Source: Arcobacter sp. F2176 (GTDB lineage Bacteria > Campylobacterota > Campylobacteria > Campylobacterales > Arcobacteraceae). Taken from it: a stretch of DNA of 64,000 nt. Below, piece after piece: positions 1 to 64,000 of the stretch (position 1 is its first letter; every line of letters starts with the position of its first letter). The stretch covers positions 186,001 through 250,000 of the forward strand of contig NZ_PDJV01000004.1 in assembly GCF_004116465.1 (NCBI RefSeq). Direction: 5' to 3'. The notes below the pieces were generated by a model that saw only the letters and a program-made list of their open reading frames with translations, was not told the origin of the DNA and searched no databases. Both the position numbers and the translations under genes were made by a program.

Positions 1-1788
1 AACTATTAGTTTTGATATATTGTCTGTAATTGCTGCTACCTCATGTGTATTTGCTGCAACCATCGCATTTTGCTGTGTTTGTCTATCTAGGATAGTAACA
101 GTGTTATTAATTTGTTCAATTCCTTGATATTGCTCTTTACTTGCTGTTTCAATGTCTGTTATTAATTCTATTGTTTGAGAAATATTTGTATTTAATTCTC
201 CATACCCATTAATCATATCAGAAGCAATAGTTTTACCTTCATTAGCTTTTTCCAATGCATTTTCAACTAAAGCCTTTATTTCACGAGCTGCTTCTGCACT
301 TCTTGTTGCTAGGTTTCGTACTTCTTGTGCAACAACTGCAAAACCTTTTCCAGCTTCTCCTGCTGTTGCTGCTTCAACTGCTGCATTGAGTGATAAAATA
401 TTTGTTTGAAAAGATATTTGATCTATAACATTAATTGCCTCATTTATAGCAGTTACTTGTTTATTAATATCTTCCATTGCAATAGATGTGTTTGAAGCTA
501 ATTCTTGACCTTTTTCAACTGATACTGTAACGCTACTAGAAAGTTTAGACATTTTTTCTATATTTTCTGTATTATTTTTAATATTGCTTGTTATTTGTTC
601 TAGTGCTGCTGAGGTTTCTTCTAAACTTGCAGCGGTTTGATTTGAACTTTGATTTAATTTATCAACATTTACTAATAATATATCAGAACTTTCATCTAGG
701 GTTAAGCCATTTGATTTATTTTCACATAACATTTGTGTAGTTACATTTCCTAAATGATTAATTCCTGATGCAAGTTTTAAAAGATGCTCTTCTAGTCCCT
801 CTTCATTTATTCTACCAAGATAGTTATATTTTGAATATTCTTCTACTATAAATAATACATTATTTATATTTGTTTCTATAGTTTGGGCCATATCATTAAG
901 TACATCTTTTAATTTATTTAATGAAGGATTTGAAACATTCATTTGTATTCTTTGATATAAATCTCCTTGTTCAAATTTAGCTAAAATGCTTATTGCTTCA
1001 TCAATTAATGCATTATCTTCTTCAAGACCTTTTTTTGTATTTATAATACTTACATTTACAACTTTTGCCATCTCTCCAAATTCGTTTTTCTTTTTATCAT
1101 CAAGAAGTTCTATTTCATCTGTTTCTTTATTTAAATATGCAAAAAATGAAATTAAACCATTTTTAAAATTTTTTAAAGATTTAACAATTGTTTTTGAGAT
1201 TAGAAAAGATATTAAACTAAATACAAGTATAGAAACACTAGCTAATATAATTAGTACAATATCTTGAAGGTATAAAGACTTTTCTTTAAATAACATAGCT
1301 TGGTCATGAATTTCACTTAATCCTCCTTCTATTGATTGAACTTTACTAATCATCACTCCTAACATTGATTGAAGTTCATTTGAATCATTAGTTACACCAT
1401 TATCAAGATTATCAATTTTTGCCATTGAATACTTCTCAAATATATTTTGATATTTTTTAATATCAATAAGTAATTCATTAATTTGTTCAGAATCTTTTTG
1501 TAAAAAGTCTATTTTGATATTTTTTAATTCACTTACATCTTTATATAGATTTTTAAAAGAATCTATTACCATATCAGCTGTATCTTCATCCAAATCACTT
1601 GAAAATTGTTTTGAAGTGATTCTTGCGTGTAAAACTCTTATTATAATTTTGTCGATTTCCATTGCAGTATTTATACTTAATTTTGCTTTAGCAGAAAAAT
1701 ATCTATTAGTAAGACCAGATATTATAATAATGATTAAAAATAATAAAGGGAAAAAAAGAAGCTTTCTATTTGTAGAAATTGTTGGCAT
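1..1788 (-). CDS. methyl-accepting chemotaxis protein, 3' end outside window
   Basis: Partial gene: 596 codons are visible from ATG at 1788-1786, and the reading frame is still open at base 1. The protein has a first membrane helix near residues 10-28, a mostly helical periplasmic sensor, a second helix ([18 protein letters not shown]), HAMP-like helices, and the conserved receptor signalling hairpin (AFVV-type core [20 protein letters not shown]). It would sense an unknown stimulus and control CheA through the hairpin tip. The signalling half is very close to that of the adjacent receptor at 1896-4040, so the two are tandem paralogs, but the sensor halves differ. The start is supported by an AGGA-type site about 9 bases upstream. 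Ligand unknown; any C-terminal tether lies outside the window. Confidence 0.93.
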
Positions 1789-1888
1789 TATATGTATCCT
1801 CAGTTATAAAATAATTTATAAGGTAACATATAATATTTACAGAATGGTTACACTCCATAAAGTATAAAGAAAAATAATATTGATGAAA

Positions 1889-1908
1889 GGAGAGTTTAAA
1901 AACTCTCC
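1889..1908 (-). terminator. hairpin over the end of the chemoreceptor gene
   Basis: Arms GGAGAGTTT (1889-1897) and AAACTCTCC (1900-1908) are perfect complements. On the minus strand the first arm is made from the last codons and stop of the 1896-4040 receptor, and a short T run follows. It probably ends that transcript before the next receptor. Confidence 0.5.
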
Positions 1909-4040
1909 CATTCATCATCATTTTTACTATTTGAAGTTATTACTTGTGGTTTATTATTAGATTGAACTTTTGGAGTTGTTGTTTCTTTCTTTTCAATTTT
2001 TTCTTTAGGCGTTGGAACTTCTACTGTTTTATTTACTTTTTTAGGAGTAGGCGTAGGAGTTTGAACAGTTGATTTTGAACTAATGTTTACTTCTTTACTT
2101 TTTACACTCTCTTTACCCTCAAAATCTTTTTCATCAGCATCTCTTACAATCGCATTTGCAATATATTGTGTTTCATCAGCTATATCTTTTGTTTGATTTG
2201 CAATTGATGCATTTTGTTGAGTTTGTCTATCTAATAGACCAACTGCGCTATTAATTTGCTCAATACCCATTTGTTGTTCTTTACTGGCAGATTCAACTCC
2301 CCCAATTAACTCTAATGTTTTAGAAATATTTTCATTTAATCCAAGATAACCTTTTATCATCTTATCAGAGATAGCTTTTCCATCATTTGCTTTTGTTGTA
2401 GCATTTTCAACTAACGATTTTATCTCTTTTGCTGCTTCTGCACTTCTTGATGCTAGATTTCTAACTTCTTGAGCAACAACTGCAAATCCTTTTCCTGCTT
2501 CTCCTGCCGTTGCTGCTTCAACAGCTGCATTAAGAGATAGAATATTTGTTTGAAATGCTATCTGGTCGATGACTGAAATAGCTTCATTTATTGCTGTAAC
2601 TTGTTCATTAATACTATCCATTGCAACTGTAGTTTGAGATGCAAGATTTTCTCCTTCATTTGCTGACTTTTTAAGTTCATTTGCATTGGTTGACATTGCA
2701 ATTACATTTTGAGTATTTGATGCAATATTTGAAGTAATTTCTTCTAATGCTGCAGCAGTTTCTTCTATACTTGCAGCAGCTTCATTTGATGAACGACTTA
2801 TTAAATCAACACTTGATAATAATTTACTTGAACTTTTTTGAAGTGTTAAACCATTTGATTTATTCTCAACTAACATTTCATTAATTATTTTTGCTAAAGT
2901 ATTCAATCCATCAACTGTTTTACCAGTTGCTGCTGTAATTCTATGTCTAAAGTTTAGTTTTTGATACTCTTGTAGTGCTTTCTCAATTGCATTTGTGTCA
3001 TTAGAAATATTTTCAGAAATAATTTGTATCATTTCATTGAAGATTGTTTTTAACTCTTCTAAACCTTGATTATGGGTACTTTTCTCTATTTTTTTACTAA
3101 TATCCCCTGTTTTTATAAGTTCAACTACTCTTTTAACATCATTGATTAATATCTCATCTTTTTCCAAAAGAGATTTAGTATTTGTAATATTCTCATTTAC
3201 AATCTGAGCAATTACTGCTATTTCGTCATTGGCACTTGTGTCTAGTAGGTCTGCATTTGAAGACTCTTTATTCAAGTATTTGAAAAAATTTAAAAGACCA
3301 TCTTTAAAGTTATTAATTGAATTATTGATATTTCTACTAAGTAAAAATGTAAATAATATCGCAAGAGCTATACTAATAATTGTTATGATAACAAAAGAAG
3401 CTAATGAGTTATCAATTAATTCAGTTGTTTCTTTTTCTTCATTTGCAATTACTTTATATGATTCTCCTGTAAAGAAATCAATTATATCTCTCATTTTTTC
3501 ATAATCAACAAGATATGTATTAAAATAAAAAGTTTGAGCATTAGCATAGTCATTTGCTTTTACTAATTGAACAAGTTTTTGAGTATTTTTATTAGTTAAA
3601 TCATATAATTTTTCAAACTCTTCAAATTTTGCACTATTTTCAGGCATTAACTTCTCTAGTAAATTTCTAAACTTTTCAAATCTTTGTTTAACTTGTTGGA
3701 TATTATCATTTACACCTTTGTCAAGTAATTTTTGAGTTGCTGAATGATCAGGTGAACCAACTATTTGGGCTAAAGCAGCATTAGACTGATAAGAATCTCT
3801 ATCAGCTTCTAATAAATAAGTTATCCCCGCTAAATTTATTGTTTGTGAAAGTGCTACATTTGATTGATAAGAATCTCTATCAGCTTCCAAAAGTACTGCA
3901 ACCCCTGCAAAATCTCTTTCACTTAAGTCTTTTACATTTTTTTGCATGTGATTAATATTGTATGCTACATATGTACTTGAAACTAAGGTAACTATTATTA
4001 ATACGAGAAAAGCCCCAATTATCTTGTGTTTAATTTTCAT
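1896..4040 (-). CDS. methyl-accepting chemotaxis protein with C-terminal EWESF tether
   Basis: A 714-residue chemoreceptor. Membrane helices lie near residues 8-25 and 214-235 and flank a helical periplasmic sensor. HAMP-like helices follow to about residue 390, then the signalling hairpin ([20 protein letters not shown] core). The sensor contains [12 protein letters not shown] twice, at residues 50-61 and 76-87, a 26-residue (78-base) tandem duplication. A Pro/Thr/Lys-rich linker from about residue 648 ends in DDEWESF. This resembles the NWETF-type pentapeptide that tethers CheR and CheB in enteric receptors. The gene is a paralog of the partial receptor downstream. Ligand not predictable. 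Confidence 0.95.
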
Positions 4041-4198
4041 TTCTTTGATCTCCTTATTAGAATAAGTTAATATTCCGTTAATTAATTCTATTCTTTTTAG
4101 AATAAATTGAATCTTAATTTATTTATTAATAAATAATTGTTACAACTATTTAACTCAAAGGGAATACAATTTGCAAAAATCATTATAAAGATTTATAG

Positions 4199-5656
4199 AT
4201 GAAATTAAATGAAATAAAATTAGAAAATGATTACTTTGAATTTGATGAAAATTTTTATCAAAGAATTAATCCAACTCCACTAAATAATCCTTTTTTAATC
4301 TCTTATAATAAACTTATGTTTGATGAAATATCTTTAGATTATGATGAAGCTAATAGTAAAGACTTTGTAAAGTTTGTAAATGGTGAAAAATCACTTGAAG
4401 GTTCAGAACCTTATGCAAGTGCATATGCTGGTCATCAATTTGGTTATTTTGTTCCCCAATTGGGTGATGGTAGAGCAATAAATCTAGGGAAGATTAATTC
4501 TTGGCATCTCCAAACTAAAGGTTCTGGCTTAACACGTTATTCAAGACAAGGTGATGGTAGAGCAGTTTTAAGATCTTCAATTCGTGAATATATTATCTCA
4601 GAAGCAATGCATGCTTTAAATATTCCTACAACTAGAGTACTTGCTCTTATTTGTTCTACTCATCCGGTTCATCGATACTATGGAGTAGTTGAAACAGGAG
4701 CAATTGTATTAAGAATGTCACCATCTTGGATTAGAATAGGTACATTTGAATATTTTGCTAGAAGTAAAAATGCAAAAGAAAATGTTAAACAACTTGCAGA
4801 TTATGTTATTAGAAACTCTTATGCCCACTTAATTAATGATGAAAATAAATATGAAAAGATGTATTATGAAATGGTTGATAAAACTGCTATTTTAATGGCT
4901 AAATGGCAAACTTATGGTTTCATGCATGGAGTGATGAATACTGACAATTTTTCAATGGCAGGACTAAGTATAGATTATGGACCTTTTGCTTTTATGGATT
5001 ATTTTAATATTAACCAAATTTGTAATCATACCGATAGTGAAGGAAGATACTCTTATCTCAATCAACCATATGTTGGAAAATGGAATTTAGAAGTTTTAGC
5101 TAATAGTTTAAAAACAATTTGTGAAGTGGATAAATTAAATGAGTATTTAAAAACGTATTTTCATATTCAAGAAAAAGAGTATTTAACTCTTATGACACAA
5201 CGACTTGGACTAAATATAGATAAAAGTAGTGATTCTTATGCTACTTTGATTATATCACTTTTGAAAGCTTTACAAACATCTAAAACAGATTATAATCAGT
5301 TTTTTTATGAATTAACAAAGTGTAAAAACTATGATGAAATTACAAAAGTAATTGATATCTCAATTTATAGACAAACTTTAGATAAATGGCTTGAAGAGTA
5401 TATAAAGTTAAGAGAATTAGAGAATCAAGATTTTGAAAAAGTTCAGGAGAGAATCAAAAAAGTAAATCCAAAATATGTGATTAAAAACTATATGCTTCAA
5501 GAAGCAATTGACAAGGCAGAAGAGGGTGATTTTACTTTAGTAAATGATTTGCTAAATATTGCACAAAATCCATATGATGAGCATAATGAGTATGAAAGAT
5601 ACTCAAAAGCTACACCACTAGAATTTTCAAATATAAAACTTAGTTGTTCCTCATAA
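4199..5656 (+). CDS. selO: protein adenylyltransferase SelO (YdiU family)
   Basis: A 485-residue pseudokinase-fold enzyme of the SelO/UPF0061 family, whose members transfer AMP from ATP to Ser, Thr or Tyr of proteins in redox homeostasis. Visible family blocks are GHQFGYFVPQLGDGRA (79-92), QTKGSG with K107, the R-rich block RQGDGRAVLRSSIREY, HGVMNTDNFS with D249 and N250, and the DFG-like IDYGPF with D259. The last residues are CSS. Here a cysteine takes the place of the selenocysteine found in animal SelO. Length matches E. coli YdiU. It is monocistronic, convergent with the YceI gene, and a shared hairpin overlaps both stop codons. Confidence 0.95.
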   Translation: MKLNEIKLENDYFEFDENFYQRINPTPLNNPFLISYNKLMFDEISLDYDEANSKDFVKFVNGEKSLEGSEPYASAYAGHQFGYFVPQLGDGRAINLGKINSWHLQTKGSGLTRYSRQGDGRAVLRSSIREYIISEAMHALNIPTTRVLALICSTHPVHRYYGVVETGAIVLRMSPSWIRIGTFEYFARSKNAKENVKQLADYVIRNSYAHLINDENKYEKMYYEMVDKTAILMAKWQTYGFMHGVMNTDNFSMAGLSIDYGPFAFMDYFNINQICNHTDSEGRYSYLNQPYVGKWNLEVLANSLKTICEVDKLNEYLKTYFHIQEKEYLTLMTQRLGLNIDKSSDSYATLIISLLKALQTSKTDYNQFFYELTKCKNYDEITKVIDISIYRQTLDKWLEEYIKLRELENQDFEKVQERIKKVNPKYVIKNYMLQEAIDKAEEGDFTLVNDLLNIAQNPYDEHNEYERYSKATPLEFSNIKLSCSS

Positions 5657-5674
5657 GATAAGTGCTTATCTTAT
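5653..5674. terminator. bidirectional terminator, selO / yceI-like
   Basis: Perfect 10-base arms ATAAGATAAG and CTTATCTTAT are separated by TG. The hairpin includes the stop codons of the two convergent genes. AT-rich, and the T run is weak. Confidence 0.55.
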
Positions 5675-6219
5675 TTAAATGGGATAATAAATTCAATATC
5701 CACATCGGAAAATGATTTGTTTTGGTGTAAAGCAGCACATTTTTTACTAAAAGCTATAAATGAATTTTTCATTCCAAAATCTAAAATATCAATACTCCCT
5801 TTTGCAACAATATTTCCATTTGTCATTTCATATTTCATAGGAATAGATTTAGATACTTCATTCATTGTAACATTTAATGTCAATTCTTTTGTAGATTCAT
5901 TAACCTTTGTGATTGTTCCTTTTATCTGTTCTGCACTTACAAGTGAAAACAATGTAGAGGTTATATTTTTATTTCTAACTGGATTTTTAGACTCTAAAGA
6001 ACTAGTTTGAATTGTAACCATAGCACTTTTTAGAAAAGTAGATAAATTATCAGATGATTTTATATCTGTTTTTATATCATTAAAGGTACCAGATACAGGA
6101 ACTTTCTTTTCTGTTTTAAAGCCTGTCCATTTCACAGTTAAATTTCCGTTTAATTCATAGGCATTTAAGGAACATAATAATCCAACTGATAACAGTAAAG
6201 TTAAAAAAATCTTTTTCAT
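5671..6219 (-). CDS. YceI-family periplasmic protein
   Basis: A 182-residue protein with a clear signal peptide (MKKIFLTLLLSVGLLCSLNA, cleavage near residue 20) and one YceI-like lipocalin-type beta-barrel. The pattern W-T-G-F then G-T-F, and a late LDFGMKN / HQNKSFSDVDIEF section, are typical. YceI relatives bind polyisoprenoid or other lipid tails in the periplasm, and the substrate here is unknown. It stands alone between selO and an unknown gene. The start is fixed by the signal peptide and an AAGGAT site. Confidence 0.88.
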   Translation of the reverse strand: MKKIFLTLLLSVGLLCSLNAYELNGNLTVKWTGFKTEKKVPVSGTFNDIKTDIKSSDNLSTFLKSAMVTIQTSSLESKNPVRNKNITSTLFSLVSAEQIKGTITKVNESTKELTLNVTMNEVSKSIPMKYEMTNGNIVAKGSIDILDFGMKNSFIAFSKKCAALHQNKSFSDVDIEFIIPFK

Positions 6220-6334
6220 AGGTAATCCTTTATTAATATTTAGAATAAAAGTACATCAATAAAAGTGAAACCTAAATTACAAGCTAAAATTAATATAATT
6301 GATTAAAAAAGAATCAAGTTTTCAATGGGTTATA

Positions 6335-6892
6335 TTATACCGCTCCCATTAGAGCTTTTTTAGTATTTCCCATAAGAGCAATCATTTCATCATAACTTTT
6401 ATCAATAGAATCTAGTGGAGTTGAAAGAATTTCCTCATAAACTTTTTCTATTTTCTCTTCGCTAGACAATTTTTTTAAATCGCTTTTCTCTAAAGAAGCA
6501 AAATCTAAAACTTCATTCCAGACAGAACTTTCATCTAACATAAAAGCTGAAAATTTAATACCTTCATATTCAAAAGTGCCATTTGCATCTAAATCAATTA
6601 CATAAAGTAAGTTGATAGAATCTTTATCAAAGAACTCTCCATATTTTGAAAAAAAATCTTTAAAATATCCAAATGTTTCAAGTTCACATGCAAAGAATTT
6701 AATCTTTTCATTTTCACTTACCATAATAACTTGTCTTGCTTGAGATTTTGGGGGCATAACTCTTGTTTCAGATAATCGTTTACCCTCTTCAATAATTAAA
6801 GCACCTCTATATCCATGTAAAGAAGTAATATTTCCACTAAATGATGGTTGCCATTCTAGATTATTTTCTTTGATGTATTCAATTGGTGTCAT
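6335..6892 (-). CDS. conserved protein of unknown function
   Basis: A 185-residue soluble protein with no signal peptide or membrane helix, and I do not recognise a family. It is acidic, with a mixed alpha/beta N-terminal half (LEWQPSFSGNITSLHGYRG ... VMPPKSQARQVIMVSENEKIKFFACELETFGYF) and a helical C-terminal third. AAGGAAACTC upstream of the ATG serves as the ribosome binding site. Single gene; neighbours give no functional clue. The complete frame and good start support it being real. Confidence 0.75.
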   Translation of the reverse strand: MTPIEYIKENNLEWQPSFSGNITSLHGYRGALIIEEGKRLSETRVMPPKSQARQVIMVSENEKIKFFACELETFGYFKDFFSKYGEFFDKDSINLLYVIDLDANGTFEYEGIKFSAFMLDESSVWNEVLDFASLEKSDLKKLSSEEKIEKVYEEILSTPLDSIDKSYDEMIALMGNTKKALMGAV

Positions 6893-6965
6893 TGAGTTTC
6901 CTTTTTTAAATATGGAACTTTATATACATTTATCGTTCCTTTAGATAAAAAGAGTTTAGACTTTT

Positions 6966-9200
6966 TTAAGCTTCTTCAACAAGAACTTTATTTCTTCCTT
7001 CATTTTTTACTTTGTAAAGTAATTTATCAGCAAGTTTATATATTTTTACACTAGTTGCATTTTTTGCACTAATTACGATACCTCCAATTGATACAGTGAT
7101 ATTTTTTGATGCTTCACTTTTAGAATGTTCTATATTCAAATCTTCAATATTTGTTCTTATTCTTTCTAATATTTTCCTAAAATTAGTAGTTGTAATATCC
7201 GTTGTCAATATTCCAAACTCTTCTCCTCCCAATCTAAAAGCAAAGTCATTAGCTCTAAAAATAGTCTCCCTTAAACATAAAGCAACACTTTGCAAAGCAT
7301 AGTCACCTTTATCATGTCCGTAAGTATCATTGTATTGTTTAAAAAAGTCAACATCTAAAATAGCAAAAGCAATTGTTTTGTTATCCCTTTTTGCTCTTAG
7401 GATTTCTTTTTCTATTGTCAAATTAAAATATCTTCTATTGTAAGTTTGAGTTAGTTCATCTGTAACTGACATTTTTTCGATTCTTTTTTTATCTGTTATA
7501 TCTATAGCTACTAATGCATATCCCGTAATTGTATTGAGATTATTATACATGGGCGAAATTTTAGTATGGACATAATAAGTCTCACCATTTTTTTTAATAT
7601 TTTTAATCTCACCTTCCCATTTTTTCCCTGAATAAATAGTATCCCACATTGAAAAATAGAATTCATTTGGTGTTTCTGGATGTCTTAAAATATCATGATT
7701 ATGTCCAATTAGTTCTTCCTTTGAATAACCACATATCAAACAAAAAGCATCAGAAACATCTAAAATTTTGCCATTTATATCAACTTTTAAAGTAATCAAA
7801 TAATCATTTATGATTTCAAGATATGTTTTGTTTTCTTCAAGTTTATCTTCAATCATTTTTTTGTTTTTTTTACTTTCTGTAATATCAACAAATGATGCAA
7901 TATAGAAAAAATCGTTAGCTTCTGTATATATTTTTGAAATACTAAGTTCCTCAGTATAAGGCATACCATTTTTTCTAATATTTGTTATTTCACCTTCCCA
8001 ATGGAGATGTTCATTTAGATTATCCCAAATATTTTTATAAAATAACCTAGTATGGTATCCAGTTGATTTTAGTATCTTAGGAGTTTTATTTAAAATTTCT
8101 TTTTCTTCATATCCTGTGATTTTTGTAAAAGATTTATTAACTCTTTGAATTTTATTATCTTTATCTGTAACTAGAATTCCATCATGAGAGTTTTCAAACA
8201 TCTTATCTGAAATTTTAAGTCTGAGTCTTGTTTCTTTTTCTCTAGTATTATAATTTGCAAAGATTATTGAAATAATCATTGCAATAAAAAAGTATAAAAA
8301 TGCTAACCACATGATTGTTTTTAGATAAGTATTTACTCTATTTTCAATTAGATTATTATCAATTATTGTAATTAACTTTAGTGTTAGTGGTTGTATTTTA
8401 GGGTTTTTATTAATCCACGAAGTAAGATTAATCTCATTTACATTGACATGAAAATTATCAGTTTTAAATGTTCCTTTTAAATTGTCATTCAAATTATTAG
8501 ATATTTCAATTGATAAGTTTTTGTAAATATTATCAAATGTAGAGTTTTTATCAAATATAAATTTAGAACTTAATTTTTGATTTAGTATATAATTATCTTT
8601 GTTTATAATTAGAGTTTCTAAATCAAAATTTGAATTTGAGAAGATACTAAATAATTCAGTTAAAGGATAATTAATTACCAAAAATCCATCAGGTTTATCT
8701 TTATCAAAAAGTGGTGTTATGACATTTAGAAATGGCATTTTAAAAGTAGTACGATTATTGCTTTCTTTTTCTATTTTTATTGGTGAGAGGTAAATATCAC
8801 CTTTTTTTAGTTGTTTTATAATAGATGGATACTTATTATTTATAAGTTTACTCGTCCTCTTATTTCTTATTTCTAATAGTTTTGTTCCATCATTTTTTAA
8901 AAAACAAATTTCCAAATAAGAATTTTTTAATGCAAGTAAAGTTGATAACTCTTTTTTTATAGTTGAATAATCTTTGTTAAGTTCATACACTTCTGAAATA
9001 TATAGTAAGTCTTTTTTTAAAGTCACAAAATTATTTTTTGCAGTTGATATTTTGAGATTTAATTCTGATTCAACAGCATTATTTATCTCTTTTTTATAAA
9101 TATTTTCTAAGTTTTTTATATAAGTGATTGAAACTAATAAAAAAATAAAACTAAAAAATATTAAACTTTTTAAAAAAACATAACTTACATTTTTATTCAA
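6966..9200 (-). CDS. membrane sensor diguanylate cyclase (PAS-PAS-GGDEF)
   Basis: A 744-residue protein expected to make cyclic di-GMP from two GTP. It has a membrane helix at 9-28, a periplasmic Cache-like sensor of about 260 residues, a second helix near 293-315, PAS 1 about 331-445, PAS 2 about 455-572, and GGDEF 575-744. The active loop GGEEF is at 658-662. The inhibitory site RAND (649-652) sits five residues before it, so product feedback is likely. PAS 2 carries RHPETP ... MWDTI ... GKKWEGEIKNIKKNG, close to the FAD-binding PAS of the aerotaxis receptor Aer. No EAL domain is present, so no phosphodiesterase activity is expected. Confidence 0.93.
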   Translation of the reverse strand: MNKNVSYVFLKSLIFFSFIFLLVSITYIKNLENIYKKEINNAVESELNLKISTAKNNFVTLKKDLLYISEVYELNKDYSTIKKELSTLLALKNSYLEICFLKNDGTKLLEIRNKRTSKLINNKYPSIIKQLKKGDIYLSPIKIEKESNNRTTFKMPFLNVITPLFDKDKPDGFLVINYPLTELFSIFSNSNFDLETLIINKDNYILNQKLSSKFIFDKNSTFDNIYKNLSIEISNNLNDNLKGTFKTDNFHVNVNEINLTSWINKNPKIQPLTLKLITIIDNNLIENRVNTYLKTIMWLAFLYFFIAMIISIIFANYNTREKETRLRLKISDKMFENSHDGILVTDKDNKIQRVNKSFTKITGYEEKEILNKTPKILKSTGYHTRLFYKNIWDNLNEHLHWEGEITNIRKNGMPYTEELSISKIYTEANDFFYIASFVDITESKKNKKMIEDKLEENKTYLEIINDYLITLKVDINGKILDVSDAFCLICGYSKEELIGHNHDILRHPETPNEFYFSMWDTIYSGKKWEGEIKNIKKNGETYYVHTKISPMYNNLNTITGYALVAIDITDKKRIEKMSVTDELTQTYNRRYFNLTIEKEILRAKRDNKTIAFAILDVDFFKQYNDTYGHDKGDYALQSVALCLRETIFRANDFAFRLGGEEFGILTTDITTTNFRKILERIRTNIEDLNIEHSKSEASKNITVSIGGIVISAKNATSVKIYKLADKLLYKVKNEGRNKVLVEEA

Positions 9201-9266
9201 ATTGCCAATTCCTAATCAAAAGTTATTTATTATATCACTAAATTAATAATTTTTGATTAAGCCAAT

Positions 9267-9662
9267 TTATTTTGTATCTATAGAATATCTCCCTGGTCCC
9301 ATTATCATCAAAATAAAAGCATTGAACATATAGAAAAATTGTAATTCTAATGCTAATCCACCACTTTTGCTTAATGAAAATAAATCTGCACTATGAACTA
9401 GATATATTGCGAATACTATATTAATTATAATTACAAATGAAAAAAACCTAGTGTAATATCCAATTATAATAAAGATAGGAGCAACGATTTCTCCTATATA
9501 GACTCCATAAACAAGAAACTGTGGAAGGTTATTTCCTAATAAAGTAGATTCAATAAAAGATGTTCCATGAATAAGTTTTGCATATCCATGAAATATAAAT
9601 AAAAAACCTAAAAATAGTCGTAAAAATAATTTTGCTAAATTTTCATTCAAAGAATTATCCAT
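9267..9662 (-). CDS. DoxX family membrane protein
   Basis: A 131-residue protein with four hydrophobic helices and the DoxX-family start LFLRLFLGFLFIFHGYAKL, followed by GYYTRFF and a GPGRYSID tail. Family members are small quinone-linked or redox-associated membrane proteins, and the exact reaction here is unknown. Ribosome binding site AAGGGAC precedes the ATG. It is transcribed away from a tetR-headed efflux operon, with two TetR-type operators in the 147-base gap, so it is probably co-regulated with the pump. Confidence 0.88.
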   Translation of the reverse strand: MDNSLNENLAKLFLRLFLGFLFIFHGYAKLIHGTSFIESTLLGNNLPQFLVYGVYIGEIVAPIFIIIGYYTRFFSFVIIINIVFAIYLVHSADLFSLSKSGGLALELQFFYMFNAFILMIMGPGRYSIDTK

Positions 9663-9717
9663 TGTTTGTCCCTTTTTAGTATAATATTTAAAATTAGTTA
9701 ATGAATGGTTAATTAAC

Positions 9718-9732
9718 TTGACCTTTGGTCAA
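9718..9732. promoter_or_regulatory. TetR-type operator, copy 1
   Basis: TTGACC-TTT-GGTCAA is a perfect 6-3-6 inverted repeat between the divergent doxX and tetR genes. A second copy lies at 9774-9788. Confidence 0.7.
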
Positions 9733-9773
9733 CCTTAAGACTAAATAAAGATTTTAAAGATATACTTTCAAAC

Positions 9774-9788
9774 TTGACCGACGGTCAG
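9774..9788. promoter_or_regulatory. TetR-type operator, copy 2
   Basis: TTGACC-GAC-GGTCAG is the same 6-3-6 layout with one mismatch, 56 bases from copy 1 and 21 bases before the tetR ATG. This position would block tetR transcription when bound. Confidence 0.68.
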
Positions 9789-9809
9789 TCAAATTATTTA
9801 AGGAAGTTT

Positions 9810-10418
9810 ATGAGTCCTAAAAAAATCAATAAAGAAATTAAAAGAAGAGAAATTGCACTTGCGTGTTTTGATTTAGTTCATGATGCGAGAATGAGAAACT
9901 TAACAGTTGCAGATGTCGCAAAAAAAGCAGAGATAGGGAAAGGAACTATATATGAATATTTTGAAAATAAAGATGACATAATTTTTGAAATAATAAATAT
10001 GCATATTGAGTTTCAACATAATGAGATAATAAATAATATTAAAAAAGAAAAAATTATAAAAAATAAGGTACTTCAACTTTTTAAGTTTGTAACAAATAGT
10101 TCAGAAGAAAATTTAAAGCATTTCAATGGATATAGAGAATACTTATCAATTGTATTAGCTGAAGAAAATATCAAAAGATGTAAGTTTAATAACTCATGTA
10201 CAAATTTTTTTAAAAATCAATTAAGTTTGATAATTGAAGAAGGGATAAAAAATGATGAACTATTACCTATTGCTAGAAATTTTATAGATGGAATTATGAT
10301 TTTTGAAAAAGGTCTTACTTTGATGAAAATGACACAGTTGGAATTTAATGCAGTAGATGCTTGTGAAAAGTTTTTAGATAATATTTTTGAAGTTATGGAG
10401 AAAAAAGATGATAAATAA
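9810..10418 (+). CDS. TetR/AcrR family repressor of the adjacent efflux operon
   Basis: A 202-residue regulator. The N-terminal helix-turn-helix reads LTVADVAKKAEIGKGTIYEYFENKDDI, a classic TetR recognition region, and the C-terminal ligand domain is divergent. I place the start at ATG 9810, behind AAGGA at 9800-9804. A TTG at 9774 would extend the frame by 12 codons, but those codons are the operator palindrome and have no ribosome binding site. It heads a + strand run with DUF2798, membrane fusion protein, RND pump and TolC genes. Probably represses its own operon and doxX; inducer unknown. Confidence 0.9.
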   Translation: MSPKKINKEIKRREIALACFDLVHDARMRNLTVADVAKKAEIGKGTIYEYFENKDDIIFEIINMHIEFQHNEIINNIKKEKIIKNKVLQLFKFVTNSSEENLKHFNGYREYLSIVLAEENIKRCKFNNSCTNFFKNQLSLIIEEGIKNDELLPIARNFIDGIMIFEKGLTLMKMTQLEFNAVDACEKFLDNIFEVMEKKDDK

Positions 10419-10641
10419 AAAATATGCAAGAATAGTTTTTGCATTTTTTATGGCGCTAATAATGAGTTTTATAATGAGTTTTGTAATTACATTTATAAAC
10501 TTAGATCTTGTAGAAGGATTTGTGTCCAAATGGATGGAAGCATTTGTTAAAGCATTTATCTGTGCTTTTCCTATTGTCTTTGTTGTAGCACCTCTTGTGC
10601 ATAAAATCACTAATAAATTAATAAAAATAGAAGGATATTAA
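10408..10641 (+). CDS. DUF2798 two-helix membrane protein
   Basis: A 77-residue protein beginning MINKKYARIVFAFFMALIMSF. Two membrane helices (about 8-28 and 45-63) flank a short loop, typical of DUF2798 proteins often found beside TetR regulators. The ATG at 10408 lies inside the last codons of tetR (11-base overlap), with GGAG about 8 bases upstream. A TTG 21 bases earlier is in frame but poorly placed. Its stop abuts the ATG of the next gene, so translation is probably coupled. Function unknown. Confidence 0.8.
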   Translation: MINKKYARIVFAFFMALIMSFIMSFVITFINLDLVEGFVSKWMEAFVKAFICAFPIVFVVAPLVHKITNKLIKIEGY

Positions 10642-11637
10642 ATGTTTAAAAAATTAGTAATTGTAGTTCTTTCATCAATAACATTATATGCAGCTGGTGG
10701 ACCCTCATTAGTTGAAACTACAAAGATAATAAAAGGGGAAGTAAATCCTTTGCAAGAGTTTGTAGGAACATTAAAATTTGATAGAAATTCTGTTTTAGCA
10801 GCACAAAACTCTGGGGTTGTTCAAAAAATAAATTTTGAAGTAGGGGATATAGTTAAAGAAGGTAAGACATTAGTTCAAATTGATGCTGATATCTTAAATG
10901 CGCAAGTTGAATCAGCAAGAGCAAATGCATTAAATGCACAAAGAGATTATCAAAGATATACAAAATTATTAGAGACAAAATCTATTTCGCAAAAACAATA
11001 TGATGATATTAAATTAAACGCAATTACTACAAAAAGTACTTTGAATGAACTAGAAATAGAAAAAAAGAAAAAAAGTATTAATGCACCATATAGTGGTATA
11101 GTAGTTGAAAAATCAATAAACTTAGGAGAGTGGGTAAATGCTGGAACGGCATTACTTTCAATAGTAGACACATCAAAAGCTGAGATAACTTTTAATGTTC
11201 CTTTAAATATTTTTAATGGCTTAAAAAAAGGTGCTATTTATGATATTAATGTGGGTGAAAATATTTTAAAAGGAAAAATGAGTGGAGCAATTCCAAGTGG
11301 TGATAAATTAACTAGAACTTTCCCCGTTAAATTTAAAGCTAATACTAAAAATGTGTTTGTATTTGATGGGCAAGAAGCAAGAGTGAGTTTATCAAAGAAT
11401 GCTAAACAAGAATCTCTTATAGTTCCAAGAGATGCCGTAATAAAAAGATTTGGAAAAAATATTGTCTTTATTATAGATGATAAAATGATTGCTCAAATGA
11501 TTCCTGTACAAGTTATTGCATACTTAGAAAGTAAAGTTGCTATTAAAGCTGAAGGATTAACTGTTGGTCAAGATGTTGTTACTAAAGGAAATGAAAGAGT
11601 TTTCCCTAATTCCCCTGTAAAAATAATAAACAACTAG
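10642..11637 (+). CDS. RND efflux membrane fusion protein (periplasmic adaptor)
   Basis: A 331-residue HlyD/AcrA-type adaptor. A signal peptide (MFKKLVIVVLSSITLYA) is followed by half-lipoyl motif VLAAQNSGVVQKINFEVGDIVKEG, a short coiled-coil hairpin (about 85-145), the second lipoyl half INAPYSGIVVEKSINLGEWV, and beta-barrel domains. It would bridge the inner-membrane pump at 11752 and the TolC-type channel at 14892. It starts immediately after the DUF2798 stop codon, with AAGGAT inside the previous gene. Confidence 0.93.
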   Translation: MFKKLVIVVLSSITLYAAGGPSLVETTKIIKGEVNPLQEFVGTLKFDRNSVLAAQNSGVVQKINFEVGDIVKEGKTLVQIDADILNAQVESARANALNAQRDYQRYTKLLETKSISQKQYDDIKLNAITTKSTLNELEIEKKKKSINAPYSGIVVEKSINLGEWVNAGTALLSIVDTSKAEITFNVPLNIFNGLKKGAIYDINVGENILKGKMSGAIPSGDKLTRTFPVKFKANTKNVFVFDGQEARVSLSKNAKQESLIVPRDAVIKRFGKNIVFIIDDKMIAQMIPVQVIAYLESKVAIKAEGLTVGQDVVTKGNERVFPNSPVKIINN

Positions 11638-11664
11638 AGATACTTGTTGTCTCTTTTAGGACTT

Positions 11665-11735
11665 GTTTCTTAAATGGAATTTTTCCATTGCTAAAAGAAA
11701 TTAGAAATGAAAATGTTCCCTTAATCATGGGAACA
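11665..11735 (+). other. two stem-loops between adaptor and pump genes
   Basis: AATGGAA (11673-11679) pairs with TTCCATT (11683-11689), with flanking TTCTT/AAGAA complementarity. TGTTCCC (11714-11720) pairs with GGGAACA (11729-11735), ending 5 bases before the AGGA site of the pump gene. No T run follows, so these are more likely mRNA-stability or translation-control structures than terminators. Confidence 0.45.
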
Positions 11736-11751
11736 ATTAAAGGAATGAAAA

Positions 11752-14700
11752 ATGGATTTAATTAAGTTTTCGATTAAAAATCCTGTAACAATTATTGTTT
11801 CAGTTTTAATCGTAGTATTGTTTGGTTTTTTATCACTTTCTAAATTACCATATCAATTAACACCTTCAGTTACAAAACCTGAAATTAAGATTACAACAAC
11901 TTGGGCAGGTGCAACTCCTCACGAAGTTGAAAGAGAAATAATTGAAGAGCAAGAAGATGCTCTTAAAAGTTTGAATAATTTGGAAAAATATGAATCGTCA
12001 GCTAGTGATAATCAAGGTGAAATTACTTTAACTTTTAAATTATCTACTGATATTAGAGTTGCTTTGCAAGATGTTTCAAATAAATTAAATGAAGTAAGTT
12101 CATATCCTGATAATGTTGATGAACCAATAATTGAAACAGCAACAGCAAGTCCTGTTATTTGGATGATGTTGCAAACTATTGATAATAACCCAAGACATAT
12201 AGATGAGTATAGAACTTTTTTTAATGATGAAATAAAGCCAGTTATAAAAAGAGTAAATGGTGTTTCAGGAACTATGGATATTGGTGGTAGAGAAAAACAA
12301 ATGCAGATTGTATTTGATACCAATAAACTTGCTTCTTATGGTTTGACTATTTCACAAGTAATTTCAATTATTCAAAATGAAAATATTGATGTTTCTGCTG
12401 GTATTCAAAATATAAATAGAAGAGCCTACCGAATTAGAACTGTGAATAAATTTACATCACCTACAGATATTGAGAAAGTAGTTTTAATCTCAACAAGAGA
12501 TAAAAAAGTCACTATTAAAGATATAGCAAAAGTTGATTTTGGTTATGAAACTGCAAATGGTGTTGCAATGTATTTAGGTGAAGATGGAATATTTTTAGGA
12601 GTTCAACCAAGTGCAGATTCAAATGTTGTTGAGCTTACAAATGAAGTTGAAGAAGTTGTAAATAGACTTAATGCTGGAATTTTAAAAGATAAAAAACTAA
12701 AAATACAATGGATATATGATCAAAGACCATATATAGTTGGTTCTGTTGACTTAGTACAGAAAAATATTATTATAGGTGGAGTTCTTGCAATATTTATTTT
12801 AATTTTATTTTTAAGAAGCATTTCTCCTACTGCTGTTATTTCTGTGGCTATTCCAATATCTATTATTGGTACATTTATTATATTAGATGCTATGGGGAGA
12901 AGTTTAAATACTATTTCTTTAGCTGGTATCTCCTTTGCTGTTGGTATGTTAGTAGATAGTGCTATTGTTGTTTTGGAAAATATTGACAGGCATAGAAAAG
13001 AGGGAATGAGTGTGGCAGATGCTGCATATAAAGGTGCAAGTGAAGTTTGGGGTGCGTTGATTGCTTCTGCACTTACAACTATTGCAGTATTTTTGCCAAT
13101 TGTATTTTTGCAAGATGAAGCTGGACAATTATTTAAGGATATTGCTATTGCAGTAACAGCATCTGTTACATTCTCATTATTTGTTTCTATTTCAGTTATT
13201 CCAATGCTTTGGAAAAAATTTGCAGGAATGTCAAAAAGAGAGCCAAAAGATGCTGGTGCAATAGCAAATTTTGGTCATAAAATGGTTGATTTAATTATGT
13301 CTATTGTTACATTGTCATTAAGAAGTACATTTACAAAAGTAGTGACTATTTTGGCTTTAACAATATTTTCTATTGGTGCTATATATGTTCTTTTCCCAAA
13401 ACTTGATTATTTACCAAAAGGGAATAAAAATTTGATTTTTAATATTTTAATTACTCCTCCTGGTCTTTCATACGATGAAAGATATGGAATGGGAACTTAT
13501 TTAATGAAACAAGTTGAACCTTATATAAATAAAGATGTGGGGAATACTCCAGGGCTTAATAGAGCTTTTTATGTCTCTTTTGGAGACTTTACTCTTTTTG
13601 GTGGAACTTCAATGCATGAAGATAGAGCGGCTGAACTAATACCAATGTTTATTCCAATAGTCAATTCAATGCCATCTGTTTTTGGAGTTTCTCTTCAATC
13701 AGGTGTATTCGAATCAGATATAGGTGAGGGGAATAGTGTTGATATTGATATAAGTGGTGAAAAGATTGAAGATATTGCAAATATTGGGGCACAACTTTTT
13801 GGAGCTACTATGGGAGCAATTCCAGGTAGTCAAGTTCGACCTGTGCCATCTATAGAATTACTTTATCCAGAAGCTAGAATCAAACCAGATAGAGATGCTT
13901 TAAAAGCATTAGATCTTAGCTCTCGAGAATTGGGTATTGCAGTTGATGTTCTTATGAGTGGAAGAAAAGTGGGTGATTTTGAACAAGATGGTAAAAAGAA
14001 AATTGACTTAATATTAAAAGCAGATGAAAATATCATCAAAACACCTGAAGATATTATGGTAACACAGCTTGCTTTACCTAATGGAATGATTCTACCAGTC
14101 TCTTCTTTAGCTGAATATATTTCAACAACTGGAATTTCAGAAATTAGACACTTAAATGGGAAAAGAACAATTACTTTACAAGTTACACCACCAGAAGGTA
14201 TGACAATAGACGAAGCTATGAAAATAATTGGTGGAATGTTAAAAGGAATGAAAGAAAAGGGAATTGTTAAAGATAGTGTTAAAATTGGTATTTCTGGAAC
14301 AGCTGACAAGTTAACTGAGACCATAAAACTTTTAATGGATAATTTTATTTTAGCTTTAGTAATTGTGTATTTACTTATGGCTTCATTATTTGGTAATTTT
14401 TTATATCCTATAGTTATTATGTTCACTGTTCCTTTGGCAACAGCAGGTGGATTTATTGGATTAAAACTTACAAATACATTTATTGCTCCCCAACCCTTGG
14501 ACATATTAACAATGTTAGGGTTTATTATTTTAGTTGGAATTGTTGTAAACAATGCAATTTTAATAGTTCACCAAAGTTTAAATTACATAAGAGATGAAGG
14601 AATGGAACATAAAAAAGCAGTAATAGAAGCTACAAGAACAAGAATTAGACCTATTTATATGAGTTCCTTAACTTCTGTATTTGGTATGTTACCTTTAGTT

Positions 14701-14883
14701 TTAATACCAGGGCCAGGAAGTGAATTTTATAGAGGTTTAGGTTCTGTTATAACAGGTGGGTTAGCATTTTCAACAATATTTACAATATTTGTTACTCCTG
14801 CGCTTTTAATGTTTTTTATAAAATTAGAACAAAGAGTAAAAAGAGGTAATAATAAGGGACCTGTTGATGTTAGTAAATCTTAA
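11752..14883 (+). CDS. RND multidrug efflux pump, inner-membrane permease (AcrB-like)
   Basis: A 1043-residue RND transporter of the HAE1 type, expected to export hydrophobic compounds using proton flow. Features are first helix NPVTIIVSVLIVVLFGFLSL, porter domain with LPYQLTPSVTKPEIKITTTWAGATPHEVE, the TM4 block SFAVGMLVDSAIVVLENIDRHRKEG with one of the two usual adjacent aspartates (VDS rather than VDD), and TM10-11 block LGFIILVGIVVNNAILIVHQ. Full length for the family. AGGA at 11741 is the ribosome binding site. It is flanked by the adaptor and TolC genes, so a complete tripartite pump is encoded. Substrate unknown. Confidence 0.96.
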   Translation: MDLIKFSIKNPVTIIVSVLIVVLFGFLSLSKLPYQLTPSVTKPEIKITTTWAGATPHEVEREIIEEQEDALKSLNNLEKYESSASDNQGEITLTFKLSTDIRVALQDVSNKLNEVSSYPDNVDEPIIETATASPVIWMMLQTIDNNPRHIDEYRTFFNDEIKPVIKRVNGVSGTMDIGGREKQMQIVFDTNKLASYGLTISQVISIIQNENIDVSAGIQNINRRAYRIRTVNKFTSPTDIEKVVLISTRDKKVTIKDIAKVDFGYETANGVAMYLGEDGIFLGVQPSADSNVVELTNEVEEVVNRLNAGILKDKKLKIQWIYDQRPYIVGSVDLVQKNIIIGGVLAIFILILFLRSISPTAVISVAIPISIIGTFIILDAMGRSLNTISLAGISFAVGMLVDSAIVVLENIDRHRKEGMSVADAAYKGASEVWGALIASALTTIAVFLPIVFLQDEAGQLFKDIAIAVTASVTFSLFVSISVIPMLWKKFAGMSKREPKDAGAIANFGHKMVDLIMSIVTLSLRSTFTKVVTILALTIFSIGAIYVLFPKLDYLPKGNKNLIFNILITPPGLSYDERYGMGTYLMKQVEPYINKDVGNTPGLNRAFYVSFGDFTLFGGTSMHEDRAAELIPMFIPIVNSMPSVFGVSLQSGVFESDIGEGNSVDIDISGEKIEDIANIGAQLFGATMGAIPGSQVRPVPSIELLYPEARIKPDRDALKALDLSSRELGIAVDVLMSGRKVGDFEQDGKKKIDLILKADENIIKTPEDIMVTQLALPNGMILPVSSLAEYISTTGISEIRHLNGKRTITLQVTPPEGMTIDEAMKIIGGMLKGMKEKGIVKDSVKIGISGTADKLTETIKLLMDNFILALVIVYLLMASLFGNFLYPIVIMFTVPLATAGGFIGLKLTNTFIAPQPLDILTMLGFIILVGIVVNNAILIVHQSLNYIRDEGMEHKKAVIEATRTRIRPIYMSSLTSVFGMLPLVLIPGPGSEFYRGLGSVITGGLAFSTIFTIFVTPALLMFFIKLEQRVKRGNNKGPVDVSKS

Positions 14884-14891
14884 GGATAAAA

Positions 14892-16133
14892 ATGAAAAGA
14901 ATTAAATATTTAGTATTGTCATCTTTAGTTGCAACAAATTTATTTGCAATATCACTCGATGAGGTTTTAAATATCTCATTGGAAAAAAACTTAGATATTG
15001 CAATAAGTAATTATGAATATAAAGAGACAAAAGAAGATTATAATAAATCAAAATCGGCTTTTTTGCCAAAAGTTGATTTGTCATATTCTTATAATAATAG
15101 TAATAACCAAATACCTGGACAAATAAAAGAAGATTCAACTGCAAGTGCAATAGTTTCTTATAATCTTTTTAATGGTTTTAAAGATTTTAGTGAACTTTAT
15201 AGTACTAAATATTTAAGAAATGCTTCGAAATTTTCTTATAATGCACAAAAGCAAGATATTTTATTAAGTACAAAAGAAGCATATATTGATTATTTAAATA
15301 AAAGAAAAAATCTTCTAACTCAAGAGGATTCATATAAACTATTTGAAAATCAATACATAGATGCAAAAAATCAGTTTATACAGGGATTAGTTTCGAAAAA
15401 TGACTTATTAAAAGTTGAAGTTAATATGTTAAATGCTAAACAAAGTGTAATTCAAGCAAAAGGAGATTTAAATATCTCTTTATATACCTTGAGTAATATT
15501 TTAGGTGGTTATGATTTAACAAATGAAAAAATAGAAGAATTAAATATAAATCAAAATAAAATTTTTACTTATGATGTAGCACTTTTAGAAAATAGAAGTG
15601 AAATAAAAGCATATGAATTAAATTTAAAAAGTATAAAAGAACAATATTTTGGCTCAAGAAGTACTTTTATGCCAAAAGTTGATGCTTCTATCTCATATAA
15701 TAAATATGGAGATGATAAAAATATTGGTGGAAGAGATTCCTATCCTGATTCACAAGAAGTGGTGAATGTAACTGCTTCATGGAATTTGTATAATGGGAAT
15801 AGTAATTACAGTGATATTATTAAAAAAAATATTCAAGTAAAAAAAGCAGTGGCAAATTTAGAAAAAATTAGATTAAGTATAAAACTTCAATATCAAAATG
15901 CACTCTCTTCTCTTGCTGTATCAAAAGCTAATTTTGAGACCTCAGAATTAGCACTTAAACAAGCAAAAGAAAATTATACAATAGTTAAAAACAGGTTTCA
16001 AGAAGGATTATCCGATAATACAGATTTAATTGATGCAAACTACTTACTTAGTGCAGCAAAACAGAGTTACTATAAAGCTTATTATGATAAATATATTTCT
16101 ATAGAAACTTTAAATAGAATTTTAGAGAAGTAG
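14892..16133 (+). CDS. TolC family outer-membrane efflux channel
   Basis: A 413-residue outer membrane factor. It has a signal peptide MKRIKYLVLSSLVATNLFA, then two OEP repeats, each with the FLPKVDLSYSYN / FMPKVDASISYN strand motif and long coiled-coil helices. It starts 8 bases after the pump stop codon with AAGGAT in between, so it is the last gene of the tetR efflux operon. A trimer would form the periplasm-spanning duct. It is somewhat short for TolC but normal for Campylobacterota relatives. Confidence 0.93.
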   Translation: MKRIKYLVLSSLVATNLFAISLDEVLNISLEKNLDIAISNYEYKETKEDYNKSKSAFLPKVDLSYSYNNSNNQIPGQIKEDSTASAIVSYNLFNGFKDFSELYSTKYLRNASKFSYNAQKQDILLSTKEAYIDYLNKRKNLLTQEDSYKLFENQYIDAKNQFIQGLVSKNDLLKVEVNMLNAKQSVIQAKGDLNISLYTLSNILGGYDLTNEKIEELNINQNKIFTYDVALLENRSEIKAYELNLKSIKEQYFGSRSTFMPKVDASISYNKYGDDKNIGGRDSYPDSQEVVNVTASWNLYNGNSNYSDIIKKNIQVKKAVANLEKIRLSIKLQYQNALSSLAVSKANFETSELALKQAKENYTIVKNRFQEGLSDNTDLIDANYLLSAAKQSYYKAYYDKYISIETLNRILEK

Positions 16134-16146
16134 TTAAAATATATTA

Positions 16147-16419
16147 TTATTTCCAAAACAAGGGCTTGTCTTTTTGCCCTTGTTCTCTTTGTTTTGGTTC
16201 AATTCTTTTTTCAGGTTTATAGTTATCATATTTAAAAGGGTTTCTAAATTGTAAAGAAGTAGGAGTTGGTCCTCCATTTTTTTCTACAGTTCTTGGTTTA
16301 TATGTATCTCCTAAACTTGACCAACTTTTAGGTAAAAGAATATAAGCAACTACTAATATAATTATCACTAATGATATTATTATATATAGCCATTTATTAC
16401 TTGATTCTTTTTCTTCCAT
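16147..16419 (-). CDS. small one-helix membrane protein, paralog B
   Basis: A 90-residue unrecognised protein with a short polar N-terminus, one membrane helix (about 11-29), and a soluble tail rich in Lys, Pro and Gln. It shares with the next gene upstream (16430-16714) the motif LQFRnPFkYDnYKP and the ending KPxFW. The pair are tandem duplicates transcribed together with 10 bases between them. The 3' coding end also forms a hairpin (AACAAGGGC/GCCCTTGTT at 16157-16184) that may end the transcript. Function unknown. Confidence 0.75.
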   Translation of the reverse strand: MEEKESSNKWLYIIISLVIIILVVAYILLPKSWSSLGDTYKPRTVEKNGGPTPTSLQFRNPFKYDNYKPEKRIEPKQREQGQKDKPLFWK

Positions 16420-16429
16420 TTAGTTCCTT

Positions 16430-16714
16430 TTATTTATTCTTATTATCCCAAAAAATTGGTTTTTTACCTTCTTCATTATCTTCCATTTGTTTTTGCATAA
16501 AAGTACTTTTTTTAGGGGGTTTATATTTGTCATATTGAAATCCACTTCTAAATTGTAATTTAATTGGGTCAGAACTTTTACTTGAACTTCTTAAACTATA
16601 TGTATTACTAAAGTTATTTTGATTTAAAGGAATAAATAAATAACATAAAATTAGTATTAATAAAACAACAGCTATTTTTATATACTTAGACCACTTATTA
16701 GATGTTTTTTCCAT
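16430..16714 (-). CDS. small one-helix membrane protein, paralog A
   Basis: A 94-residue unrecognised protein: MEKTSNKWSKYIK start, membrane helix about 14-29, then a polar tail with LQFRSGFQYDKYKPPKK and a KPIFW near the end. It is clearly homologous to the 90-residue protein downstream. The order on the minus strand is suf operon, DUF59 gene, then this pair, but a 46-base gap separates it from the DUF59 gene. Likely anchored in the inner membrane with the tail outside or inside unknown. Confidence 0.75.
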   Translation of the reverse strand: MEKTSNKWSKYIKIAVVLLILILCYLFIPLNQNNFSNTYSLRSSSKSSDPIKLQFRSGFQYDKYKPPKKSTFMQKQMEDNEEGKKPIFWDNKNK

Positions 16715-16760
16715 ATGAAATCTTCCTTATATACTCATTATATTGGAAAAATAATAAAAT

Positions 16761-17102
16761 CTATATAAGGAAACCATTTGCTAACATTATATCTTTTCCA
16801 TCATCTGTAACTTTACTTTTGTCCCATGGTGGATCAAAGGTAAGATTTACATGTACTTCTTCTATTTCTTCTATTACTTTTACTGCATATGATACATCAT
16901 TGACTAAACTATCAGCAACAGGACAACCTGGACTTGTAAGAGTCATATCCACATTACAAATAAGTATTTTATCTTTTTCTTGTAAATCTATTTTATAAAT
17001 CAATCCCAAATCATAAATATTTACTGGAATCTCTGGATCAAAGATATGTTTTAATTGTCCAACTACTCGCTGTGTTATCTCTTCTTTATTATAATTTTCC
17101 AT
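16761..17102 (-). CDS. DUF59 / MIP18-family Fe-S assembly protein (SufT-like)
   Basis: A 113-residue DUF59 protein. Visible marks are DPEIPVNIYDLGLIYKI, the conserved cysteine in TLTSPGCPVADSL, and VNLTFDPPWD. Relatives (SufT, PaaD, CIAO2) help maturation or transfer of Fe-S clusters to target proteins. It is the last gene of the sufBCDSE operon, starting one base after sufE ends, which supports that role. Often annotated SufT; I do not assign the symbol because the standalone family is heterogeneous. Confidence 0.88.
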   Translation of the reverse strand: MENYNKEEITQRVVGQLKHIFDPEIPVNIYDLGLIYKIDLQEKDKILICNVDMTLTSPGCPVADSLVNDVSYAVKVIEEIEEVHVNLTFDPPWDKSKVTDDGKDIMLANGFLI

Positions 17103-17510
17103 TTATTTTTCCTTCGCATACTCTTTTATTTTTTTTATCATACCTTGTACACCACTTTGTCTATTTGGTGTTATTATCTCTGTTAAGTTTAATTTATCTA
17201 AAATATTTATATCTAGAGTATTTATATCATCTTTTTTTTCATTTGAAAATATTGTTGTAATGATGTAAACCAAACCTTTAACAATAGCAGCATTTGAATC
17301 TGCTCTAAAAATTAATTCATCATTTTTTTTATCTTTTACAAGCCATACTTTAGAAGTACAACCTTGCACTAAATTTTCTTCAACCATCTCTTTTTCATCC
17401 AAAGGGCTTAGTTTTTTACCCAAATCTATAATAAATTGATATTTTTCAAGTTCATCATCAAAAAGTTCCAAATCATCTTTAAACTCTTCAATCTTTTTTT
17501 CAATACTCAT
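17103..17510 (-). CDS. sufE: SufE, sulfur acceptor for cysteine desulfurase
   Basis: A 135-residue SufE-fold protein. The acceptor cysteine lies in QGCTSKVWL (C51), and the DLGKKLSPLDEKEM segment before it is typical. It takes persulfide from SufS and passes it to SufB. Operon position directly after sufS (one-base gap) agrees. Length is near the E. coli protein (138). Confidence 0.94.
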   Translation of the reverse strand: MSIEKKIEEFKDDLELFDDELEKYQFIIDLGKKLSPLDEKEMVEENLVQGCTSKVWLVKDKKNDELIFRADSNAAIVKGLVYIITTIFSNEKKDDINTLDINILDKLNLTEIITPNRQSGVQGMIKKIKEYAKEK

Positions 17511-17511
17511 C

Positions 17512-18690
17512 TTAATCCTTTAACATAGTTATGGCTTTTTTTAAAGCAATAATTAGTTTATCAATATCCTCTTTTTCATTATAAAAAGCAATACTAACTC
17601 GAATAGTTCCTTCTATGCCTAAACTTTTCATGATAGGTTGGGCACAATGATGTCCACATCTTAAAGCTATACTCATTTTATCAACTAAAATACCCACATC
17701 TTCAGCCATAATATTTTTGATATTAAAACTAAGTGAGCCAATAGAATTTTTTATGTCACTATAAAAAATAATATCATCTATTTTTAACAGTTCTTCATAA
17801 AGATATGTGTAAATCTCTATTTCTTTTTTTTCAATATTTTCATATCCAAGCTCTTCTATAAACTCAATTGCTTTTCCAAATCCAATGACACCTGCTATAT
17901 TTTGAGTACCTGCTTCAAATTTAAAAGGAGAGTCAAGTAATATACTTCGCTCATAAGTAACATCATTGATTGTGGCTCCTCCTGTTTGATAAGGTAAAAT
18001 ATCATTTAATAAATTCTCTTTTATATAAATAGCTCCAACACCTGTTGGTCCAAAAGTTTTATGTGAAGAGATTGCCAAAAAGTCTATATCTAAATCTTGC
18101 ACATCAGTTTTTTTGTGAGTTAAACTTTGCGCTCCATCAACTAAAACTTTTGCACCATACTTATGGGCTAGGTTAGTTATTCTTTTTATGCCGTGAATCT
18201 TCCCAAAGGCATTTGATATATGTGTAATAGATACAAGTGCGTTAGGATTTTCTTTTAATATATTTTCAAAATCTTCGTAATCAAAATCAAGATTTTCATT
18301 ACATTTTACTACTTCAAAATCTATATTAGCTATTTGCCATGGCACAATATTGGAGTGGTGCTCTAAAGAAGAGATTATCACTTTTTTAAATCTATTTTTT
18401 GCGTATGAATTTACTATAAAATTAATACTTTCAGTCACACCTTTTGTAAAGATTATTTCATGTTTTTCTTTTGCATTTATAAACTTTTTTAAAACTTCTC
18501 TTGTGTGTTCGTAATTTTGTGTTGCTTTATTTGCATTTCCATGATTACTTCTATGTGTATTTGAACAATAAGATGAATAATAATTTACAATTTCATCAAT
18601 AACCACTTGTGGCTTTTGAGTTGTTGCTGCATTGTCAAGATAGACAATATTACTATTTTTAAAATAAGGAAAATAATCTTTGTACATCAT
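17512..18690 (-). CDS. sufS: SufS, group II cysteine desulfurase
   Basis: A 392-residue PLP enzyme that removes sulfur from cysteine, giving alanine and an enzyme-bound persulfide. It shows YLDNAATTQKP near the N-terminus, SSHKTFGPTGVGA with the PLP lysine, and RCGHHCAQP with the active-site cysteine. The start is ATG 18690 (overlapping the sufD stop as ATGA) or the adjacent ATG 18687, and either keeps the domain intact. It belongs to the SUF system, distinct from the NIF-type desulfurase at 22206. Confidence 0.95.
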   Translation of the reverse strand: MMYKDYFPYFKNSNIVYLDNAATTQKPQVVIDEIVNYYSSYCSNTHRSNHGNANKATQNYEHTREVLKKFINAKEKHEIIFTKGVTESINFIVNSYAKNRFKKVIISSLEHHSNIVPWQIANIDFEVVKCNENLDFDYEDFENILKENPNALVSITHISNAFGKIHGIKRITNLAHKYGAKVLVDGAQSLTHKKTDVQDLDIDFLAISSHKTFGPTGVGAIYIKENLLNDILPYQTGGATINDVTYERSILLDSPFKFEAGTQNIAGVIGFGKAIEFIEELGYENIEKKEIEIYTYLYEELLKIDDIIFYSDIKNSIGSLSFNIKNIMAEDVGILVDKMSIALRCGHHCAQPIMKSLGIEGTIRVSIAFYNEKEDIDKLIIALKKAITMLKD

Positions 18691-19724
18691 ATCTCTTTTA
18701 TTATATTTTTAATTTTTTCATTTGTTATTTTATCTAAAATTCTATGCTCAATGGCTTCAAGCATCATTTTTGAAGCTTGCTTTTTAGATAATCCTCTTGA
18801 TTGTAAATAATATAAAATATCTTCATCCAAACTACCAGTTGTTGCCCCATGACTTGCTGTTAATTCATCAATAAATATTTCAAGTCTTGGATTTGCATTT
18901 ATTATGGCATCATCACCCAGAAGCGTTGTTCGCGAGTTTTGTATTACAGCTGAATTATTTGCTTCATTATTTACTCTAGCTTTTACTTCAAATATTCCAT
19001 GGGAATTTTCATCTAAAATATGGTTTGCTTTTACACTACTTGAGGTGTTTTTACCATTGTGAATTGTACTTACTATATTTGCTATTTCTTGTTTTTGTGC
19101 AATATTTGTTAAAGCTTCCATGTCAAAACTTGAATTCAAAAAGTCTAAATTTATATCAAACTGATTATAAGCATTTAATGCCCCAAAATTAAAATTAAAG
19201 AATTTTAACTTTGAATCTTCATGAATGATTGGATTAAACTTAATATTTAAAAAATCTTCCAAAGAGATCTTTTGTAAATATACATACTCCACATTTGATG
19301 AATTATTTATATCAAAATCTCTTTTTTGATTTATAAAGTTCTTTTTACTGCTTGATATAAATATCTCAAATATTGTAACATCACTATTTTTATCAACTAT
19401 ATATTTTAAATCTTTTTCAAAAATTGTATTTTCATCATCATAATAGTTTAATACCACTATTGGATTTTTACACTCTTTATTTATAATTATTGTGTTTTTT
19501 TCAAGAGTTATATTGTCAACTAAATTTTGTTCTTTTATTTTTTCATTTGCAAAAAATACTCTATTATAGCCTTCAATTTTTAAATAATCAAAATCAAAAC
19601 TTGACACATCTTTAAAACTGTTTTCTTTAAATTCTAGTTCTGTGATATTTTTAACATTACACTTTCTAAACTCTTCAATTTTTTTATTTGCAATTGGGAA
19701 GTTTTTGATATCTAAATTTCTCAT
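18687..19724 (-). CDS. sufD: SufD, scaffold subunit of SufBCD
   Basis: A 345-residue SufBD-fold protein. The C-terminal conserved region reads ASHGATTGSLDEDILYYLQSRGLSKKQASKMMLEAI, the hallmark of SufB/SufD. The N-terminal third is divergent and beta-rich. It would pair with SufB and the SufC ATPase to build Fe-S clusters. It overlaps sufS by 4 bases and follows sufC by one base. Confidence 0.93.
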   Translation of the reverse strand: MRNLDIKNFPIANKKIEEFRKCNVKNITELEFKENSFKDVSSFDFDYLKIEGYNRVFFANEKIKEQNLVDNITLEKNTIIINKECKNPIVVLNYYDDENTIFEKDLKYIVDKNSDVTIFEIFISSSKKNFINQKRDFDINNSSNVEYVYLQKISLEDFLNIKFNPIIHEDSKLKFFNFNFGALNAYNQFDINLDFLNSSFDMEALTNIAQKQEIANIVSTIHNGKNTSSSVKANHILDENSHGIFEVKARVNNEANNSAVIQNSRTTLLGDDAIINANPRLEIFIDELTASHGATTGSLDEDILYYLQSRGLSKKQASKMMLEAIEHRILDKITNEKIKNIIKEI

Positions 19725-19725
19725 A

Positions 19726-20466
19726 TTACACTCCTATTGCTTCGTAACCTTTTTCTTGAATAGTCTCTGCCAATGAATAATCACCACTTTGAATGATTTT
19801 CCCATCTTTTAAAACATGTACAAAATCAGGTTTAATTGCCTCTAATAATTTATCATAATGGGTTATCATCAATACTGATCTATTACCATCAAGAAGTGAG
19901 TTTATACCATTTGCCACAAGTTTTATAGCATCCACATCTAATCCTGAGTCAATTTCATCTAGTAAAATTAAATCAGGTTTTAAAACTAATAGTTGCAATA
20001 ATTCATTTCTTTTTTTCTCACCACCACTAAAACCAGCATTTAGATCTCTTTTTAAAATCTTATTATCAATACCAAACTCGGCTGTTATTGCTTTTATCTC
20101 TTTTAAAAAACTAGCAGCATCAAGCTCTTCTAAACCTTGATACTCTCTTTTTGCATTAAGGGCTGATTTTAAAAAGTACATATTATTTACGCCAGGAACT
20201 TCAATAGGGTTTTGGAAAGATAAAAAAAGACCTTCATTTGCTCTTTGGCTGGCGTCAAGTTCTAATAAATCTTTGTCGTTAAACTCTACACTTCCAGATG
20301 TAACTTCACATTCATAGTGGTCGCATAAAGCTTTTACAAGGGTAGATTTTCCAGCTCCATTTATTCCCATTAAGGCATGTACTTCACCTTTTTTTATATC
20401 TAAACTAAAATCTTTTATTATTTCATTGTTTTCTATTTTTACATTTAAATTTTTAATACTAAGCAT
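19726..20466 (-). CDS. sufC: SufC, ABC-type ATPase of the SUF scaffold
   Basis: A 246-residue soluble ATPase: Walker A GINGAGKST, signature FSGGEKKR, Walker B LILLDEIDSGLD, and an H-loop in MITHYDKLL. These are canonical SufC motifs. It supplies ATP-driven conformational change to SufB-SufD in the cytoplasm. It lies 38 bases after sufB, a gap containing short TTTTTCAT repeats. Confidence 0.95.
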   Translation of the reverse strand: MLSIKNLNVKIENNEIIKDFSLDIKKGEVHALMGINGAGKSTLVKALCDHYECEVTSGSVEFNDKDLLELDASQRANEGLFLSFQNPIEVPGVNNMYFLKSALNAKREYQGLEELDAASFLKEIKAITAEFGIDNKILKRDLNAGFSGGEKKRNELLQLLVLKPDLILLDEIDSGLDVDAIKLVANGINSLLDGNRSVLMITHYDKLLEAIKPDFVHVLKDGKIIQSGDYSLAETIQEKGYEAIGV

Positions 20467-20504
20467 ACTATTTCCTTAAAATTTTTCATTTTTCATTTTT
20501 CAAT

Positions 20505-21938
20505 CTATCCAACACTACCTTCTAAAGAGATATTTAATAACTCTCTAGCTTCAACTGCAAACTCCATTGGAAGTTCATCAAGTACTTCTTTACAAAATCC
20601 ATTTACTATTAAAGATACTGCATTTTCTTCACTTAAACCTCTTTGTCTTATATAAAAGAGTTGTTCATCTGATATTCTTGAGGTTGTAGCCTCATGCTCT
20701 ATTTTTGAACTTGCATTTCTTACCTCTTGATATGGATAAGTATGTGCTGAACAGGTATTTCCTATAAGCAATGAATCACATTGAGAAAAGTTTCTAGAAT
20801 TTTTAGCATCCTTTGTAACTCTTACTAATCCTCTGTAGGCATTTGAACCTTGCATAGCTGAAATACCTTTTGAGATAATAGTTGATTTTGTATTTTTACC
20901 TATGTGCATCATTTTGGTACCAGTATCTGCTTGTTGAGCTAGGGAAGTAAGTGCTACTGAATAAAATTCTCCTACACTATTATCACCTTTTAAAACACAT
21001 GAAGGGTATTTCCAAGTAATAGCAGACCCCGTTTCAACTTGTGTCCATGATATTTTTGAATTATCACCTTTACAAATACCTCTTTTAGTTACAAAGTTTA
21101 AAATACCACCCTTACCATCTTTATCCCCTGGATACCAGTTTTGGATTGTTGAATATTTTATTTGTGAATTTTTAAGAGCTACTAGTTCTACAACTGCTGC
21201 GTGAAGTTGTCTATTATCTCTCATTGGAGCAGAACAGCCCTCATTATATGATACATAAGAGTCATCATCACAAATTATTAATGTTCTTTCAAATTGCCCA
21301 GTATTTAAAGCATTGATTCTAAAATAAGTTGATAATTCCATTGGACATCTTGTTTTTGGTGGAATATATACAAAACTCCCATCTGTGAAAACAGCGCTAT
21401 TTAAACAGGCAAAATAATTATCTCCTGCTGGTACAACAGAAGCTAGATATTTTTGTAATAGTTCAGGGTGCTTATTTGCAGCATCACTAATTGAACAAAA
21501 TATTATTCCTAATTCTTCTAACTCTTTATGAAAAGTTGTTTTAACAGATACTGAATCAAATACAGCATCAACTGCAACACCTGCTAACATTTTTTGTTCT
21601 TCAAGTGGAATTCCAAGTTTTTCATAGGTTTTTAAAATACTTGGATCTACTTCATCTAAAGAATCTAATTCTTTTTTTGGAGCCGAATAGTATGAAATGT
21701 CTTGATAATCTATTTTATCTATTTGTAAACTTGACCATTCGGGTTCTTCCATTGTAAGCCATTTTTTATAAGCTTTCAAACGAAAATCACAAAGCCATTG
21801 TGGTTCATTTTTCTTTTTTGATATAGCTTTTATAACATCTTCATTCAAACCATTTGGAAATGTATCTGAATTTACAATGGTTTCAAAGCCTAATTTGTAG
21901 TCATTTTTTATAACATTTTGAATTTTATTATTACTCAT
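20505..21938 (-). CDS. sufB: SufB, Fe-S cluster scaffold
   Basis: A 477-residue SufB. It carries the N-terminal PEWL-like block and YYSAPKK, the core [49 protein letters not shown], and the C-terminal CNSLLIG-like section ([17 protein letters not shown]) followed by [26 protein letters not shown]. First gene of the sufBCDSE-DUF59 operon. GGAGAG 7 bases before ATG is the ribosome binding site. A strong palindrome 16-40 bases upstream (21954-21978) is a likely operator. Confidence 0.96.
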
Positions 21939-21953
21939 AATCTCTCCAATTCT

Positions 21954-21978
21954 AAATAGGACTAATATTGTCCTATTT
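21954..21978. promoter_or_regulatory. Rrf2/IscR-like operator before sufB
   Basis: Arms AAATAGGAC (21954-21962) and GTCCTATTT (21970-21978) are perfect 9-base complements with a 7-base AT spacer. The ATA-GAC / GTC-TAT layout recalls Rrf2-family (IscR type 1) sites. It is immediately upstream of the sufB ribosome binding site. The regulator is not in this window. Confidence 0.55.
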
Positions 21979-22034
21979 GTAAATTTAACATATATATATT
22001 AATTAGCTGTTTAGTAATTTATATAACTTTATCT

Positions 22035-22075
22035 TTTAATCTTAGATTAAACTATAGAGTTTATTTATAAATAAA
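22035..22075. promoter_or_regulatory. two palindromes in the suf-nif divergent gap
   Basis: TTTAATC-TTA-GATTAAA (22035-22051) and the 16-base perfect palindrome TTTATTTATAAATAAA (22060-22075). AT-rich symmetry can arise by chance. Listed as possible protein sites serving nifS or sufB. Confidence 0.3.
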
Positions 22076-22148
22076 TTTAGCTATTCTATTTAATTAAGAC
22101 AATTTTTATCCTATTTCTTTTATAATTCCAAAAAAAGTATAAAAAAGC

Positions 22149-22154
22149 TATAAT
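22149..22154 (+). promoter_or_regulatory. -10 element of the nifS promoter
   Basis: TATAAT 52 bases before the nifS ATG, in a T/A-rich context without a clear -35, as usual for Campylobacterota sigma-70 promoters. Another TATAAT lies at 22121. Confidence 0.4.
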
Positions 22155-22202
22155 TTTACGGAATAGCATTTGCATATGAATAAAGAAAAAGATAGGAATT
22201 AA

Positions 22203-23402
<1,200 letters not shown>

Positions 23403-23423
23403 AAATATTAAAAGGAATATAAA

Positions 23424-24404
23424 ATGGCAAAAAATGATTTAATAAGCGGTTCAATTTGGGATGAATACTCAAATCAAGTAATAAGAAGAATGGATGAACC
23501 AACTCACCAAGGTGAGATTACAGAAGAGATGGCTAAAGATGCTGGCGGAAAATTAATCGTTGCAGATTTTGGAGCTGAATCATGTGGTGATGCTGTAAGA
23601 TTATATTGGGTTGTTAATGAAACAACTGATGTAATTGTAAATTCTAAATTCAAATCTTTTGGATGTGGAACTGCAATCGCTTCTTCTGATGTTATGGCTG
23701 AATTATGTATAGGAAAAACTGTTGATGAAGCAATTAAAATTACAAATATTGATGTTGAAAAAGCATTAAGAGATCATCCAGATGTTCCTGCTGTTCCACC
23801 TCAAAAAATGCACTGTTCAGTTATGGCATATGATGTTATAAAAAAAGCTGCATCAACATATAAAGGTGTTGATATGGAATCTTTAGAATCTGAGATTATA
23901 GTTTGTGAATGTGCAAGGGTTTCATTAGCAACTTTACAAGAAGTTATTAAATTAAATAATTTACAAACTGTTGAAGAAGTAACTGATTATACAAAAGCTG
24001 GAGCATTTTGTAAGTCATGTATCAAACCAGGTGGACATGAAGCAAAAGATATTTATTTAGTAGATATTTTAAAAGATGTTCATGCTGAAATGGAACATGA
24101 TAAATTAAAACAAGCAGCAGATGCAAGTGCAGCTGGACAATCAAGCTTTGATAAAATGACAATTGTTCAAAGAATAAAATTAATTGATGAAGTTTTAGAT
24201 GGTGAAATTAGACCAATGCTTGCAATGGATGGTGGAAACATGGAGATTATTGATATTAAAGAAAATACTCCTCATTATGATATTTATATTAGATACTTAG
24301 GTGCATGTAATGGATGTGCATCTGGAGATACAGGAACACTTTATGCAATTGAGTCTGTATTAAAACAAAAAGTAGATGAAAATATTAGAGTTTTACCAAT
24401 CTAA
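23424..24404 (+). CDS. nifU: NifU, modular Fe-S scaffold
   Basis: A 326-residue three-part NifU. The N-terminal IscU-like scaffold has C54, C81 and C131 as ligands. The central [2Fe-2S] BFD-like domain has C161, C163, C196 and C199. The C-terminal Nfu domain has the CNGC pair C295/C298. It receives sulfur from NifS and transfers clusters to apoproteins. A strong terminator follows. Confidence 0.95.
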   Translation: MAKNDLISGSIWDEYSNQVIRRMDEPTHQGEITEEMAKDAGGKLIVADFGAESCGDAVRLYWVVNETTDVIVNSKFKSFGCGTAIASSDVMAELCIGKTVDEAIKITNIDVEKALRDHPDVPAVPPQKMHCSVMAYDVIKKAASTYKGVDMESLESEIIVCECARVSLATLQEVIKLNNLQTVEEVTDYTKAGAFCKSCIKPGGHEAKDIYLVDILKDVHAEMEHDKLKQAADASAAGQSSFDKMTIVQRIKLIDEVLDGEIRPMLAMDGGNMEIIDIKENTPHYDIYIRYLGACNGCASGDTGTLYAIESVLKQKVDENIRVLPI

Positions 24405-24423
24405 TCAAAAAGTAATATGAATT

Positions 24424-24455
24424 AAAAAGGGGAAAGAGTTTCTTTCCCCTTTTTT
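24424..24455. terminator. strong bidirectional terminator, nifU / aldehyde dehydrogenase
   Basis: Left arm AAAAAGGGGAAAG (24424-24436), loop AGTTT, right arm CTTTCCCCTTTTT (24442-24454): 13 perfect pairs with GC core and T run, working in both directions. The aldehyde dehydrogenase stop codon lies at its edge. Confidence 0.9.
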
Positions 24456-25947
24456 AGTATTTGATATATACAGTTTTTGTAGTTGTATAAAAATCACTTG
24501 CTGTATATGATTTTTCCCTTGAACCATAAGATGAACTTTTTCTACCACCAAATGGTACATGATTATCCATTCCAGCTGTTGGAAGATTTATCATTACATT
24601 TCCTATTTCTGCATCATGTTTAAACTGCATAGATTTTTTCAAATCATTTGTAATAATTCCACCTGATAATCCAAATTCTGTATCATTTAATACTTCAATT
24701 GCCTCATCATAATCTTTTACTTTTATCACACAAGCAATAGCTGCAAACATCTCTTCTTGGTTTATTCTCATAGAAGATTTTCCATCTACAAATAGAGCAG
24801 GTGAGAAATAAAATCCTTGGGTATCAGTTTTTATAGCTTCTCCTCCACAAACTAAAGTAGCTCCTTCTTCTTGTCCAAGTTTGATATACTCTAAGTTAGC
24901 ATCTAATTGTTTTTTATCAATACACGGTCCAATTTGACTTGATGGATTCATAGCATTTCCTACAACTAATGATTGCATTTTATTTTTAAAAGCACTTATA
25001 AACTCTTCATAAATACCTTCTGTAACAATTAGTTTTGAACAAGAAGTACATTTTTGACCATTTGCATTGTAAGCGCCTTTTATAGAAGCTTCAACTGCTG
25101 TATTAATATCTGCATCATCAAGTATTATAAGTGAATTTTTACTTCCCATTTCTAATTGTAATTTAGTCATAGAATCAATAGATTTTTTAGCAAGTTCTTT
25201 ACCAACAGCAACAGAACCTGTGAAAGTTATTCCTTGCACTTTTTTTGATTGTGCTAAAGTATCACCTATTACTCCACCTTGCCCAAATGTCAATGAAAAT
25301 ACACCTTTAGGTAGTTTTGTTGAGTCAATTATTTTAGCTAGTATATATGCGATTGCTGGAGTATTACTTGATGGTTTTAATATCACGCTATTTCCATAGG
25401 CTAGGGCAGGGGCTATTTTCCAAGCTGGAATTGCTAATGGATAGTTCCAAGGTGTAATGACACCAATTACACCTATTGGTTCATGTATTACTTCTATATC
25501 AACATTATCTCTTGGTGAATCCATAAATGCACCTTTCATTCTAATAGCTTCTGCTGCAAAATAATTAAAAAATTCAGCTGATTTTACAACTTCATCTATT
25601 GCTTCTTTTATTGGTTTTCCAGCTTCCCTTGCTATTATTTCACCAAAGTAATCTTTATTATCAAGAAGTTTAATTGCTATATCTTTTAATACTTCTTCTC
25701 TTAATGAGATTGAAGATTTTGCCCAAGACTTTTGTACTTTTGAAGCAAACTCAATAGTTTGTGATACATGCTCATAACTTCCTTTATAATAAGTTGATAC
25801 TATATCTGCAATATCAGAAGGATTTATATTCTGTGCAGTTTCATCACTTCCTTTCCATTCTCCACATATTAGGTTTTTCATTGGTTCATTTATATTTATT
25901 TCTAAATTATTAGATTTTATTATTTCATTTTGATTTAAATTTTTCAT
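24454..25947 (-). CDS. NAD(P)-dependent aldehyde dehydrogenase in the glycerol regulon
   Basis: A 497-residue ALDH-superfamily enzyme, oxidising an aldehyde to an acid. Catalytic residues are visible: N168 (ITPWNYP), K191 (ILKPSS), E266 (LQLEMGSKN) and C300 (NGQKCTSC). It lies downstream of glpK but with a 135-base gap holding its own operator-like inverted repeat (25969-26021), so it probably has its own promoter in the same regulon. The substrate is not evident; glyceraldehyde or another aldehyde from glycerol metabolism is a guess. Confidence 0.88.
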   Translation of the reverse strand: MKNLNQNEIIKSNNLEININEPMKNLICGEWKGSDETAQNINPSDIADIVSTYYKGSYEHVSQTIEFASKVQKSWAKSSISLREEVLKDIAIKLLDNKDYFGEIIAREAGKPIKEAIDEVVKSAEFFNYFAAEAIRMKGAFMDSPRDNVDIEVIHEPIGVIGVITPWNYPLAIPAWKIAPALAYGNSVILKPSSNTPAIAYILAKIIDSTKLPKGVFSLTFGQGGVIGDTLAQSKKVQGITFTGSVAVGKELAKKSIDSMTKLQLEMGSKNSLIILDDADINTAVEASIKGAYNANGQKCTSCSKLIVTEGIYEEFISAFKNKMQSLVVGNAMNPSSQIGPCIDKKQLDANLEYIKLGQEEGATLVCGGEAIKTDTQGFYFSPALFVDGKSSMRINQEEMFAAIACVIKVKDYDEAIEVLNDTEFGLSGGIITNDLKKSMQFKHDAEIGNVMINLPTAGMDNHVPFGGRKSSSYGSREKSYTASDFYTTTKTVYIKY

Positions 25948-25968
25948 TTTTTCCCCTTGAATATTATC

Positions 25969-26021
25969 ATAACATTATAATGACTTAAAACTTAGGCAAA
26001 ACTTAAAGATTATAATGTTAT
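25969..26021. promoter_or_regulatory. paired glycerol-regulon boxes before the aldehyde dehydrogenase
   Basis: ATAACATTATAAT (25969-25981) and ATTATAATGTTAT (26009-26021) are perfect 13-base inverted copies, 27 bases apart. The first contains the exact CATTATAATG palindrome also found before glpS and glpD. Confidence 0.6.
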
Positions 26022-26082
26022 AATAAATTTTGAGAGTGAAATATTTATTCTAAAGATGAATTAAATTCATCTTTAAAATTTG

Positions 26083-27603
26083 TTAGATTTGATTTGATTT
26101 TTTTGAAAGTGTTCTCTGTACAGCGTCTTTCCAGCCTGCATAAAGGTCGTATCTTTTTTCTTCACTAATAGTAGGTTTGAATTCTTTTTCTAGCTTCCAG
26201 CCTTTTGAGAACTCTTCTTTTAAAGGATAAAATCCTGCTTTCATTCCAGCAAGCCAAGCAACGCCAAGTGCAGTTGTTTCAAGTATTTCAGGTCTATCAA
26301 CTGAAGTTCCTAACATATCAGATAAAAATTGAACAGTATAATCTGAAGCTGACATTCCACCATCAATTCTTAAAACAGAGTTTTTAGCACAATCAATACA
26401 CTCTCCAAAATTATTCCAATCACTATACATAGCTTCTAATAAATCTTTAGTTTGATAGGCTACACTTTCTAAAGCAGCTTTTGCAAAATCTTCAGGTCCT
26501 GTATTTCTTGTAAGTCCATAAATAGCGCCTCTACACTGAGTATCCCAATAAGGAGCAGCAAGTCCTGTGAATGCAGGTACAAAATAGAGTTGCTCTGTTG
26601 GATCAGCATTGAGTGCTAGTTCTTGAGCCTCTTTTGAGCGTTTTATGATTTTTAACCCATCCCTTAGCCATTGGACAACGGCACCAGCTATAAAAATTGA
26701 ACCTTCTAAGGCATAAGTTGTTTGACCATTAAATCTATATGCAATAGTTGTAAGCAGCCTATTTTTTGATAAAATCATATTTGAGCCAATATTTAAAATA
26801 GCAAAACACCCAGTTCCATAAGTTGATTTTACCATTCCTGGTTCAAAACAAGCTTGCCCTATAAGAGCAGCTTGTTGATCTCCTGCAACTCCATTGATAG
26901 GTACTTCTTTTCCAAAATACTCTTTACTAATATTTGCAAAATCATCTGCACAATCTTTAACTTCGGGTAATATACCCATTGGAATATCTAAAAGGGTACA
27001 AATCTCTTTGTCCCATTCATTTGTTTTTATGTTGTATAACATTGTTCTAGCAGCATTTGTAGCATCTGTAACATGGCTTTTTTTATTACTTAATTTCCAG
27101 ATTAAAAAAGTATCAACTGTTCCGAATAATAAATCTCCATTAAGAGCTTTTTCTTTAGCACCTTTAACATTTTCTAAAATCCATTTTAATTTCATAGCAG
27201 AAAAATAAGGGTCAAATAATAAACCAGTTTTTTCTCTAATCATCTTTTCGTGTCCTGCTTCTTTAAAGACATCGCACTCTTTTGATGTTCTTCTATCTTG
27301 CCATACAATTGCATTATAAACTGCTTTTCCTGTATTTTTATCCCATACAACAGTTGTCTCTCTTTGATTAGTTATTCCAATAGATACAATATCTTCTATA
27401 CTAGCATTCGCATCTTTTAATACATTTTTACAGCTATTTAAAACTGTATTAAATAAATCCTCAGGATTATGCTCAACCCAACCAGAATGAGGGAAATGTT
27501 GAGGAAACTCTTCTTGCGAAATTTTTTCTATTTTCATTTGTTTATTAAATAGAATTGCTCGGCTAGAAGTTGTACCTTGATCTATTGATAGTATGTATTT
27601 CAT
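26083..27603 (-). CDS. glpK: glycerol kinase
   Basis: A 506-residue FGGY-family kinase converting glycerol and ATP to glycerol 3-phosphate. It shows [15 protein letters not shown] at the N-terminus, [11 protein letters not shown], the WQDRRT block, [19 protein letters not shown], and the C-terminal [21 protein letters not shown]. Full length for GlpK. It follows the glycerol importer genes, separated from glpV by 62 bases with a stem-loop. It would trap imported glycerol for GlpD. Confidence 0.96.
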
Positions 27604-27622
27604 TTATTCTCACTTTAGAGTA

Positions 27623-27651
27623 ACAAAAGTTGAGTCAAGCTCAACTTTTGT
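27623..27651 (-). other. intercistronic stem-loop between glpV and glpK
   Basis: ACAAAAGTTGAG and CTCAACTTTTGT form 12 perfect pairs around TCAAG. On the minus strand only a short T stretch follows. It is probably a processing, stabilising or partial-termination hairpin that keeps the binding-protein mRNA more abundant than glpK. Confidence 0.55.
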
Positions 27652-27665
27652 TTAGATTTATAAAA

Positions 27666-29363
27666 TTATTTCCAAGATTTGATTAATTCATCATAAGAAA
27701 TAGTTACTGGTGCTGGTTTTTCATTAGCTAATTTAGGTTTTGGAGCACCTGGTTGTTTTAGCCAATATTCAGCAGTTTTCTTTTCATTAAGTTTTGGTCC
27801 AATATCACCTTGGATACCAGCTCTTTCAATTCTTGATAGAATTTTCTCTTGAGCTAAACAAAGTGAATCTAAAGCCTCTTGTGCAGTTTTTGCACCTGAT
27901 GATGCATCACCAATATTTTGCCACCATAATTGTGCCAATTTTGGATAATCAGGTACATTAGTTCCTGTTGGAGTCCATTGTGTTCTTGCAGGAGATCTGT
28001 AAAATTCAACTAAACCACCAAGTTTTGGAGATCTTTGTGTAAATGATTTATCATTAATACTAGATTTTCTTATAAATGTTAAACCAAAATGTGATTTTTT
28101 AACATCAACTGTTTTTGATGTAACAAATTGTGCATATAACCAAGCAGCTTGAGCTCTTTTTAGAGGTGTTGATTTCATTAAAGTCCAAGAACCAACATCT
28201 TGATAACCAACTTTCATTCCTTCTTTCCAATAAGCACCATGTGGTGATGGAGCCATTCTCCATTTTGGAGTACCATCAGCATTTACAACTGGAAGACCTT
28301 TTTTTACCATATCTGCTGTAAAAGCTGTATACCAGAAAGCTTGTTGTGCAACTTCACCTTGTGCAGGAACAGGTCCAGCTTCAGAGAATACCATACCAGC
28401 AGCACTTGGTGGAGCATATTCTTTCAACCATTTGTTGTATTTTTCAATAGAATAAACAGCAGCTGGTGAGTTTGTAGCTCCCCCTCTATCCATACAAGAA
28501 GCAACTGGTTGAGATTTTTCATTTACTCTAATTCCCCATTCATCTACTGGAAGTCCATTTGGTAAACCAGGATCACCCTCTCCAGCCATTGACATCCAAG
28601 CATCAGTAAATCTCCAACCTAATGAAGGATCTTTTTTACCATAATCCATATGTCCATAAACTTTTTTACCATCGATTACTCTTCCTGTAAAGAATTCTGC
28701 AATATCTTCATATGCAGACCAGTTAACTGGAACACCTAATTCATAACCATATTTTGCTTTAAAATCAGCCATATTTTTTGGGTCCGTGAACCAATCATAT
28801 CTAAACCAATAAAGGTTAGCGAACTGTTGATCTGGTAACTGATATAGTTTTCCATCAGGAGCAGTTGTAAAAGATAATCCCATAAAATCATTTAAATCTA
28901 AGTTTGGATTTGTAACAGCTTTACCGTCACCTTTCATCCAATCAGTTAAATTTCTAACTTGTTTATATCTCCAATGTGTACCTATTAAATCAGAATCATT
29001 TACATAAGCATCATAAATATTTTGCCCTGTTTGCATTTGTGTTTGTAGTTTTTCAATAACATCACCTTCCCCAATGAGGTCATGAATAACTTTTATTCCT
29101 GTAATATCGTAAAATGCTTTTGCCAAAGTTTTACTCTCATATGAGTGAGTTGTAAGACTTTCAGATACAACTTTTATAGTCATACCTTTGTAAGGTTTTG
29201 CAGCATCTTTAAACCAAGTAAGCTCATCTTTTTGTTGAGCTTTAGTTAATGATGAGGGTTGAAATTCATCAATCCATTTATTCATATCTGCACTAAAAGC
29301 ACAACTACTTAGTCCTAATATTCCTACTACAAGTGAAGTAGTAATCTTATTTTTTATTTTCAT
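27666..29363 (-). CDS. glpV: glycerol ABC transporter substrate-binding protein (GlpV-like)
   Basis: A 565-residue periplasmic binding protein with a signal peptide ending near SSCAFSA (residue 25). It is unusually large for a sugar-type binding protein, as in GlpV of the rhizobial glycerol transporter. It lies between the small membrane subunit glpU and glpK. It would capture glycerol in the periplasm and deliver it to GlpP-GlpQ. The family call rests on length, motifs and operon order; ligand binding is inferred. Confidence 0.9.
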   Translation of the reverse strand: MKIKNKITTSLVVGILGLSSCAFSADMNKWIDEFQPSSLTKAQQKDELTWFKDAAKPYKGMTIKVVSESLTTHSYESKTLAKAFYDITGIKVIHDLIGEGDVIEKLQTQMQTGQNIYDAYVNDSDLIGTHWRYKQVRNLTDWMKGDGKAVTNPNLDLNDFMGLSFTTAPDGKLYQLPDQQFANLYWFRYDWFTDPKNMADFKAKYGYELGVPVNWSAYEDIAEFFTGRVIDGKKVYGHMDYGKKDPSLGWRFTDAWMSMAGEGDPGLPNGLPVDEWGIRVNEKSQPVASCMDRGGATNSPAAVYSIEKYNKWLKEYAPPSAAGMVFSEAGPVPAQGEVAQQAFWYTAFTADMVKKGLPVVNADGTPKWRMAPSPHGAYWKEGMKVGYQDVGSWTLMKSTPLKRAQAAWLYAQFVTSKTVDVKKSHFGLTFIRKSSINDKSFTQRSPKLGGLVEFYRSPARTQWTPTGTNVPDYPKLAQLWWQNIGDASSGAKTAQEALDSLCLAQEKILSRIERAGIQGDIGPKLNEKKTAEYWLKQPGAPKPKLANEKPAPVTISYDELIKSWK

Positions 29364-29430
29364 TCTTTTCCCCTTCTTAAGTTAAATTGTTATAAATAAA
29401 ATAAAATTTGATAATTTTATTTTAGTATTT

Positions 29431-29709
29431 TTATACCCAGCGAAAAACTGCTATAGCATAAAAAAGACAAAGAACCATTCCCCCGTAAATTGGAGTACCA
29501 AACATTGCTAAATAGCCAAGGCAAATAAATGCCGAGCCTAAAAGACTTAGAAAAAGTCGATCACCAGGAGTGGTTTTTATTCGTAAAATTCCTACTCTTG
29601 GTGCCTGCGGCCACTTAATGGCCCAGATAGTCATGATTATAAGTGCAACAAAGATACAAATGAAAAATATTGCAGTTCCACTTGTCCAAGCCATCCATGA
29701 TAAATTCAT
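29431..29709 (-). CDS. glpU: small membrane subunit of glycerol transporter (DUF2160, GlpU-like)
   Basis: A 92-residue protein with MNLSWMAWTSGTAIFFICIF, a first helix at about 9-29, a polar middle with WPQAPRVGILRIKTTPGDRLFL, and two further hydrophobic stretches ending RWV. This matches DUF2160 proteins encoded with glycerol ABC transporters. Its role in the transporter is unclear. It sits between glpQ (11-base gap) and glpV. An AT-only stem-loop (29398-29423) lies in the glpU-glpV gap. Confidence 0.86.
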   Translation of the reverse strand: MNLSWMAWTSGTAIFFICIFVALIIMTIWAIKWPQAPRVGILRIKTTPGDRLFLSLLGSAFICLGYLAMFGTPIYGGMVLCLFYAIAVFRWV

Positions 29710-29720
29710 ACTAAACCTCC

Positions 29721-30548
29721 TTAAACTCGTCCAAGAGATAAACCCTTGGCAATGTGATTACGAACAAAATATATAACTATGGCACCAGGAACAAGTGTTA
29801 AAACACCTGCTGCTGCTAGAACGCCCCAATCAACTCCAGAAGCTGATATTGTTTTTGTCATAGTTACTGCTATTGATTTGGCATTAACAGCTGTTAATGT
29901 TCTACTTAAAAGTAATTCAACCCAAGAGAACATAAAACAGAAAAATGCACAAACACCAATACCAGAAGCAATTAATGGAGTGAAGATTTTTGTAAAAAAT
30001 CCAAAAAAACTAAATCCATCAATATATGCAGTTTCATCTATTTCTTTTGGTACACCACGCATAAATCCCTCCAAAATCCAAACAGATAATGGAACATTGA
30101 ATAATGTATGAGCTAAAGCCACCGCAATATGTGTATCAAATAAACCAACACTTGAATAAAGTTGAAAGAATGGCAGCGCAAATACAGCAGGTGGTGCCAT
30201 TCTGTTAGTTAATAACCAAAAGAACAAATGCTTATCTCCTAAAAATCTATATCTCGAAAAAGCATATGCTGCTGGAAGTGCTACTAAAACAGAAATAACC
30301 GTATTCATTACAACATATATCATTGAGTTGATATATCCCCAATACCAAGTAGGGTCTGTGAATATAACAATATAATTATGAAAAGTAAGATCATTAGGAA
30401 AAAGTGAAAAAGTTCCCAATATCTCTTCATTTGTTTTAAAACTCATATTTACTAACCAATAAACAGGTAACATCAAAAAGATAATATATATAAGCATAAT
30501 AGTAGGAGATTTACTGCTAAAAAAGCCTTTTTTAATTGCTGTACTCAT
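29721..30548 (-). CDS. glpQ: glycerol ABC transporter permease (GlpQ-like)
   Basis: A 275-residue MalG-type permease with six predicted helices and the EAA loop EIDETAYIDGFSFFGFFTKIFTPLIASG, which contacts the ATPases. The ending VRNHIAKGLSLGRV is typical of this subfamily. It is 3 bases downstream of glpP. Not related to the glycerophosphodiester phosphodiesterase that shares the name. Confidence 0.92.
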   Translation of the reverse strand: MSTAIKKGFFSSKSPTIMLIYIIFLMLPVYWLVNMSFKTNEEILGTFSLFPNDLTFHNYIVIFTDPTWYWGYINSMIYVVMNTVISVLVALPAAYAFSRYRFLGDKHLFFWLLTNRMAPPAVFALPFFQLYSSVGLFDTHIAVALAHTLFNVPLSVWILEGFMRGVPKEIDETAYIDGFSFFGFFTKIFTPLIASGIGVCAFFCFMFSWVELLLSRTLTAVNAKSIAVTMTKTISASGVDWGVLAAAGVLTLVPGAIVIYFVRNHIAKGLSLGRV

Positions 30549-30551
30549 AAA

Positions 30552-31421
30552 TTACTCCTCTTCTTTATCTATGTTTGTCATGATTGTAAAAAATGCCCAA
30601 CATGTTAATAGTATCACTAGAAAATATATTAGTGAAAAAGCTGCTGCTGGTCCTAAATCAAACTGACCAATTGCTGTTTTAACTAAATCTATAGATAAAA
30701 ATGTAGTAGAATTTCCAGGCCCACCACCTGTTACAACCATAGGTTCAGTATAAATCATAAAACTATCCATAAATCTAAGCAAACTAGCAATTAGCAATAC
30801 TCCCATCATTTTAGGAAGTTGGATATATCTAAAAACACTCCATTTTGAAGCTTGGTCGATTTTTGCTGCTTGGTAATAAGCTGATGGAATTGATTGTAAT
30901 CCTGCATAACAAAGTAAAACAACTAACGAAGTCCAATGCCATACATCCATTACAATTATTGTAACCCATGCATCAAGTACATTTTGGGTGTAGTTATAAT
31001 CAATCCCCATTGATACTAAAGTATGACCCAAAAGTCCAATATCAGTTCTTCCAAATATTTGCCAAATAGTACCAACAACATTCCAAGGAACAAGTAGTGG
31101 AAGAGCAACTAATATTAAACAAGCTGATGACCAAAACCCTTTTTTAGGCATATGTAAAGCAATAAAAATACCAAGAGGAATCTCTATTGCTAAAATAATT
31201 CCTGTAAAAAGTATCTGTCTTCCTAAGGCCGCATGAATTCTCTCTGAGTGAAGAACTTCTTCAAACCATTGTAATCCAGCAGGGAAAAATACATTATTTC
31301 CAAAGGTATCTTGAACTGAATAATTAACAACTGTCATTAAAGGAATAACAGCTGAAAAACCAACAAGGATTAGTACTGGAAGTACAAGAAACCATGCCTT
31401 TTGATTTACAGTTTTTTTCAT
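30552..31421 (-). CDS. glpP: glycerol ABC transporter permease (GlpP-like)
   Basis: A 289-residue MalF-type permease with six helices and EAA-loop block SIPSAYYQAAKIDQASKWSVFRYIQLPKM. I start it at ATG 31421, which overlaps the glpT stop as ATGA with AAGGAG behind it. An upstream ATG at 31445 would need a 28-base overlap and has a poorer site. Partner of GlpQ in the inner membrane. Confidence 0.92.
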   Translation of the reverse strand: MKKTVNQKAWFLVLPVLILVGFSAVIPLMTVVNYSVQDTFGNNVFFPAGLQWFEEVLHSERIHAALGRQILFTGIILAIEIPLGIFIALHMPKKGFWSSACLILVALPLLVPWNVVGTIWQIFGRTDIGLLGHTLVSMGIDYNYTQNVLDAWVTIIVMDVWHWTSLVVLLCYAGLQSIPSAYYQAAKIDQASKWSVFRYIQLPKMMGVLLIASLLRFMDSFMIYTEPMVVTGGGPGNSTTFLSIDLVKTAIGQFDLGPAAAFSLIYFLVILLTCWAFFTIMTNIDKEEE

Positions 31422-32497
31422 AGTGCTTCTCCTTGGACTATCCAATCATTTTCATATACATTGATTTTTTCTAAATCAAAAGTCATGCTACTCATTGTTG
31501 AAGTGATTTTTGTATCTTCTGAAACTATTATATTTATATTATTATCTTTGTATTTTGCTCGTACAATCTTATGGTGAGCCACATCTTCTATCCTGGTAAT
31601 ATCTATTTTGATTCCCTCTCCATCTTCACAAAGGTTTATGAATTCAGGTCTTATTCCTAATTGAATCACACCTTCTAAATCTTTATATTTAGAATTTAAT
31701 TCAATTGTATAATCATCTAAAGTTGCTATGTTTCCATTAATTTTCACATCAAAAAGATTCATTCCTGGTGAACCAATAAAATATCCCACAAAGGTATGTG
31801 CTGGTTTTTCAAATAATTCTTCTGGAGTTCCTATTTGTAAAACTATTCCTTGGTTCATAACTACAACCTTATCAGCAAAGGTTAAAGCTTCTGTTTGGTC
31901 ATGAGTTACAAATATCATTGTATGTTTTAGCTCTTTGTGTAAAGCTTTTAATTGAGTTCTTAATTCCCATTTCATATGAGGGTCAATCACAGTTAAAGGT
32001 TCATCAAATAAAATTGCATTTACATCTTCTCTTACCATTCCTCTACCTAAAGATATTTTTTGTTTGGCATCAGCTGTTAAACCACTTGCTTTGTTATCCA
32101 AAATATCTTCAACTTTTATTGCTTTTGCAATAGCATCAACTCTTTGTTTGATATATTCAGGCTTTTCTTTTCTATTTTTTAAAGGAAATTCTAGATTTTG
32201 TCTGACTGTCATTGTGTCATAGACAACGGGGAATTGAAATACTTGGGCAATATTTCTATGTGCTGTATCTTCATTTGTAACATCTTTATCATCAAATAGA
32301 ATTTTTCCCTCTGATGGAGTTATAATTCCAGATATAATATTTAGTAAAGTTGATTTTCCACATCCAGAAGGTCCAAGTAGGGCATAAGCTGCTCCATCTT
32401 CCCACTCATGATTTAAAGGTTGTAGTACATAATCTTTATCTGAAATTGGATTTTCCATATAACTATGGGCTAAGTTTGAAAGAGTTATTTTTGCCAT
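31418..32497 (-). CDS. glpT: glycerol ABC transporter ATPase (GlpT-like) with degenerate signature motif
   Basis: A 359-residue MalK-type ATPase: Walker A GPSGCGKST (42-50), Q-loop Q88, Walker B LFDEP (D165, E166), H-loop H199 in FVTHDQTEA, and a C-terminal TOBE-like regulatory domain. The signature, normally LSGGQ, reads LTADAKQ (140-146). It therefore should supply a good nucleotide site but a poor signature to its partner GlpS, whose defects are complementary. The name follows rhizobial usage; it is not the glycerol-3-phosphate antiporter GlpT. Confidence 0.93.
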   Translation of the reverse strand: MAKITLSNLAHSYMENPISDKDYVLQPLNHEWEDGAAYALLGPSGCGKSTLLNIISGIITPSEGKILFDDKDVTNEDTAHRNIAQVFQFPVVYDTMTVRQNLEFPLKNRKEKPEYIKQRVDAIAKAIKVEDILDNKASGLTADAKQKISLGRGMVREDVNAILFDEPLTVIDPHMKWELRTQLKALHKELKHTMIFVTHDQTEALTFADKVVVMNQGIVLQIGTPEELFEKPAHTFVGYFIGSPGMNLFDVKINGNIATLDDYTIELNSKYKDLEGVIQLGIRPEFINLCEDGEGIKIDITRIEDVAHHKIVRAKYKDNNINIIVSEDTKITSTMSSMTFDLEKINVYENDWIVQGEAL

Positions 32498-32508
32498 TTC
32501 TTCTCCTT

Positions 32509-33597
32509 CTATCTTTCTTCTACATAAGAGGCAGTTTTAACTAAATCGCCATCATGAGAAAATACAAAAATATGACGAGTATCTAAATACACTGATATTT
32601 CTGAGTTATATTCTAAGTCATGTACTCCATGAACTAGACCAATCCAATTGTCTTCTTTGTGTTGCATATGTAAAAAAGTCTCAGATCCTGTTATTTCTGT
32701 AACATCTAAGTGGGCAGAAAACTCAATTGCATTTTCTGATTTTTTTGTAAGCTCTAAGTGATTTGGTCTAAAGCCTGCTAGATATTTTCCATCTTTTATA
32801 TCTTTTAGCCCATTTGTAGCAAGTGCTTTTTGTCTATCTCCATAATAAAAATAATCACCTTCTTTTTTTATATTTAAAAAATTCATTGAAGGGTTTGAGA
32901 AAACTTTTGCAGTAATTGCCGTATTTGGTCTGTGATAAACTTTTGTAGTTTCATCAAATTGTGTTATTTTACCTTCCCATAATGTCACAACATTTCCACC
33001 TAATAATAGTGCTTCTTCTGGTTCAGTTGTAGCATATACAAAAATTGCTCCAGATTTTTCAAACATTTTTGGTATCTCTTCTCTTAATTCTTCTCTTAAT
33101 TTGTAATCCAAGTTTGCAAGGGGTTCATCTAATAGTACTAAACCAGAACCTTTTACTAGTGAACGAGCTAGTGCGCATCTTTGTTGTTGCCCACCTGATA
33201 ATTCTAAGGGTTTTCTATCTAACATATTTGTTAAACGCATAAGTGCAGCTGTTTCTCTAACTGCTTTGTCTATCTCATCTGAATCTTTTTTCATTATTCT
33301 CAAAGGTGCTGCAATATTTTCATATACACTCATTGAAGGATAATTGACAAATTGCTGATAGACCATCGCAACTTTTCTATCTTGAACTCTCATTCTAGTA
33401 ACATCTTTTCCTTCCCACAGAATTTTTCCTGTTGTAGGTACATCCAATCCTGCCATTATTCTCATCAAGGTTGTTTTTCCTGATAAGGTTCTACCTAGAA
33501 GTACATTCATCGTACCTTTTTGTAGTGTTAGGTTTGTATTATAAATATGAGTTTGTCCATCAACTTTCATTGACACATTCTCAAGTTCTAATGACAT
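32509..33597 (-). CDS. glpS: glycerol ABC transporter ATPase (GlpS-like) lacking the H-loop histidine
   Basis: A 362-residue MalK-type ATPase: Walker A GRTLSGKT (35-42), Q-loop Q81, intact signature LSGGQ (133-137), Walker B LLDEP (D157, E158), and a C-terminal TOBE domain. In the switch region, where relatives have THDQ, the sequence is TTEPEEA and T191 replaces the histidine. First gene of the minus-strand transporter operon. A CATTATAATG box lies about 62 bases upstream. Confidence 0.93.
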   Translation of the reverse strand: MSLELENVSMKVDGQTHIYNTNLTLQKGTMNVLLGRTLSGKTTLMRIMAGLDVPTTGKILWEGKDVTRMRVQDRKVAMVYQQFVNYPSMSVYENIAAPLRIMKKDSDEIDKAVRETAALMRLTNMLDRKPLELSGGQQQRCALARSLVKGSGLVLLDEPLANLDYKLREELREEIPKMFEKSGAIFVYATTEPEEALLLGGNVVTLWEGKITQFDETTKVYHRPNTAITAKVFSNPSMNFLNIKKEGDYFYYGDRQKALATNGLKDIKDGKYLAGFRPNHLELTKKSENAIEFSAHLDVTEITGSETFLHMQHKEDNWIGLVHGVHDLEYNSEISVYLDTRHIFVFSHDGDLVKTASYVEER

Positions 33598-33658
33598 TCA
33601 ATCTCCTTGCTAGAATTATTATATTAATAAAATTATCAATGTAATAAATTTACATCAT

Positions 33659-33672
33659 AACATTATAATGTT
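33659..33672. promoter_or_regulatory. glycerol-regulon box before glpS
   Basis: AACATTATAATGTT is a perfect 14-base palindrome, about 62 bases upstream of the glpS ATG. The core CATTATAATG recurs at 25973 and 33933. Confidence 0.62.
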
Positions 33673-33932
33673 GTCTTTAATAGTGACGTATAGAATTTTA
33701 AAGTATGCTTAAGAATGTCAGTATTTTATTGTCTTTAATTAAAATCTTTTTCATCTTTAAACGTAGCAATAAAATAGCATTGCGGTTCGATGGGAGCTTG
33801 CTTGCATTGACCTTATAAATTACTTAAATTACATTTTATAAATTGCAAAAAAGCACTTCTTTTTTAAGTCAATACTTTAAGTGCAATTTTTAATTATTTG
33901 AAATTATTTAATATTCTTTTTATAGTTATATC

Positions 33933-33971
33933 ATTATAATGTCTTCAATAACATTATAACCTTATAATGTA
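33933..33971. promoter_or_regulatory. glycerol-regulon boxes before glpD
   Basis: CATTATAATG (33933-33942) is followed by the inverted repeat ACATTATAA-CC-TTATAATGT (33952-33971). The second site ends 23 bases before the glpD ATG, where binding would block transcription. Confidence 0.62.
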
Positions 33972-33994
33972 ATCTATTTAAGGATAGTAAAATT

Positions 33995-35554
33995 ATGGAA
34001 AGTAATAAATTTGACATTATTATTATAGGTGGGGGAGCAACAGGAAGTGGAACAGCTTTAGATGCGGCATCAAGAGGCTTTAAAACTTTAGTATTAGAAA
34101 AAAATGATTTTGCTGAAGGAACTAGTTCTAGAAGTACAAAACTAGTACATGGTGGAGTTCGTTATTTGGAAGCCGCTGTGAAGGGCTTGAATATGGACCA
34201 ATTCAATTTAGTAAAAGAGGGATTAAAAGAGAGATCAAGACTTTTGAAAAATGCTCCTCACTTATGTTCTAGACTTACCCTTGTAACTCCTATATATAAA
34301 TGGTGGGAATTACCTTATATGTTTATTGGTTTGAGTTTATATGATTTTGTATCAGGAAGAAGAGGTCTTGGTAGAAGTTCAATTGTATGTAAAGATAAGA
34401 TGATAAATAACTTTCCAAGTATCAAAAAAAATGCCTTAGTAGGTGGAGTTAAATATTATGATGGAAGTTTTAATGACTCACGATTGAATGTAACACTACT
34501 TAAAACAGCTCAAAAGTTTGGGGCTGATTGTAGAAATTATAGTGAAGTTGAAGAGTTTTTATACGAAGAGGGAAAAATCTCTGGGGTAAAAGTAAGAAAT
34601 AAAATTACAGATGAAACTTATATTGTAAACTCAAAAGTTATAATAAATGCAACGGGAGCATTTTCTGATAAGGTAAGAACTTTAGATAATAAAGAAGCAA
34701 AAAAAATGCTTGACTTAAGTTCTGGTATTCATATTGTATTAGACAAAAAGTATTTGCCTTCTGATGAAGGTTTGATGATTCCAAAAACTGAAGATGGAAG
34801 AGTTTTATTTATACTTCCTTGGATGGGTAAATGTTTAGTTGGAACTACAGATGAAAAAACAACTCTAAGTGAACATCCAGAGGTTTCTGCTGAAGATATA
34901 AAATATATATTAAAACACTTAGAAATATATTTTGATTTAAAAATTGATGAAAGTGAAATATTATCGTCATGGTGTGGAATAAGACCATTAGTAGCAGCGC
35001 CTAAAAATGCCTCAACAAAAAGTATTGTAAGAGAGCATATTATTATTAGCTCTGATTCTGGCTTAGTTAGTATTTTAGGTGGCAAATGGACAACTTATAG
35101 AAAGATGTCAGAAGAGCTTGTTGATTATGTGACTTCTAAATTTGCTTTAGAAAACAAAGAGTGCCAAACAAAAAAATTAAAATTAATAGGAAGTGAAAAC
35201 TTTACAAAAGAGATGCAAGTTGATTGTTTAGATGAAGATATTAAAAAATATTTGATTAAAATGTATGGTGATAAAGCAAATGATGTTTTAAGTTGTACTA
35301 AAAAAATACAGAGATTACATAAAGACTATGCACATACTAATGCAGAATTAATTTATACTATTAAAGAAGAGTTTGTACAAAAACCTATGGATTATATAGT
35401 AAGAAGAACATCTTTGGCCTTGATTGATAAAAAAGCTGCAAAAGAGATTTTAGACAAAGTATTAGAAATAATGCAAAAAGAGTTAAATTGGGATGAAAAA
35501 AGAGTAAATATTGAAAAAGAAAAATCTTTGGAGTTATTAAATAATTCATTATAA
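33995..35554 (+). CDS. glpD: FAD-dependent glycerol-3-phosphate dehydrogenase
   Basis: A 519-residue membrane-associated flavoprotein oxidising glycerol 3-phosphate to dihydroxyacetone phosphate and passing electrons to quinone. It has the N-terminal FAD fold IIIIGGGATGSGTALDAASRG, then SSRSTKLVHGGVRYLE and a C-terminal helical domain. It is divergent from the transporter operon and followed by two GntR-type regulators. It completes the import-kinase-dehydrogenase pathway. Confidence 0.96.
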   Translation: MESNKFDIIIIGGGATGSGTALDAASRGFKTLVLEKNDFAEGTSSRSTKLVHGGVRYLEAAVKGLNMDQFNLVKEGLKERSRLLKNAPHLCSRLTLVTPIYKWWELPYMFIGLSLYDFVSGRRGLGRSSIVCKDKMINNFPSIKKNALVGGVKYYDGSFNDSRLNVTLLKTAQKFGADCRNYSEVEEFLYEEGKISGVKVRNKITDETYIVNSKVIINATGAFSDKVRTLDNKEAKKMLDLSSGIHIVLDKKYLPSDEGLMIPKTEDGRVLFILPWMGKCLVGTTDEKTTLSEHPEVSAEDIKYILKHLEIYFDLKIDESEILSSWCGIRPLVAAPKNASTKSIVREHIIISSDSGLVSILGGKWTTYRKMSEELVDYVTSKFALENKECQTKKLKLIGSENFTKEMQVDCLDEDIKKYLIKMYGDKANDVLSCTKKIQRLHKDYAHTNAELIYTIKEEFVQKPMDYIVRRTSLALIDKKAAKEILDKVLEIMQKELNWDEKRVNIEKEKSLELLNNSL

Positions 35555-35661
35555 CAAATATTAAGTACACTTTAAAATTGAATTATGTAATATGCAATAA
35601 TAAATAGAATATATTGTTATAATATATTACAAATCAATATTTATCTTAAAAGGAAATACTT

Positions 35662-36393
35662 TTGTTTGCTAAAAATGGTATACCATTATATCTTCAATTA
35701 AAAGAGAAATTATTGGAAGATATTAAGTTAAATTACAAAGCTGATGATATTATACCAGCTGAGGGCAAACTTGAAGAGAAATATCAAGTAAGTAGAATAA
35801 CTGTAAGAAAAGCTATTGAAGAGTTAGAGCGAGAAAATGTAGTTATTAAAAAGCAAGGTAAAGGAACTTTTGTACAAGAAAAGAAAGTCCTTTATGATGC
35901 AAATTCTATTGGGTCTTTAACCCAAAGATTAGAAAAACAAAAACATCTTCTTACTACAAAATCTATATCTTTTGAAATAATTGAAGAGGGTGAAGAACAT
36001 TTTGTAAAAGATATGCTAAATTGTGAAAAACTATTATGCATTAGAAGAACTAGATTGTTAAATGAAGTTCCTTTTGCATTGATGATAAACTATTTTGATG
36101 TAAATACTGTACCTGATATTGAGAAAAAGCTAAATCTTGAATCATTGTATGCCTTTTTAAAAGAAGAGTATAATATTGAATTTTATAACGCAGAAGAGAT
36201 AGTAGAAGCAAAAGCTGCAAATAAAGATGAAGCTAAAAGATTAAATGTAAAAGAAGGTTTTCCTTTATTGTCTTTAAAAAGACTCTCATATGACAGAAGT
36301 AACAAGCCAATAGAGTATTCAAATTTGGTTATCAAATCAGATATGTACAAACACAAGATAATTTTATCAAATGATAAAATGTCAAATATATAA
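35662..36393 (+). CDS. GntR/HutC-family regulator with UTRA domain, copy 1
   Basis: A 243-residue regulator. The winged helix is at 1-70 (PLYLQLKEKLLEDI ... KLEEKYQVSRITVRKAIEELERE ... KQGKGTFV), then a UTRA ligand domain (about 85-235). It starts at TTG 35662 with AAAGGAA 7 bases upstream. Its neighbour 36411-37136 is about 60% identical by eye, and also starts with TTG-TTT-GCT. As the only regulators in the glycerol module they are the best candidates to bind the CATTATAATG boxes. Effector unknown, perhaps glycerol or glycerol 3-phosphate. Confidence 0.9.
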   Translation: MFAKNGIPLYLQLKEKLLEDIKLNYKADDIIPAEGKLEEKYQVSRITVRKAIEELERENVVIKKQGKGTFVQEKKVLYDANSIGSLTQRLEKQKHLLTTKSISFEIIEEGEEHFVKDMLNCEKLLCIRRTRLLNEVPFALMINYFDVNTVPDIEKKLNLESLYAFLKEEYNIEFYNAEEIVEAKAANKDEAKRLNVKEGFPLLSLKRLSYDRSNKPIEYSNLVIKSDMYKHKIILSNDKMSNI

Positions 36394-36410
36394 ATCAAAG
36401 GATATGATTA

Positions 36411-37136
36411 TTGTTTGCTAAAAATGGTATTCCCTTATATATACAATTAAAGAAAAAATTATTAAAAGATATTCAAGACAATTATAAACCTGGAGATTTA
36501 TTATCTCCTGAAGTAAAGCTAGAAAAAGAGTATGAAGTAAGTAGAATAACTATAAGAAAAGCTATTGAATTACTTGAAAGAGATAATGTCTTAGAACGAA
36601 AACAAGGTTCAGGAACATATATAAAAGAACAAAAAATCCTTTATGATGCAAATTCAATTGGCTCACTAACTCAAAGATTAAATAAACAAAATCATAAACT
36701 TACTACTAAATCAATTGAATTTGAAGTTATTAAAAAAGAGCATTATGTAAAAGAGTTATTAAAATGTGATACTCTGTTGTGCATAAAAAGATTTAGAGAG
36801 ATGGATGGAATACCTTTTGCTTTGATGTTAAATTATTTGGATTTTGATAAAGTTCCAAATTTAAAGAAAAAGTTTAATATAGAGTCTTTATATACTTTCT
36901 TAAAAGATGAATACAATATAGAATTTTTTAATGCTCAAGAGACAGTGGAAGCAAAAGACTCTACAAAAGAAGAAGCGCAAAAGTTAGGTATAAAAGAGGG
37001 CTCTGCACTTTTATCTTTGCATAGATTATCTTTTGATAAAGAGAATAATCCTGTAGAATATTCAGATATTTTAATCAAAGCAAATATGTATAAACATCAA
37101 ATCACACTCTCAAATGACAAAATCTCAAATTACTAA
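36411..37136 (+). CDS. GntR/HutC-family regulator with UTRA domain, copy 2
   Basis: A 241-residue paralog of the preceding regulator, 17 bases downstream, with the same architecture and the same TTG start behind AAAGGA. The recognition region (YEVSRITIRKAIELLERD) is nearly identical to copy 1, so both probably bind the same site. The UTRA half differs more, suggesting different effectors or heterodimers. It has a two-residue deletion relative to copy 1 near residue 108. Confidence 0.9.
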   Translation: MFAKNGIPLYIQLKKKLLKDIQDNYKPGDLLSPEVKLEKEYEVSRITIRKAIELLERDNVLERKQGSGTYIKEQKILYDANSIGSLTQRLNKQNHKLTTKSIEFEVIKKEHYVKELLKCDTLLCIKRFREMDGIPFALMLNYLDFDKVPNLKKKFNIESLYTFLKDEYNIEFFNAQETVEAKDSTKEEAQKLGIKEGSALLSLHRLSFDKENNPVEYSDILIKANMYKHQITLSNDKISNY

Positions 37137-37173
37137 TTAAAAGTTGCAAATCCCATCATAATAAATCTTTTGA

Positions 37174-37179
37174 TATAAT
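37174..37179 (+). promoter_or_regulatory. -10 element of the argH promoter
   Basis: TATAAT preceded by TGA in an AT-rich stretch, 37 bases before the argH ATG. Confidence 0.45.
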
Positions 37180-37216
37180 GCAAAAAATTTAAAGCAGATT
37201 ATAAAGGATAGTTTTA

Positions 37217-38599
37217 ATGGCAAATGACCAAATTTTAAAAAATACAAATGCAAAGCTTTTGGATGAATTTAATGCCTCAGTTATGTTTGATAAAGAACTT
37301 TATGCACAAGATATAAAAGGTTCAATTGCTCACTCTCAAATGTTAAAAGAACAAGGGATTTTGACAATAAAAGATCAAGAAGACATTGAGAGAGGATTAC
37401 TTCAAGTAAAAGAAGAGATGGAATCAGGAGCTTTTGAATTTAAAATTGAACATGAAGATATTCATATGGCAGTTGAGAGTAGATTAACTGAGATAATTGG
37501 TGAAGCTGGGAAAAGACTTCATACTGCAAGAAGTAGAAACGACCAAGTTGCTACTGATTTTAGACTTTATGTACAAGATAAAAATTTATCAATAAAAGTA
37601 CAGTTAAAAGAGCTTGTAAATACATTTGTGGAAGTTGCTAAAAAACATACTGAAACTTTAATTCCTGGTATGACACACTTACAACATGCCCAACCAATTA
37701 ACTTTGGATATCATCTATTGGCTTATGCAAATATGTTTAAAAGAGATTTTGAAAGATTTGAAAGCTCATATGAAAGAAATAATTACTGCCCTTTAGGAAG
37801 TGCAGCACTTGCTGGAACTCCGCATAATATAAATAGGTTTTCTACTTCTGAAAAATTAGGATTTAATTCTCCAACTATAAGTGCTCTTGATACTGTTTCA
37901 GATAGAGATTTTGCTTTAGAAATTTTATTTAATATAAGTACAGCAATGATGCACATAAGTAGAATATCTGAAGAGTTAGTTACTTGGTCATCTTATGAGT
38001 TCCAATTTGTAAGAATGAGTGATGAATATGCAACAACATCTTCAATAATGCCACAAAAGAAAAATCCTGATGTTCCTGAATTATTAAGAGGAAAAACTGG
38101 AAGAGTTTATGGGAATTTAGTCTCATTATTCACAGTTATGAAAGGTTTACCACTAGCTTATAATAAAGATACACAAGAAGATAAAGAAGGTGTTTTTGAT
38201 TCTGTTAAAACTATTGAAATCTCTATTTCTATTTTAAATGAAGTTATAAAAACTATGATAATAAATGTAGAGAGAATGGCAAACGCTTGTAAAATAGGAC
38301 ACTTGAGTGCTACTGATTTAGCTGATTATTTAGTTCAAAAACAAGCTATGCCTTTTAGAACTGCATATTATATCACCAAAGATGTAGTTGCAGTTGCAAA
38401 TAGTTTAAACAAAGATATTAGTGAATTAACTCTAGAAGAAATAAGAAGTTCAAATGATAATATTAAAGATATTGATGAAGAGATTTTACTATTTTTAGAT
38501 TTAAAAGCTTCAATGAATGCAAGAACATCATTTGGTGGAACTTCTACAAAAAATACAAATGAACAAATCGAAATATTTGAGAAGTGGTTAAAAAATTAG
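37217..38599 (+). CDS. argH: argininosuccinate lyase
   Basis: A 460-residue fumarase/aspartase-fold enzyme splitting argininosuccinate into arginine and fumarate. Motifs seen are [44 protein letters not shown] and the signature [19 protein letters not shown]. Complete length. It has its own promoter, AAGGAT before the ATG, and a strong terminator shared with cheV. Confidence 0.97.
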
Positions 38600-38623
38600 A
38601 TGATTTAAAATCATCTAATTTTT
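38591..38623. terminator. bidirectional terminator, argH / cheV
   Basis: Perfect 15-base arms AAAAATTAGATGATT and AATCATCTAATTTTT around TAA. T run on both strands. It includes both stop codons. Confidence 0.8.
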
Positions 38624-39542
38624 AGTTTAAAAATTCTCTAGATGTAGTGTATAGTGCTTGGATATCAGTTTTACCAATAAATCCATCAACACCAATTTGT
38701 CTCATTTTATTTTTAACAGCATCTGTTGTCATAGATGAGTTTACAATAACAGGAATATTAGCATATTTGTTACTTGATTTTATAAATTGTGCAACTTGAA
38801 AACCATCAGTTTCTGGCATTTCGATATCTGTAATTACTAAACCAACATCGTCTGGATTAATTGCTCTAATTCTGTCTAATAAATCTGCCCCATTATTATA
38901 AATTTCGTATTTCAAATTTGCTTTTTTGAAAAATTTTCTTAAAACTTCTCTTGCTACATTTGAATCTTCTGCTGCTAAAACAACTTTTTTAGTAGTAAAT
39001 GGAGCTTCAACGTACTTATTCATAACATCATCACCATCATTTACCCATCCAAGGTCTTTTAATAATTGTTCTGCATTAAATACTGTACATAATTCATCTT
39101 TATCATGTACTTTTACATAGGTAGTATAAGTTATTTTAGAATTAGTTTCTTCTGAATGTCTTAATTCATCAGTGGTTTTTTCAACAATATCAAGCATGTC
39201 TTTTATTAAAAAACCCACTTTCTTATGATTGAATTCACAATAGATTATTAACTTATAATCAGCTAATTCCAGTGTTTTATTACCTAACCATGCATCAAGT
39301 TTTATTAAAGTAACTGGTTCCCCTCTAATAGTTGCAATACCAGCTATAATGTCAGTATCTGATGGAGTATCATTTATTGTTACTTCTTCAGTTATTACAA
39401 AAGCTTTTACTTTTGCAATATTAATTGCATAAATATTATTTTTACCAGTATAAAATACAGCTAATTGTTGCACATTTCTAAGATGCCCTTGAGTCATTTG
39501 CTCAACACTATTCATACCACTCATGTATTCCCTTTTTTGCAA
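38622..39542 (-). CDS. cheV: CheV chemotaxis adaptor (CheW domain + receiver)
   Basis: A 306-residue protein. The CheW-like domain (about 20-165) couples receptors to CheA. The C-terminal receiver domain has acidic pair E192-D193, phosphoacceptor D239 in VITDIEMPETDG, and lysine in GFIGKTD. Phosphorylation would tune receptor coupling. It fits with the chemoreceptors at the start of the window but is a separate transcription unit. Starts at codons 1, 7 or 10 are possible; the first is kept. Confidence 0.92.
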   Translation of the reverse strand: MQKREYMSGMNSVEQMTQGHLRNVQQLAVFYTGKNNIYAINIAKVKAFVITEEVTINDTPSDTDIIAGIATIRGEPVTLIKLDAWLGNKTLELADYKLIIYCEFNHKKVGFLIKDMLDIVEKTTDELRHSEETNSKITYTTYVKVHDKDELCTVFNAEQLLKDLGWVNDGDDVMNKYVEAPFTTKKVVLAAEDSNVAREVLRKFFKKANLKYEIYNNGADLLDRIRAINPDDVGLVITDIEMPETDGFQVAQFIKSSNKYANIPVIVNSSMTTDAVKNKMRQIGVDGFIGKTDIQALYTTSREFLN

Positions 39543-39588
39543 ATATTCTTATTATATTGATTTTTTTCTTATAGTTTATTGATTTTTT

Positions 39589-40233
39589 CTAATTAGCAAT
39601 TATTTTTTGAATTGTAACAGAAGACATCATTAAACCAAAAGAACCAGTAACACCCTCAAAGCTTCCTTTTTCAATACAATTTGGATTTTCACCTGAAAAA
39701 ATCACTTTGAACTTCTTTTTAAAGCCTCTTTTTTTTAATTCATATCGAATTTTTCTAATAAATGGATCGTTGTATGTATCCCATATTGAAATATATTCAA
39801 TATTAGATGGGTCAATTCTTTTTGCACTACCACTTGTACTTATAAGTTTATCGTAATATTTTTGAATTAGTCTAACTTTTGGTTTAATATCATCAATTGC
39901 ATCTAAAATATATGAATATGAAGAGAAGTCAAATTCATCAACCCAAGATTCTGTAATCTTTTCATGTATGATTTGCACATTTGGGTACTTTTCTTTTAAG
40001 GCTTCAACTTTTACTCTTCCAATATTACCTTCACTACCCATTTGTCTATTTAAATTTGATTCTTCATAAGTATCAAAATCTACTATTGTTATATTTGTTA
40101 TTCCTGTTCTATAAAGTGAGTCTAGAGCAAATGAACCAACTCCTCCTACACCTAAAAGTATTATTTTTGTATTTTGAAACTTATCAAAATTATTATCTCC
40201 AAAAAGTTTTAGAGTTCTATCGTATTTTGACAT
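39589..40233 (-). CDS. tcdA: ThiF/E1-like adenylyltransferase, TcdA (CsdL) type
   Basis: A 214-residue E1-like protein: ATP-binding ILLGVGGVGSFALDSLYRTG, NITIVDFDTYEESNLNRQ, then YILDAIDDIKPKVRLI. The pattern fits TcdA, which cyclises threonylcarbamoyladenosine at tRNA position 37 to ct6A. It is shorter than the E. coli protein (268) and lacks part of the C-terminal tail, so another ThiF-family role cannot be excluded. Single gene divergent from greA. Confidence 0.8.
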   Translation of the reverse strand: MSKYDRTLKLFGDNNFDKFQNTKIILLGVGGVGSFALDSLYRTGITNITIVDFDTYEESNLNRQMGSEGNIGRVKVEALKEKYPNVQIIHEKITESWVDEFDFSSYSYILDAIDDIKPKVRLIQKYYDKLISTSGSAKRIDPSNIEYISIWDTYNDPFIRKIRYELKKRGFKKKFKVIFSGENPNCIEKGSFEGVTGSFGLMMSSVTIQKIIAN

Positions 40234-40324
40234 ACTACATCTTCTTTCGTAAATTAATTTTTTATTTTTTATTTTTTGGGTATTATAGCAGATTAAAATA
40301 GAAAATATATTTATGGAGAGGTTA

Positions 40325-40810
40325 ATGGAAAAAGAACCAATGACAAATGTGGGGTATGAAAAAATTACAGGAGAATTGGATTTTCTAAAAAGTACTGAAA
40401 GACCTGAAACTGTTATTGCACTTGAAGAAGCAAGACAATTAGGGGATTTAAAAGAAAATGCTGAATATCATGCTGCAAAAGAAAAACTAAAATTAATAGA
40501 TGTACAAATTGCAGAACTGGGAGCAGTTCTAAGCAAAGCTGTAATAATTGATCCTACTTCTTTACCTCACGATAGAGTTTCATTTGGTTCAACTGTAAAA
40601 CTAGTAAACACAGATACTGATGAAGAGTATGAATACTCAATTGTAGGTGGTGTTGAATCAAATGCTGAAAAAGGAATGATTTCATTTAATTCACCTTTAG
40701 CTAAACAACTAATGGGAAAAGAAGAGGGTGATGAGTTTAGTGCAACTTTACCAGGTGGTGTAAAGAATTTTGAAGTTTTGGAAGTCTTTTATAAAGAACT
40801 TGAACTATAA
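40325..40810 (+). CDS. greA: transcription elongation factor GreA
   Basis: A 161-residue GreA that rescues backtracked RNA polymerase by stimulating transcript cleavage. The N-terminal coiled coil holds ARQLGDLKENAEYHAAKEKLKLID with the acidic tip, and the C-terminal domain is FKBP-like. I choose ATG 40325 because GGAGAGG lies just before it and MEKEPMT aligns with the usual GreA start. An ATG at 40313 would place the ribosome binding site inside the gene. Confidence 0.95.
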   Translation: MEKEPMTNVGYEKITGELDFLKSTERPETVIALEEARQLGDLKENAEYHAAKEKLKLIDVQIAELGAVLSKAVIIDPTSLPHDRVSFGSTVKLVNTDTDEEYEYSIVGGVESNAEKGMISFNSPLAKQLMGKEEGDEFSATLPGGVKNFEVLEVFYKELEL

Positions 40811-40840
40811 TGCTTACATCAAACTTATCATATTTTGTCA

Positions 40841-41542
40841 ATGTTCCCTAATATAAAAGAAAATGCCATATTCATTGCAGATTCTCACTTCAATGAAAAA
40901 AGGTCTCAATTCCTAACTTTTCTAAAAAAATTAAAATCAAAAGAGATCGAAACACAACAACTGTTTTTGATGGGTGATATGTTTGATTTTATTTCAGAGG
41001 AAAGTAAATATTTTATTAAAAGAAATAATAAAGTAATCTCTTTGTTAAATAAGTTATCAGAAGATATTGAGATGATATATTTAGAAGGAAATCATGATTA
41101 TAATTTAAAAAATCTATTTCCCAAAATAAAAGTATATAAAAGAGAATCTCAACCTATTTTTATGAATTATCAAAACCAAAAAGTAGCTTTGAGCCATGGG
41201 GATATATTTGTAAATGATAAATTTTATGAGGTTTATTGTAAATTTATTAGAAATCATATATTTTTACTTTTTATGAATGCAATTGATTTTAAAAATTTTA
41301 TTTCTAAAAAGATATATTATGGGCTTTTGGGAAAGAATATTTGCCATAATATTAAAAGCTTTAAAGATATTGTTTCAAAAAGAGTTAAGCACTATAATGC
41401 AAAAATAATAATTGAAGGACATTTTCATCAGGGTAAAGAGTATATTATTGATGAAAAAAGATATAAGAACATACAATCTTTAACTTGTAGTAATGAATAT
41501 ATAGTTTTAACTAATAATGAATTTATAGGAAAAAGTTTATGA
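40841..41542 (+). CDS. LpxH-like metallophosphoesterase
   Basis: A 233-residue calcineurin-like phosphoesterase. Metal motifs are IADSHF (D-x-H), GDMFDF, GNHDYN, LSHGD and EGHFHQG. The set and order match UDP-2,3-diacylglucosamine diphosphatases (LpxH and relatives) of lipid A synthesis. Campylobacterota carry divergent forms (LpxJ has also been described), so I leave the symbol blank. The start is uncertain: ATG 40841 or TTG 40835, neither with a clear ribosome binding site. Confidence 0.8.
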   Translation: MFPNIKENAIFIADSHFNEKRSQFLTFLKKLKSKEIETQQLFLMGDMFDFISEESKYFIKRNNKVISLLNKLSEDIEMIYLEGNHDYNLKNLFPKIKVYKRESQPIFMNYQNQKVALSHGDIFVNDKFYEVYCKFIRNHIFLLFMNAIDFKNFISKKIYYGLLGKNICHNIKSFKDIVSKRVKHYNAKIIIEGHFHQGKEYIIDEKRYKNIQSLTCSNEYIVLTNNEFIGKSL

Positions 41543-42096
41543 ATAATTTGTCTTTTGTATTAATTATCTTCCTAATCTTGATAATGATTTTTTTATTGAC
41601 TTTATTTCTTTTAAAAATAAAGAATATAAAAAAAGGATTAGGTTCTTACCATAAGGAAGATACAAAAAAATACATTAATATAAGACTTATAAATTTACCT
41701 CCTTCCTTTGAATCTTTAAGCAATAATACTTTAAGGGAAGAATCAAAAGAATTATTTGAAATATTTAAGTTATTAGATTATAAAAATAAATATGAAGAGT
41801 ATGAAAAAAAATCTTGGCACTCTTGGCAAATAAGTTTTCTAATTGCTATGTATAAAAGAGATATAGAACTCTTTTTACCCAATTGTAATGATGTTTTTCA
41901 TGAAGAAATATTAAATGATAGTTTGGAAAATCTTCAAATATCACTAAAACAAATTATAGAGAAATATAAAAAAGAAGTACAAAAAGATAAATCAAAAGAT
42001 TTCTTATGTAAACACTTAATTTGGGAAGGTAAAGAAGTAGAAAGATTGATGTATTATTTGTATAAATATAAAAACACTAGTAAGGATAAGTTATAG
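41539..42096 (+). CDS. unknown protein with N-terminal membrane anchor
   Basis: A 185-residue protein. A single membrane helix (about 5-26) is followed by a cytoplasmic-looking, Lys/Glu-rich helical domain with [23 protein letters not shown]. No family recognised. It begins with ATGA overlapping the stop of the phosphoesterase gene. Its TAG stop overlaps by one frame the apparent ATA start of uvrB, so all three genes look translationally coupled. If base 42095 were G instead of A, this protein would run about 20 residues further. Confidence 0.72.
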
Positions 42097-44066
42097 CAGA
42101 ATTTAAAGTTGAAAGTAAATATAGCCCCGCTGGAGATCAACCCCAAGCCATAGAAAAATTAAGTGAATCAATACTTGCAGGTAATCAATATAATACATTA
42201 CTTGGAGTTACAGGTTCAGGTAAAACTTATACTATGGCAAAGGTGATTGAAAAAACCCAAAAACCAACTTTAATTATGACTCATAATAAAACACTTGCCG
42301 CTCAACTTTATAGTGAGTTCAAATCTTTTTTTCCTAATAATCATGTGGAATATTTCATCTCTTATTATGATTATTATCAACCAGAAGCCTATATTCCAAG
42401 AAGTGATTTATTTATAGAAAAAGATAGTTCTATAAACTCAGAACTTGAAAGAATGAGGTTAAGTGCAACAGCTTCTTTACTCTCTTTTGATGATGTTATT
42501 GTTGTAGCTTCAGTATCTGCAAACTATGGGTTGGGAAATCCTGCTGAATATAAATCTATGGTACAAAAATTATCTGTGGGCTTTGAGTATTCACAACGTT
42601 CACTTTTAATGAAACTTGTGGACATGGGTTATAAAAGAAATGATAAGTTTTTTGATCGTGCAGATTTTAGAGTAAATGGGGATGTTATAGATGTATTTCC
42701 TGCTTATTGGCAAGATGAATTTATTCGTATAGAGTTTTTTGCTGATGAAGTGGAATCAATCTCTATTCATGAATACATGACTAATGTCAAACAAAAAGAT
42801 GTACAAGATGTAACCATTTATTCAGTAAATCCTTTTGTTGTAAATAGTGAAAACCTAGCAACTGCCGTAAAAAAAATAGAAGAAGAACTAGAAGAGAGAT
42901 TAGCCTTTTTAAAAGCTGAAGATAGGCTTGTAGAGTATCAAAGACTAAAACAGCGAGTAGAGTTTGATTTGGAGATGATTGAGGGCACTGGTATGTGTAA
43001 AGGTATTGAAAACTATGCCCGACATTTAACAGGACTTGAACCTGGAGAAACACCTTATTCTATGATGGATTATTTTGAACAAATAGGAAAAGATTTTTTA
43101 CTTATAGTTGATGAATCTCATGTATCCTTACCTCAATTTAGAGGGATGCATGCAGCAGATAGGAGTAGAAAAGAAGTTCTTGTTGAGTATGGATTTAGAT
43201 TACCAAGTGCTTTAGATAACCGTCCTTTGATGTTTGATGAGTTTATTAATAAAGCACCACATTATCTGTTTGTAAGTGCAACTCCAAATGAATTGGAAAC
43301 TTCAATGAGTTCAGTTGTCGCTGAACAAATAATCAGACCAACTGGATTGTTAGATCCTACAATTGAGATTATGGATAGTGAATTTCAAGTTGAAAAACTA
43401 CACGATGAAATCAAAAAAGTTGTTGCAAAAAATGAGCGGGTTTTAGTTACAGTTTTAACTAAAAAGATGGCAGAAGAGCTAACAGCATACTATTTAGACC
43501 TAGGTATTAGAGTTAAATATATGCACAGTGAGATAGATACTTTAGAGAGAGTAGAAATCATAAGACAATTAAGACTAGGTGAATTTGATGTATTAGTGGG
43601 AATCAATCTTTTAAGAGAAGGTTTAGATATTCCTGAAACTTCATTGGTGGCTATTTTAGATGCGGATAAAGAAGGATTTTTAAGAAGTAAGACTTCTCTT
43701 ATCCAAACTATGGGAAGAGGTGCCCGAAATCAAAATGGACGTGTTATTCTATTTGCTAAAAGAGTAACTGACTCTATGCAGTTTGCTATAGATGTTACAA
43801 ACAAAAGAAGAGAAGTTCAAGAAGCCCACAATAAAAAACATGGTATTACTCCAACTACTACTTCAAGAGTATTAGAAGATAACTTAAAACTTGAAGAATA
43901 TGATGCTGTAGCATTGAAGTTAGATAAGCTAAACAAAATGCCAGCTGCTGAGAGAAAGAAGATGTTAATAGAGCTTAATAAAGCGATGACGAAAGCTTCG
44001 AAGGACTTGAACTTCGAAGAGGCGATTAGATTGCGAGACGAAATAGAAAAGATAAAAAAATTATAA
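42093..44066 (+). CDS. uvrB: excinuclease ABC subunit UvrB with apparent ATA start codon
   Basis: UvrB of 657 residues if read from ATA 42093: [21 protein letters not shown], Walker A GVTGSGKT (residues 38-45), helicase motifs including [10 protein letters not shown], and a C-terminal UVR domain ([11 protein letters not shown]). It loads on damaged DNA with UvrA and recruits UvrC. A TAA at 42087 closes the frame upstream. Between it and ATG 42234 there is no ATG, GTG or TTG, yet ATG 42234 would delete Walker A. AAGGAT lies 5 bases before the ATA. So it is either a real AUA start coupled to the preceding stop or a base-call error. Confidence 0.93.
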
Positions 44067-44184
44067 AGTATCATCTTTTTCAAAATCTCTGCGTTGAAGT
44101 TTAAATTTTAATCGTCACATACTGCGTGTATGCTCCTCATAAAATTTAAACTTCGCCTTGACCTTTTAAAAAATCTAATACTTT
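44065..44184. repeat. 120-base imperfect palindrome 3' of uvrB
   Basis: The core arms GAAGTTTAAATTTTA (44096-44110) and TAAAATTTAAACTTC (44140-44154) are perfect over 15 bases. Inside, CATAC/GTATG forms a small inner stem. Outer ends match more loosely (AAAGTAT at 44065 and ATACTTT at 44178). The layout suggests a REP- or MITE-like dispersed element that may also act as a transcript end for uvrB. Confidence 0.55.
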
Positions 44185-44219
44185 CTATCTACAATTTTAA
44201 ATGATATTAATATATTATG

Positions 44220-44555
44220 TTAAACTTTATTACATTTTTTTTCGTTATTACATTTTCCATTTTTTGTATAAAAAGGACAGCCGATAGTTACTATTTTACC
44301 ATTTTTTGTTGTTGCGGTAAGCCACCTTTCAACAGCCCATGCATTAATCCCACTTTGTAATTCACTATATTTTGGGCATTGAATCTTAAAATCTGTATTA
44401 ATTACAGGTTTTAATTTGTTAGAAATTAAGTATCCTATATATATACAAATTATAAATAAAATGATAATAATAAGTATTTCATTCATTTCTAGTTTAGTAT
44501 AAAGGGCTATTCCAAATGTTCCTATTTTTATTAAGAGTTCCATGAGATCATTCAA
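44220..44555 (-). CDS. small membrane protein with cysteine-containing tail
   Basis: A 111-residue unrecognised protein. A hydrophobic helix (about 26-45) is followed by a tail holding cysteines in IQCPKYS and GCPFYTKNGKCNNEKKC. The spacing could bind metal or form disulfides, but no known motif fits well. It has no operon partner, and lies between the palindromic repeat and a toxin-antitoxin pair. Confidence 0.6.
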   Translation of the reverse strand: MNDLMELLIKIGTFGIALYTKLEMNEILIIIILFIICIYIGYLISNKLKPVINTDFKIQCPKYSELQSGINAWAVERWLTATTKNGKIVTIGCPFYTKNGKCNNEKKCNKV

Positions 44556-44740
44556 TAGTAATTCCTTATTCTTATTATCTTAAAATTATATCTAATGCAT
44601 TCTTTGTTTAATTGAACAAAGAAAATACATTTAACATAACATTTAAAAATATTATTCTAATTTTAACTATGAAAAGAAACTAATCAAGACATTAAAATAA
44701 TAAAAGAATCTTTTGTTATAAAATAAAAAGATTCATTAAC

Positions 44741-45064
44741 TTAACCAATCAACCTCTGAAACAAAATATCTTCTAAATTTTGTCTTGAATCAACTACTAA
44801 TAAAATATAAACTGTTTGGCTTTCTATTTTATAAATGATTCTCCATCGTTTGTGAATAACTTCTCTGTATTTTGAAATACCAATTTCATTGAGTTCTGGT
44901 ACTATTCTGTTTCGTTCAGGAAAATAATAGAGCTTAGCACACTCTTCTTTTATTTCAAAGAATACTTTTTTTGCTATATTTACACTATCTGTTTTGATAT
45001 ATTCTATTATGTTTAAAAGGTCGTTTTGGGCGATTTTTGTCCATTGTACTTCGTAGTTTTTCAT
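44741..45064 (-). CDS. ParE/RelE-family toxin
   Basis: A 107-residue toxin: WTKIAQNDLLNIIEYIKTDSVNIAKK, FPERNRIVPEL, KYREVIHKRWRIIYKIESQTVYILLVVDSRQNLEDIL. This is the ParE/RelE fold, with the basic patch RWRIIYKI. ParE members poison gyrase, while RelE members cut mRNA; the sequence looks nearer ParE. Its ATG directly follows the antitoxin stop codon. No mobile element was found nearby. Confidence 0.88.
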   Translation of the reverse strand: MKNYEVQWTKIAQNDLLNIIEYIKTDSVNIAKKVFFEIKEECAKLYYFPERNRIVPELNEIGISKYREVIHKRWRIIYKIESQTVYILLVVDSRQNLEDILFQRLIG

Positions 45065-45337
45065 TTAGTTGAATAGTTTATTTTCTAAATTGTTAAACAT
45101 TTCATCTTGTTTTATTAGGTTTTTGTTTTCTATATCTTTTTCACTTAGAATTATTAGTTTTAATAAGTTGATTGAATTTTGCATATTTTCATAGCTTTTT
45201 ATATCTTGCACCACAGCTTTTGCTTCGCCATTTTGCGTAATTATAACAGTTCTTTTATTTTCATTGACACCATTGATTACATCAGCTGTTTTAGACTTTA
45301 GAAAACTTATTGGTTTTATATCTTGGCTTAAATACAT
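45065..45337 (-). CDS. Phd/YefM-family antitoxin
   Basis: A 90-residue antitoxin. The N-terminal Phd/YefM DNA-binding fold reads IKPISFLKSKTADVINGVNENKRTVIITQNGEAKAVVQDIKSYE, and the C-terminal toxin-binding helix is acidic and Asn-rich. First gene of the pair. Likely autorepresses through the palindrome at 45364-45388, 27 bases upstream. Confidence 0.88.
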   Translation of the reverse strand: MYLSQDIKPISFLKSKTADVINGVNENKRTVIITQNGEAKAVVQDIKSYENMQNSINLLKLIILSEKDIENKNLIKQDEMFNNLENKLFN

Positions 45338-45363
45338 GATATTCCTTTTTATATCTTAAATTG

Positions 45364-45388
45364 TACTAAATTTAGATTTAATTTAGTA
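45364..45388. promoter_or_regulatory. operator candidate of the toxin-antitoxin operon
   Basis: TACTAAATT (45364-45372) and AATTTAGTA (45380-45388) are perfect 9-base arms with a 7-base spacer, just upstream of the antitoxin gene, where antitoxin-toxin complexes usually bind. Confidence 0.5.
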
Positions 45389-45472
45389 TTAACAGTAACT
45401 ATTCTTTTATTTTTTAATCCAATATTCAAAATAATTCACTAAAATCACATCATGATGACTGAAAGGAATACC

Positions 45473-46120
45473 TTGGCTAAAAAAGCAACTAAAAAAGATA
45501 TTGAGATAATAAAAGAAGCCTTTGTTGAGAAATACTCTGATGCTGTTACAGAACTAAATTATAAAAATGATTTTGAACTTTTAATTGCCATTATACTATC
45601 TGCTCAATGTACTGATAAGAGGGTGAATATTATTACTCCTGCATTGTTTGAAAAGTATCCTACGCCTTTTGATTTGGCTGAAGCAAGTCTTGAAGATGTG
45701 AAAAAATTGTTAAACTCATGTTCTTTTTTTAATAATAAGTCACAAAATATCATAAAAATGGCTCGTAGCGTTATTGAAAATCATGGTGGAGATATTCCCC
45801 ATGATACAAAAGCTTTGATGAAATTAGCTGGAGTTGGAAATAAAACTGCAAATGTATTTATGATAGAAGCTGAGGGAGCTAACTTAATGGCTGTGGATAC
45901 TCATGTATTTAGAGTATCACATCGTTTAGGTTTAAGTGATGGAAAAACTGTTGAGCAAACAGAAGAACATTTGGTAAAAAAACTAAAAGGTGATTTACAT
46001 ATTTTCCATCAAGCGATGGTTTTATTTGGGAGATATACTTGTAAAGCAGTAAAACCTGAGTGTGATAATTGTTTATTTCCTCATGTTTGCAAAACAAAAC
46101 AATCTTTTAAGCCTGCTTAG
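45473..46120 (+). CDS. nth: endonuclease III
   Basis: A 215-residue DNA glycosylase/AP lyase for oxidised pyrimidines. It has the helix-hairpin-helix LMKLAGVGNKTANVF with the catalytic lysine, VDTHVFRVSHRLGL with the catalytic aspartate, and a [4Fe-4S] loop C-x6-C-x2-C-x5-C (CKAVKPECDNCLFPHVC). I prefer TTG 45473 because AAAGGA lies 6 bases before it. ATG 45452 is in frame but has no ribosome binding site. Its cluster would be supplied by the NIF or SUF systems. Confidence 0.95.
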   Translation: MAKKATKKDIEIIKEAFVEKYSDAVTELNYKNDFELLIAIILSAQCTDKRVNIITPALFEKYPTPFDLAEASLEDVKKLLNSCSFFNNKSQNIIKMARSVIENHGGDIPHDTKALMKLAGVGNKTANVFMIEAEGANLMAVDTHVFRVSHRLGLSDGKTVEQTEEHLVKKLKGDLHIFHQAMVLFGRYTCKAVKPECDNCLFPHVCKTKQSFKPA

Positions 46121-46130
46121 ACTTAAGAGA

Positions 46131-46532
46131 CTATTGTTCTTTACACTCTTCAGTCCATTTGTCAAAAATATATTCATCTTGGATTTTATTAATATTTACA
46201 TTATTCGCAACACATAAGTACTCTTTGCCATTTTTTTTAATTATATAAGTGAATTTATAAATATAGTGGTCTTTTGAAGAGACAACTTTATTATTTAAAA
46301 GTTCACTTGAGAGTTTTAATATTTCTATATTGTTCTCTTGTTTATACTTCTCTTTAAAAGTATTTGGGAAAAAATTCTCTTGATTTTTCTGATACATTGT
46401 AAAAACTAATATAACAACTATAACAATAGAAGATAAAAGAATGATCTCTTTTTTCTCAAATTTATTATTTAGTTTATATATAATAATTCCTATTAAAATA
46501 ATAACTAGTATAATTCCTAAAAATATTTGCAT
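46131..46532 (-). CDS. small membrane protein of unknown function
   Basis: A 133-residue protein with two N-terminal hydrophobic helices (about 1-19 and 28-46) and a C-terminal soluble domain (YIYKFTYIIKKNGKEYLCVANNV) with two cysteines. No family recognised. It may be co-transcribed with 46542-46787, 9 bases upstream. Convergent with nth. Confidence 0.62.
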   Translation of the reverse strand: MQIFLGIILVIILIGIIIYKLNNKFEKKEIILLSSIVIVVILVFTMYQKNQENFFPNTFKEKYKQENNIEILKLSSELLNNKVVSSKDHYIYKFTYIIKKNGKEYLCVANNVNINKIQDEYIFDKWTEECKEQ

Positions 46533-46541
46533 AAGGTTTTC

Positions 46542-46787
46542 CTATTTAATTTTATTTTGTAGATTCTTTTTATAATCATCTTTTAGACTTATTGTACTAT
46601 TTATTGGTACATCTGGAGATATAACTTTTCTTTTAATTGGATGTTTAGGTACATATTTAAAAGGTTTTTTACTTAATTTATTTTCATTTGCATTTATAGT
46701 AGTAATAAGTTCACTTTTTATACTTTGTAATATCGTTAAAACAGTATCTAAATTTTTGTCTTCAATTTCTAATGTAATCTTTGCCAT
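46542..46787 (-). CDS. small basic protein of unknown function
   Basis: An 81-residue protein. An N-terminal segment, MAKITLEIEDKNLDTVLTILQSIKSELITTI, looks like a short strand plus amphipathic helix. A Lys/Pro-rich basic region (KKPFKYVPKHPIKRKVISPDVPIN) follows. It could be a nucleic-acid or protein-binding adaptor; nothing firmer can be said. First gene of a possible two-gene unit. Confidence 0.6.
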   Translation of the reverse strand: MAKITLEIEDKNLDTVLTILQSIKSELITTINANENKLSKKPFKYVPKHPIKRKVISPDVPINSTISLKDDYKKNLQNKIK

Positions 46788-46930
46788 ATTTATTCCATAA
46801 ATTTATTTTAGTATATCATATTTGTCTTGGCATTATTATTTCTTACTTATTAAATAAAAATTAAATTTAACTATTAACACAAAATTAACAGATATACATA
46901 ATAATACATTATAAAAATAAGGAGAGAGTA

Positions 46931-48904
46931 TTGAAAAAGTCTATATGTCTGTTAAGTATTGTTGCTTCAACAGTTTTATTAGGGAATGAAGTTGAAGTAC
47001 CAACAGTAAATGTTCTAGAAAAGATAAATACAAAAGTAGTTAAAGATATAAGTGAAGATCAACTAAAATCGGCTGATTTAGCGGAAGCTTTAAGTAAAAA
47101 TGTACCTTCAATATCAATTGTAAGAAGAAATGGAATTGCAAATGATATTATCTTAAGAGGACAAAAGAAAGATAATATCAATGTATTAATAGATGATGCA
47201 AAGATATATGGAGCTTGTCCTAATAGAATGGATCCCGTAACATCACATATATTAACAAATAATGTAGAAAGTGTAGAAGTAATAGAAGGTCCATATGATA
47301 TTGAGAACTTTGGAACATTAAGTGGAAAAGTACAAGTACATACAAAAGAACCAACAAAAGATTTACAAGGTGAAATCAATCTAAATGCAGGAAGCTTTAA
47401 TTATAGAAAAGCAAGTGCAACTATAAGTGGAGGAACAGATAGATTTAAATTATTACTTTCAGCTTCAACTGAAAAAAGTGACCAATATAAAGATGGAAAT
47501 GGTAATAATTTTTACGAACAGCAAGTTGAAAAAGGTGTTCCTTCTACAACACGTTATAAAGATTCTAATGAAAAAGCATATACTAAAAAAACACTATTAT
47601 CTAAACTAATTTTTAATATAGATGATAGTTCAGAAGTAAAACTTTCATATACGGCAAACAGAAGCGATAATGTATTATATCCAGCTGGTGGAATGGATGC
47701 CGATTATGATGATTCAAATATTTATACTATTGGGTATACAAAAAGAGATTTAGGTAAGTATTCAAAAGAGTTGAATTTGGATTATTATTACTCAGATGTT
47801 GACCATCCTATGAGTACTAAATTAAGAAATCCTACTATGATGTATATGACAAGTCACATGAAAACATCAATTTGGGGAACAAAAATAAAAAATAGTATGG
47901 AACTTGCTGATTCAATTTTAACAGTTGGATTAGATACAAGTGTTAGAAACTGGAGAAGTAATAATTATCAAACATCAATTACAACAGGGAATATTACACC
48001 AACTGCTGATTCTTTTCCATCAACAGATACTACAAATAAAGCAATATTTGCAAAATTAGAGAAAGATTTTGGTAAATTAAATTTAGACTTTGGTTCAAGA
48101 TATGACCATACAAATATTGAGCCAGATGGTAATACAAAAAATGAAAGAAAATACAATGCACTAAGTGCAAATGTTTTTGCTGTTTATAATCAAGATGAAT
48201 CTACTAAGTATTTTGCTGGAATTGGTAAATCTTCTAGAGTTCCAGATGCAAGAGAACTTTATTTTTCTGGAATGGGTTCAAAAGGAAATCAAGACTTAAA
48301 ACAAACAAAAAACTATGAAGCTGATATTGGTTTTGAAAAAACAATAGGTAATTTCAATATTAAATCGAAACTTTTTTATTCTGTGTTAAAAGATTATATT
48401 TATAACAATTCTACAAGTAAAAAGTTTGAAAATGTTGATGCTAAAATTTATGGTGCAGAAATAAGCGGTTTTTATCTATTTGGTGACTCTTTTTCAGCAG
48501 ATTATGGAATTGCTTATCAAAGGGGTAAAAAAGATGAAGCACTAGATGGTCAAACAAATAAAAACTTAGCAGAAATTCCTCCTTTAAAAGCTAATATAGC
48601 TTTAAACTATGAGTATTCAATTCATAAACTAACAGCAGAAATGGTAGCTGTTGATAACTGGAATAAAGTTGATACTGACAATGGGGAACAGAAGTTAGGT
48701 GGATATGCTCTTTTTAACTTAAAATATAAAAATAGCATAAGTAAAAATTTTGAAATAACTTTAGGTGTTGATAATGTATTTGATAAAACTTATGCTTCAA
48801 CAAATACTTATAAAGATATTTCATATACAGTTGTAGGTGGAAACCAAATTACTTTTAATGATCCAGGAAGATATGGATATATTAATTTAAGATATAAATT
48901 CTAA
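46931..48904 (+). CDS. TonB-dependent outer-membrane receptor, OprC/NosA-like (copper)
   Basis: A 657-residue TonB receptor. It has a signal peptide (about 1-18), a plug domain with DIILRGQKKDNINVLIDDA, a 22-strand-type barrel, and a terminal aromatic YINLRYKF. The plug has YGACPNRMDP: C96 and M100 give the CxxxM pattern. VDHPMSTKLRN gives HxM at H292/M294. Together these match the copper site described for Pseudomonas OprC. It starts at TTG 46931 behind GGAGAG. It stands alone, with no TonB or Fur site recognised nearby. Copper is an inference from the motif; heme or siderophore uptake is less likely. Confidence 0.9.
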   Translation: MKKSICLLSIVASTVLLGNEVEVPTVNVLEKINTKVVKDISEDQLKSADLAEALSKNVPSISIVRRNGIANDIILRGQKKDNINVLIDDAKIYGACPNRMDPVTSHILTNNVESVEVIEGPYDIENFGTLSGKVQVHTKEPTKDLQGEINLNAGSFNYRKASATISGGTDRFKLLLSASTEKSDQYKDGNGNNFYEQQVEKGVPSTTRYKDSNEKAYTKKTLLSKLIFNIDDSSEVKLSYTANRSDNVLYPAGGMDADYDDSNIYTIGYTKRDLGKYSKELNLDYYYSDVDHPMSTKLRNPTMMYMTSHMKTSIWGTKIKNSMELADSILTVGLDTSVRNWRSNNYQTSITTGNITPTADSFPSTDTTNKAIFAKLEKDFGKLNLDFGSRYDHTNIEPDGNTKNERKYNALSANVFAVYNQDESTKYFAGIGKSSRVPDARELYFSGMGSKGNQDLKQTKNYEADIGFEKTIGNFNIKSKLFYSVLKDYIYNNSTSKKFENVDAKIYGAEISGFYLFGDSFSADYGIAYQRGKKDEALDGQTNKNLAEIPPLKANIALNYEYSIHKLTAEMVAVDNWNKVDTDNGEQKLGGYALFNLKYKNSISKNFEITLGVDNVFDKTYASTNTYKDISYTVVGGNQITFNDPGRYGYINLRYKF

Positions 48905-48907
48905 TAA

Positions 48908-48935
48908 AATAAAAGGAAGAGTTCTTCCTTTTATT
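48908..48935. terminator. bidirectional terminator, TonB receptor / HD protein
   Basis: Perfect 13-base arms AATAAAAGGAAGA and TCTTCCTTTTATT around GT. The right arm enters the last codons of the HD-domain gene. Confidence 0.75.
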
Positions 48936-50160
48936 CAAAGTCCATTCTAACTTGAGTTTGACCTGTTGTTCCAAATGCTAGGTCGATTTTTGTAGCTATT
49001 TCTTTAAAATCTACACCTTGAACAGTTTTAAGGGTTTTTATAATTTCTTTTTTACCATTTACTAACTCTTTTGATTTTATACCATGAGAAATTGATAAAC
49101 TAGCCTCAATAAAAGCTGATAATTTATCGCATTGTTTTAAGGCTTTTCCATCTATTGCATTATATTTATCAACATTGTATGATGCTAAACTATCATTTAC
49201 AATTTGTATACTATCTTCATTGATTTTGTCTAAAAATTCATCTTTTATGCCATCATATAAACCTAAAAGATATGAAAATTCTTCTTTAATTTTTTCAGGA
49301 ACATTTGGCATGATATCATCTTCTATTTTTATGATTTCATATTCACTAATGATTTCAGATAAATCATCAACACAATATTTTACAGGAGAAATAATATCTC
49401 TTGTTAATGCTTCTGGTAAATCATGGAAAAGTGCTGTATAAAAGTTATTTTGCAATCTTTTATCACAAGCATTCACATCAAGGGAATAAAAGTATCCAAA
49501 TAGTGCAACTATTAACATATGTCCTAAAACAGAAGTTTCAGGGATTCTAGGAGTTTGTGACCATCTTTTTTGAAATCTAAGTCTTCCACTTAAATCAACT
49601 ATTTTAGAAAGTTTTTTATTAAGGGCAATTTTTCTAACCCCTATTAATTCATAATAATCTTCAAGTTCTTCTTCAACACTTTTTTTCACATCTTCTACAT
49701 CATTTAAAAAAGCACTTGTTTGGTATACAATAGAAAATTCCCATTTTGTAGCAAGATATGAAGCTGCTTTATTTATAAATCTCTCTTTTTTGTACATCTC
49801 TGGATTTTCTAAATATTCTTGAAATTTTTTTAAAAAATTACCACCATCAATATCTTTTATAGAATCATGAAGTTTTTCTATAACCCAAGCATTTATCTCT
49901 TTTGATTTTTTTTGTAAGGCATTTCTAAATACATCAGGTCTGATATCTGTTACAACAACTCGTCGTAAAAATTCGAATATCCCAGCTTCTATTAGGTGTG
50001 TGTAATTTATATCATCTTCAAGTTTTGCAATAAAATATGCAATAATGAATTTATGAGCTTGTTTATCTAATTCTACTAATTCAACCATTCTAGGATAGTC
50101 ATTCCATCTTTGAATTGAAGCTGAAGTAAAAATATAATCTATAATTTTGTGGTTAATCAT
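48931..50160 (-). CDS. HD-domain metal-dependent hydrolase
   Basis: A 409-residue protein. The HD domain spans about residues 205-370 with HDLPEALTRDIISPVK, GHML and a late KQCDKLSAFIEASLS, resembling HD_3/YfbR-type nucleotidases fused to a longer helical N-terminus. Substrate unknown. I start it at ATG 50160 (MINHKIIDYIF), which overlaps by 8 bases the stop of a 38-codon gene just upstream. Upstream in-frame starts (50187 ATG, 50190 TTG) lie inside that small gene and lack a better site. Confidence 0.85.
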   Translation of the reverse strand: MINHKIIDYIFTSASIQRWNDYPRMVELVELDKQAHKFIIAYFIAKLEDDINYTHLIEAGIFEFLRRVVVTDIRPDVFRNALQKKSKEINAWVIEKLHDSIKDIDGGNFLKKFQEYLENPEMYKKERFINKAASYLATKWEFSIVYQTSAFLNDVEDVKKSVEEELEDYYELIGVRKIALNKKLSKIVDLSGRLRFQKRWSQTPRIPETSVLGHMLIVALFGYFYSLDVNACDKRLQNNFYTALFHDLPEALTRDIISPVKYCVDDLSEIISEYEIIKIEDDIMPNVPEKIKEEFSYLLGLYDGIKDEFLDKINEDSIQIVNDSLASYNVDKYNAIDGKALKQCDKLSAFIEASLSISHGIKSKELVNGKKEIIKTLKTVQGVDFKEIATKIDLAFGTTGQTQVRMDFE

Positions 50161-50269
50161 CTTTTTTATCTTTCTTTTTTGAGTCATCAAAAAATATCAT
50201 TTTTTTGCCTATAAGCATAAGTGTTGTTACTGTTCCAACTACTACATAAGCTACCCATGGTTCCTGCAT
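50153..50269 (-). CDS. 38-residue one-helix membrane microprotein
   Basis: A small frame from ATG 50269: MQEPWVAYVVVGTVTTLMLI then GKKMIFFDDSKKKDKKDD. One hydrophobic helix (about 5-20) and a charged Lys/Asp tail are typical of membrane microproteins. The stop TAA overlaps the ATG of the HD gene (ATGATTAA), so translation is probably coupled. The ribosome binding site is only moderate (AAAGAG). Coding status rests on composition and overlap geometry. Confidence 0.5.
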   Translation of the reverse strand: MQEPWVAYVVVGTVTTLMLIGKKMIFFDDSKKKDKKDD

Positions 50270-50369
50270 TTTAGACTCTTTATTTTTGTTTTGATTATCC
50301 CATAATATTGATAAATAGGTACTTAGAAAAAACTTTTATAATTTTTGACGCAAAATGCAAAATTAGGTG

Positions 50370-50375
50370 TATAAT
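50370..50375 (+). promoter_or_regulatory. -10 element before the DUF2156 gene
   Basis: TATAAT 33 bases before the ATG at 50408; AAGGAAA serves as ribosome binding site. Confidence 0.4.
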
Positions 50376-50407
50376 TTTGAAAATTTACACAAGGAAAAAG
50401 AAAAATA

Positions 50408-51388
50408 ATGTCAACTCTGACAGTAAGTAATTATACTTTAAAACACTTTGATTTAAATGCAAAAGATGAAATGACAAAATACTTAAAATTAATAAATGTA
50501 GATGTTAGTGATTATACTTTTGCAGGTAATTATATCTGGTTATCAACTGCAACTGGATTTTATGCAATTGTAAATGATACCTTTTGTTTGTTTATTTTAA
50601 GTTCTGGTGAGTTATCTATGCTTTTACCTCCAATTGGTAAAAAAAGTAAGACTTATGATGCAATGTTACAATGTTTTGAAATAATGAATGCTCACAATAG
50701 TAATAGAAATTATTCTAAAATTGAGTATGTACATGAAGAATTATTAGAAGGCTTTGTTGATTATTTGGAAGAGGGTACTTTAGTATATGAGATGCTAAAA
50801 GATTTTATTATTGAAAAAAAACTTGTTGATTATATTTATAAAGTAGAAGATCTAATAGAGTTAAAAGGTGATTCTTATAAATCAAAAAGAAATGAGATAA
50901 ATAAATTTAAAAAGATTTATCCAGATCATAGAATTGAAATTTTAAACAAAGAAAAACATGGTGCAGCAGTATTAGCTTTATTTAATAAATGGGTAAAAGA
51001 TAGAACAACTTATATGCCAAAAGAAGAAGTAGAAGTTTTTATGGATGGTATATATTTTGAAAGATTTGCTATAAAAAGATTAATAAATGATTATGATAAT
51101 CTTGATATCATTGGACTTGTTATTTATATAAACGATGAAATAAAAGGTTTTACAGTAGGTGATCAAATAAATGAACAAACAGCAAGTGTAATTATCGAGA
51201 AAACTGATTTCGAAATACTTGGTTGTGCACAATTTATATTTAGGGAGTTCACAAAAATCTTAAAAGATAAATTTAATGTGGATTATATAAATGTGGGTGA
51301 TGATATGGGATTTGAAAATTTAAAAAAAGTAAAAATGTCATATAGACCAAATAAATTAGTACCAAAGTACACTATTTACCAAAGATGA
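50408..51388 (+). CDS. DUF2156 protein (phosphatidylglycerol lysyltransferase C-terminal-like)
   Basis: A 326-residue soluble protein with the double GNAT-like fold of DUF2156, related to the catalytic domain of MprF-type aminoacyl-phosphatidylglycerol synthases. Late motifs are YKSKRNEINKFKK, GFTVGDQINEQTASVIIEKTD and INVGDDMGFENLKKVKMSYRPNKLVPKY. It has no membrane part, so lipid modification is uncertain. It overlaps the next GNAT gene by 4 bases (ATGA), so the two transferase-like proteins are made together. Confidence 0.88.
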   Translation: MSTLTVSNYTLKHFDLNAKDEMTKYLKLINVDVSDYTFAGNYIWLSTATGFYAIVNDTFCLFILSSGELSMLLPPIGKKSKTYDAMLQCFEIMNAHNSNRNYSKIEYVHEELLEGFVDYLEEGTLVYEMLKDFIIEKKLVDYIYKVEDLIELKGDSYKSKRNEINKFKKIYPDHRIEILNKEKHGAAVLALFNKWVKDRTTYMPKEEVEVFMDGIYFERFAIKRLINDYDNLDIIGLVIYINDEIKGFTVGDQINEQTASVIIEKTDFEILGCAQFIFREFTKILKDKFNVDYINVGDDMGFENLKKVKMSYRPNKLVPKYTIYQR

Positions 51389-51807
51389 AAATAGAAATTG
51401 CAACAACTTCTGATATAAAAGAGCTTTTTTTTATAGAAGAAGAACTTTTTTTTGGAGATAGTGCTGCTTTAACTAAAGCAGCTTTTAACTATCATTTAAA
51501 AAGAAATATAGTTTATAAGTTAGTAGTTGAAGAAAAAATTGTAGCTTATATTTTATGGCTTAAAAGAAAAAATCATTATAGGCTATATTCTCTTGCTATT
51601 TTAAAAGATTTTCAAGGAAAAGGCTTAGGTAAGTTTTTATTGGAGTTTTCTTTAAACAATTTAGATAAAGATATCTTTGAACTTGAAGTGAGAGTTAGTA
51701 ATTTACCAGCTATAAAATTATATGAAAAGTTTGGATTTGAAAAAGTAAAGATTTTAGAAAAATTTTATGATGATGAAGATGGAATGAAGATGAGACTAAA
51801 GAGATAA
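51385..51807 (+). CDS. GNAT-family N-acetyltransferase
   Basis: A 140-residue acetyltransferase with acetyl-CoA motif A, LAILKDFQGKGLGKFLLEFSL (Q/RxxGxG), and motif B, NLPAIKLYEKFGFEKVKIL. It resembles RimI-like N-alpha acetyltransferases, but the target is unknown. Translationally coupled to the DUF2156 gene. A terminator hairpin overlaps its end. Confidence 0.9.
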   Translation: MKIEIATTSDIKELFFIEEELFFGDSAALTKAAFNYHLKRNIVYKLVVEEKIVAYILWLKRKNHYRLYSLAILKDFQGKGLGKFLLEFSLNNLDKDIFELEVRVSNLPAIKLYEKFGFEKVKILEKFYDDEDGMKMRLKR

Positions 51808-51818
51808 CTCTTTAGTCT
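51793..51818. terminator. bidirectional terminator, GNAT / rpiB
   Basis: Perfect 11-base arms AGACTAAAGAG and CTCTTTAGTCT around ATAA, spanning the GNAT stop codon and ending one base before the rpiB stop codon. Confidence 0.7.
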
Positions 51819-52268
51819 TTAAGCTCTACAGCTACCAAAAAGCTTGTTTATTTTTTCAACTCTACCTTCATGTCTTCCACCTTGGAAAGTCGCCTTATCC
51901 CAAGCATCAATAATAGCTTCTACCATTCCTAATCCTGAAACTCTTTCCCCTAAGCAAATTACATTAGCATCATTGTGCTCTCTTGCCATTTGTGCAGAGT
52001 ATGCATTATGACAAAGGGCTGCTCTAATACCATCAAACTTATTAGCAGCCATACTCATACCAATACCAGAACCACAGATTAATATTCCTTTTGAACCATC
52101 ATTTGCTAAAACTTCTTTACAAACTTTAGCTGCGAAATCAGGATAATCAACTCTATCTTTATTATTTGGGCCTAAGTCAATTACTTCATGACCTTTTGCT
52201 TCAAAAAGCTCTTTTACATAAGCTTTAATATCAATACCAGCATGATCTGCACCAATAAAATATTTCAT
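51819..52268 (-). CDS. rpiB: ribose-5-phosphate isomerase B
   Basis: A 149-residue RpiB/LacAB-fold enzyme interconverting ribose 5-phosphate and ribulose 5-phosphate. It shows IGADHAGIDIKAYV, DYPDFA, GILICGSGIGMSMAANK and RAALCHNAYSAQMAREHNDANVICLG. Its ATG overlaps the lepB stop by one base (TAATG), so folD-lepB-rpiB form an operon. Confidence 0.95.
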   Translation of the reverse strand: MKYFIGADHAGIDIKAYVKELFEAKGHEVIDLGPNNKDRVDYPDFAAKVCKEVLANDGSKGILICGSGIGMSMAANKFDGIRAALCHNAYSAQMAREHNDANVICLGERVSGLGMVEAIIDAWDKATFQGGRHEGRVEKINKLFGSCRA

Positions 52269-53053
52269 TAGTAAATTCCTTTTTCGTGATTGATTTTGAT
52301 TTCTTTTCCTTCTATATCTTTTTCTATACTTCCAACTGTTCTAAAAACTCTATCCCATCTTACTTCTTTGTTTTTGTCCCAAGAAAAATAGATAAACCAA
52401 GGAGTTCCTACGATATATTTATATTTAACAGTTCCCCAAAATCTTGAGTCATTTGAGTGGTCTCTATTATCACCCATCATAAAATATTCATTTTTTGGAA
52501 CTTTTATTGGAGACATGTTAAATAGTTGTTGAGGATTAAATCCATTATCTATAACACTTGGATCATTATGAATTCCTGGATGATCTTTTCTATATGGATT
52601 TTTTACCCAAAGCTTCCCATCAAATTGAGCAATTTGCGTTATTGGATAATTTTTCTTAACATATTCATTACCTTCATGTGGATGTAAATATAAAATTTTA
52701 TCTTGTAGTGCAACGATATCTTCACCAACTGCAACACATCTTTTTACATAATGAACTGTCTCTTCATTTGGATATCTAAATACAACAATATCTCCACGTT
52801 TGGGACCATCACCTGTGATTAGATGTCCATTATCATGAAACTCTGGAAGTATTTTTACCTCTAACCAAGGAATTCTTGGAGTTGGAATACCATATGAAAA
52901 TTTTTTTACAAAAAGCATATCACCAATAAGAAGCGTATTTTTCATACTACCACTTGGGATTACAAATGCTTGTGCAACAAAAAATATGATACATAAAACA
53001 ATTACAATTGTACCAGTCCAAGAACTAGACCAGTTATATATTTTTTTTAACAT
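52268..53053 (-). CDS. lepB: signal peptidase I
   Basis: A 261-residue membrane protease that removes signal peptides outside the inner membrane. It has an N-terminal anchor (about 14-32), the catalytic serine in IPSGSMKNTL (S36) and lysine in VHYVKRCVAV (K104), and box E GDNRDHSNDSRFWG. It lies directly after folD, whose stop codon abuts its start. Confidence 0.96.
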   Translation of the reverse strand: MLKKIYNWSSSWTGTIVIVLCIIFFVAQAFVIPSGSMKNTLLIGDMLFVKKFSYGIPTPRIPWLEVKILPEFHDNGHLITGDGPKRGDIVVFRYPNEETVHYVKRCVAVGEDIVALQDKILYLHPHEGNEYVKKNYPITQIAQFDGKLWVKNPYRKDHPGIHNDPSVIDNGFNPQQLFNMSPIKVPKNEYFMMGDNRDHSNDSRFWGTVKYKYIVGTPWFIYFSWDKNKEVRWDRVFRTVGSIEKDIEGKEIKINHEKGIY

Positions 53054-53914
53054 TTATTTACTTTCTCTTTTATCTCTTAACTTTGCAGCTTTAAGAGTAT
53101 TTTTTAATAACATTCCAATAGTCATAGGTCCAACTCCACCAGGAACTGGAGTGATAAATGAACATTTGTCTTTACAATCATCAAAATCAGCATCACCTGT
53201 TAATTTACCAGTATCAAGTCTATTAATACCAACATCAATAACAACTGCACCATCTTTTATCATATCAGCTTTAAGTAAGTGTGGAACACCAACAGCAATA
53301 ACAACAATATCAGCATCTTTTGTATGAGCTTTTAAATCTTTTGTTCGTGAGTTGCAAACAGTAACTGTAGCTTTTGCATTGATTAGAAGTGAAGCCATTG
53401 GTTTACCAACAATGTCGCTACTTCCAATAACAACTGCATTTTTGCCACTTAATTCTATTCCATACTCTTCAAACATTCTCATTACACCAAAAGGAGTTGC
53501 AGGTAAAAATGAATCAAGATTTGAAACCATTTTCCCTACATTACAAGGATGGAAACCATCCACGTCTTTTAAAGGATTAATTGCTTCTAAAATAGTTCTA
53601 GTATCAATATGTTTTGGAAGTGGTAATTGAACCAAAATACCATCAAGTTTTGGGTTATTATTCATATTTTCAATCAACGCTAATAACTCTTCTTGCGTAG
53701 TTGTTTCATCTTTTGTATGAACCTCAGAATAAATACCTGCTGCTTCACATGATTTGTGCTTGCTGTTTACATAAGTTGCACTTGCTGGATCACTACCAAC
53801 TAATACAACTGCAAGTCCTGGAGTGATTTGCTCATTTTTCACAAACTCTGCTACTTCAACTCTAACTTCTTCTTTTATTTTTGCTGATAATGCTTTACCA
53901 TCTAATATAACCAT
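53054..53914 (-). CDS. folD: FolD bifunctional methylenetetrahydrofolate dehydrogenase/cyclohydrolase
   Basis: A 286-residue enzyme interconverting methylene-, methenyl- and formyl-tetrahydrofolate. It shows YVNSKHKSCEAAGI with the catalytic lysine, DGILVQLPLPKHID, KDVDGFHPCNVGKM, the NADP fold VVIGSSDIVGKPMASLL, and PVPGGVGPMTIGMLLKNT. First gene of the folD-lepB-rpiB operon. Confidence 0.97.
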   Translation of the reverse strand: MVILDGKALSAKIKEEVRVEVAEFVKNEQITPGLAVVLVGSDPASATYVNSKHKSCEAAGIYSEVHTKDETTTQEELLALIENMNNNPKLDGILVQLPLPKHIDTRTILEAINPLKDVDGFHPCNVGKMVSNLDSFLPATPFGVMRMFEEYGIELSGKNAVVIGSSDIVGKPMASLLINAKATVTVCNSRTKDLKAHTKDADIVVIAVGVPHLLKADMIKDGAVVIDVGINRLDTGKLTGDADFDDCKDKCSFITPVPGGVGPMTIGMLLKNTLKAAKLRDKRESK

Positions 53915-53948
53915 CTAGTTACCTTATAACTGTTTAATTTTAGCCTGC

Positions 53949-53954
53949 TATAAT
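53949..53954 (+). promoter_or_regulatory. -10 element before the cytochrome gene
   Basis: TATAAT with TGC immediately before it, 30 bases from the TTG start at 53985. Confidence 0.42.
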
Positions 53955-53984
53955 ACCCAAAAACAATTTATACAAAGGTTAAGT

Positions 53985-54347
53985 TTGAGAATAGCCAAGC
54001 TTGCGATTATCTTTTTGTTTGTAAACATAAGTTTTGCGAAAGATATTATAAATAACTCTTTTATCACAGAATATGAATATGGTGCCATGTTATATGAAAA
54101 CCCAAGGGGAATAGGATGCAATAAGTGCCATGGAAATGGTGATAAAGCTCTTGTAATCGCAAAATATAAAGATAAGAAGAATATGACAAAAACATTAATG
54201 GCTCCTGCAATTAAAAATGTTCCTTTTGAAGATTATGTTGATGTTTTAACAACAAAAAGAGGTAGTTCAAATATTATGCCTTCATATTTTTTAACTAATG
54301 ATGAGATAAAATCAATTTATTTTTATGTGAGAAACTTTAAAAAATAG
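53985..54347 (+). CDS. small periplasmic c-type cytochrome
   Basis: A 120-residue protein with a signal peptide (MRIAKLAIIFLFVNISFA), one heme-binding CNKCH motif near residue 47, and a likely axial methionine in NIMPSYFLT. The size and order fit a monoheme class I cytochrome c carrying electrons in the periplasm. It starts at TTG 53985 behind AAAGG; no ATG is available before the signal peptide. Single gene divergent from folD. Redox partners unknown. Confidence 0.88.
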   Translation: MRIAKLAIIFLFVNISFAKDIINNSFITEYEYGAMLYENPRGIGCNKCHGNGDKALVIAKYKDKKNMTKTLMAPAIKNVPFEDYVDVLTTKRGSSNIMPSYFLTNDEIKSIYFYVRNFKK

Positions 54348-54382
54348 TTTGTAACTTAAAGAAAGTTTAAACAATACTTTTG

Positions 54383-54388
54383 TATAAT
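54383..54388 (+). promoter_or_regulatory. -10 element before rplY
   Basis: TATAAT preceded by TTTTG, 32 bases before the rplY ATG. No clear -35. Confidence 0.42.
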
Positions 54389-54420
54389 CCCCAACTTTAA
54401 AATTAAAACAAGGAATTAAA

Positions 54421-54957
54421 ATGTTAGAGGGTATCGTAAGAGATAGTATAACTAAGCAAAATGCTAAGCAACTTAAAAGAGATGGTTACATTTTAGCTAA
54501 TATCTATGGAAAAGGTGTTGAGAATATCAATGCTGCATTTAAAAGAAATGATTTCATTAGATTTTTGAAAAATAAAACAACTGTTGCATTTGATGTAAAA
54601 GTTGGTGACACTGTTTGTAAAGTAGTTGTAAAAGAGTACCAAAAAGCACCTATTACTTCTGAATTATTACATGTAGATTTAATGATGGCTTTACCAGGTG
54701 TAAAATCTAATTATTTAGTACCTGTAACTGTTAATGGAACTCCAAAAGGTTTAAAAAATAAAGGTCTATTTGTTTTCCATAAAAAAAGAGTTGCAGTAAA
54801 ATGTGCAATTGAAAATTTACCAGAAAATTTCCACATCGAAATCGCTGATTTAGATACTGGTGATAACGTTTTAGTAAGAAACCTTACTATGCCAGAAGGT
54901 GTAACTTGTTATTTAGACCCAAGAGTACCAATTGTTGGTGTAATTAAAGCTAAGTAG
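54421..54957 (+). CDS. rplY: 50S ribosomal protein L25 (Ctc/TL5 long form)
   Basis: A 178-residue L25 that binds 5S rRNA. The N-terminal L25 domain starts [32 protein letters not shown], and the C-terminal TL5/Ctc beta domain makes it the long form. AAGGAA before the ATG. It is followed by pth 5 bases later, a common pairing. Confidence 0.95.
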
Positions 54958-54962
54958 TAAAT

Positions 54963-55514
54963 ATGTTTTTAATAGTAGGACTTGGAAATCCAGGGACTAA
55001 GTATGAAAACAATCGCCACAATGTAGGTTTTTTAGTTATCGATGAGATAGCTAAAAAACTTACAACTTCAAATATAAACAAATCAAACTTCAACGCAGAT
55101 GTTTTAAAAGCATCAAATCAACTTTTAGTAAAACCAACAATATATATGAATAATTCTGGACTATCAGTTCATGCTATAAAAGAGTATTATAAACTAAACT
55201 TAGATGATATCATTGTTATACATGATGATTTAGATTTACCTTTTGGAACTGTAAAGTTCAAAATAGGTGGTGGTCATGGTGGACATAATGGATTAAGATC
55301 AATTGATTCTCATGTTGGAAATATGTATACAAGGGTTCGAATTGGTATTGGAAAACCTGAAAATAAAAATGATGTTGCCAATTATGTATTATCGGACTTT
55401 TCAAAAGAAGAATTAAATAAACTAGAAGGTATAATCTCTCATACTATCAATGCTATAGAATCTTTAAAAGTTGATTCAATAGATGAAGTAAAATCCAAAT
55501 TTACAATGAAATAA
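54963..55514 (+). CDS. pth: peptidyl-tRNA hydrolase
   Basis: A 183-residue enzyme recycling peptidyl-tRNA. It shows VGLGNPGTKYENNRHNVGF with the catalytic histidine, KPTIYMNNSG, IVIHDDLDLPFGTVKFK and GGGHGGHNGLRSI. Complete length. The next gene starts at the base after its stop codon. Confidence 0.96.
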   Translation: MFLIVGLGNPGTKYENNRHNVGFLVIDEIAKKLTTSNINKSNFNADVLKASNQLLVKPTIYMNNSGLSVHAIKEYYKLNLDDIIVIHDDLDLPFGTVKFKIGGGHGGHNGLRSIDSHVGNMYTRVRIGIGKPENKNDVANYVLSDFSKEELNKLEGIISHTINAIESLKVDSIDEVKSKFTMK

Positions 55515-56585
55515 ATGAGAATAATAACAAAATATTTACTACGAAAATTTATTAGAAATTTTGTCATAGTTTTGATATCTTTACAGATATTTTTTGTGGG
55601 AATTGATTTTTTACAAAATTTTGACGAAGTTCCAAATTCTGCCAATTTACAATTATTATATATTTTATATAATAGTTTTTTTACACTAACTCTTACTCTG
55701 CCTTTGTCTTTAGTTTTTGGCTGGATTATAACTATTGTTATTATGGTTAAGACAAATGAAATGGTAGCTTCATTCTCTTTAGGTGTTGGGAATAGACAAA
55801 TTTTTATGCCAGTTGTTAATGTGTCAATTATCTTAATAGTTTTATTAATAGGCTTACAAACGACTCCTTTAGCCTATTCATATGAATATAAAGAAAAGAT
55901 TTTAAAGAATACTTATTTTACAAGTTCAAAAAGTGATATATTTGTTAAGTATAATGATTATTTTGTATATTTTAAAAAGTTATACCCTTTACAAAAATAT
56001 GCAGATGATATTCATATTTATAAAGTTGTTGATGATGATATTGAAGAGGGGATTGTAGCAAAGAAAGCATATTTTCAAAATAATAGATGGTATGTTGTTG
56101 ATGCAAAAATTACAAAAAAACCTAAAGTTATTAATTGGAATACTTCAAAAACAGAAATTCATAATGAAAAATTCTTATATACTTTGGAAGGTTTTAAACC
56201 AAAGATTTTAGATAGTGTTTATGAATCTACATCTTCTTTTTCTATTGTTGATGCAATTACAGCTTTAGCACTTCTAAATAATCAAGAAGTAAATACAAGT
56301 AAAATTAGGGCATCTTTGTATTATGAAATAGTTGCACCTTTGTATTTTGTACCTTTGATTGTTTTGATTTTTTCATATACATCTTTTAATAGTAGGTTTT
56401 TTAATATTGGAAAATTTACCTCATTTTCTATTGCATCAACTTTAGTAATTTGGGGAGTGTTTTTTATGCTTCATAAGTTTTCATCTGGAGGAGTATTAAA
56501 TCCTGAAATTTCAATATTATTGCCAATATTTTTATGGTATATTATTACATACATTTTAATAAAGAAACAAATAGGTTATAAATAA
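55515..56585 (+). CDS. LptF/LptG family permease
   Basis: A 356-residue YjgP/YjgQ protein: three N-terminal membrane helices, a periplasmic beta-jellyroll (about 120-255), then three C-terminal helices. One such subunit pairs with another and with LptB to extract lipopolysaccharide. I cannot say whether this is LptF or LptG. It is the third gene of rplY-pth-lpt-nudix and overlaps the NUDIX gene by one base (TAATG). Confidence 0.9.
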   Translation: MRIITKYLLRKFIRNFVIVLISLQIFFVGIDFLQNFDEVPNSANLQLLYILYNSFFTLTLTLPLSLVFGWIITIVIMVKTNEMVASFSLGVGNRQIFMPVVNVSIILIVLLIGLQTTPLAYSYEYKEKILKNTYFTSSKSDIFVKYNDYFVYFKKLYPLQKYADDIHIYKVVDDDIEEGIVAKKAYFQNNRWYVVDAKITKKPKVINWNTSKTEIHNEKFLYTLEGFKPKILDSVYESTSSFSIVDAITALALLNNQEVNTSKIRASLYYEIVAPLYFVPLIVLIFSYTSFNSRFFNIGKFTSFSIASTLVIWGVFFMLHKFSSGGVLNPEISILLPIFLWYIITYILIKKQIGYK

Positions 56586-57028
56586 TGGCAAAAAAATATG
56601 CTTATGGTATATGTTTATACAAAATAGAAGAAAATGATATTAAAATATTATTGTGTAAGTCGGTAAAAAGTCTTAATAAATGGGGTTGCTTAAAAGGTGT
56701 AAAGACAAGTGCTGAGACAGCCTTACAATGTGCAAGAAGAGAATTCTATGAAGAGTGTAATATAAAAGTAGAAATTCCTGATTTTGAAGAATTTTTCGAT
56801 CAAATAAATATAGATAAAGATATTGGTATCTGGTTAGTAAATGCAAATAAAGTAACAAACTTAGATGAGTATTTTTTTGAAGATAAACTATTAGATAATA
56901 ACTTATCTTGGGAAAACTCAAAAGTAAAATTTTTTTCTATTTATAATTTACCAAATATCAGAACAAAACAAAGTAAGTTAATTTCAAAGATTATTGATTT
57001 TTTGCAAAATAAGAATCAACTCCATTAG
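56585..57028 (+). CDS. NUDIX hydrolase
   Basis: A 147-residue NUDIX protein with box GVKTSAETALQCARREFYEECNI, matching G-x5-E-x7-R-E-x2-E-E except that the usual late glycine is asparagine. It would cleave a nucleoside diphosphate compound; the substrate is unknown. Its last 38 bases overlap, on the opposite strand, the end of the amidase gene. Both frames look real. Confidence 0.87.
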   Translation: MAKKYAYGICLYKIEENDIKILLCKSVKSLNKWGCLKGVKTSAETALQCARREFYEECNIKVEIPDFEEFFDQINIDKDIGIWLVNANKVTNLDEYFFEDKLLDNNLSWENSKVKFFSIYNLPNIRTKQSKLISKIIDFLQNKNQLH

Positions 57029-58328
57029 CAATTCCATTTGCTAAAAGTCTTTGATATGAAGTTTCAAATAATCTTCTACCTTCTGTACTATTTGTAATAT
57101 ATCCAATTTCAATAAGAATTGAAGGCATTTGCGCCCCAACTAATACCCAAAAAGGTCCTTCCCTAACTCCACCATCTTCTATATCTTTATACTTTTTTCT
57201 AGCACTATATAATAGATTTTGATGAATATCTATTCCAAGTTTTTGACTTGCAGTGATTTTACTTTGATTTAAAATAGTTAAAAGTGCATTTTGTGAGCTA
57301 TTATTCATAGTAGACATATCTGTTTTATTTTCTATTGCAGCAATTCTTTTAGCTCTTGAACTTCTTGCTGGGCTTAAGAAGAATGTTTCAATTCCTTTTG
57401 CTTTTTCCCATTGAGATTTAGGTACTGCATTTGCATGAATTGATATAAAAATATCAGCATTTTTTCTATTTGCAAATTTTGTTCTATCTCTAAGTTCTAT
57501 GAATTTATCTTTGTTTCTTGTTAGATAAACAGTATAACCTCTTTTTTTTAAATCGTAATACAAATGTTTAGCTACTGTTAAAACGGTATTTTTTTCATAT
57601 CTTTTTTTAGTTCCTATGGCACCTGAGTCTTTTCCTCCATGGCCTGGATCAATAACTATAACTTTATCTTTGTTATTTTGTATTTTTGGAATAGCTTTTG
57701 AATTATTTGTTTTTTCTATTTTTCTATTTAGGATTTTTATAATAACTCTTTTTTTGTTTATAATATATATTGCTTTTAAATTGAAACTATTTATAAGTTC
57801 TATTCTAAGTGTTCTATATTTATGTTGAGTTATTCTAATTCTATCAACACCATTCATTACTAATTTTGTTGGAGAAGCATCTTCAAATCTTCCATCAAAA
57901 TCGAAAATATCATAATATTTTCCATTAATTTTTTCTTCAGAATAGTGAATATAATCTTTTTTGATATAGTGTTTAAAATCAATAATAATTTGATTTTCTT
58001 CTACTGTTACTTTACTAATATTAAAGGCAGAATTTTTATATGTAGTTGTACTTTTTTTAGGAGTAGTCTTTTTTATTGTAGTTTTCTTACTTGTTGTATC
58101 TATTGAAGCTAATTTACTTAACTCTTTTTCATATGTATTGACATTTCTATTTAGTTTTTTACCTATTTTTACTAGGTTTTGTAAGTGTTGTTTCTCACTC
58201 TTCTTATCATTATTTAAGACTGCTCTTAAATAATCCATTTTGTTTGAAGTGTATTGATTTGTTAAATCAGTTGTTGAAGCAAAGAGACTAACGGAAAGTG
58301 AGACTAGAAGAATAAATTTAATAAAAAT
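56991..58328 (-). CDS. amiC: N-acetylmuramoyl-L-alanine amidase (AmiC type), apparent ATT start
   Basis: A 445-residue periplasmic amidase if read from ATT 58328. Signal peptide FIKFILLVSLSVSLFA, an AMIN-like targeting domain (about 95-185), and Amidase_3 from VIDPGHGGKDSGAIG with zinc ligands in DPGHGG, YEKN, SIHAN and IEIGYI. It cuts septal peptidoglycan. The frame has no ATG, GTG or TTG until 58238, which would remove the export signal. AAAGGAG, inside the last codons of the upstream gene, sits 6 bases before the ATT. Its 3' end overlaps the NUDIX gene. Confidence 0.92.
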   Translation of the reverse strand: MFIKFILLVSLSVSLFASTTDLTNQYTSNKMDYLRAVLNNDKKSEKQHLQNLVKIGKKLNRNVNTYEKELSKLASIDTTSKKTTIKKTTPKKSTTTYKNSAFNISKVTVEENQIIIDFKHYIKKDYIHYSEEKINGKYYDIFDFDGRFEDASPTKLVMNGVDRIRITQHKYRTLRIELINSFNLKAIYIINKKRVIIKILNRKIEKTNNSKAIPKIQNNKDKVIVIDPGHGGKDSGAIGTKKRYEKNTVLTVAKHLYYDLKKRGYTVYLTRNKDKFIELRDRTKFANRKNADIFISIHANAVPKSQWEKAKGIETFFLSPARSSRAKRIAAIENKTDMSTMNNSSQNALLTILNQSKITASQKLGIDIHQNLLYSARKKYKDIEDGGVREGPFWVLVGAQMPSILIEIGYITNSTEGRRLFETSYQRLLANGIANGVDSYFAKNQ

Positions 58329-58329
58329 T

Positions 58330-59406
58330 TTATTCTCCTTTTGTCAATTTTTCCATAAGTTCATGAACTGTTGTCAACTCTTTAATTCTATATCCATTTG
58401 AACCTGAAAAAAACAATCCAGTATCAGTATCTCCTTGATAAGCAGCTCCAAGTCTATCAGCAATACAATATCCAACAGCTTTAGCTTCTACACCTCTATG
58501 ACATGGAGCAACACAATTTGAAATACAAACAACTTTTGGCGCTGTTCCCTCACTCATAGATTTTTGTAAGTTAGTTTGAACTCCACGTGCAGGAAGACCA
58601 ACTGGAGATTTCATAAGTTGAATATCTTCAGATTTTGCATTAATAATAACTTCTTTAAATGAATCAGCAGCATCACACTCAACTGTTCCTATAAATCTAG
58701 TTGCCATTTGAACACCTGCACATCCCATAGCAATAAATTTATCTATATCATTTTTATCCCAAATTCCACCAGCTGCAATAATAGGAGGATTTCCCCAGTT
58801 TTTTGCTTCTTCAATAACTGGTGGTACTATATTTTCTAAGCTATATTCTTCTTGAAAACATTGTTCATAAGTGAACCCTTGATGTCCACCACTTAATGGA
58901 CCTTCCACGATTACAGCATCTGGAAGTCTATCGTATCTTTTCCATTTTTTACAAATTAATTTTAAAGCTCTTGCACTTGATACTATTGGTATTAATGCAA
59001 CATCTGGATAATTTTTTGCAAATGCAGGCATATTTGTAGGAATTCCAGCACCTGTAATAATTATATTTATACCTGCTTCACAAGCATCTTCTACTATTCT
59101 TCCATAGTCATTACATGCATATAGGATATTACAAGCTAAGGGTGCATCACCACAAATTTTTCTTGCATTATCAATGATTCTTTTTAAAGCATCTTTACTA
59201 TAAAAATTCATAACATCAACAGGTTTTTCTTTTTTCATTTTTATATCAAGACTTTCATTTTCCTTGTAATATCCTGTTCCTACACCTGATATTACACCTA
59301 GACCGCCTTCTTTACTTACTGTCCCTGCTAATTTATCCCAGCTTATTCCAACACCCATTCCACCTTGAATAATGTTGTGTTTAATTTCATATTTACCTAT
59401 TTTCAA
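58330..59406 (-). CDS. nitronate monooxygenase / FabK-like flavoprotein
   Basis: A 358-residue FMN TIM-barrel protein: IIQGGMGVGISWDKLAGTVSKEGGLGVIS, VEGPLSGGHQGF, IIAAGGIWDKNDIDKFIAMGCAGVQMATRF. These fit the NMO/2-nitropropane dioxygenase family. Some relatives are enoyl-ACP reductase (FabK), but the long insert with VVCISNCVAPCHRG is typical of the NMO branch. It sits between tyrS (9-base gap) and the amidase gene (1-base gap). Confidence 0.88.
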   Translation of the reverse strand: MKIGKYEIKHNIIQGGMGVGISWDKLAGTVSKEGGLGVISGVGTGYYKENESLDIKMKKEKPVDVMNFYSKDALKRIIDNARKICGDAPLACNILYACNDYGRIVEDACEAGINIIITGAGIPTNMPAFAKNYPDVALIPIVSSARALKLICKKWKRYDRLPDAVIVEGPLSGGHQGFTYEQCFQEEYSLENIVPPVIEEAKNWGNPPIIAAGGIWDKNDIDKFIAMGCAGVQMATRFIGTVECDAADSFKEVIINAKSEDIQLMKSPVGLPARGVQTNLQKSMSEGTAPKVVCISNCVAPCHRGVEAKAVGYCIADRLGAAYQGDTDTGLFFSGSNGYRIKELTTVHELMEKLTKGE

Positions 59407-59415
59407 ATTAGCCCT

Positions 59416-60624
59416 TTATATTATAACTATCTTAGCGAAACTTTTTTTACCCTTTTGTAAAATATATTCACCTTTTGACAAATTTAATTTGTCATCATTA
59501 ATTTTTTCTTGATTTATCTTGACTGCCCCCGCTTTTATATCTCTTCTAGCTTGAGATGTAGAACTTACTAAACTAGTGTCTACTAAGGCTTGACAAATCC
59601 AAGTATTAACTTTTAATTCAAATTCTGCAATATCACTAGGGATATCTTTTTTTGCAAAAACTTTTTTAAACTCTTCTTGGGCTTTTAATCCTGCCCCTTC
59701 ACCATGATATCTATCAACAAGTTCTATTGCCAATGAATCTTTAACTACTTTTGGGTGAATTGTACCTTTTTGTACACCTTCATGTAATTCTTTTACTTCT
59801 TTTAAAGATTTTGAAGATAAAAGTTCATAAAATCTCCACATAAGTTCATCTGATATAGATAATACTTTTCCAAACATATTATTAGCTTCATCCGTTACAC
59901 CAATATAATTATTTAAGGATTTTGACATCTTTTGAACTCCATCAAGTCCTTCTAATATTGGCATCATTAAAACTGCTTGTTGTTTCCCAATATTATATGC
60001 TTTTTGTAATGTTCTACCCATCAGAAGGTTGAACTTTTGATCTGTTCCTCCAAGTTCTATGTCAGATTTCAAAAAAACTGAATCATAGCCTTGAAGTAGG
60101 GGATAAGTAAACTCACTTACAGCAATTGGAGTATTTGAGGCATATCTTTTTGAAAAATCATCTCTTTCTAACATTCTTGCAACTGTTAAGTTTGAAGCGA
60201 GATTTATAAGTCCTGCTGCACCTAAATCATTTAACCAATTTGAATTAAAAACTACTTCTGTCTTACTTTCATCTAGTATTTTAAAAACTTGATCTTTATA
60301 ACTTTGGGCATTATCTAAAACTTGTTGTTTCGACAATATTTTTCTTGTCTCACTTTTTCCAGTAGGATCTCCAATACTCGCAGTAAAATCACCTATTAGG
60401 AACTGAACGATTCCCCCGAATTTTTGGAAAACTGATAATTTTTGAAGAAGAACTGTATGTCCAAGATGTAAATCAGGTGCAGTTGGATCAAAACCAGCTT
60501 TCACATAAAAATTTTCACCTTTTTCATAATAGTTTTTTAATAATTTTTCAATTGATTCAATATCAATTATTTCAAAGCTTCCTCTTTGAATCTCTGCTAA
60601 TGCTTCTTTTATTTTATTTTCCAT
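59416..60624 (-). CDS. tyrS: tyrosyl-tRNA synthetase
   Basis: A 402-residue class I synthetase charging tRNA-Tyr. The HIGH-type motif is HLGH in [15 protein letters not shown], the KMSKS motif is in [12 protein letters not shown], and the C-terminal S4 RNA-binding domain reads [15 protein letters not shown]. Second-branch (TyrZ-like) length. It is 52 bases from spoT in the same direction. Confidence 0.96.
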
Positions 60625-60676
60625 AATACCTCTTTAAATAATGGCTTATTATACTTTTTATTTATTAAATAAAAAT

Positions 60677-62818
60677 TTAGTTTTTGTTATATGCATCTTT
60701 TTTTGAAAAAAACTCAATAACTTTTGCTTTTTTTTCTATAATTTTACGCACTTCATCTCTATTTTTTTTATCAATTTCAAACTCTATATCACAATATTGA
60801 ATATAACTGTGTTGCTCTCTTCCATAGCTAACTGATAAAATATAACCCTCATATTGACTCATATAAATTAAAAGTTTTGCTAATTCACCTTTTGTATTTT
60901 GTAAACTAACAACCATTTTATATTGGTAAAGTTCATTTTCTACCCATTTACAAAAAATCATCTCTTTTTCAGCTTTTATCTTTTTATAAGCTTTATCACA
61001 CATTTTATGGTGAATTATCGCTTTATTTCCTTCTTTGAAAGCTACAATATCATCACCAACTTTTGGATGACAACAGTGCTCAAATGAGACTGAATTAATT
61101 GAATAGTTAGAATAAATAAGAATATTCTCAAATTTATACTCTTTTAATTTTTTTGGAGTTAATTTAAATCGCTCTACAAAATTCATATTTTCTTGGATTT
61201 TTTTTTCAATCATTTTTTTTGTATGTTTTAAATAATCCAATAATAAAGGAATTTTATAGATATTTTCAATTTTATGATCTGCTACAATATATGATTTGTA
61301 TTTTGAAAAAATAGTATTTAATATATTTCTACCACTATATTCATTTATCTCTTTATCCCTTTGTGTACACAAAAGTTTTATTTGTTTTTTGGCTCTATTT
61401 GTTTTTACCATATGTATCCAAGAGCATCTTGGAATATTATGATCTGTTGTATTAATAGAAACAATATCACTACTTTTAAGTTCTGTTAATAAAGGTTTTC
61501 TCACCTTATTTATATAGCAATCAACAGCTTTATTTCCCACATCTGTATGAATCATATATGCATAATCATATGCAGTTGCACTTCTAGGAAGAGTAAAAGT
61601 ATCTCCTCTTGGAGAGTAAATTACCATATCTTCAGAATATAAATCTTCTTTAGCTTCACTATAAAACTCTTCTACATTTTCATTTGTATATTCTAGTGAT
61701 TTTAACCAATTCAAATTAGGTGAGTGTTTGATTCCACTTTTATATTTCCAATGGGCTGCAATTCCATATTCTGCAACTTTATGCATTTCAAATGTTCTAA
61801 TTTGCACTTCATGAATTTTTGAGTTAAAAAAAACAGTTGAATGAATTGTTTGATAACCATTCTCTTTAGGGGTTGCAACATAATCTTTAAATCTTGAGAT
61901 TAAAGGTTTATATTCTAAGTGAATATGTCCTAAGACTTTATAACAATCAATCTCTTTGTTTACTAGAATTCGTATTGCCATAAGGTCTAAAATTTCATCT
62001 ATAGTTACACCTTTTCTTTGTATTTTCATGTAAATAGAATAGTGGTGTTTAACTCTTGAAAATATTTTAATTTTGCTTTCATCATAACCATTTTTTTCAA
62101 GCAACATTTTTGTTGAAGAGATAAATTGATTAAAACCTATTTGGATTGTTTGTTGATTCTCTTTCATAAAGTCATCAATTTTTTTATATTCATCTGGATA
62201 AATGTAAAAGAATGCTAAGTCTTCTAACTCATTTTTAATAGTAGAAATCCCAAGTCTATGAGCAATAGGAACATAAACTACTAAAGTTTCTTCTGCTATT
62301 CTAAATTGTTTTTTAGGAGGTAATGCTGAAAGAGTTAGCATGTTGTGAAGTCTATCACAAAGTTTAACTACTAAAACTCTTGGGTCATCAATTGATGCTA
62401 CTAATAATTTTCTAAAAGTTAAAGCAGAAGTAACTATTTTTTTATTTGAATCTGAAGAAACTAATTCACTTTCTCTAATTTCATCAATCTTTGTTAGTCC
62501 ATCAACAATATAAGAAATATCTTCACCCCATCTATCTTTAACAAATTCTAAAGAATATTGAGTATCTTCAACCACATCGTGAAGTAAGGCAGCTGCGACT
62601 ATAGGTTCTTCTGCAGCAAAATGTGCAGTTATACAAGCAACCAATAATGGATGTACAGCATAAGGCTCCCCACTTTTTCTAAATTGACCTTCATGGGCTT
62701 CAATTGAAAAATCAATAATATCTTTTAATTTGGGAGTTATTTCTATTTGAGAGTTTAATTCAGCATAAGCACTTTTTATAGTATTTATATGCTGAATTTT
62801 ATTTATATATGGATCCAT
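60677..62818 (-). CDS. spoT: RelA/SpoT-family (p)ppGpp synthetase/hydrolase
   Basis: A 713-residue bifunctional RSH. The HD hydrolase domain is intact (H80-D81, E84-D85 in ALLHDVVEDT). The synthetase domain has RFKDYVATPKENGYQTIHSTV and HEVQIRTFEMHKVAEYG. The TGS domain is IYSPRGDTFTLPRSATAYDYAY, and an ACT-like end, MVVSLQNTKGELAKLLIYM, follows. Both activities are predicted, as in the single RSH of other Campylobacterota. It follows rpoZ by 5 bases. Confidence 0.96.
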   Translation of the reverse strand: MDPYINKIQHINTIKSAYAELNSQIEITPKLKDIIDFSIEAHEGQFRKSGEPYAVHPLLVACITAHFAAEEPIVAAALLHDVVEDTQYSLEFVKDRWGEDISYIVDGLTKIDEIRESELVSSDSNKKIVTSALTFRKLLVASIDDPRVLVVKLCDRLHNMLTLSALPPKKQFRIAEETLVVYVPIAHRLGISTIKNELEDLAFFYIYPDEYKKIDDFMKENQQTIQIGFNQFISSTKMLLEKNGYDESKIKIFSRVKHHYSIYMKIQRKGVTIDEILDLMAIRILVNKEIDCYKVLGHIHLEYKPLISRFKDYVATPKENGYQTIHSTVFFNSKIHEVQIRTFEMHKVAEYGIAAHWKYKSGIKHSPNLNWLKSLEYTNENVEEFYSEAKEDLYSEDMVIYSPRGDTFTLPRSATAYDYAYMIHTDVGNKAVDCYINKVRKPLLTELKSSDIVSINTTDHNIPRCSWIHMVKTNRAKKQIKLLCTQRDKEINEYSGRNILNTIFSKYKSYIVADHKIENIYKIPLLLDYLKHTKKMIEKKIQENMNFVERFKLTPKKLKEYKFENILIYSNYSINSVSFEHCCHPKVGDDIVAFKEGNKAIIHHKMCDKAYKKIKAEKEMIFCKWVENELYQYKMVVSLQNTKGELAKLLIYMSQYEGYILSVSYGREQHSYIQYCDIEFEIDKKNRDEVRKIIEKKAKVIEFFSKKDAYNKN

Positions 62819-62823
62819 ATTTA

Positions 62824-63036
62824 TTATTTATTTATTAAACCTTCAATAATTAATAAACCTTCTCCAATTTCATCAATTGCAATATCTGTGTATTTCATAT
62901 GTTGAGTATTTTTTTCTAAAAGTGGTTTTGCACCTTTACTTAGTTCATCAGCTCTTTGACCAACTGCTAATGCAAGGATATATCTATCGTTGTTTACTTT
63001 TTTTAATGCTAGTGATAATCTCTCTTCTAATCTCAT
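62824..63036 (-). CDS. rpoZ: RNA polymerase omega subunit
   Basis: A 70-residue protein: MRLEERLSLALKKVNNDRYILALAVGQRADELSKGAKP, the RpoZ fold that supports beta-prime assembly and forms part of a ppGpp site in enteric RNA polymerase. Placement between pyrH and spoT is classic. AAGGAAT before the ATG. Confidence 0.93.
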   Translation of the reverse strand: MRLEERLSLALKKVNNDRYILALAVGQRADELSKGAKPLLEKNTQHMKYTDIAIDEIGEGLLIIEGLINK

Positions 63037-63049
63037 ACTATTCCTTTAT

Positions 63050-63769
<720 letters not shown>

Positions 63770-63823
63770 TTATTATAATTTTTGGATTATATCTAAATAA
63801 AACTAAATACTCATTTAAATAAA

Positions 63824-64000
63824 TTATTGTACTGCCCATTCATAAAAGGGCAAAATATTTATTTCTATTTTTTTGTACTTTATAATATCATTATTACCAG
63901 CTGTTATTATATATACTTGTTGAATATTTAAATCATCAATTGTTGAATATATTTTTTTAATAATTGTATTATTTAACAGAGTATTAAAAAAAGGAATTGC
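63824..64000 (-). CDS. C-terminal fragment of an unrecognised protein
   Basis: A 58-codon open frame runs in from the window edge and stops with TAA at 63826-63824: ... IYSTIDDLNIQQVYIITAGNND, then KYKKIEINILPFYEWAVQ. The start and most of the gene lie outside. The short piece shows no diagnostic motif. It is transcribed toward pyrH, 66 bases away. Confidence 0.5.
   Translation of the reverse strand, partial: AIPFFNTLLNNTIIKKIYSTIDDLNIQQVYIITAGNNDIIKYKKIEINILPFYEWAVQ

Follow-up and report, generated by a model that had tools for sequence, protein, structure and literature searches.

A probable route for copper across the outer membrane of Campylobacterota

The question raised by this locus, a 64,000-nucleotide stretch of DNA analysed as a whole (the window), is whether one of its genes encodes an outer-membrane importer of copper. 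Campylobacterota need copper for their cbb3 oxidase and, in many cases, also for N2O reductase, an enzyme that removes a greenhouse gas. To our knowledge, how copper crosses the Gram-negative outer membrane has been worked out in only a few cases. No report of an OprC-type receptor in Campylobacterota, or of the promoter repeat TTAACA-N5-TTAACA described here, was found in the open-licence literature, and term searches of PMC10092412 and PMC6682613 found nothing on either.

The receptor gene and its putative copper ligands

The protein encoded by the reading frame (Table 1) matched PF07715 and PF00593 above the Pfam cut-offs and thus has the plug and barrel of a TonB-dependent receptor. The closest solved structure by sequence was OprC of Pseudomonas aeruginosa (6fok; E 1.5e-35). 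The eight residues GACPNRMD are identical in the two proteins, and DHPM of the receptor aligned with DHIM of OprC. In a 37-sequence alignment, CxxxM in the plug and HxM in the barrel fell at OprC positions 143, 147, 323 and 325, as in the OprC/NosA type. These residues (C143, M147, H323 and M325) are reported as copper ligands of OprC in the excerpted text of PMC8610252. An earlier note on this DNA had assigned C96, M100, H292 and M294 to the frame 46931-48904, and each was confirmed at its residue and codon. Its further claim, that the CxxxM-HxM set of Pseudomonas OprC is reproduced here, was borne out by the exact column match.

Table 1. Features of the receptor gene and its promoter region (window positions)
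Feature	Position	Strand	Basis or remark
Operator candidate TTAACACAAAATTAACA (TTAACA-N5-TTAACA)	46874..46890	+	Direct repeat conserved upstream of orthologues
TAATAAT, -10-like	46899..46905	+	Just 3' of the repeat; by eye, relatives have similar AT-rich stretches at a comparable distance
AGGAGAG, ribosome-binding-site-like	46920..46926	+	By position and sequence
OprC-type TonB-dependent receptor	46931..48904	+	657 aa, TTG start; Plug and TonB_dep_Rec_b-barrel above Pfam cut-off
Possible TonB box, residues 24-30 (PTVNVLE)	47000..47020	+	By eye, from position and a 25-sequence alignment
C96, plug ligand (OprC C143)	47216..47218 (TGT)	+	37-sequence alignment; C in 80/80 relatives
M100, plug ligand (OprC M147)	47228..47230 (ATG)	+	37-sequence alignment; M in 80/80 relatives
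M255 (OprC M286)	47693..47695	+	37-sequence alignment; M in 80/80 relatives
H292, barrel ligand (OprC H323)	47804..47806 (CAT)	+	37-sequence alignment; H in 80/80 relatives
M294, barrel ligand (OprC M325)	47810..47812 (ATG)	+	37-sequence alignment; M in 80/80 relatives
M303, M304, M306, M310 after HxM, possible methionine track	47837..47860	+	M positions in the translation

The five aligned residues C96, M100, M255, H292 and M294 showed no change in any of the 80 named relatives, the most distant of which was 46% identical, and they were likewise invariant in the 25- and 53-sequence alignments. Record titles of the 80 relatives name Arcobacter, Aliarcobacter, Poseidonibacter, Sulfurospirillum, Sulfurovum, Sulfurimonas, Sulfuricurvum and others, and the set includes gammaproteobacterial bins, such as Sedimenticola and Thiodiazotropha. 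Both copper motifs were absent from the four other TonB-receptor hits (L002-L005) of the window's genome. Judged from sequence, the four-ligand match to OprC is far beyond chance.

Regarding the position of the motifs, the earlier note had placed CPNRM in the plug, which stood, and DHPM in an extracellular loop, which did not: in the AlphaFold2 model, H292 and M294 lie at the end of the barrel strand 278-295. The OprC HxM pair is placed on the 'barrel wall' in PMC8610252 (excerpt).

OprC M286, the counterpart of M255, is described in the same excerpt as a silver ligand of a methionine track. The other loop methionines of the receptor varied among the 80 relatives. Among the four methionines that follow HxM, M306 was the sole one aligned with a track methionine of OprC (M343), and it is not conserved, since only 31 of the 80 relatives have methionine there. 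'Met348', named for OprC in the excerpt of PMC8610252, was left out because this residue is D in the OprC sequence rebuilt from the alignment. A conserved methionine track was considered for window-type receptors and rejected, M255 alone being kept across the 80 relatives.

Fold and phylogenetic placement

The AlphaFold2 model of the receptor, built from a 53-sequence alignment, had a mean pLDDT of 87.2 and a pTM of 0.87. In a Foldseek search with this model, OprC entries took ranks 1-28 with full-length matches. VIA-align gave a Z of 39.9 against OprC (rmsd 2.5 Å, 590 residues, about 24% identity), followed by ChuA as the next best fold (Z 37.4), and the ZnuD fold was likewise shared. Superposition on OprC, together with the residue mapping, suggests that the four ligands would meet at one site in the model.

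The receptor scored 223.3 bits on TIGR01778, the NCBIfam TonB-copper equivalog (cut-off 472.45), and was also below the cut-offs of TIGR01783 for siderophore receptors (104.7 vs 223.5 bits), the haemoglobin receptor model (121.1 vs 323.75 bits) and NF038289 for ZnuD zinc receptors (40.4 vs 950 bits). The siderophore and haemoglobin matches, weak as they are, and the ChuA fold would speak for a receptor of iron, siderophore or heme in which the copper motif is incidental. This reading is very improbable, given that these scores are all below their cut-offs, that OprC is best by both sequence and fold, that the ligands never vary, and that the promoter element is shared with PCuAC. Silver is bound by OprC at the same site (PMC8610252, excerpt) and ZnuD has the same fold, both of which would suit another soft metal or silver as the natural substrate, or a general metal scavenger; with copper chaperones, NosL-like proteins and NosZ as the linked genes, we find such a substrate range barely credible.

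In a 37-protein tree, the window type (type B) formed one clade (support 100/100) beside, and not inside, the clade that holds OprC. The latter also takes in receptors of a second kind found in Campylobacterota (type A) and three relatives without the motifs. Therefore, on its 223 bits and separate clade, the window protein is best called a new variant beside OprC and not a member of TIGR01778. It resembles OprC in its plug-and-barrel architecture, its four ligands and the aligned M255/M286 pair, and differs from OprC in its low identity, its sister clade, the few track methionines that it keeps and a promoter element of its own.

Type A receptors are closer to OprC, carry CGGRM or CGMRM together with DHVM or DHIM and, when full-length, score about 360-730 bits on TIGR01778. 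They share the same four ligands with the window type and, unlike it, group with OprC.

On the OprC/type A side of the tree, the TonB receptors of L166, L168 and L170 lacked both copper motifs, possibly because the copper site was lost and the ligand changed.

Distribution in Campylobacterota

A search of 397 Campylobacterota genomes returned 177 with a receptor match at E 1e-20 or better. Window-type receptors were called at E 1.6e-47 or better in 139 of the 177, the other 38 having weaker matches only. These 139 genomes fall in eight family codes (f1, f4, f7-f11 and f13), f1 being the family of the window.

Type A and type B genes adjoin on one strand in G297 and G346 (L184 3975-8216 and L186 4935-9176), where the type A copy has its own exact promoter repeat; the coordinates of G323 (C22:139547-143772) indicate the same arrangement. 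The window-type receptor occurs as a tandem pair in G122 (L185 3805-7781), G377 (C1:876187-880213) and L080. An exact repeat precedes the first copy in G122 and only 9 of 12 positions the second (L007); in L080, the repeat stands before both copies. The window-type receptor in L105 lies on a contig titled Helicobacter pylori PMSS1 isolate MiH-14oct19-106, apparently a mislabelled metagenome bin.

Gene neighbourhood and NosZ

No copper gene was found as a direct neighbour of the window receptor, whose neighbours include an endonuclease III-like gene (HhH-GPD) and, by eye, an HD-domain-like gene. Elsewhere in the window (44741-45337), adjoining reading frames for a 107-aa ParE/RelE-like and a 90-aa Phd-like protein look by eye like a toxin-antitoxin pair. 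Across loci L006-L155, where neighbour families were confirmed by profile for representatives, the gene immediately upstream of the receptor, in the same orientation, was TonB-like in 24 loci, ExbB and ExbD were further upstream in seven loci each, and a NosL-like gene lay within three genes of the receptor in nine.

The order TonB, receptor, nosZ, further nos genes was present in four genomes of one genus code, g58 (G219, G221, G225 and G264). In G221, TonB, NosZ (862 bits, above cut-off), NosD and a NapH-type protein were confirmed by NCBIfam; for the remainder of that run and for G219, G225 and G264, assignments were made by eye and with the NosZ search. Direct linkage of nosZ to the receptor was thus seen in 4 of 36 genomes with both on one contig, and in three more the two were at most 26 kb apart. 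The window's own genome has NosZ on a different contig. NosA of Pseudomonas stutzeri is described in the excerpt of PMC8610252 as an orthologue of OprC with a proposed role in providing N2O reductase with copper, and it belongs on the OprC side because it is reported there as about 60% identical to OprC. Compared by description, the resemblance to NosA lies in the four nos-linked loci, where the receptor stands directly before nosZ. Unlike the NosA case, 23 of the 36 receptor-bearing f1 genomes are without NosZ.

NosZ was present in the other 13 of these 36 genomes versus 6 of the 7 receptor-free f1 genomes, and phylum-wide in 70 of the 139 receptor genomes; family f3 has NosZ in 46 genomes and the window-type receptor in none. 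These counts leave out ten weak partial NosZ matches at E above 1e-40. A role dedicated to NosZ was rejected as a general rule, as NosZ presence does not track receptor presence.

A promoter repeat shared with TonB and PCuAC genes

Within the 64-kb window, TTAACACAAAATTAACA was the sole exact match to the repeat, with 0.08 expected by chance. At least 11 of the 12 repeat positions were found upstream of the receptor in 25 of 30 f1 loci, compared with about 1% of shuffles. In the rest of Campylobacterota, the same level was reached before 92 of 101 receptor genes versus 8 of 689 other genes of the same loci; the 101 genes are not independent, since loci L036-L072 and L076-L155 overlap partly (e.g. 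L050/L121 and L049/L153). A 5-base spacer was found in 91 of 100, and other spacers in 0-7 of 100. Before the gammaproteobacterial members of the clade, the repeat was found in 0 of 13 receptors. Type A receptors of Arcobacteraceae had the exact repeat in 3 of 3 loci examined, in contrast to ten type A loci of families f2, f3 and f6, which showed no repeat (10 or fewer of 12 positions).

The repeat was also assessed before other genes. PCuAC was found in 21 of 51 f1 genomes, with the repeat at 11 or 12 positions before 19 of the 21. TonB was preceded by it in 15 of 30 cases, NosL-like genes in 5 of 14 and ExbB in 2 of 11. For a separate ExbB set, taken as the 550 bases or fewer that follow the regulator pair, where sometimes another gene comes next, 28 of 30 loci were usable and 9 of these 28 stretches had 11 or 12 positions. 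No repeat was found before nosZ in six stretches, own genome included (8 or 9 of 12 positions).

The window genome (3.27 Mb) contained 8 exact repeats versus 4 for the reversed control, and the regulon is therefore small. Of the 8 copies, one stands before the receptor, one before an ExbB-ExbD-TonB operon and one before a PCuAC-163 aa-SCO1 operon, the last about 4 kb to the left of the window. The ExbB-ExbD-TonB operon follows a gene pair for a response regulator and a kinase; in Aliarcobacter butzleri, an exbB-exbD-tonB operon was read as iron-related from the transcriptome (PMC9927503, excerpt). The PCuAC-163 aa-SCO1 operon is like cj0909-0911 of Campylobacter jejuni in gene content and order. 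With cj0908-0911 deleted, cbb3 oxidase activity fell in that species, and the defect of the cj0911 mutant was partly relieved by copper (PMC8267372, excerpt). Unlike the window gene, cj0908-0911 encodes chaperones (PCuAC and Sco1) and not a receptor, and neither TonB nor OprC is mentioned in the main text of PMC8267372. The suggestion of the earlier note that the clients are copper oxidases or N2O reductase gained support, with the repeat common to the PCuAC-SCO1 operon and the receptor heading a nos run in four genomes.

The remaining copies in the window genome stand before metH, a flagellin-like gene and an unknown 182-aa gene, or have no start within reach. The first three are at G000 C9:9336, C9:116289 and C24:18484, respectively, and have counterparts in G122, matched by downstream gene or identical repeat. 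An exact repeat at G000 C1:349611 (L195 7611) has no notable same-strand gene start within about 850 bases and recurs in G122 with identical letters; it could mark a small RNA or a short peptide.

In G299, G241 and G310, the copy of the repeat that lies behind the kinase stands before other TonB receptors, whose nearest models are siderophore or B12 (below cut-off). Repeat-preceded TonB receptors behind a regulator-kinase pair were seen in L282 (2340-7460), L283 (11021-17648) and L284 (6230-12518), each adjoining a membrane protein, which in L282 is Fer4_5; ExbB-ExbD-TonB follow in L282 and L283. In three genomes, a DsbD_2-like membrane protein is encoded about 170-190 bases downstream of the repeat (L285 7586, L282 8211 and L284 2979), and a relative of this protein also follows the receptor in L065, L066, L068 and L072. 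Because the repeat also precedes siderophore- or B12-like receptors, metH and the flagellin-like gene, the regulon may be wider than copper.

Siderophore-type TonB receptors behind the same repeat would favour the reading that the window receptor imports a copper chelate or chalkophore instead of bare copper ions, in the manner of CrtA or MbnT. Receptors for chelated copper exist: CrtA/BfrG of Bordetella pertussis is a TonB-dependent copper importer tied to haem-copper oxidases (PMC12914433, excerpt). By description in that excerpt, however, it forms a sequence cluster distinct from OprC and has a different binding site, for chelated copper, while the four OprC ligands for bare copper are invariant in the window type (80/80). 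Import of a chelate is accordingly improbable.

The candidate regulator

The linked response regulator is of the OmpR type (PF00072 and PF00486), and relatives 47-68% identical to it lie near receptors in Arcobacteraceae and Sulfurovum loci. In f1, it was present in 36 of 36 receptor genomes versus 3 of 7 receptor-free genomes (Fisher p 0.0003, kinship uncorrected). Among the 95 genomes listed with the regulator, none belonged to families f2, f3, f5 or f6. That this regulator binds and controls the repeat is suggested by the family it belongs to, by where it lies and by the 11-base period of the repeat.

As regards regulation only, the repeat might instead be bound by another regulator, with the sharing of genes reflecting, for example, oxygen or respiration control. 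Such control would fit the respiratory nature of PCuAC-SCO1, NosL and NosZ, the repeat before metH and the flagellin-like gene in the window genome, and the three Arcobacteraceae genomes that have the regulator but no receptor. Against this, the few exact copies point to a small regulon, a set that combines the receptor, TonB/ExbBD and the two OprC lineages suggests metal import, and regulator and receptor co-occur, often adjacent. We regard another regulator as a real possibility, short of even odds.

Discussion

The copper-receptor reading of the earlier note was supported by sequence, fold match, fixed ligands, genome context and the shared promoter element, and we put the probability that the receptor is an outer-membrane copper importer working like OprC at roughly 0.87. 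Sequence, residue conservation, fold match, gene order, and the promoter element with its sharing were observed directly. From these we infer that copper is the ligand and is transported, that chaperones relay it, which regulator acts, and that the signal is copper shortage.

The proposed mechanism would run as follows. Copper would be caught by a Cys-Met-His-Met site formed by C96 and M100 on the plug and H292 and M294 on the barrel wall. The TonB-ExbBD complex would then pull the plug, and copper would be freed into the periplasm, where the chaperones PCuAC and SCO1, with a NosL-like protein in some lineages, would hand it to cbb3 oxidase; the same relay would also supply NosZ where present. 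Transcription would start from the TTAACA-N5-TTAACA promoter, most likely bound by the OmpR-family response regulator, whose gene pair with the kinase adjoins either the receptor or ExbBD-TonB, so that the set would constitute a copper-supply regulon.

At about even odds, this arrangement may extend to many Campylobacterota: an OmpR-type two-component system acting at TTAACA-N5-TTAACA would, on copper scarcity, switch on two OprC lineages, TonB-ExbBD, PCuAC-SCO1, NosL-like and DsbD_2-type proteins, and thereby serve cbb3 oxidase, as well as N2O reductase in those genomes that have it. The window type would then be the ancestral outer-membrane copper gate, shared with sulfur-oxidising Gammaproteobacteria, which have it without the repeat.

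That copper chaperones share the promoter element of the receptor is a new and directly testable result, as is the element itself. An annotation fix can also be offered, because the NCBI TonB-copper model misses the window-type clade at its cut-off. Given the invariant predicted copper site of the receptor, and the short promoter element that ties the receptor to chaperones, copper acquisition in Campylobacterota, which has been little studied, becomes testable.
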